From contig JAJYKX010000005.1 of assembly GCA_021788175.1 (NCBI GenBank), positions 1 through 33,786 on the forward strand: a stretch of 33,786 nt of DNA. Direction: 5' to 3'. The DNA is from Chloroflexota bacterium. GTDB taxonomy: Bacteria; Chloroflexota; Limnocylindria; Limnocylindrales; CSP1-4. The translations under genes were made by a program, and so were the position numbers. The first letter of the stretch is position 1. Each line of letters starts with the position of its first letter. Below the pieces are notes generated by a model that saw only the letters and a program-made list of their open reading frames with translations, did not search any database and was not told the origin of the DNA. Below, piece by piece: positions 1 through 33,786 of this stretch.

Positions 1-125
1 GTGGCCGGGCGGAGCGAGCCGTCCAGGTGCAGGTGGAGCTCGGCCTTGGGCATGCGGCGCAGCAGGGCGTCCAGCCCGGGAGCGAGGCCCGACCGCGAAG
101 CCGCGGGGTTCGCTGGATGCTCCAT
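1..125 (-). CDS. Adenosine deaminase, N-terminal fragment (runs off the window)
   Basis: Reverse-strand ATG at 125 gives MEHPANPAASRSGLAPGLDALLRRMPKAELHLHLDGSLRPAT; the MPKAELHLHLDGSLRP metal-binding N-terminus is typical of adenosine/adenine deaminases. Not in the ORF track because it is truncated. Confidence 0.85.
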   Translation of the reverse strand, partial: MEHPANPAASRSGLAPGLDALLRRMPKAELHLHLDGSLRPA

Positions 126-131
126 GGGGCG

Positions 132-137
132 ATGGTA
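132..137 (-). promoter_or_regulatory. -10 element TACCAT, exactly at -12..-7 from the adenosine deaminase ATG (leaderless)
   Basis: Reverse-strand sequence TACCAT at 137->132, ATG at 125. Confidence 0.5.
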
Positions 138-164
138 GCGCGCGGCCCGGGCGGGAACGCGCGA

Positions 165-170
165 TAGACT
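165..170 (+). promoter_or_regulatory. -10 element TAGACT, exactly at -12..-7 from the ATG at 177 (leaderless)
   Basis: gcgaTAGACTcgcgggATG. Confidence 0.55.
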
Positions 171-176
171 CGCGGG

Positions 177-1130
177 ATGCAGGGACGCTGGCGCCGCTCG
201 GGCCGACGGCTGCTCCTCGGCCTGGCCTGGCTGGTCGTCGTCCTGCTCGTCTCCGCCGGTGGCGCCGGGCTGGTCGTCAGCGCCGACCACCTGCCCGGGG
301 ATGCGACGCGCCCCGAGCGGACCTGGGCGCAGGACGTGGCCTTCCAGGCGCGGATCCGGGCGCTCGGTCCCGCGTACGATGCGCTCTCCGGTGACGTCGG
401 GCAGCTGGGGAACGCGGCGCGCAGCGCGCTGGTGGACCTGGTCGCGCGCCGGACGGATCTCCTGGCCGCCGACCTGTCGACCGGCGACGGGCTCCTCGCG
501 TCGATCGACGCGAAAGTCGCGGCGCTCCACCAGTCGCTCGCGGCGGTCGAGGCATCGGCCGACCCGGTGCTGCTCGGGGACCGCTCGCAGGCGATGCTGT
601 CCGCGGCGCAGGCGGCGCTGCAGACCACGGGGCCGCTGCCGGACGACTGGCGCAGCCTGGCCGACCAGGCGCTCCCGGCGATCCAGCTGGTGGACGTGCT
701 GCAGCGCCACGACGACCTGGTCTTCGCGGCGACCCAGCAGGCCCGGGCGGCGCGGTACGCGACCGCGCTCACCACGCTGAGCGAGGCATCTGCCCAGCTC
801 GACCGGGCGCGGGCCACCCGGGACGCGCTCGCCGGCCGCGCCGACGTCTCGACCCTGACCACCTACATCGACCGGATGAGCGCCTACGACCGTGCGCTCG
901 GGGCGCTGTACGCGAACCTGGAGAAGTCCGGCGGCCGGCTCACCGCGCAGGGCCGGCAACTGGTGGCCCGTGTCTCGGCGGCCCAGCAGCTGCTCCCGCC
1001 CGACACCCGGGCCATCGTCGTGATCATGGGGGAGATCGCCCAGGCCGGCCTGAACCAGGCCGCGATCGCGATCGAGGTGGCCCGCGGCGACCTCGGGAAC
1101 GCGGTCGCAGCGCTACACTTCGGCGGCTGA
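177..1130 (+). CDS. Membrane-anchored/secreted hypothetical protein
   Basis: N-terminal LLLGLAWLVVVLLVSAGGAGLVV hydrophobic segment followed by an Ala/Leu-rich helical region; no recognised domain. Confidence 0.75.
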   Translation: MQGRWRRSGRRLLLGLAWLVVVLLVSAGGAGLVVSADHLPGDATRPERTWAQDVAFQARIRALGPAYDALSGDVGQLGNAARSALVDLVARRTDLLAADLSTGDGLLASIDAKVAALHQSLAAVEASADPVLLGDRSQAMLSAAQAALQTTGPLPDDWRSLADQALPAIQLVDVLQRHDDLVFAATQQARAARYATALTTLSEASAQLDRARATRDALAGRADVSTLTTYIDRMSAYDRALGALYANLEKSGGRLTAQGRQLVARVSAAQQLLPPDTRAIVVIMGEIAQAGLNQAAIAIEVARGDLGNAVAALHFGG

Positions 1131-1223
1131 CACCCGCGCCCCCGCTCGCACCGTCAGCACCTGCGCGGCGCGACGTGCCCAACCGGCGGTCGTGGCCGGC
1201 GCCCACACAAGGAGCCCGTTCGC

Positions 1224-2747
1224 ATGCAGATCCGGGTCGTCTCCGAGCAGCCGTGGTCCGTGAGTGCCGATCTCCTGGCCGTGCCCGTCCTGGCGGGCGA
1301 GCCGGAGGCTGCCGACGCAGCGGTGCTGGCCGAGCTCGACCGCAGGCTGGGCGGCGCGATCGCCGAGTACCGCCGCTTCGGCGAGGTGGCGGACACGCCG
1401 TTCCGGCGCGTGCTGTTGCGGGGGCAGGACCTCGCCGCCGCCTGGGTCCTCGCGGCGGGAGCGGGCGCGGCGGGCGACTTCGACGCGCTGGCGGCGTACC
1501 GGTTCGCGGCCTCCATCGAGCGCCGGCTCGCCGGTACCGCGGCCACCCGCCTGGCGATCTGGCTCCCCCGGTCATTCCTGGGCCGCCCGGGTCTCGATGC
1601 CGCAGACCTGGCGATGCTGGTGGCGCGCGGGGTGGTGGAAGGCGAGTACGACCCGGCCTCGCTCTATCGCAACGATTATCACGACGCACCCCCGCGGCTC
1701 GACGAGCTCGTCCTGGTCGCGCCGGGTGCCGACGTCGCCGCCCTGCAGGCCGCGGCCGAGCGCGGTGTCACCATCGGGGAAGGCGCGCGGATCGCGCGCG
1801 ACCTGGCGAACCGCGCGTCCAACGACGTGAGCCCGGAGGTGCTGGCGGACGCGGCCACGGACCTGGCGCGGGCGAACGGGCTCTCCATCGACGTGATCGG
1901 CCCGGAGCGGGCGGCCGAGATGGGCATGGGCATGTTCATGGCCGTCGGGCGCGGCAGCGACAACCCGCCGCGCCTGATCGTGCTGCGGAACGGCCGCGAC
2001 GGCGCGCTGGATGCCCAGGGCCGGCTCCTCGGCCTGGTGGGCAAGGGCGTCACCTTCGATTCCGGCGGCATCTCGATCAAGCCGGCCGACCGGATGGAAG
2101 AGATGAAGATGGACAAGACCGGCGCCTGCACGGTCATCGCGGCCATCGTCACCGCCCACCGGCTCGCCCCGGACCTGCCGCTCCTGGCCCTCGCACCGGC
2201 GGTGGAGAACATGCCCGGCCCGCACTCCACGCGCCCGGGCGACATCGTGCGCGCGTTGAACGGCAAGACCGTCGAGGTGCAGAACACGGACGCCGAGGGC
2301 CGGTTGATCCTGGGCGACGCGCTCACCTACGCCGAGCGGCTGGGGGCGACCCACCTGGTGGACGTCGCCACGCTCACCGGTGCCGTGGAGCGCGCCTTCG
2401 GCAAGCAGGTCACCGGTGCCTTCGGGACGCCGCAGTCCTGGTTCGACGCGGTGGCCGCGGCCGGCGCCCGGCAGGCCGAACGGTACTGGCAGATCCCGCT
2501 CGTGGACGAGTACGTGCGCGACATGGAGAGCTGGTACGCCGACCTGCAGAACAGCGGTCCAGCCGACGGCTCGCTGGTGAAGAGCGGGCTCTTCCTCCGC
2601 GAGTTCCGCACCCGGCCGTGGGCGCATCTCGACATCGGCGGCAGCGCATACCTCCGGAAGGAGATGGCGTGGGCGCCGCGGGGCGCCACCGGCGTGACCC
2701 ACGCGACGCTCGTCCAGCTCGCGCTGGAGGGCGTGGCGCAGGGCTGA
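1224..2747 (+). CDS. pepA: Leucyl aminopeptidase (M17 family)
   Basis: GKGVTFDSGGISIKPADRMEEMKMDKTGA and NTDAEGRLILGDALTYAE signatures; AAGGAG 9 nt upstream of ATG. Confidence 0.95.
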   Translation: MQIRVVSEQPWSVSADLLAVPVLAGEPEAADAAVLAELDRRLGGAIAEYRRFGEVADTPFRRVLLRGQDLAAAWVLAAGAGAAGDFDALAAYRFAASIERRLAGTAATRLAIWLPRSFLGRPGLDAADLAMLVARGVVEGEYDPASLYRNDYHDAPPRLDELVLVAPGADVAALQAAAERGVTIGEGARIARDLANRASNDVSPEVLADAATDLARANGLSIDVIGPERAAEMGMGMFMAVGRGSDNPPRLIVLRNGRDGALDAQGRLLGLVGKGVTFDSGGISIKPADRMEEMKMDKTGACTVIAAIVTAHRLAPDLPLLALAPAVENMPGPHSTRPGDIVRALNGKTVEVQNTDAEGRLILGDALTYAERLGATHLVDVATLTGAVERAFGKQVTGAFGTPQSWFDAVAAAGARQAERYWQIPLVDEYVRDMESWYADLQNSGPADGSLVKSGLFLREFRTRPWAHLDIGGSAYLRKEMAWAPRGATGVTHATLVQLALEGVAQG

Positions 2748-2828
2748 GCCGGTCCCGGACCAGCGGCAGCCTGCGACCGGGACCACCGGCGGGTTGCCTG
2801 CGCGCACCGGCGAAGGCACGATCCCGCC

Positions 2829-3485
2829 GTGGTAGCGACCCTGACCTGGCTGCCCGCCGCCGCGCTCGGTCTCGCCGGCGCCGTCTACGGCGTCCTCGCG
2901 GACCGGCTCGCGGCCCGCTGGCCGGAACACGAGACGCCGGGGATCCGGTCGCCCGACTGGCGGACGGGCCTGGTGCTCCTGCTCTCCGCCGGTGCGTTCG
3001 CCGCGCTGCCGGCCCGGTTCGGCTCGGGCCGGGACCTCCTGCTGGCCGGCGTCTTCTTCGCCGCGCTGGTGGTCCTGCTGGCGACCGACCTCGACCAGCG
3101 CCTCCTGCCCGACGAGCTGACCCTGCCGCTGATCCCGGCCACGCTCCTGGTGCTCCTGGCGGGCTGGAACCCCGTGCTGGCGGACAAGCAGCTCGGCGTG
3201 GCCAGCGGGCTGGCGGCGGCGATCCTCGCCCCGCTCTTCCTTGGAGTGACCGGCGCCCTCTTCCGCGGCGCCCTCGGGATGGGCGACCTGAAGCTCGCGA
3301 TCAGCCTGGGCCTGGCGTGCGGGCTCTCGCAGCTGTTCGCCGGGTTCGTGGTGGCGTCCCTGGCGTCGGGCGTGGTCCTCGTCGCGCTGCTCGCGTCGCG
3401 ACGTCTGGGGCTGCGGAGCGCGATCCCGTTCGGCCCGATCCTGATCCTGGCCGCGTTCCTGGCCGTGCTCCGGCCGGTGACGTGA
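2829..3485 (+). CDS. Prepilin peptidase (A24 family)
   Basis: GTG start; polytopic membrane protein with [14 protein letters not shown] and [11 protein letters not shown] motifs. Confidence 0.85.
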
Positions 3486-3660
3486 TGGCCGATGCCGGGT
3501 CGCGTTGCGGCGGCTGGACGCCTGCGGCTATCATGCGCCCAGCCGGAGTCGTTCCCGCGAGCCGTGCCCTCTCGCTCGAACGGCGCACCACCGGCGGGCC
3601 TGGACAGCGCGGGGCGCCCGCAGGGGCGTCGCATGGAGTCGAAGCCTGCACGATGATGCG

Positions 3661-4989
3661 ATGGGTCGCATAGGACACGCGGTTCACGGGCGGCGGGCAC
3701 TGCTGGCAGCGCTGCTCGTGGTTCCCCTTCTCTTCGGCACCCTCGGCGGCCCCGCCACGGCACAGGCAGACCCCCTCTCCGATGCGCTCAAGGCCCAGAA
3801 GGCCCTGGAGGCGCAGATCGCCGCGCAGCGCCAGCAGATCAAGGCGCTGCAGGCCAGCGAGGCGCAGCTGCAGGGCGTGCTGGCAGACACGGCGGCCCAG
3901 CTCAAGGGGATCAACGTCCAGCAGTCGACGCTGCAGGCGAACGTGACCGCCGCCCAGAAGGCACTCGCCGACGTCCGGGCGAAGTACACCGCCCTGGTCA
4001 CCCAGGTCGGGAACCTGGACGCGCAGCTGAGCGCGCTCGACACCAAGATCCAGGCCGGTCAGCAGCTGCTGGTGGACCAGCGCTCCACGCTGGCCAGTCA
4101 CATCGCCGACGCCTACATCACGCAGCAGACGTCGTTGCTCGAGCAGCTGCTGTCGGCGCACTCGCTGGCCGACGTGCTGGCCGACGTCGGCTACTACCTG
4201 CGCATCGGCAACCAGGACGCCCAGCTCGCCCAGCAGATCCAGGCCAACCAGGTCACCCTGGCGACACTGCAGCAGACCACCGCGCAGACGCGCTCGCAGA
4301 CCCAGGACCTGCGCCTCTCGACCTACCAGGCGAAGGACGAGATGACCGGCCAACGCGACGCACTCCTCGCCGCACAGAAGCAGCTGAACGCGCTCGCGGC
4401 GAAGACGAAGGCCGTGCAGGCCGCCCAGCTCGCCGCGTTCAGCAAGCTGAAGCTCACCAAGTCGCAGGCGGCGGCACGGCTCGCCGACGAGCAGAAGTCC
4501 CTCGACCAGCTGTCCAACCTGATCGCGAAGCTCGTCGCGGAACAGCAGAGCATCCCGTCGCAGTACAACGGGACGCTGATGTGGCCGATGGCCGGCGTGG
4601 TCACCCAGGAGTTCGGGTGCACCGGCTTCATCGCCGAGCCGCCACTCGGCAACTGCGCCCACTTCCACTCCGGGATCGACATCGTGGCGCCGGAGTACAC
4701 GCCCATCCGGGCGGCAGGGGACGGCACGGTGGTGTTCGTCGGGCCCAACCCGTACGACCCGCCCAACCTGCGGGCATGGATCGTGATCATCGCCCACTCG
4801 CAGAGCCTGCTCACCTGGTACGCGCACATCGACAACTACACCCACCCGCCGGCCGTCTACAAGGGCGAGGTCGTGCAGAAGGGCCAGGTCATCGCCTACG
4901 AGGGCGACACCGGCAACAGCACCGGGCCCCACCTGCACTGGGCCGTGGAGCTGAACGGCACGTTCGTCAACCCGCGGCTCTTCCTGTGA
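3661..4989 (+). CDS. M23 family metallopeptidase with N-terminal coiled coil (EnvC-like murein hydrolase activator)
   Basis: Signal peptide [25 protein letters not shown], long Gln-rich coiled coil, C-terminal [12 protein letters not shown] and [10 protein letters not shown] LytM motifs. ATG at 3661 chosen over the longer ORF start at 3505 because of the signal peptide. Confidence 0.9.
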
Positions 4990-5053
4990 GCGTGCCCCGG
5001 ACCGCCGCGATCGCAGCCGACGCGGCGGACCGGGACGGGCGCCGCTCGTGGTG

Positions 5054-5059
5054 TAGGAT
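5054..5059 (+). promoter_or_regulatory. -10 element TAGGAT, exactly at -12..-7 from the GTG at 5066 (leaderless)
   Basis: gtgTAGGATcgcgccGTGAAG. Confidence 0.55.
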
Positions 5060-5065
5060 CGCGCC

Positions 5066-6475
5066 GTGAAGGGCGTCCTCGCGGTCATCCTGGCGGGCGG
5101 AGAGGGCGAGCGGCTCTCGATCCTCTCCTCGGTGCGCGCCAAGCCCGCGGTGCCGTTCGGGGGCAAGTACCGGATCATCGATTTCGCGCTCAGCAACTGC
5201 GTCAACAGCGACGTGGACAACGTCGTGGTGCTGACCCAGTACAACCCGCGCTCGCTCAACGACCACATCGGGTCGGGGCGCCCCTGGGACCTGGACCGCA
5301 CCAGCGGGGGGATCCGCCTGCTCCAGCCGTACGTCTCGCGAGGCCGGCCCAACGAGTGGTACCGCGGCACCGCCGACGCCGTGCTGCGCAACATCGAGGT
5401 GGTGCGGCAGGCGCCAGGCGACACCGTGCTGGTGCTGGCCGGCGACCACATCTACAAGATGGACTACCAGCCGTTCCTCGCGGCGCACCGCCGGCACCGG
5501 GCGGACGTCACGATCGCGGTGCGCACGGTTCCCATCGAGGACGCAAGCCGCTTCGGCATCGTCACGCTGGACGACGGCGACCGGGTGGTGGACTGGCAGG
5601 AGAAGCCCAGGGTCCCGCGCAGCAACCTCGTCAGCATGGGGATCTACGTCTTCTCGAAGCGCGCCCTCCTCCACTGGCTCGACGAGACGCGGATCGACTT
5701 CGGCGCCCACGTGATCCCCGCGATGCTGACCGGCGGGGCCAGGGTCTTCGGCTACCGGTTCGACGGCTACTGGCAGGACGTGGGCACCATCGAGAGCTAC
5801 TGGCAGGCCACCATGGACCTGCTGGACGAACGGCCGGAGCTCGACCTCTACGACACGGGCTGGCTCATCCACACGCGGTCCGAGGAGCGCGCCCCGGCCC
5901 GCATCGGGCCGACCGCGAGCGTCCACCGCAGCATGATCAGCCACGGCTGCGTGATCTACGGCACGGTCGAGCACTCGGTGCTCTCGCCGGGCGTGCGGGT
6001 GGACGTGGGCGCGGTGGTCCGGGACAGCATCGTCATGTTCGACTGCGTGATCCGTGCCGGGGCGCAGGTGGATCGCGCCATCCTGGACAAGAAGGTCTCG
6101 GTCGGGTCCAACGCCGTGGTCGGCGAGGGGAGCGACCTCACCATTCCGAACCGGCAGGAGCCGACGCGCCTCAACACCGGCATCACCGTGGTCGGCAAGC
6201 GCGCCATGATCCCCACCGGCGTGCGCCTGGGGCGCAACGTGAAGATCGCCGAGGATGTCCGGGCCGGCGACTTCCGCGGCCGCGTGGTGCGCAGCGGGCA
6301 GACCGTCGAGCACCGCGCGTCGGCGGACTCGCGAGGTGCATCCCGCACGGCGGGAGACCGGGCCGTGTCGGTCGCCGTCAGGCCGGCGGACGGTGCGACG
6401 GCCGCGGCGGGGCACGGGCGAGGCGACGGATCCGACCTTCCGGCGGCCCGCCACATCTCCGGCCCGATCGACTGA
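5066..6475 (+). CDS. glgC: Glucose-1-phosphate adenylyltransferase (GlgC-like), copy 1
   Basis: [48 protein letters not shown], left-handed beta-helix C-terminus; low-complexity C-terminal tail. Confidence 0.9.
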
Positions 6476-6593
6476 CCACGGACGCCACGCGGGACGGCGG
6501 GGAGGTGCCCGGCCCTGGCGGCCGCCTGCCGGAGCGCTTCGCGGCGGCGCCGACCGGTCCGGCGGGACCGGCTGGGCCCGGGGAGACCCCTGC

Positions 6594-6599
6594 TACACT
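6594..6599 (+). promoter_or_regulatory. -10 element TACACT upstream of the nicotinamidase/NAPRTase pair
   Basis: ccctgcTACACTcgcc, about 60 nt upstream of the GTG, which has an AGGAGG ribosome-binding site. Confidence 0.4.
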
Positions 6600-6659
6600 C
6601 GCCCCCGGCGGCCGCGACGCGGAGCGGGGGACGCCGGACACGGAGAGGACAGGAGGCAG

Positions 6660-7214
6660 GTGAAGGCCGTCATCGTCGTCGACATGCTCCGCGGGTTCCT
6701 CGAGCCCGGGCGCGCCCTCTACGGTGGAGACGCCTGCCGGGCCATCATCCCGGCCACCCGCGAGTTCCTCGAGCGACAGCGCGACCAGGGGGCGCTGCTC
6801 GTCTTCCTGGCGGACACCCACGATCCGGACGACCTCGAGTTTCGCATGTTCCCTCGGCACTGCGTCCGGGGCACGGACGAGGTCGAGGTGATCCCCGAGC
6901 TGGCCGATCTGCGGGCGGCCGGCATCGTCGTGCCCAAGCGCCGCTACAGCGGGTTCTTCGACACGCCGCTCGACGTGATCCTGAGCGACCGCGACGTCAC
7001 CGAGGTGGCCATGGTCGGCGTCATGACCGACATCTGCGTGCTGCACACCGCGGCGGATCTGCGGAACCGCGACTACGAGACCACCGTCGTGACCGACTGC
7101 GTGGCCTCGTTCGACCCGGCCGCGCACGCGTTCGCGCTGGCGCACATGCGCGACATCCTGGGCGCACGGCTGGCAACCAGCGCCGAACTGGCCGGCACGG
7201 CCGCACGGGAGTAG
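6660..7214 (+). CDS. pncA: Nicotinamidase / isochorismatase-family cysteine hydrolase
   Basis: VKAVIVVDMLRGFLEPG, VPKRRYSGFFDT, VGVMTDICVLHTA: Asp-Lys-Cys triad; AGGAGG upstream; adjacent to NAPRTase. Confidence 0.88.
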   Translation: MKAVIVVDMLRGFLEPGRALYGGDACRAIIPATREFLERQRDQGALLVFLADTHDPDDLEFRMFPRHCVRGTDEVEVIPELADLRAAGIVVPKRRYSGFFDTPLDVILSDRDVTEVAMVGVMTDICVLHTAADLRNRDYETTVVTDCVASFDPAAHAFALAHMRDILGARLATSAELAGTAARE

Positions 7215-7217
7215 GGG

Positions 7218-8255
7218 ATGGATCAGACACGCCCGCTGCGCCGCCGCCCGTCGAGGGCGATCCTCGAGGGCGACTCGGCGGACGTCTACTTCTACCGCGC
7301 CCAGCAGGTGCTGGAGCGCGAGGGGATCAACCCCGTCGTGGTGATGGAGGTCTTCTCGCGGCAGTCCGGCGTGCTGTGCGGCATCGACGAGGCCAAGACC
7401 CTGCTGGCCCACGCGCTGCGCGACGCGCCGCCCGGCGAGGTGACGCTGGAGGCCCTCGCGGACGGGGATCTCTTCGCCGACCGCGAGATCGTGCTCCGGA
7501 TCCGGGCCCGGTACCGGCTCTTCGGGCTGTACGAGACCGCCATGCTCGGGATGATGGCCCAGTCCACGGGATGGGCCACGGCCGCGCGGCGCTGCGTGGA
7601 GGCGGCCGCTCCGCAGCCGGTGATCAGCTTCGGCGCGCGCCACGTGCACCCGAACATCTCCGACACGCTGGACTACGCGGCCATCGTGGGCGGCTGTGTC
7701 GGCGCGTCCACGCCCGCGGGCGCACGGCTCTCCGGCCTGCGTCCGACCGGGACCATGCCTCACGCCCTGGTCCTGATGTTCGGGGACACGGTGCGGGCGG
7801 CCGAGGCGTTCGACCGCGACCTGCCGCCGGACGTCCCGCGGATCGTCCTGGTGGACACCTTCAAGGACGAGGCGGAGGAGGCGCTGCGCGTCGCCGATGC
7901 CCTGGGAGACCGGCTCTACGGGATCCGCCTCGACACGCCGTCCGAGCGGGGCCGTGTGACGGCCGACCTGGTGACCGAGGTCCGGGCCAGGCTCGACCAG
8001 GCCGGGTATCGCCACGTGAAGATCATCATCAGCGGCGGGCTCAACCCGGACCGGATCGCCTACTTCAAGGAGCGCGGCGCCCCGGTCGACTCGTTCGCGG
8101 TGGGGAGCTACATCAGCGGGGCGAGCCCGATCGACTTCACCGGGGACCTCAAGGAGATCGACGGCAAGCCGATCGCCAAGCGGGGGCGGATCCCCGGGAT
8201 CACGCCCAGCCCCAGGCTGCGGCCGGTCGATCTCTCGGAGTGGCTGGGGGAGTAG
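7218..8255 (+). CDS. pncB: Nicotinate phosphoribosyltransferase
   Basis: SFGARHVHPNISDTLDY, LVDTFKDEAEEAL, IIISGGLNPDRIAYF motifs; starts 3 nt after the previous stop. Confidence 0.88.
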   Translation: MDQTRPLRRRPSRAILEGDSADVYFYRAQQVLEREGINPVVVMEVFSRQSGVLCGIDEAKTLLAHALRDAPPGEVTLEALADGDLFADREIVLRIRARYRLFGLYETAMLGMMAQSTGWATAARRCVEAAAPQPVISFGARHVHPNISDTLDYAAIVGGCVGASTPAGARLSGLRPTGTMPHALVLMFGDTVRAAEAFDRDLPPDVPRIVLVDTFKDEAEEALRVADALGDRLYGIRLDTPSERGRVTADLVTEVRARLDQAGYRHVKIIISGGLNPDRIAYFKERGAPVDSFAVGSYISGASPIDFTGDLKEIDGKPIAKRGRIPGITPSPRLRPVDLSEWLGE

Positions 8256-8261
8256 CCACCC

Positions 8262-9893
8262 TCAGGCCCCGCGCGAGCCCGCTCCCGCTCCCGTTCCGCC
8301 CGAACCCTCGCCGGAGCGCCCCTTCCGCAGGTACGCGCGCCAGGTCATGGCCCACCGCGCCGGGTCGTCCAGGGGGCCGTGGTCGTGCCGGTGCACCACG
8401 CTCGCGTGCGGCGCGGTCCGCACGAGCTCCGGGTCCTCGTACGCCTCGCGGACGACGCGCTCCAGGGTGGCCGCGTACTCGTCGAGCTCCTCGGGCGAGT
8501 ACGACTCGGTCGGCTCGAGGGTGAAGGGCTCCGGCACGAGCCAGGGATGGTGGCTGGTCCAGTAGTGGGCGCCGAAGTCGGCCATCCGCCGCCCCACGTC
8601 CTCCGAGCCCACGCCCGTCTCGCGCCGCAGCGGCTCGAAACTGTAGCGGACCTGCTCCAGGCGCCGGCGGTCCGGCCACGGCACCGCCACGCCGCGGATC
8701 CGGCGAACACGGTCGAGGAGGTAGTTGTTGGCGAGCACGGCCGACTCTGCCACTGAGCGGAGGCCCGCGGCGCCCAGGCTCATGATCCAGGCGTAGGCGC
8801 GCAGGTGGACCTCCGGCACGCCATACCAGGTCCGGACCCTGCCGATGCTGGCCGGCCGATCCCGGTCGAGGTGGTAGGCGGTCCCGTCGAAGGTGACCAC
8901 CGGCGAGGGGAGGAAGGGCGCGAGGTACGTGCGGACGCCCAGCGCCCCGCAGGCCGGGCCGCCCGACCCGTGCGGCGTGGAGAAGGTCTTGTGCAGGTTG
9001 AAGAAGCAGGCGTCGAAGCCGGCCTCCCGTGCCCGGGTGATCCCCAGGAGCCCGTTGGCGTTCGCCTGGTCGTAGACGCAGAGCCCGCCCGCCTCGTGGA
9101 CGGCGGCGGTGAACTCGGCGATGCGGGGATTGAAGATCCCGGTGTCCTCGGGGTTCGTGATGAAGAGGCCGGCGGTGCGCGGTCCCAGCACGGTCCGCAG
9201 CTCGTCCAGCTCCGGGTACCCGTTCGGCCCCGGCTGCAGGGTGACGATGCGGAACCCCGCCACGTGCGCCGCCGCCGCGTCGGACGGGTGCGAGAAGATC
9301 GTGGTCACGATCTCGTCGCGGGCCGGGAAGTCGCCCCGAGACTCGTGCCAGGCACGCAGCATCGCCGCCGCGGCGAAGATCGCCTGGGACCCGCTGCCGG
9401 GCTGCAGGGTGAAGGCGTCCATCCCGGAGATCTCCCGCAGGAGGAGGTCGAGCCGGTACATCACCTCCAGGATCCCCTGCACGGTTCGCTCGTCCTGCAG
9501 CGGGTGCAGGTCGGCCACGCGCGGGCTCCGGGCCAGCTGCTCGTTGATCTTCGGGCTGTACTTCATGGTGCAGGTGCCCTGGCCGATGTCGATGTTGACG
9601 TCCGCGCCCAGGGTCTCCTGCGAGAGCCGCAGGTAGTGGCGCACCACCGCCTGCTGCGACAGCTCGGGGAGGGCGGGGGGATTCCGACGGCGGATCGCCT
9701 CCGGGACCCGTTCGTCCGGAGTCAGCTCGGGCACCTCCCGGTCAGGGCGCGGCGGCAGCACGCCGCGGGCGCCCGGCACGGAGAGCTCGAAGATGACCGG
9801 CTCGTCCCAGCGCGCTGCATGGAAGCGACGCACGCTGCCCGGTGCGGCGGGAGAGGTGTGACCATCGCGCATCGGGGCATCCTCCCGCGTCAC
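8262..9893 (-). CDS. Glycine dehydrogenase (decarboxylating) subunit 2-like, GcvPB-like
   Basis: GQGTCTMKYSPKINE, LHPLQ, FFNLHKTFSTPHGSGGP (PLP lysine). GTG start at 9893 overlaps the upstream stop as GTGA; alternative ATG at 9872. The 1014-aa track ORF is an upstream in-frame extension. Confidence 0.88.
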   Translation of the reverse strand: MTREDAPMRDGHTSPAAPGSVRRFHAARWDEPVIFELSVPGARGVLPPRPDREVPELTPDERVPEAIRRRNPPALPELSQQAVVRHYLRLSQETLGADVNIDIGQGTCTMKYSPKINEQLARSPRVADLHPLQDERTVQGILEVMYRLDLLLREISGMDAFTLQPGSGSQAIFAAAAMLRAWHESRGDFPARDEIVTTIFSHPSDAAAAHVAGFRIVTLQPGPNGYPELDELRTVLGPRTAGLFITNPEDTGIFNPRIAEFTAAVHEAGGLCVYDQANANGLLGITRAREAGFDACFFNLHKTFSTPHGSGGPACGALGVRTYLAPFLPSPVVTFDGTAYHLDRDRPASIGRVRTWYGVPEVHLRAYAWIMSLGAAGLRSVAESAVLANNYLLDRVRRIRGVAVPWPDRRRLEQVRYSFEPLRRETGVGSEDVGRRMADFGAHYWTSHHPWLVPEPFTLEPTESYSPEELDEYAATLERVVREAYEDPELVRTAPHASVVHRHDHGPLDDPARWAMTWRAYLRKGRSGEGSGGTGAGAGSRGA

Positions 9894-11290
9894 CGCAGCA
9901 CCTCCGCCAGGGTGTCGGCCAGCCGGTCGATGTCGGCGCGCGAGTGCGCCTCGGTCACGCAGTAGAGCGCCGACTGCCCCAGCCCGGGGAATGGCTCGGA
10001 GAGGTCCGCTCCACCGAAGATCCCCCGGTCGAGGAGCGCCGCGTTGATCTCCCGCACGGTGCGGCCCGTCGTCGTGAAGTCGACCGTGAACTCCTTGAAC
10101 GGGATGCCCGAGAGGCGCGGCGACCGGACACCGGGGAGCGCCCCCAGGCGTCCCGCCGCGTAGCGCGCCAGCCGCATGCAGGTCTCGCCGAGCTCGGCCA
10201 TCCCCTGCGGACCCATCAGGGCCAGGTAGACGCCGGCCGTGATCCCCCACAGGGCCGCCGCCGTGCCGACGAACTCCTTCCCCTCCTCCCGTCCATGGAA
10301 GCTGGTGCGCTCCCAGGCCACGTCCCCGAAGCCGTACTCGCCCTCCACCGCGGTGTCGGTGAGCCCGAAGAGGCGGGAGGGGTACTCGGTCACGAACCGG
10401 GGCTCGTCGGGCGTGGCGATGAACCCGCCGTGCCCGCCGCCGAAGTACATGTGGATCCCGAGGGGCTGCAGGTCGCCGCAGGCGATGTCGAACCCGCAGG
10501 CGCCCGGCGCCTCGAGCACGCCGAGCGAGGAGGGATCCACGCAGGCCACGGCGAGCGCCCCGCGCGCGTGGGCCATCCCCGCGATCGCCGCAGCCTGTTC
10601 CTCGATGATCCCCAGGAAGGTGGGGTTCTCCACGAGGACCGCCGCCGTGTCGTCGGAGAGCTTCGCGTGCAGGTCCGCCAGGTCGAGCAGCCCGCTGCGA
10701 GGGTCGTACCCCACGGGCACCACCTCGAGCGCGCCGCGGACGTAGTTGTCGATCACGGACCTCCGCTGTGGGTTGGCCGTCGCCGGCACCAGGACCCGGC
10801 GCCGGCCGGTGATCCGCCCCGCCATCCGGAGCGCGGTGGCGGAGGCCTGGGCACCGTCGAAGGTCGGGATGCTCACCACGTCCATCCCGAGCAGCTCGCC
10901 CATCATCGAGGCGTACTCGAAGAGCGCCTGGAACCGCCCGTGGTCCTCGTACGGCTCGCCGCCGTAGGCGGTCAGGAACTCGGATCGGGCGTTGACCTCG
11001 TCGCAGACGGCCGGCACCACGTGCGGGTAGCATCCGGCACCCAGGAAGCTCAGGGCATCCGCGGTGGTCGTGTTGCGCGCCAGCAGCGCCTCCACGTGCC
11101 GCCGCAGATCGTGTTCGGAGGCGAGCGGCTGCGGGAGGTCGAGCGGCCGGGTCAGCCGGAGCTCGGCCGGGATGTCGGCGTAGAGCGCCTCCACGTCGGG
11201 CGCCCCGATCCGGCGGAGCATCGCCTCGCGGACGCCGGGGACGCTGGCGGGGATGTACGGGTGGGCCCCGGGGCCCGGGTCTGCGGTCAC
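9890..11290 (-). CDS. Glycine dehydrogenase (decarboxylating) subunit 1-like, GcvPA-like
   Basis: MLRRIGAPDVEALYADIPAELRL, SFLGAGCYPHVVPAV, DPSSLGVLEAPG, GDLQPLGI. GTG start at 11290 overlaps the SDR stop as GTGA. Confidence 0.88.
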   Translation of the reverse strand: MTADPGPGAHPYIPASVPGVREAMLRRIGAPDVEALYADIPAELRLTRPLDLPQPLASEHDLRRHVEALLARNTTTADALSFLGAGCYPHVVPAVCDEVNARSEFLTAYGGEPYEDHGRFQALFEYASMMGELLGMDVVSIPTFDGAQASATALRMAGRITGRRRVLVPATANPQRRSVIDNYVRGALEVVPVGYDPRSGLLDLADLHAKLSDDTAAVLVENPTFLGIIEEQAAAIAGMAHARGALAVACVDPSSLGVLEAPGACGFDIACGDLQPLGIHMYFGGGHGGFIATPDEPRFVTEYPSRLFGLTDTAVEGEYGFGDVAWERTSFHGREEGKEFVGTAAALWGITAGVYLALMGPQGMAELGETCMRLARYAAGRLGALPGVRSPRLSGIPFKEFTVDFTTTGRTVREINAALLDRGIFGGADLSEPFPGLGQSALYCVTEAHSRADIDRLADTLAEVLR

Positions 11291-12090
11291 GCCGTCTCGC
11301 CTCCATCGATGCTGATGCACTGTCCGGTGATGTAGGCGGCCTCGTCCGAGGCCAGGAACGCGAAGAGGGCGGCCACCTCGCCCGGGCGGGCGTGACGGCC
11401 CAGCGGGATGCGGCGGTTCACCTCCTCCAGCATCTCCGGGGAGTACTCCGCCTGCTGCATGGGTGTCAGGACGTAGCCCGGGCAGACCGCGTTGGCACGC
11501 AGCCACGGCGCGCACTCGAGCGCGATCGTCTTCATCAGCAGGTTCACGCCCGCCTTGGAGGCGTTGTAATCCGTGTAGAAGGGGTGACCGTCGAGCCCGT
11601 TGGTCGACGACGTGAACAGGATCACGCCGGCCCCCTGCGCGGACATCCGGCGTGCCGCGGCCCTGGCGCAGAGGAAGGCGCCGGTCAGGTTGACCCCGAT
11701 GACGCGCGACCACTGCTCGGGCTCGAGGTCGAGGAAGCTGCGGCGCACGCTGATCCCGGCGTTCGCGATCAGCACGTCGACGCCGCCGAGCAGCCGGTCG
11801 ACCTCGCGGAACGCGACGTCCACCCGGGCCGGGTCGCTGACGTCCGCCTCCACGGTGCCAGCCAGTCCCGGCAGGTCCTCGCCAAGGCGCGCCAGCGCCC
11901 CGGCGTCCCGGTCCAGGGCGATCACGCGGGCGCCGTCGTCGACGAACCGGGTCACGGTGGCGAGGCCGATCCCGCTGGCGCCTCCGGTGACCACGACGCG
12001 TCGGCCGGCCAGCCCCGGCCGCGGGGACGGGCTCGCGGCGGCCGAGGATCCGGGTCCGTCCGCGGCGTGCGGCGTCGTGCTTCGTCCCAT
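11287..12090 (-). CDS. SDR-family oxidoreductase
   Basis: VVVTGGASGIGLA, NAGIS, YNASKAGVNLL, C-terminal TGQCISIDGG; GGAGG upstream of ATG. Confidence 0.92.
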   Translation of the reverse strand: MGRSTTPHAADGPGSSAAASPSPRPGLAGRRVVVTGGASGIGLATVTRFVDDGARVIALDRDAGALARLGEDLPGLAGTVEADVSDPARVDVAFREVDRLLGGVDVLIANAGISVRRSFLDLEPEQWSRVIGVNLTGAFLCARAAARRMSAQGAGVILFTSSTNGLDGHPFYTDYNASKAGVNLLMKTIALECAPWLRANAVCPGYVLTPMQQAEYSPEMLEEVNRRIPLGRHARPGEVAALFAFLASDEAAYITGQCISIDGGETA

Positions 12091-12225
12091 GCGTGGAACC
12101 TCCGCTGGATTGCCGCCCCTGGGCGCGGGCGGCGCGACGGGAACGGCGAGTAGTATCCCAAGTCCGGGCCCTCATCCGTGGCGCCGGGGCACCGGCGTGC
12201 CGGCGTGGGGGGTGGTCGCGCCGGC

Positions 12226-12261
12226 ATCGCCATCGCGAGCATCGCCATCGCGAGCATCGCC
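12226..12261. repeat. 15-bp tandem repeat ATCGCCATCGCGAGC (two copies plus partial) between the divergent SDR genes
   Basis: Two exact copies at 12226-12240 and 12241-12255, then ATCGCC. Confidence 0.9.
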
Positions 12262-12314
12262 GGCGCGGGTGCCGGCGCGGGCGCCGGAGCGGGCTCCGCC
12301 GGACGGGAGGGTGC

Positions 12315-13097
12315 ATGACGGTTTCCACGGGTCGACTGGCGGGGCGGGTCGCGCTGGTGACCGGCGCGGCGTCGGGGATCGGGGCGGCCACGGCGGTCCG
12401 CTTCGGCGGGGAGGGAGCGGCCGTCGGGCTGGTCGACCGCGACGAGACGGGGCTGGCGCGCGTGGCGGATGCCATCCGCGAGTCCGGCGGGCGTGCGCTC
12501 CCGGTGCCGCTCGACCTGACCGCGCCCGGTGCGGCGGATCGCGCCGTCGATGTGGTGGTGGGGGCGTTCGGTGGGCTCGACATCCTGGTGGCCGCGGCCG
12601 GGATGATCCGGCGCCACACCGCACTCGAGACGTCCGACGCCGAGTGGGACGAGGTGGTCGCGGTCAACCTGACCGCGTTGTTCCGCTGCTGCCGGGCGGC
12701 GATCCCGCGCATGCGGGAACGCGGCGGCGGGGCCATCGTCACGGTGGGCTCCGGGTGGAGCCTGGTCGCGGGGCCGCGCTCCGTCAGCTACGCGGCCACC
12801 AAGGCGGCCGTGGCGAACCTGACGCGCGCGCTCGCGATCGACCACGGTCCGGATGGGATCCGCGCGAACTGCGTCTGCCCGGGGGACACGGACACGCCCC
12901 TCCTGCGCGGCGAGTTCCACCAGCTCGGGGAACGCCTCGAGGACGGGCTGGCAGGTTCGGCCCGGGGCCGACCGCTCGGGCGCGTCGGCAGCCCGGACGA
13001 GATCGCTGCCGCGATCCTCTACCTCGCCTCCGACGACGCGACGTTCGTCACGGGCACCACGCTGGTGGTGGACGGAGGCGGCCTGGCGGGCGGCTGA
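12315..13097 (+). CDS. SDR-family oxidoreductase
   Basis: VALVTGAASGIGAA, YAATKAAVANL, TGTTLVVDGGG; GGGAGG upstream of ATG. Confidence 0.92.
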   Translation: MTVSTGRLAGRVALVTGAASGIGAATAVRFGGEGAAVGLVDRDETGLARVADAIRESGGRALPVPLDLTAPGAADRAVDVVVGAFGGLDILVAAAGMIRRHTALETSDAEWDEVVAVNLTALFRCCRAAIPRMRERGGGAIVTVGSGWSLVAGPRSVSYAATKAAVANLTRALAIDHGPDGIRANCVCPGDTDTPLLRGEFHQLGERLEDGLAGSARGRPLGRVGSPDEIAAAILYLASDDATFVTGTTLVVDGGGLAGG

Positions 13098-13233
13098 GGT
13101 CGTCCTCCGGCCAGCGCCCGAACCCACACGTGGCGGGGGGCTCACGCTCGGGCGGGCGGCCGACCGCTCCCCGGGATGGGTGGCCGGCCCCCGGCCGGGG
13201 ACCTCTTCGCCGATGCGTGCGAGGATTCGGGTG

Positions 13234-13785
13234 ATGGAACCTCGCGACCACGGCATCCCGGACGGCGGATCGGACGACGACCGGCAGGAGCACGACACCG
13301 GCGACGCGGGCGATGCGCCGCAGGACCGCGCGGATGAGCCGATGGGCGACCCCGACGAGCGTGGCGGCCTCACGCGGTCGGAGCAGCGTGCCGTCGACGA
13401 GCTTCTCGAGCGCGAGACGCCCTACGGGCTCCTCCAGCGCGGCAAGGCCCTGATGAGCCGCCGCCACTACGCCCAGGCCGCGGTGCTGCTCCAGCGCGCC
13501 GCCGGCCTCGAGCCCCGCCGCGGCTCCATCCTCGAGGCACTCGGCCGCGCGTACTACAACAGCGGCCAGCACGAGCGGGCCGTGGCAACCTTCGAGGACC
13601 TCCTCGAGATCGACCCATCCCTGCCGTACGCGCACTTCGCGCTCGGCCAGGGTCTGAAGCAGCTGGGCCGGCAGGAGGAGGCGCGGACCCACCTGCGGCT
13701 GGCGGTCGCCCTCGCGCCGGAGTCCCGGCTGTACCGCAACGCGCTGGACCGCCTGGAGGGCAACCGGCCGCCCACGCTGCTGTAG
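13234..13785 (+). CDS. Tetratricopeptide repeat protein
   Basis: ALMSRRHYAQAAVLLQRAAGLEPRRGSILEALGRAYYNSGQHERAVATFEDLLEIDPSLPYAHFALGQGLKQLGRQEEA: tandem TPR units after an acidic N-terminus. Confidence 0.85.
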   Translation: MEPRDHGIPDGGSDDDRQEHDTGDAGDAPQDRADEPMGDPDERGGLTRSEQRAVDELLERETPYGLLQRGKALMSRRHYAQAAVLLQRAAGLEPRRGSILEALGRAYYNSGQHERAVATFEDLLEIDPSLPYAHFALGQGLKQLGRQEEARTHLRLAVALAPESRLYRNALDRLEGNRPPTLL

Positions 13786-13867
13786 GGGAACGCGCGCCGC
13801 TGGCGGCGCTGGCGGCGGGGCCTGCCCTCGCGCGCGGCCCTCGCGTGCGCTGCCCGCCCGCGTGTCC

Positions 13868-14509
13868 TCAGAGCTCGCCGCGCTCCGCCATCCGGGCCAC
13901 GCGCAGCAGGCCGACCAGGGACTTCGCGTCCTCGATCTCGCCCCGCTCGGCCGCCGCCACGGCCTCGCGCCAGGGGCGCCGCACCAGGCGGAGGTGCTCG
14001 TCCGGCTCCGGCCCCGTGGAGTCGTCGTCCGGCGACAGGTCCTGCGCCAGGTACAGGTGCATGTGCTCGTCGGTGAACCCGGGCGCCGTCCAGAACGCCC
14101 CCAGGTCGCGCCAGCGGGCGGCCCGCATCCCGGTCTCCTCGGACAGTTCGCGGGCGGCGCAGATGGCCGGGTCCTCGAGGCTGCCGTCCGCGAGCGTGTC
14201 GATCGTCCCCGCCGGGATCTCGAGCAGCGCCCCGCCGGTGGCGTGCCGCCACTGCCGGACCATCAGCACGTCGTCGCCGTCCAGCGCCACGATCGCCACG
14301 GCACCGGGGTGGAGCACCAGCTCGCGCTCGCGCTCCACGCCGTCCGCGTGGCGGATGGTGTCCACCCGGAAGGTCAGGTAGCGGCCGCGGTACACCACGC
14401 GCTCCGATACCGGGGTCTCCTGCAGCCAGCCGTCCCCGGCGGGTTCGCCGGGCAGTCCACCCCCGCCCGTCGTCGGCGGAGGGGATCCAAGGCGCCGTCC
14501 GTCCGTCAT
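13868..14509 (-). CDS. NUDIX hydrolase (ADP-ribose pyrophosphatase-like)
   Basis: NUDIX box: GSLEDPAICAARELSEETGMRA. Confidence 0.9.
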   Translation of the reverse strand: MTDGRRLGSPPPTTGGGGLPGEPAGDGWLQETPVSERVVYRGRYLTFRVDTIRHADGVERERELVLHPGAVAIVALDGDDVLMVRQWRHATGGALLEIPAGTIDTLADGSLEDPAICAARELSEETGMRAARWRDLGAFWTAPGFTDEHMHLYLAQDLSPDDDSTGPEPDEHLRLVRRPWREAVAAAERGEIEDAKSLVGLLRVARMAERGEL

Positions 14510-14516
14510 GGGCCCG

Positions 14517-14523
14517 TAGTATA
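14517..14523. promoter_or_regulatory. Symmetric -10 element TAGTATA shared by the divergent NUDIX and PHP genes
   Basis: Plus: TAGTAT at 14517-14522, exactly -12..-7 from GTG 14529. Minus: TATACT at 14523->14518, ending 8 nt before ATG 14509. Confidence 0.6.
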
Positions 14524-14528
14524 GGTTC

Positions 14529-15746
14529 GTGACCCACCACAGCCCCGGAGCCCTCCACATCCACTCGGTCTTCAGCGACGGGACCGGCACGCTCGAAGAG
14601 ATCGCCCGCGACGCCCGGCGGGCCGGGCTCGAATGGATCGGGATGACCGACCACAACACCCTCGCCCCCACGTACCGTGGCTTCGAGGGGATCCACGGCG
14701 GCGTCGTCGTCATCGTCGGCTACGAGTGGACGCCGGACGACGGCGACCACATGCTCGTCTACGGCGAGGCGGCGGCGCTCGGCACGGAGCCGCTCGATCC
14801 GACCCTCGCCCCGGCCGAGGCGATCGGGATCCTCGGGAACCGCGGTGCCCTGACCCACATCGCCCATCCCGACGAGCGCCGCGGCGTGGCGATGCCGTCG
14901 CTCCCGCCCTATCCCTGGCACGACTGGCAGGTGCGCGGGATGCGCGGGATCGAGCTCTGGAACTTCATGAGCGAATGGGCGGAGCGACTGACGCCGCGCA
15001 ACCGGCTGCTCCACGCGCTGCTCCCCGGGACCGGACTGCGCGGTCCTTCCGACCGCGTGCTGCGCTGGTGGGACGACCTGAATCGGCCGGTGGCCGGCGC
15101 GCCATTCCCGGTGGCGCACGGCGGACGAGTGGGAGCCGCGGAAGCCCCGGCCGATTCGCCCGCCGACTGGCCCGCCGATGCCCCGGCCGATTCGCGCGCC
15201 GATGCCGTCCCCGGCCCGGGCGGATCGGACGAACCGCGCTTCGCCGGCGGCGCCCGGCTCACCGTCGGCGTGAGCGGGACGGATGCCCACGCGTTCCGGG
15301 TCCGCGCGTTCGGCCGGACGTGGACGATCTTCCCGTACCTCCAGGTGTTCCGGGCGTTCACCAATTACCTGCTGCTCGACGAGCCGCTCCCCGCGGACCT
15401 GGAGCCGGCCCGGTCCGCGATCCTGCGGGCGATCGGGGAGGGGCGCCTCTACTTCGCCAACCGCCGGCTGGGAGACGCGCTCGGGCTCGAGTTCACCGCG
15501 GGGGATTCCGGGGGCCGGCACGTCGGTTCGGGCGGCTGGCTGCCGTGGAAGTCCGGCGGCGCGCAGGTGCGCGCGGCGAGCCCACTCCCGGCGTCGCTCC
15601 GGATCCTCCGGGACGGCGAGGAGATCGCGCGGACCCACGGCCGGACACTCGCCGCGGACGCCCCGGGCCCGGGGTCGTACCGGGTCGAGGCCTGGCGCTT
15701 CGGCGAGCCCTGGGCCTTCACCAACCCGATCGCGCTGCTGTCCTGA
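14529..15746 (+). CDS. PHP-domain metal-dependent phosphoesterase-like protein
   Basis: GALHIHSVFSDGTGTLEEIARDARRAGLEWIGMTDHNT PHP motifs. Confidence 0.88.
   Translation: MTHHSPGALHIHSVFSDGTGTLEEIARDARRAGLEWIGMTDHNTLAPTYRGFEGIHGGVVVIVGYEWTPDDGDHMLVYGEAAALGTEPLDPTLAPAEAIGILGNRGALTHIAHPDERRGVAMPSLPPYPWHDWQVRGMRGIELWNFMSEWAERLTPRNRLLHALLPGTGLRGPSDRVLRWWDDLNRPVAGAPFPVAHGGRVGAAEAPADSPADWPADAPADSRADAVPGPGGSDEPRFAGGARLTVGVSGTDAHAFRVRAFGRTWTIFPYLQVFRAFTNYLLLDEPLPADLEPARSAILRAIGEGRLYFANRRLGDALGLEFTAGDSGGRHVGSGGWLPWKSGGAQVRAASPLPASLRILRDGEEIARTHGRTLAADAPGPGSYRVEAWRFGEPWAFTNPIALLS
15144..15203 (+). repeat. In-frame 12-bp/36-bp repeats encoding APADSPADWPADAPADSRAD
   Basis: gccccggccgattcgcccgccgactggcccgccgat followed by a partial second copy. 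Confidence 0.85.
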
Positions 15747-15780
15747 TCCTCGCCGCGCGCCCGCCCGGCGGTCGGTCGGC

Positions 15781-15786
15781 TATACT
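15781..15786 (+). promoter_or_regulatory. -10 element TATACT for tRNA-Asn
   Basis: Consensus-like hexamer 15 nt before the mature tRNA 5' end. Confidence 0.5.
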
Positions 15787-15800
15787 CCGGCGGTTGCCGA

Positions 15801-15876
15801 TCCGGCGTAGCTCAGTCGGTAGAGCGGGCGGCTGTTAACCGCTTGGTCGCAGGTTCGAGTCCTGCCGCCGGAGCCA
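15801..15876 (+). tRNA. tRNA-Asn(GTT), CCA encoded
   Basis: Acceptor TCCGGCG/CGCCGGA, D arm GCTC/GAGC, anticodon loop CTGTTAA, T loop GGTTCGAGTCC, 3' GCCA. Confidence 0.95.
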
Positions 15877-16024
15877 CTTCCCCGACCTGGATCCCGCCTC
15901 CCACCCGCCCGTGGGCCGGGTGGCGCCGCCGGTCCCGGTGGCTCCTTGCCGACCGATGGCCGCGTGAATGTCTGCGCCGCATCGGGTACGCTGCGCCCCA
16001 CCGTCGAGGAGGAGGCGAGAGGGC

Positions 16025-19000
16025 GTGATCTGCTCGAGCTGCGGTGCCGAGAACAGGCCCGGCCGGAAGTTCTGCTCCCAGTGCGCCGCGCCGCTGGCGT
16101 CCGCGTGTCCCGCCTGCGGCGCCCTCAACGATCCCGGTGACCGCTTCTGCGGTGAGTGTGCCAGCCCCCTCGACGTGGCACCCGCCGGCCCGCCGAGGGC
16201 AGCAGCAGCCGATCGCCGTCCCCAGGGCCCCGGCGCCGTCGCGCGCGTCGAGCCGGCCCCGGCACCCGCCACGGTTCCCCAGGCCGAACGCAGGCTCGTC
16301 ACGGTTCTCTTCGCCGATCTCGTGGGGTTCACGCCGTTCGCCGAGGAACGCGACGCGGAGGAGGTCCGCGACACGCTGACGCGCTACTTCGAGCTCGCCT
16401 CGGACGTGATCGGCCGGTACGGCGGCACGGTCGAGAAGTTCATCGGCGACGCGGTGATGGCCGTTTGGGGAGCCCCGGTTGCGCACGAGGACGACGCGGA
16501 GCGCGCGGTCCGCGCCGCCCTGGACCTGGTGGCCGGGGTGCGGGCGCTCGGTCCGTCCGCGCTGGCCCGGGCCGGCCTCATGACCGGCGAGGCGGCAGTG
16601 ACCCTGGGTGCGGTGAACCAGGGCCTGGTGGCGGGGGACCTCGTGAACACCGCGAGTCGCCTGCAGTCGGTCGCGCCGCCGGGCTCGGTCCTCGTGGGCG
16701 AAGCGACGCAGCGCGCGTCGAGCCGGGCGATCGCGTTCGAGGAGGCGGGGCCCCAGGTCCTCAAGGGCAAGGCCGCACCGGTGCCGGCGTTCCGGGCGTT
16801 GCGGGTGGTGGCGCAGCGGGGTGGGCGGAACCGTGCGGAGACGCTCGAGGCTCCGTTCGTGGGCCGGGACGACGAGCTCCGCCAGCTCAAGGATCTCTAC
16901 CACGCCACGTCGCGCGATCGCCGCGCGCGGCTCGCCTCGGTGATCGGCCCCGCTGGGATTGGCAAGAGCCGGCTCGCGTGGGAGCTCCGCAAGTACCTCG
17001 ACGGGCTCGTCGAGACCATCTGGCTGCACGACGGACGCAGCCCTGCCTACGGCGAGGGGATCAGCTTCTGGGCGCTCGGGGAGATGGTCCGCGCCCGGGC
17101 CGGCCTCCTCGAGGCGGACGACGAGTCGACCACGCGGGAGAAGGTCGCGGCGACGCTCGTGCGCCACGTGCCCGACGAGGCCGAGCGACGCTGGATCGAA
17201 CCTGCGCTGCTCGCGCTGCTCGGGATCGAGCGCAGCGTCGCCGACCCCGAGCAGCTCTTCGGGGCATGGCGCACCTTCTTCGAGCGGCTCGCCGCCACGG
17301 CACCGGTGGTGATGGTCTTCGAGGACTTCCACTTCGCCGATGCCGGCCTGATCGACTTCGTCGACCACCTCCTGGAGTGGTCCAGGAATGTCCCCATCTT
17401 CGTCATCACGCTGGCCCGTCCCCTGCTCCTCGAGCGCCGGCCCACCTGGGGGGCCGGCAAGCGCAATTTCACCAGCCTCTACCTCGAGCCGCTGGCCGAG
17501 GCGTCGATGCGCGAGCTCCTCGCCGGTCTGACGCCCGGCCTCCCGGAGGTGGCTGCACGGGCCATCGTGGCGCGCGCCGACGGGGTGCCGCTCTACGCGG
17601 TGGAGACCGTTCGGATGCTCGTCGCGGAGGGCCGCCTCGTCCCGGGCGAGGACGGCACGTACGTCCCGGCGGGGGACCTGACCTCGCTGGCCGTGCCCGA
17701 GACGCTGACCGCCCTGATCGCCAGCCGTCTCGACGGTCTCGCTCCCGACGACCGGGCGCTCGTGTCGGACGCTGCGGTCCTCGGCCAGAGCTTCACCCTG
17801 GCGAGCCTCTCCGTCGTCTCCGGTGTCCCCGAGGCGGCGCTCGACCAGCGTCTCAAGGGACTCGTTCGCCGCGAGATCCTGGCGATCGAGGCGGATCCCC
17901 GTTCGCCGGAACGCGGGCAGTACGTGTTCGTCCAGGCGCTCATCCGCGAGGTGGCCTACAACACCCTGGCCAGGCCCGACCGCAAGACCCGCCATCTCGC
18001 CGCCGCCCGGTTCTTCGAATCGGTCGGCGCGGACGAGCTCGCCGGTGCGCTCGCCGGGCACTACCTGGCGGCGCACCAGAACGCGGCGGAAGGCCCCGAG
18101 GCGGATGCCCTCGCCGGTCAGGCGCGCGTCGCGCTCAGGGGAGCCGCCGAGCGGGCCGCGGCACTCGGCGCCCACGAACAGGCCGTGACCTTCCTCCGGC
18201 AGGCGATCGGCGTGACACGCGACCCGGCCGAGCTCGCCGACCTGTGCGAGCATGCCGGTGAGGAGTCCTCGGGCGCGGCACGCTACGACGATGCCGAGGC
18301 CTTCCTGCGCGAGGCGGTGGAGCGGCGGCGTGCATCGGGAGACCGGGTCGCCACGGCCCGAGCGGTCGCCGCGCTGGGGCGGACGCTGCTGAACGCCCGA
18401 CGGACCGCGCCGGCGCTTGCGGTCCTCGAGCCCGCGGTCGCGGAGTTCGACGACCTGGGCGACGATCCCGCGGTGGTGGCGATCCACAGCCAGCTGGCAC
18501 GCTGCCACTACTTCGGTGGTGACCACCGTCTGGCCATCGAGATGGCCGACCGCGCGCTCGAGGTCGCCGAGCACGGGGACCTCGTGGCGCTGCTCGCGGA
18601 CGCCCTGGTCACCAAGGGCTCGGTGCTCTGCGACCTTGGCCGCCTCCGGGAGGGGATCGGGGTCATCGAGGCCGGAGAACGGCTGGCACGCTCGAGCGGG
18701 CTCACGACCACGCTGCTGCGCGCGCTGAACAACCGGACGGTCTCGCAGGGCGACATCGACCCGGCCGCCAGCCTCGAGGCGCAGCGCGAGGGCCTGGCGC
18801 TGGCACGACGGATCGGCCAGCGCTACTGGGTCTTCGGGTACGCGACCGGGCTCGGCTTCCAGCGGTTCCTGCTGGGCGACTGGGACGGGTCGACGGCGGT
18901 GCTCGCCGAGGCGCTCGCCGACGACCCTCCGGCCGCGAGCCGGGTGGAGCTCCTGGCAAATGCGCTCCTGGTTCCCGCGTTCCGCGGCGCACCCGTCGGA

Positions 19001-19618
19001 GACACGCTGGCGGAGATCGAACGCCTGGTGGGGGATCGCGCGGATCCGGCACTGCTGTTGCAGCTGAACGACGCGCAGGGGACCGCGGCGTTCGCGGCAG
19101 GGCGCCTCGCCGAGGCTGCGCAGGCGTTCGATCGCGCGGCCGCTGCCATGGGGGGCGTCAGCTCCACGGGCGAGCGGATGTCCGCGGCGAGGGCGGCGCT
19201 CTGGGAGGGCCGGCCCGAGGCCGCTTCGGCGGAGCTCGCGGCGATCGACCGCGGTGGGTACCATGCCCCGGCCGTGGAGGCACGTCGGGCGTCGATCCGC
19301 GCGGGCCTGGCCGCCGCCGGGGGCCGCCCCGCCGAGGCGATCGCCCAGTACCGGGAGGCCCGCCGGATCTGGCGGGACCTCGGCCTGGTCTTCGACGAGG
19401 CCCTCACCGGCATCGACATGGCGCTCCTGCTCGATCCGACAGAGCCCGAGGTGCGCGCGGCCGCGTCCACGTCCCGGGAGATCCTGGAACGCCTCGGTGC
19501 CCGGTCCCTGCTCGCACGCCTGGACGACGCACTGGCCGCTCGGCCGGGACACGGTGGCGCGGGCTCGCCGGAGGCAGTTCCCCCCGGCGCGCCCGAGGTC
19601 GCGAGCCCCGACCGCTGA
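16025..19618 (+). CDS. Zinc-ribbon class III adenylate/guanylate cyclase with AAA ATPase and TPR-like region
   Basis: Two zinc ribbons (CSSCGAENRPGRKFCSQC; CPACGALNDPGDRFCGEC), cyclase VTVLFADLVGFT...FIGDAVMAVWG, Walker A GPAGIGKSRL. GTG 16025 preferred, with GGAGG-like sequence upstream. Confidence 0.9.
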   Translation: MICSSCGAENRPGRKFCSQCAAPLASACPACGALNDPGDRFCGECASPLDVAPAGPPRAAAADRRPQGPGAVARVEPAPAPATVPQAERRLVTVLFADLVGFTPFAEERDAEEVRDTLTRYFELASDVIGRYGGTVEKFIGDAVMAVWGAPVAHEDDAERAVRAALDLVAGVRALGPSALARAGLMTGEAAVTLGAVNQGLVAGDLVNTASRLQSVAPPGSVLVGEATQRASSRAIAFEEAGPQVLKGKAAPVPAFRALRVVAQRGGRNRAETLEAPFVGRDDELRQLKDLYHATSRDRRARLASVIGPAGIGKSRLAWELRKYLDGLVETIWLHDGRSPAYGEGISFWALGEMVRARAGLLEADDESTTREKVAATLVRHVPDEAERRWIEPALLALLGIERSVADPEQLFGAWRTFFERLAATAPVVMVFEDFHFADAGLIDFVDHLLEWSRNVPIFVITLARPLLLERRPTWGAGKRNFTSLYLEPLAEASMRELLAGLTPGLPEVAARAIVARADGVPLYAVETVRMLVAEGRLVPGEDGTYVPAGDLTSLAVPETLTALIASRLDGLAPDDRALVSDAAVLGQSFTLASLSVVSGVPEAALDQRLKGLVRREILAIEADPRSPERGQYVFVQALIREVAYNTLARPDRKTRHLAAARFFESVGADELAGALAGHYLAAHQNAAEGPEADALAGQARVALRGAAERAAALGAHEQAVTFLRQAIGVTRDPAELADLCEHAGEESSGAARYDDAEAFLREAVERRRASGDRVATARAVAALGRTLLNARRTAPALAVLEPAVAEFDDLGDDPAVVAIHSQLARCHYFGGDHRLAIEMADRALEVAEHGDLVALLADALVTKGSVLCDLGRLREGIGVIEAGERLARSSGLTTTLLRALNNRTVSQGDIDPAASLEAQREGLALARRIGQRYWVFGYATGLGFQRFLLGDWDGSTAVLAEALADDPPAASRVELLANALLVPAFRGAPVGDTLAEIERLVGDRADPALLLQLNDAQGTAAFAAGRLAEAAQAFDRAAAAMGGVSSTGERMSAARAALWEGRPEAASAELAAIDRGGYHAPAVEARRASIRAGLAAAGGRPAEAIAQYREARRIWRDLGLVFDEALTGIDMALLLDPTEPEVRAAASTSREILERLGARSLLARLDDALAARPGHGGAGSPEAVPPGAPEVASPDR

Positions 19619-19662
19619 CGCGCCGTCGTGACTGATCCTGGTTGGCTGTCGGGAGCGGCGCC

Positions 19663-21393
19663 ATGGACGTGAGGGGTTTCTTCCTCCCCAGCCTTCGCGG
19701 GTACGCACGTGTCTGGCTCGGGACCGACCTCCTCGCCGGCCTGACCCTGGCCGCCATCTGCGTCCCGGAGAGCATGGCCGACGCGAAGCTCGCGGCGATG
19801 CCCCCCATCACCGGGCTCTACGCCTTCCTCGCCGGCGCGCTGGGTGCCGTGCTGCTGTCGACCTCCCGGCAGCTGTCGATCGGCCCGGACTCCACGATCA
19901 ACCCGATGATCGCGGTGGGCGTGGGATCGATCGTCGCCGTCGCCGCCCCCGATTACCCCGCGCGCGTCGTGCTCCTGGGGCTCCTGGTCGGCCTCGCCGT
20001 CCTCGTCGCGGGCGTCGCGCGCCTGGGCTTCCTGGCGGACCTGCTCTCGCGCCCGGTGATGTCCGGCTTCCTGTCCGGGATCGGGATCACGGTGGTGATC
20101 GGCCAGATCCACGTCCTGCTGGGCATCCCCTCGGTGCCGGGCGGCACGGTGGCGAGCCTGGTCGGGGTGGTGCGCGACCTGCACAGCGCCAACGTGCTCA
20201 CGCTGGCGATCGGGCTGGCCGTCCTGGTCATCGTCGTCGGCGGCGAGCGCCTCGGCCCCCGCTTCCCGGGGGCGCTGGTTGCCGTCGTGGGATCCCTGGT
20301 CGCCGTCGCCGTGTTCGACCTGGGCCACCACGGCGTCGCCGTGGTGGGAACCCTGCCGCCCGGCCTGCCGTCACTGGCGCTCCCCGGCATCACCCCGGCA
20401 GCGGTGAGCTCGCTGGTGCCCGTGGCGATCCCGATCTTCTTCATCGTGCTCGCCCAGACGGCGGCCACCGCGCGCGGCTTCGCCGTCGCCGGCGGCTACG
20501 ACGTCCGCGTGGACCGCGAGTTCGTCGCCGTCGGCGCCGCGAGCATGGTCTCCGGGCTGCTCGGCGGCTTCGCCCTCGACGCCAGCCCGACCAGAACGGG
20601 CGTGGTCGCCGCGTCCAACGGCCGGAGCCAGGTCGTCAACCTGACCGCCGGCGTGCTGGTGGCGGCGGTGCTGCTGGCGGCGACCGGACTGCTGGCGGAC
20701 CTGCCGGAGGCGACGCTCGGGGGGATCCTCGTGGCGGTCGGCGTGAAGCTCGTGAAGTGGCGTGACCTCGCCACCGTGGCGCGGTACAGCCGCCCGGAAT
20801 GGGCGATCGCGGTCGTCACGCTGCTGGTGGTGGCGCTGATCGGGATCGAGCAGGGGATCTACCTGGCGATCGCGCTCGCCCTGCTCCGCCGCACCTACCT
20901 GAGCGCCCGCCCCCACGACGCCGTGCTCGCCCGGCTGCCGGGGACAGAGGGCGTGTGGGTCTCCCAGCGGCACCACCCGGACGCCTCGCTGCCCGTGGGC
21001 GTGCGCGTCTTCCGCTACGACGCGCCGCTCTTCTACGCCAACGCGCAGCACTTCGCCGCTCGCGTCCGCGCGGTCGTCGACGACGCCCGCGAGCCCGTCC
21101 GCGCGCTGGTCATCGAGGCCATCGGGATCGACGACGTGGACTTCACGGGGGCCCAGGTGCTCTCCGAGCTGGACGGCGAGCTGGCGGCCCGCAAGGTGGT
21201 CCTGGCTTTCGCGCATCCCTTCGGCCGCCTGGGGACCGAGCTGAACACCGGGACACTGCGGGCCCGCTTCGAGGGTCGCGTGTTCAACAGCGTGGACGAC
21301 GCGATCGCCGCCCTGCGTCCCGGGGCCTCGGCGGCGCAGGATCGCCGGGTCGACGCCGGGGGGTCAGCCGCTCCTGCCCCCGCGCCACGATGA
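19663..21393 (+). CDS. SulP-family anion transporter with C-terminal STAS domain
   Basis: AAICVPESMADAKLAAMPPITGLYAFLAGALGAVLLSTSRQLSIGPDSTI; STAS ALVIEAIGIDDVDFTGAQVLSEL. Confidence 0.92.
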   Translation: MDVRGFFLPSLRGYARVWLGTDLLAGLTLAAICVPESMADAKLAAMPPITGLYAFLAGALGAVLLSTSRQLSIGPDSTINPMIAVGVGSIVAVAAPDYPARVVLLGLLVGLAVLVAGVARLGFLADLLSRPVMSGFLSGIGITVVIGQIHVLLGIPSVPGGTVASLVGVVRDLHSANVLTLAIGLAVLVIVVGGERLGPRFPGALVAVVGSLVAVAVFDLGHHGVAVVGTLPPGLPSLALPGITPAAVSSLVPVAIPIFFIVLAQTAATARGFAVAGGYDVRVDREFVAVGAASMVSGLLGGFALDASPTRTGVVAASNGRSQVVNLTAGVLVAAVLLAATGLLADLPEATLGGILVAVGVKLVKWRDLATVARYSRPEWAIAVVTLLVVALIGIEQGIYLAIALALLRRTYLSARPHDAVLARLPGTEGVWVSQRHHPDASLPVGVRVFRYDAPLFYANAQHFAARVRAVVDDAREPVRALVIEAIGIDDVDFTGAQVLSELDGELAARKVVLAFAHPFGRLGTELNTGTLRARFEGRVFNSVDDAIAALRPGASAAQDRRVDAGGSAAPAPAPR

Positions 21394-24300
21394 TCGCCGG
21401 CGGCACAACGCGCGCGGCGCCACGCGACGAACGGTCACTCGTCCTGGAGGCGGACCTCTCCGCCGCCGTGCGCGGCGAGGTCGCCTTCGATCCCGCCACC
21501 CGCGCCGTCTACGCCACCGACTCGTCCAATTACCGCCAGGTCCCCATCGGCATCGTCTTTCCGCGCGACCACGACGACGTGGCGGCCACCATGCGGGTGT
21601 GCGCCGCGCACGACGTGCCGGTGCTGGCGCGCGGGACAGGGACGAGCCTCGCCGGACAGGCCTGTAACACGGCGGTCATCCTGGATGTCAGCCGGCACAT
21701 GACCGCGATCCTGGGGATCGACCCCGTGGCGCGGACCGCGCGCGTGCAGCCCGGCGTGGTGCTCGACGACCTGCGCCGCGCGGCCGAGGTGCACGGACTC
21801 ACCTTCGGCCCCGATCCCGCCACGCACGCCTGGTGCACCCTCGGCGGGATGATCGGCAACAACTCGTGCGGGAGCCACGCGCTGTTCGCCGGCAAGACGG
21901 TCGATAACGTCGCCCGGCTCACGGCCGTCCTGTACGGCGGCGAGACGATCGAGGTCGGCGCGTACGACGACGCGGCGTACGCGGCCGCGGTGGCCGCCGG
22001 CGGCCGGCTGGCCGAGATCCTGCGCGGGCTGCGGGCGATCCGCGACCGCTATGGCGACCTGGTGCGCGAGCGCTTCCCCGACATCCCCCGGCGGGTGAGC
22101 GGCTACAACCTCGACGAGCTGCTCCCCGAGCGCGGCTTCCACGTTGCCCGGGCGCTGGTCGGCTCGGAGTCGACCTGCGTGGTGGTCACCGAGGCTACGC
22201 TCCACCTCGCCGTCAGCCCACGGCATCGCCGCATGGTCGTGCTGGGCTACCCGGACATCTTCGCCGCCGCCGACGCCGTGCCCTCGCTCCTGCGGCACCC
22301 GCTGCTCGCGCTGGAGGGGTTCGACCAGCGGCTCACCGACCAGATGCGCGCCCGCCCCCTGAACGTCGAGCACCTCCCGCTGCTGCCCGAGGGGCACGGC
22401 TGGCTCGTCGCGGAGCTCGGGTCGAACGACCCGCTCGAGGCGGACCGCCTGGCCGAGGCGTTCGTGGCCGACCTGCCGGCGCACGTCACCTGGCGGCGGT
22501 ACGACGACGCGGAGCGCCAGGCCCGCGTCTGGCTGGTGCGGGAGTCGGGCCTCGGGGCGACCGCCATCGACGTCGACGGGACGCACACCCACGAGGGCTG
22601 GGAGGATGCCGCGGTGGCTCCCGGGCAGCTCGGGACGTACCTGCGGGCCGCCTCCGCGCTCTGGGACGAGTTCGGCTACCACGGCGCCTGGTACGGGCAC
22701 TTCGGCCAGGGCTGCGTGCACGTCCGCAACGACTTCGACTTCCACACACCGGAGGGCGTGGCGGCCTTCCGGGCCTACATCGAGCGGGCGGCCGACCTGG
22801 TGGTCTCCCTCGGCGGCTCGATCAGCGGCGAGCACGGCGACGGGCAGGCGCGGGGCGAGCTGCTGGGCCGGATGTACGGGCCCGAACTGCTCGACGCGTT
22901 CCGCGCCTTCCGGGCGCTCTTCGATCCCCGGGGCCGCATGAACCCGGGCAAGCTGATCGACGCGCGTCCGCTCGACGCCGATCTCCGCTACGGCCCCGGC
23001 TATCGGCGGCCGTCGCTCCCGCCGTCGCACTTCCGCTTCGGGGCCGAGGGGACCTCGCTGCAGGCGGCCGCCGAGCGCTGCGTCGGCGTGGGCAAGTGCC
23101 GGCGCGACGATTCGGGCGTCATGTGCCCGTCGTACCGGGCCACCCGCGACGAGCGGCACTCCACCCGGGGCCGGGCGAAGCTGCTCCTGGAGCTCTTCCA
23201 GGGGGAGGTGACGCCGACCACCTGGCGCAACGAGGACGTCCGCGCGGCGCTCGACCTCTGCCTGTCCTGCAAGGGCTGCGTCACCGACTGCCCCACCCAC
23301 GTCGACATGGCGGCCTACAAGGCCGAGTTCCTCTCCCACTACTACCGCGGCCGCCTGCGCCCCGCCTCGATGTACGCGTTCGGGCTGCTCCCCTGGGCGC
23401 TCCGGGTCGCCACCCGTGTGCCGCGCCTGGCCAACGCGCTGCTCGGCGCGCCCGGGCTCAGCCGGCTGGCGCGCCGTGCCGCCGGGATCACCACCGAGCG
23501 CCCGGCGCCGCGCCTGGCCGGGCGGTCGTTCCGCCGGAGCCCGGTCGCCGCGGCGCGGCGGGATGCCGCGAACGCCACGGTGGTCGTCTGGCCCGACACG
23601 TTCACCGATGCGTTCTCGCCAGGGGTGGCCGAGGACCTGGTGGCCGTGCTGGAGGCGGCAGGGGAGCGGGTGGCGGTCCCGTCCCGCTGGGCCTGCTGCG
23701 CCCGCACGCTCTACGACGCCGGCATGCTCGCGCTCGCGCGCCGCACGCTCGCCAACCTGCTGGACGTGCTCGACCCGTGGATCTCGGCCGGCGTGCCCGT
23801 GGTGGTGCCCGAGCCCAGCTCGCTCGCCGCCTTCCGCGACGAGCTGCCCGCGCTCATGTGGCGGGACCCCCGGGCAGCCCGGCTGGCCACCCTGGCCCGC
23901 AGCCCTGCCGAGCACCTGCTCGCGGCTCCCGGGTTCGCGGCCCTCCTTGCCGGGCGGGCGAATGGCACCGGGATGGCCGCCGCGGGGATGGGCGGGGCGG
24001 GCGCGTCCGATGCCCGCGAGGCCGGTGCCCACGCGTCCAATGCCCGCGAGGCCGGTGTCCCCGCGTCCGACGCCCCCGCGTCCGATGCCCGCGAGGCCGG
24101 TGCCCCCGCGTCCGACGCCCCTGTCTCCGATGCGAGGGCCACGGTGCGACACGAGCGTCGGCAGGTGGCCGTGCATCCGCACTGCCAGGGCCGCGCCGCC
24201 GGGCTGCCCGCGGCCGACCGGGCACTGCTCGAGCAGCTCGGGTTCGAGCCCGAGATCCTCGACGCCGGGTGCTGCGGGCTCGCCGGGTCGTTCGGCTACT

Positions 24301-24506
24301 CCCGCGAGCACGAGGCGCTCTCCCGGCGGATCGGCGAGGAGCACTGGCTGCCGCGCGTCCGGGCTGCGGCCGGGCGGAGCGAACAGCTCGTCGTGGACGG
24401 CTTCAGCTGCACGATGCAGCTGTCCCACCTCTCGGATCTCCCCTCGACCTCGCTGATCTCCCTGGTCCGCCGCACGCTCGACGACCCGTCGCCGTCTTCC
24501 CGCTGA
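21390..24506 (+). CDS. FAD-binding oxidase fused to Fe-S / CCG-domain oxidoreductase (D-lactate/glycolate dehydrogenase-like)
   Basis: [30 protein letters not shown]; Fe-[82 protein letters not shown] overlap with sulP. Confidence 0.92.
24003..24137 (+). repeat. In-frame 15/30-bp minisatellite encoding ([10 protein letters not shown])-like units
   Basis: GCGTCCGATGCCCGCGAGGCCGGTGCCCAC-type units at 24003, 24033 and 24078, with 15-bp half units at 24063 and 24108. Confidence 0.92.
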
Positions 24507-24746
24507 ACCGGCCGTGCGCCGCCCGCGCGCCCGGCAGCATCTGCGACCCGCCCATCAGCGCCGGGGACCGCGCGCCCGTGGTCTCCGGACGCGGTCGCTG
24601 CCCCCCGGCCCCGCGGTGGCGCCCGATGCAGCCTCTTGGCGGATCCGCCGCCACGGCCCATCATCGACGTGAACCGCGGGGGGATGCGGCGCCGTCTGGT
24701 TGGCGCACTCGACGGCCTCGCGCCGGTCGAGAAGTGGAGGTGGGCA

Positions 24747-26096
24747 ATGGGCGAGGTCCTCGCGGTGATCCTCGCCGGCGGCGCCGGCGAACGGCTCTCG
24801 GTCCTCTCCTCGATCCGCTCCAAGCCCGCGGTGCCATTCGGGGGCAAGTTCCGGCTGATCGACTTCAGCCTGTCGAACTGCGTCAACTCGGGCATCGACG
24901 ACGTCCTCGTCCTGACCCAGTTCAACCCGCGCTCGCTGATCGACCACATCGGCACGGGGCGGCCGTGGGACCTCGACCGCATGCGCGGCGGCGGGATCAA
25001 GATCCTGCAGCCGTTCATGTCGCGGGACCACAGCGGCTGGTACCTGGGGACCGCCGACGCGGTGCGCTACAACCTGCACGAGATCGACCAGGACGGCGCC
25101 GACCTGGTGGTGGTGCTGGCCGGCGACCACGTCTACAAGATGGACTACCGGCCCATGATCGAGGCCCACCGTCGGACCGGGGCCGCCGCCACCGTCGCCG
25201 TGATGACCGTGCCGCTGGCCGAGGCGTCCCGCATGGGGATCTGTGCGCTCGACGAGCAGGGGCGGATCGTGGACTGGGAGGAGAAGCCGGCGGTCCCCAG
25301 GAGCAACCTCGCGTCGATGGGGGTGTACGTCTTCACCCGCGCCGCGCTGCACGACTGGCTGGACGAGGCGCACGCCGACTTCGGGCGTCACGTCATCCCG
25401 GCCATGCTGGCCGGAGGCGCCCCCGTCTTCGGGCACCGCTTCGAGGGCTACTGGCGGGACGTGGGGACCATCGAGGCGTACTGGGCGGCAAACCTGGACC
25501 TGGTCGGCCTGGTGCCGCCACTGGACCTCTTCGACCGCAGCTGGCTCATCCACACGCGCTCGGAGGAGCGCTCACCCGCCAAGCTGGGTCCCGACGCGCT
25601 GGCCCGCTACTCGCTGATCAGCCACGGCTGCATCATCAACGGCATGGTGCACAACTCGGTCCTCTCGCCCGGCGTCAGGGTCTACGAGGGCGCCATCGTG
25701 CGCGACTCCGTGATCCTGCTCGACACGGAGATCGGCCCCGGTGCGGTGGTGGACACGGCCATCATCGACAAGTTCGTGCACGTCGGCGCGGGCGCCGTGG
25801 TCGGCGCCGGCGAGGAGCGGCACACGCCCAACGTGGACGAGCCCGACCACCTCTCGAGCGGGATCACGCTGGTGGGGGAGCGCGCCCGCATCCCGGCCGG
25901 GGCCTGGATCGGCCGCAACTGCCTGATCGGTCCCCGCGTCGAGGAGGCGGACTTCCCCGGGCCCGTGGTCTCGTCCGGCCGCTCGATCAGGCGCCCCGAC
26001 GCCCTCGCGGACCGGACCGAGGGCGCGAACGACCGACCCGGGGCCGCGGCGCAGCGGCCCGAGGGAGCGGCCGGGCCGCCTCCCTCGGGCACCTGA
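24747..26096 (+). CDS. glgC: Glucose-1-phosphate adenylyltransferase (GlgC-like), copy 2
   Basis: [59 protein letters not shown] 6 nt upstream of ATG. Confidence 0.9.
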
Positions 26097-26105
26097 GCGC
26101 GTCGA

Positions 26106-27314
26106 TCAGCCGGGCAGCTGTCCCAGCGTCACCCGCACGGTGGCCTGCGTGCCGTTGGAGTGCGTGATACTGACGGAGACCGTCTGCCCCGGCTTCATGT
26201 TGGCCAGCACGGTGGCGAGATCCGCCGCGGACGCGACGGCCTGACCGTTGATCGCGGTGATGATGTCGCCCGCGTGCAGGCCCGCCTTGCTCGCCGGTCC
26301 TCCCGGCACCACGCTGTAGACGAGTGCGCCGCCGCCGGCGAAGAGGTCCGCGCTCTCGATCCCGAGGTACGCGCGGTGCGAGTCGATCACCTTCCCGTAC
26401 TGGATGATCTGGCTCGCCAGGTCCTTCGCCACGCTGCTGGGGATCGCGAACCCGATCCCGGCCGCGGCGCCGCCCAGTTGCGGATCCGTGGCGGCGAGGG
26501 TCGGGATGCCCACCACCTGGCCGCTCAGGTCGACCAGCGCGCCCCCGCTGTTTCCCGGGTTGATCGCCGCGCTGGTCTGGATGACGTTCGGCAGTGCCAC
26601 GCCGTTCGGCTCGGAGACCGTCCGACCCAGGGCGCTCACGATCCCCTCGGTGACGCTGCTCTGGAGCCCCAGCGGGTTGCCCATGGCCAGCACGATGTCG
26701 CCGACGGAGAGGGTCGAGGAGTTGGCGAACGTGGCGGGCTGGAGACCCGTCGCATTGGCGCGGATGACGGCGATGTCGTTCGGGACGAACTCGCCGACGA
26801 GAGTCCCGCTGACGGTCCTGCCGCTGGCCAGGGTCACCTGGAACGACGTCGAGGAGCCGGCGACATGGGCGTTGGTGACGATGTCGCCGCGCGAGTCGAA
26901 GATCACGCCGGACCCCAGCCCGCTGCTGGTCTGGATGAGGACCACGGACGGGTTCACGCGGTGGATGACGTTGACGAACTGGGACTGCAGTGCCTGCGCC
27001 TCGACAGCGACGTTTGCGCCATCCCCCGCCGTCCCGGATCCGCCCGAACCTCCGGCCTGGGCGACAGCCGCACTCGAGGCCGCCGGCCCGGCAGAGGCAC
27101 CGGGAGACGCTGCGCCCGTGCCCGCCTGCCCGGTGGAGGCAGCCGGCGACGCCGCGACCGACGCCCCGGGCGCCGCGCTGCCGACTGCGGCCGACGGCGA
27201 CGCGCCGGGCGATGCCGCGGTGCCCGGGGTGGACGTGGCTGACGCGCCGCACCCCGCAAGCAGGGCGGTGGTGAGGATGGATGCGGCGAGCAGCGAGTGC
27301 CGGCCGTGTGTCAT
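26106..27314 (-). CDS. HtrA/DegP-like trypsin-type serine protease with C-terminal PDZ domain, lipoprotein
   Basis: Lipobox ALLAGC; VTNAHVAG, DIAVIRAN, INPGNSGGALVDLSGQVVGI; PDZ GGPASKAGLHAGDIITAINGQAV; GGAGG upstream. Confidence 0.92.
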   Translation of the reverse strand: MTHGRHSLLAASILTTALLAGCGASATSTPGTAASPGASPSAAVGSAAPGASVAASPAASTGQAGTGAASPGASAGPAASSAAVAQAGGSGGSGTAGDGANVAVEAQALQSQFVNVIHRVNPSVVLIQTSSGLGSGVIFDSRGDIVTNAHVAGSSTSFQVTLASGRTVSGTLVGEFVPNDIAVIRANATGLQPATFANSSTLSVGDIVLAMGNPLGLQSSVTEGIVSALGRTVSEPNGVALPNVIQTSAAINPGNSGGALVDLSGQVVGIPTLAATDPQLGGAAAGIGFAIPSSVAKDLASQIIQYGKVIDSHRAYLGIESADLFAGGGALVYSVVPGGPASKAGLHAGDIITAINGQAVASAADLATVLANMKPGQTVSVSITHSNGTQATVRVTLGQLPG

Positions 27315-27569
27315 GGTGTGCCTCCGGATGGCCCGCTCTGCGGGCATGGATCGTCCTGTTGCGCGCTCCACGCAGGCCCGGTCGCCGTCCTGGGCTGGAC
27401 GACGCCGGGAGTTGCGCACGCGCGGCTCGACCGGGGTTCGACCCCGACGCGGATACCGTAGGACACCCCGTGATGTCGCCGGGATACGATGCCGGACCAT
27501 CGGGTTGCAGCACACTCGCAACCCCGGTCGCCAGCCTCGGGCATGCCGGCCGGAGGGGCGGTCACGTGC

Positions 27570-27575
27570 GATAAT
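27570..27575 (+). promoter_or_regulatory. -10 element GATAAT upstream of the 27604 gene
   Basis: cgtgcGATAATgccg, about 29 nt before the GTG. Confidence 0.4.
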
Positions 27576-27603
27576 GCCGCGCAACACCCCGAGAGGAGGA
27601 CCC

Positions 27604-27972
27604 GTGAGCGGCGCCACCGGACTCGCCCCAGATCCCGCCGAGTACCGCCGTCGGCTCGAGGAGCAGACGGACGATCAGGTCGATGCCTGGGCCAAGGAGC
27701 TGATGCGGGACGTGTCGATCCGCGTCGGCGTGCGGCAGGTGATCCGGGACTTCCAGCGCGCGGCGCGCATCGACGAGGCCGGCCTCGAACGGGTCTACGC
27801 GGCCGGGGGCGGCGCGCCGGCCACCATCGGCCGCAGCGCGGACGGTGAGCTGATGGTGCCTGCCATCTCCCTGTGGTGCCTGGTCCCCGGGATCCGCCAC
27901 GAGACGCCGGACGGGCGGCAGCGGATCATCGAGTATCTCGTCGAGAACTTCGACGAGATCGTCTACGTCTAG
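27604..27972 (+). CDS. Small acidic hypothetical protein
   Basis: GTG start preceded by GAGAGGAGGA; 122-residue product with coding-like composition, no recognised domain. Confidence 0.75.
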   Translation: MSGATGLAPDPAEYRRRLEEQTDDQVDAWAKELMRDVSIRVGVRQVIRDFQRAARIDEAGLERVYAAGGGAPATIGRSADGELMVPAISLWCLVPGIRHETPDGRQRIIEYLVENFDEIVYV

Positions 27973-28058
27973 CCGCGGTCCCGTAGATTCCCGGGCGTCG
28001 GCCGGGATCCGGTTGCCTGGCCGCTGAATCGCGGCTGCCGGCCGGGGTCCAGGTACCG

Positions 28059-28074
28059 GGCCGGAATCCCGGCC
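28059..28074. terminator. Hairpin GGCCGG-AATC-CCGGCC between convergent genes (possible bidirectional terminator)
   Basis: Perfect 6-bp stem in a GC-rich intergenic region between convergent 27604 and parB; no T tract. Confidence 0.35.
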
Positions 28075-28163
28075 GCCGGGCCCGCGGCAGCGGGGGCGAG
28101 ACCGGGCCGGCCCCTGCGAGGCGGGACTCCGGCAAGATGCCGGCCGCGGCCGGGCGGCTCGCG

Positions 28164-29219
28164 TCAGATGCGCGTGTCGCCCGCCCTCAGCAGCGCGATC
28201 GCGTTCTCGAGCCGCAGCTTGGTGATGGTCAGGTACTTGGCCAGGTTGGAGCGGTCGATCTCGCTCATCCCCTCCAGTGCCCGCGGCGCCCGCAGGACCG
28301 CCACCAGGTCCTCGATGGCGTCGCTGAGGTTGGACTTGGAGGAGAGCAGCGCGTCGTCACCGGTCGGTACGGGTCGCGGCTCCGGTTCCGCCTCGGCCCC
28401 TCCGTCAGCCGGTTCCGGTGCCTGGACCTCGGCCGAGTCCTGCGCCGATGCCACCTCCCCGGCCGCGGTCAGGATCCGGCGGCCGCGCTTCGGCGCCGCC
28501 TCCTCGCCGTCGGCAGGGGGGCGTCCCTCGATCCGGGCCTTGAGCCGGACGAGGGTGAGCTCGCCCCGGGCGACCTGGTCGGCCAGCCGCTTGCGGCGGC
28601 GCGGATCCTGGACCTTCATCAGCTCGTAGGCGTGCGAGACGGTGTCCTTGCGCAAAGACACCAGCTCCCGGATGTCGGACGGCGCGTCGGCAAGCCGCAG
28701 GCGGTTCTCGACGTAGCCCTTGTCCTTGCCGAGCTTCTGGGCGAGCTTGCGGACGCTGTACCCATAGCCGCGCGTCATGCGCTGGTACATCGCGGCCTCG
28801 TCGAGGGGCGACAGGTCCTCACGCTGGAGGTTCTCGATGATCGCGATCTCGAGCGCGGTCTCGTCGTCGATCTCCTCGACCAGCGCGGGAATCGTCTCCA
28901 GCCCCGCGATCTGGGCGGCGCGCCAGCGGCGCTCACCGGCGACCAGCTGATACCTGCCCGCGGGCAGCGGTCGCACCAGCACGGGCTGCAGGACCCCGTG
29001 TTCGCGCAGCGATGCCGCGAGTTCGTTGAGGGCGTCCTGGTCGAGCGCCAGCCTCGGCTGCTCGGGGTTCGGATCGATGTGGTCGACGGCGAGATGGCGC
29101 ACCGTGGCGCTGCGGGTCTTCTCGTCCGGCGAGAGGAGGCTGAGGATCGCGGGGGAGAGGTCCTCGCGCTCCTCGGAGAGGCGTCGTGCGGCGGCGCCCC
29201 GGAAGTCGGGCCTAGCCAA
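28164..29219 (-). CDS. parB: Chromosome partitioning protein ParB
   Basis: [32 protein letters not shown] (CTPase motif), [31 protein letters not shown] start overlapping parA by 8 bp. Confidence 0.93.
28644..28659. repeat. parS-like inverted repeat, copy a: GTCCTTG-CG-CAAAGAC (within parB)
   Basis: Flanks extend symmetry: GGTGTCCTTGCGCAAAGACACC (28641-28662). Confidence 0.55.
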
Positions 29220-29982
29220 GATCGATCACCTCCCGTGCAAGCTCGCGGAACATGCGGGCCGCGTCCGATGATCCGGCGTAGACCGTCACGGGCCTGCCGG
29301 TCAGCGGCGCTTCGCCCAGCTTCACCGTGTTCTTGATGATGCTGTGGAACACGTGGTGGTCGCCCAGTTCGCGCAGCTCGTCCAGCATCTCCCGCCCGAG
29401 GAGCGTCCGCCCGTCGTAGAAGGTGGGCAGCAGACCCAGGATCTTCAGGTCGGGATTCAGCCGCTTGCCGCGGATCTGGTTGATGACCTTCACCAGCGCG
29501 GTCAGGCCCTTCAGGGCGTAGTACTGCGTCTGCACGGGGATGATCACGCTCTCCGCGGCCACGAGCCCGTTGATCGTCAGGAGGCCGAGCGTCGGCGGGC
29601 AGTCGACGAGCACGTAGTCGTAGCGGTCGTCGACCCATCCCGCAAGCGCCTCGCGCAGCGCCTGCTCTCGCCCGATCGCGGAGAACAGCTCGACCTCCGT
29701 GGACGCGAGCTCCAGCGTGGCGGGGGCGACGTCGATGCCGTCCGTCTGCGTCGGGATCACGACATCCTCGAGCTGTGCCCGCGAGTCGGCGAGGACGTCC
29801 GCCATCGACCGGTCCACCGTGCCGATGTTGATCCCCAGTCCGACGGTCAGGTTCGCCTGTGGATCCATGTCCACGCAGAGGACCCGGAAGCCCTGTTCGG
29901 CGAGGGCGCCGGCGAGATTGATCGCGGTCGTCGTCTTGCCGACGCCGCCTTTCTGGTTTGCGATCGCAATGACATTCGCCAC
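29212..29982 (-). CDS. parA: Chromosome partitioning ATPase ParA
   Basis: [46 protein letters not shown]; deviant Walker A; AGAGGAAG upstream. Confidence 0.95.
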
Positions 29983-30087
29983 GGGCGGCTTCCTCTCTGC
30001 GCCGGATCTGTCACGTGCGCGCCGACTGCGTCACGACCGCCTGGGTTCTCACGGTGTCGCTGCGGGTGCAGGCGCGGGGCTCGCGAC

Positions 30088-30093
30088 AGTCTA
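30088..30093 (-). promoter_or_regulatory. -10 element TAGACT for parAB
   Basis: Reverse strand GGCGCTAGACTGTCGC. Confidence 0.35.
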
Positions 30094-30122
30094 GCGCCCG
30101 CGTCCCCCATATCCCAGCATGG

Positions 30123-30165
30123 TTTTCCACACCTGGGGCAAGTTGTTCACCGAATCGGTGGATAA
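30123..30165. promoter_or_regulatory. Three DnaA-box-like 9-mers in the parA/carboxylase intergenic region
   Basis: TTTTCCACA 30123-30131 (+), TTGTTCACC 30143-30151 (+), TTATCCACC 30165-30157 (-). Confidence 0.4.
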
Positions 30166-30231
30166 GTGCCGTCCGCGCGGGCACGACCCCCGGTCGCATC
30201 ATGCCCCCGGCCGTGCTCCGGGAGGCGCTGG

Positions 30232-30237
30232 TACGAT
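30232..30237 (+). promoter_or_regulatory. -10 element TACGAT upstream of the carboxyltransferase gene
   Basis: gctggTACGATaccg about 43 nt before GTG 30281. Confidence 0.35.
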
Positions 30238-30246
30238 ACCGCGACT

Positions 30247-30262
30247 GTCTGTGCGCAAAGAC
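30247..30262. repeat. parS-like inverted repeat, copy b: GTCTGTG-CG-CAAAGAC
   Basis: Same 16-bp layout; lies in the putative 5' leader of the carboxyltransferase gene. Confidence 0.5.
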
Positions 30263-30280
30263 ACCGGAAAGGGGACACGC

Positions 30281-31834
30281 GTGGTCGGCCGCGACGCGCG
30301 CATGGCGCGCCTCCGGGCGCTGCGGGAGCAGAGCCTGATCGGTGGAGGTCCGGAGCGGATCGAGCGACAGCATGCGCAGGGCAAGCTGACGGCCCGCGAG
30401 CGGCTCGAGCTCCTGCTGGATCCCGGTTCGCTCATCGAGCTCGACGCCTTCGTACTGCACCGGGCCGGCGAGTTCGGTCTCGACGAACGTCGCATCCCGG
30501 GGGACGGTGTCGTCACCGGCCACGGCACCATCGACGGCCGGCTGGTGTTCGTCTTCAGCCAGGACTTCACCGTGTTCGGCGGCTCACTCTCGGAGGCGCA
30601 CGCCGAGAAGATCTGCAAGGTGATGGATCTTGCGACGCGAACCGGTGCACCCATCATCGGCCTGAACGACTCGGGTGGTGCGCGCATCCAGGAGGGTGTG
30701 GCATCGCTCGGGGGATACGCAGAGATCTTCCTGCGGAACACCCTTGCGTCGGGCGTGGTGCCCCAGCTGTCGGTGATCATGGGTCCGTGCGCCGGAGGCG
30801 CCGTCTACTCGCCCGCCATCACCGATGTCACGATCATGGTCCAGGGAACGAGCTACATGTTCGTCACCGGGCCCGACGTCGTCCGCGCCGTCACGCACGA
30901 GCAGGTGGACCGCGAGCGGCTCGGCGGGGCGACGACGCACACTGAGACGAGCGGTGTCGCGCATCTTGCAGCGCCCGACGAGGCGACCGCGCTCGACCTC
31001 GCGCGCCAGGTGCTCGGCTTTCTGCCGCAGAACAACCTCGGCACGCCGCCCCGTCGGGCCACCAGCGATCCGTCCGACCGCCGCGAGCCATCGCTCGACT
31101 TGATCGTCCCCGACGAGCCGACGCGCGCCTACGACATGAAGGCGGTGATCCACGCGATCGTCGACGATCGCGCGTTCCTGGAGCTCCAGCCTGCGTGGGC
31201 GGCCAACATCATCACCGGGTTCGCCCACCTGGGAGGCTGGAGCGTCGGCATCGTGGCGCAGCAACCCACCGTGCTCGCCGGCGCGCTCGACATCGATGCA
31301 TCGGTCAAGGCCGCACGATTCGTCCGTTTCTGCGACGCGTTCAACGTGCCGATCGTGACGCTGGTCGACGTGCCGGGGTTCCTGCCCGGGGTCGCACAGG
31401 AGCACGGCGGCATCATCCGCCACGGGGCGAAGCTGCTCTACGCGTACTGCGAGGCGACGGTGCCCAAGGTGACGGTCATCACGCGCAAGGCGTACGGCGG
31501 TGCGTACGACGTCATGAGCAGCAAGCACATCCGCGGTGATGTGAACCTCGCCTGGCCGACGGCGGAGATCGCCGTGATGGGCGTCGAGGGGGCCGTCAAC
31601 ATCATCTTCCGTGACCGCATCGCGCGGGCGGCGGACCAGGACGCCGAGCGCGCGATCCTGGTCCGGGAATACGAGGAGCGTTTCGCGCATCCGTACGTGG
31701 CGGCCGCGCGCGGCTATGTCGACGACGTCATCGAGCCCTCCGAGACGCGCCCGCGCCTCATCCGGTCCATCGAGATGCTGGCCGGCAAACGGGAGCGCAA
31801 CCCGGCGCGCAAGCACGGCAACATCCCGCTGTGA
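30281..31834 (+). CDS. Acyl-CoA (acetyl-/propionyl-CoA) carboxylase carboxyltransferase subunit
   Basis: [92 protein letters not shown] 6 nt before GTG. Confidence 0.93.
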
Positions 31835-31851
31835 TGGCGCGGCGGCAGATT

Positions 31852-31867
31852 GTCTTTGTGCACGGAC
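31852..31867. repeat. parS-like inverted repeat, copy c (degenerate): GTCTTTG-TG-CACGGAC
   Basis: 17 nt downstream of the carboxyltransferase stop. Confidence 0.4.
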
Positions 31868-32049
31868 ACTGCGCCGCATCCGGCGCAGGGGGAGTGCCGG
31901 TGCAGGGCCTCGCGTGCATCGCGGCAGCAGGCGCATCGAGCATCGCCGAGAGGCAGCGACGTCCCGACATCCGCGGGGTGGTGATCCCGCGGCGAGGCAT
32001 CCGGGAGTGCGCTGCCGCGGTGGGGTCGGTCGGCGCCCCCGGTGTCCCC

Positions 32050-32065
32050 GTCTTTGTGCAAAGAC
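32050..32065. repeat. parS-like inverted repeat, copy d: GTCTTTG-TG-CAAAGAC
   Basis: Perfect 7-bp arms plus an outer C/G pair (CGTCTTTGTGCAAAGACG). Confidence 0.6.
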
Positions 32066-32105
32066 GTGTGGAGGTGCAGGGGCCCCGGCGAGGGGAGGGG
32101 GTCCG

Positions 32106-33704
32106 GTGAGGCCGCCCTTCGACCGCGTCCTGGTTGCGAACCGGGGCGAGATCGCGGTCCGGATCATCCGTGCCTGCCGGGAGCTGGGCTGCGAGACCGT
32201 CGCCGTCTACAGCGACGCCGACACCGCCGCGCCGCACGTGCGGGCAGCCGACCTCGCGGTGCGGATCGGTCCCCCGTCGGCGGAGGCGAGCTACCTGAAC
32301 GTCGACGCGATCGTGTCGGCAGCCCGCGCATCGGGTGCCCGGGCCGTCCACCCGGGCTACGGGTTCCTGTCGGAGCGGGAGGCACTGGCTCGGGCCTGTG
32401 ACGAGGCGGGCATCGTCTTCGTCGGGCCATCGGCCGGGACCCTGGCCGGGCTGGGCGACAAGCTCGCTGCGCGGCGCGCCGCGCGCTCGGTGGGCGTGCC
32501 GGTGGTGCCGGGCACGCTGGAGCCGGCGCCCGTGGCGAGCCTCGAGGCGGCGGCATCCGTGCTCCCCGAGGCGGAGCGCGTCGGGTGGCCGCTCATGGTG
32601 AAGGCCGCCGCCGGGGGAGGGGGCCGCGGGATGCGACGGGTCGACGACCCGAAGGAGCTGCCGGGGGCGCTCATCGCCGCGTCCGGGGAGGCACGGGCCG
32701 CCTTCGGCGACGGGTCGGTCTACCTCGAGCGCTACGTGGACGGTGCGCGGCACGTGGAGGTGCAGCTCCTGGGCGACGCCCACGGCCACGTGGTGGCGCT
32801 CGGCGAGCGCGACTGCTCGGTGCAGCGCCGGCACCAGAAGCTGGTCGAGGAAGCACCCGCCCCGGGTCTGACCATCCGGCGCCGTCGAGAGGTGCACGCG
32901 ATGGCGGTTGCCGTGGCGGGCGCGTTCGGGCTGCGCAACGCCGCCACCGCGGAGTTCCTCCTGGACCCGGAGGGCCACTTCTGGTTCCTGGAGGTGAACA
33001 CCAGGCTGCAGGTGGAGCACGGGGTCACCGAGCTGGTCAGCGGCCTCGACCTCGTCCACGAGCAGCTCAGGATCGCGGCCGGCCAGCCGCTCTCGCGGGC
33101 GGTGCTGGCGGCTGCCCGCGTCGCCGCGCGCCCGTCGCGCCACGCCATCGAGGTGCGGATCAGCGCCGAGGATCCCGGTCGCTCGTTCGCACCGGTGTCC
33201 GGGACGATCGGCCGCTGGCGTGTCCCCGACGGACCCGGCGTGCGGGTCGATTCGGGCGTCGAGCCGGGAGTCGTGGTGGGGACCGACTACGACCCGCTGC
33301 TCGCGAAGCTGATGGTGGTGGCCGCCGATCGTCCCGGCGCCATCGCCCGGCTCCGCCGGGCGCTCGAGGAGTTCGAGGTGACCGGCATCCAGACGACCCT
33401 GCCGTTCCATCGCTGGATCGCCGGTGATCGCGCCTTCAGCTCCGGCCGCGTCTCGACGTCCTTCGTGCCCGACCGCTGGCGGCCCGCGGCGCTCCGTGCC
33501 CGGGCCGCGGAACGGGCGGCGCAGCTCGCCGCGGCGTGGCTCGCCGGGCTCGAGACCGGCTCGTCCGGCGATGGGACGCCGGCCACCGGCCTTCCGCCCG
33601 GGGACCTCGCCCGGTTAGGAGCGGACCCGGACCCGGACCCGGTGGCCGTCGATCCATGGGTCCAGGCGGCCAGGCGCGAGGCGGTCGACCGATGGCCGGC
33701 GTGA
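32106..33704 (+). CDS. accC: Biotin carboxylase / acyl-CoA carboxylase alpha-type subunit
   Basis: FDRVLVANRGEIAVRIIRACRELG, HPGYGFLSE, KAAAGGGGRGMR, EVNTRLQVEHGVTE. Ends before a BCCP domain. Confidence 0.93.
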   Translation: MRPPFDRVLVANRGEIAVRIIRACRELGCETVAVYSDADTAAPHVRAADLAVRIGPPSAEASYLNVDAIVSAARASGARAVHPGYGFLSEREALARACDEAGIVFVGPSAGTLAGLGDKLAARRAARSVGVPVVPGTLEPAPVASLEAAASVLPEAERVGWPLMVKAAAGGGGRGMRRVDDPKELPGALIAASGEARAAFGDGSVYLERYVDGARHVEVQLLGDAHGHVVALGERDCSVQRRHQKLVEEAPAPGLTIRRRREVHAMAVAVAGAFGLRNAATAEFLLDPEGHFWFLEVNTRLQVEHGVTELVSGLDLVHEQLRIAAGQPLSRAVLAAARVAARPSRHAIEVRISAEDPGRSFAPVSGTIGRWRVPDGPGVRVDSGVEPGVVVGTDYDPLLAKLMVVAADRPGAIARLRRALEEFEVTGIQTTLPFHRWIAGDRAFSSGRVSTSFVPDRWRPAALRARAAERAAQLAAAWLAGLETGSSGDGTPATGLPPGDLARLGADPDPDPVAVDPWVQAARREAVDRWPA

Positions 33705-33786
33705 CGCGACCGGACCGGCAGCGGGCTCGGGCCGCGGCGGCGCCCGGCGGGCAGGAAGCCCGGGCCACCGAACGGCCCGGCCGCCA
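33692..33786 (+). CDS. Possible downstream gene start, truncated by the window end
   Basis: ATG at 33692 (MAGVTRPDRQRARAAAAPGG...) open to the window end, overlapping the accC 3' end. Confidence 0.3.
   Translation, partial: MAGVTRPDRQRARAAAAPGGQEARATERPGR

Follow-up and report, generated by a model that had tools for sequence, protein, structure and literature searches.

Organization of the NUDIX-PHP intergenic region

The window, that is the whole stretch of 33,786 nucleotides that was analysed, carries a NUDIX hydrolase gene and a PHP-domain metallohydrolase gene that diverge from a very short non-coding gap (Table 1) in the genome of an uncultured Chloroflexota bacterium, which has a GC content of 72%. 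The PHP protein is nearest to the CehA/McbA metallohydrolases (NCBIfam NF038032), its score of 79.6 bits lying just under the cutoff of 80, and the named relatives in which its gene also occurs are Chloroflexi MAGs, including GWC2_73_18. The first-pass annotation had placed the start codons, ATG 14509 on the minus strand and GTG 14529 on the plus strand, 19 bp apart, and had read the heptamer TAGTATA as TAGTAT on the plus and TATACT on the minus strand. Reading of the letters showed that every one of these coordinates was right and located the heptamer at 14517-14523. Within it the -10 hexamers of the opposite strands overlap with positions -7 and -11 coinciding reciprocally, which is the defining arrangement of a symmetric -10 element. 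An AGGAG-like Shine-Dalgarno word was not seen by reading on either strand of 14510-14528, and a sigma-70 promoter with a -35 element, sought at 14300-14750, was not found.

Table 1. Features of the NUDIX-PHP locus (window coordinates) and of other gene pairs with a TANNNTA core (locus identifiers).
Feature	Position	Strand	Size	Remarks
Whole non-coding gap between NUDIX and PHP	14510-14528		19 bp	GGGCCCGTAGTATAGGTTC
NUDIX hydrolase gene	13868..14509	-	213 aa	PF00293, E 4.4e-14
NUDIX start codon ATG	14509-14507	-		reads CAT on plus at 14507-14509
PHP-domain metallohydrolase gene	14529..15746	+	405 aa	PF02811, E 6.3e-7
PHP start codon GTG	14529-14531	+		kept in 7/7 same-genus orthologs
Symmetric -10 core TAGTATA (TANNNTA)	14517..14523	both		same in 7 same-genus species, G006 and G022
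Predicted PHP -10 hexamer TAGTAT	14517..14522	+		6 nt before GTG; canonical +1 = 14529
Predicted NUDIX -10 hexamer TATACT	14518..14523	-		8 nt before ATG; canonical +1 = 14511, or 14509
Zincin_1 / alpha-beta hydrolase loci	L136:1081-2549; orthologs L223-L252			G003, G005, G006, G011, G012, G017 and others
Exonuclease VII large subunit / ATP-grasp				TANNNTA pair, Pfam both sides
Glycolate-oxidase-type FAD / Fe-S subunits				TANNNTA pair, Pfam both sides
Rhodanese / class-V aminotransferase				TANNNTA pair, Pfam both sides
EamA / inositol monophosphatase				TANNNTA pair, Pfam both sides
PNP_UDP_1 phosphorylase / PGA_cap, divergent	L141, L143-L148, L150 at about 1509			TATCCTA, starts 5 nt each side; other family of the order, eight genomes

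Conservation of the gap and of the start codons

Seven species of the genus, the host and six others, have the NUDIX/PHP pair. Conservation in relatives, which had been proposed beforehand as a check on the locus, was indeed present: the gap measures 19 bp and both the ATG and the GTG are kept in 7/7 species, and GTAGTATAGGTTCGTG is identical in all of them. Invariant columns make up 17/19 of the gap as against 3/22 of the four-fold sites of the PHP gene; the corresponding binomial probability of 2.5e-13 is indicative, since there is some dependence among columns and among species. The first 45 nt of the NUDIX coding sequence are nearly unconserved (8 invariant columns in the seven species) and the NUDIX N-termini vary in length by whole codons, while the ATG stays fixed 8 nt from TATACT in the seven PHP-linked species and in G006 and G022. 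Such a pattern would be expected of a start codon held in place by the promoter.

The NUDIX frame is open on the minus strand up to an ATG at 14713, as it might be if the annotated starts were wrong and the gap were coding, or if the arrangement had come about by chance in a GC-rich genome. We regard this as scarcely credible, because both start codons and their spacing are constant in all PHP-linked species of the genus and because the gap is conserved far above four-fold sites. Since the distance to the motif is exact in seven species and the 5' coding sequence is poorly conserved with length changes in codon steps, ATG 14509 is supported as the NUDIX start; GTG 14529 is kept in the same seven species, and by sequence and comparison the start codons of the earlier annotation appear to be the real ones.

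In another genus (G022, locus L037) the same core and both starts are kept, with a gap of 20 bp and the PHP GTG shifted by one base. G006, which belongs to the same genus as the host, has the NUDIX gene without PHP; there the GTG of a GAF-domain gene lies 8 nt from the same TAGTATA. This locus (L257, reverse complement of 1440-1480) looks like a swap of the PHP partner for a GAF-domain partner across the shared predicted promoter.

Leaderless promoters in the host genome and the fit of both hexamers

Genes were called in 0.965 Mb (34%) of the host genome from coding statistics alone, the -10 signal being left unused. For 73 of the 803 usable starts in this part, the first T of a TANNNT hexamer is found at one of the positions -12 through -15 (32, 24, 12 and 5, respectively), against an upstream background of 1.5 per position for the same starts. 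The corresponding peak in a 0.4-Mb stretch of the family member G012 comprised 22/327 starts. The logo of the host's leaderless promoters lacks a -35 element. On these sequence statistics, the host genome uses leaderless TANNNT promoters. Just 4 of 12 Chloroflexi had leaderless genes, at 4.0-5.7%, according to Zheng et al. (2011; PMC3160421).

Both hexamers of the gap fit this signal in their position. TAGTAT is found at -12 of the PHP gene, which is the modal leaderless position of the genome, and TATACT at -14 of the NUDIX gene, inside the peak. The proposal of the first-pass annotation that both genes have leaderless or near-leaderless starts is supported by sequence and comparison. In a ranking of the 64 TANNNT hexamers by their fit to the logo TATACT came third and TAGTAT 31st. 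As the NUDIX hexamer is near the genome's best and that of PHP is middling, unequal output with NUDIX as the stronger side would be expected.

The predicted +1 sites, 14529 and 14511, are 18 bp apart by geometry. On the transcribed sense the base at 14511 is a C, which counts against this position as the canonical minus-strand start, and the A of the ATG (14509) is therefore an equally plausible +1, giving a spacing of 20 bp. Accordingly, the predicted leader of the NUDIX mRNA would be 0 or at most about 2 nt long. In the accessible parts of the papers on bidirectional promoters the same geometry is described, with -7T and -11A reciprocally paired and starts 18 bp apart, and 18 bp is the commonest spacing of start sites that share a -10 (PMC12825309; PMC10268837).

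The unequal fit of the hexamers could also mean that TATACT serves the NUDIX gene alone, that PHP is transcribed from elsewhere, for instance from inside NUDIX, and that the mirror T and A are incidental. TAGTAT, besides its lower rank, occurs in 0/92 unrelated leaderless -10 elements, which speaks for such a one-way promoter and against a two-way reading. Yet every same-genus locus has retained the mirror A, which follows TANNNT in just 1 of the 92, and so have G022 and the partner-swapped G006. Moreover, the distance from the mirror hexamer to the GTG is always 6-8 nt, and by reading the GTG is not preceded by a Shine-Dalgarno sequence. A one-way promoter is on this evidence unlikely, and a core that is read in both directions is preferred.

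Recurrence of the architecture at other gene pairs

The pattern CAY-N7-TANNNTA-N5-RTG is matched by the present locus alone in each PHP-bearing genome of the genus. Raw counts of this pattern were not enriched over those of the reversed control, since these genomes contain less TA than AT; what proved informative was the coding context in which each match lies. Of the sites in the family and class at which CAY and RTG flank TANNNTA, 14/25 are situated between two coding regions that diverge, or 8/19 when the present locus is counted once. The AT-core control ATNNNAT was so placed at 0/29 sites (Fisher, 2e-4). Counting against the two-way reading, the (5,5)-spaced pattern passed the coding test at just 5/25 sites. 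In about 1 Mb of the host genome 1 of 2 flanked TA-core sites, and 8 of about 1970 sites with other self-complementary cores, were between diverging coding regions. The fully read 34% of the host genome contained a single instance, so that the architecture is rare within any given genome, which likewise weighs against the two-way reading. For f2, the order-level sister family, the coding model with its training on 72% GC does not work, and the loci of f2 stand outside the 14/25 positives; their genes were confirmed on both sides by Pfam. Further pairs are given in Table 1.

A 10-bp divergent gap that separates two called genes of the host genome (CGGCTATAGT; L096:9345-9356, contig G000:C190) was rejected as a second case, because its TATAGTA abuts the ATG of the plus gene and a leaderless -10 fits the minus gene only. 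In a separate observation, TAGGTTCGTG, which lies between the end of the -10 and the GTG (window 14522-14531), was seen again at L119 and L140, both in G019; its recurrence at unrelated gene pairs of leaderless type hints that one discriminator sequence may be favoured.

Outside the NUDIX/PHP locus the architecture is best illustrated by a Zincin_1 metallopeptidase gene that shares a TANNNTA core with an alpha-beta hydrolase gene in 17 genomes, which represent 15 genera. The hydrolase, which was confirmed by BLAST and shows 44-57% identity outside the genus, begins 5-8 nt from the core, and on the opposite side 6-9 nt separate the hexamer from the start of the peptidase. The core is always TAGGATA, TAGCATA or TACGATA. 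The scan for Zincin_1 orthologs required TANNNT alone, so that the seventh base, the mirror A, was free to vary. It is an A in 17/17 of the pairs and in 3/6 of the orthologs that have a leaderless-type -10 and no hydrolase in contact (Fisher, 0.011). Among the latter it is a C in L225, L227 and L242; L232, L241 and L246 keep the A despite the missing contact, which counts against the two-way reading. These counts share ancestry and are not independent events; the contrast is still strong. The host genome is outside this count, its gene being cut by a contig end (G000:C50). Two more genomes (L105, L137) with a shared Zincin_1/hydrolase core were picked up by pattern search.

The recurrence of the geometry bears on the possibility that the conserved block at the NUDIX/PHP locus is the operator of a dedicated regulator of these two genes, which would replace or overlie a -10. 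Within the genus the conserved stretch, GTAGTATAGGTTC, does reach past TANNNTA, and GTAGTATAGG is a rare 10-mer, occurring just twice in the 2.8-Mb host assembly, as an operator might. The block is, however, situated at the leaderless -10 position of the genome on both sides, the extra GGTTC is absent from G022, and at other gene pairs TANNNTA recurs in the same geometry although its inner bases differ (TAGGATA, TAGCATA, TACGATA, TATCCTA). An operator is therefore considered very improbable, more so than a one-way promoter.

A predicted leaderless bidirectional promoter core

Judged on sequence and comparison, TAGTATA is probably (about 0.8) a conserved leaderless bidirectional promoter core of the sigma-70 type; we infer both the transcription in two directions and the exact start sites. 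RNA polymerase with the housekeeping sigma factor would bind the heptamer either way round by means of the two overlapping TANNNT hexamers, and would initiate at the start codon, or about 2 nt from it, on whichever side, with start sites 18-20 bp apart. The resulting leaderless mRNAs would be translated without a Shine-Dalgarno sequence, and the upstream promoter contacts of each direction would fall within the coding sequence of the opposite gene. The start codons would be locked 19 bp apart because both mRNAs begin within about 2 nt of them.

That polymerase can occupy the core in one orientation at a time, as the first-pass annotation had argued, is sound by geometry and is stated for comparable promoters (PMC12825309). 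Its further claim that this forces mutually exclusive initiation is unsupported as it was put, since published E. coli promoters show no basal competition. At five bidirectional promoters of that organism basal firing is too rare for competition and loss of one direction left the other unaffected; one side is repressed when the opposite side is strongly activated (PMC12825309). Steric exclusion of two polymerases follows from the geometry and does not by itself establish regulatory mutual exclusion.

Both kinds of promoter, the bidirectional and the leaderless TANNNT type, are already known separately. The symmetric -10 promoters (Warman et al., 2021, via PMC10268837; Warman et al., 2026, PMC12825309), as far as the accessible parts of these sources go, likewise have one pseudo-symmetric -10, two polymerase orientations and steric exclusion; those parts do not describe the cases from E. 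coli and Salmonella as leaderless. Unlike these cases, at the present locus the start codons are the predicted start sites, the -10 centres the whole gap and more than one genus has kept the arrangement. Published leaderless promoters are similar in that TANNNT precedes the start codon by about 12 nt and that they have neither a -35 consensus nor a Shine-Dalgarno sequence (PMC3160421; PMC3898074; PMC12340547). They were treated gene by gene (Zheng et al., 2011; Cortes et al., 2013; Deinococcus 2025), and the words 'divergent' and 'bidirectional' are absent from the Deinococcus paper (PMC12340547). In Mycobacterium tuberculosis prpD and Rv1129c are also divergent with both mRNAs leaderless by TSS mapping, but a distance of 120 bp lies between their TSSs (1254630 and 1254510), which belong, unlike here, to two separate promoters (PMC3898074). 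The EcoRV restriction-modification system also has divergent promoters with overlapping polymerase sites; these are two separate promoters under the control of a dedicated C protein and are not described as one shared -10 (PMC5333194). A conserved promoter that is both leaderless and bidirectional, with start codons as start sites, was not found in the literature, taken over the available portions of the sources and with the examples of Warman et al. (2021) outside the search.

At this locus the promoter, the 5' ends and the start codons of two genes are condensed into about 25 bp. This compact layout turns the orthologs, in which the partner is kept, lost or swapped, into a natural mutation experiment that can be read from sequence, and it bears on the control and evolutionary retention of bidirectional promoters, which have themselves been recognised recently. 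It might even be that in this Chloroflexota lineage the arrangement is a distinct and selected gene-pair architecture, in which the 7-bp TANNNTA sets both start codons and 5' ends, holds the partners head-to-head over family-level divergence, allows a partner to be swapped and couples or balances expression by polymerase orientation. We put this forward tentatively and think it somewhat doubtful as a whole. For start calls in GC-rich leaderless genomes the pattern CAY-N5..8-TANNNTA-N5..8-RTG provides an annotation rule.

A different outcome was noticed at one Zincin_1 locus (L229 in G013, about 1430-1501). There the Zincin_1 start has apparently moved downstream, leaving a leader with a Shine-Dalgarno-like GAGGGAG, and TAGCATA is still near the hydrolase; the shared promoter possibly gives rise to one leadered and one leaderless mRNA.
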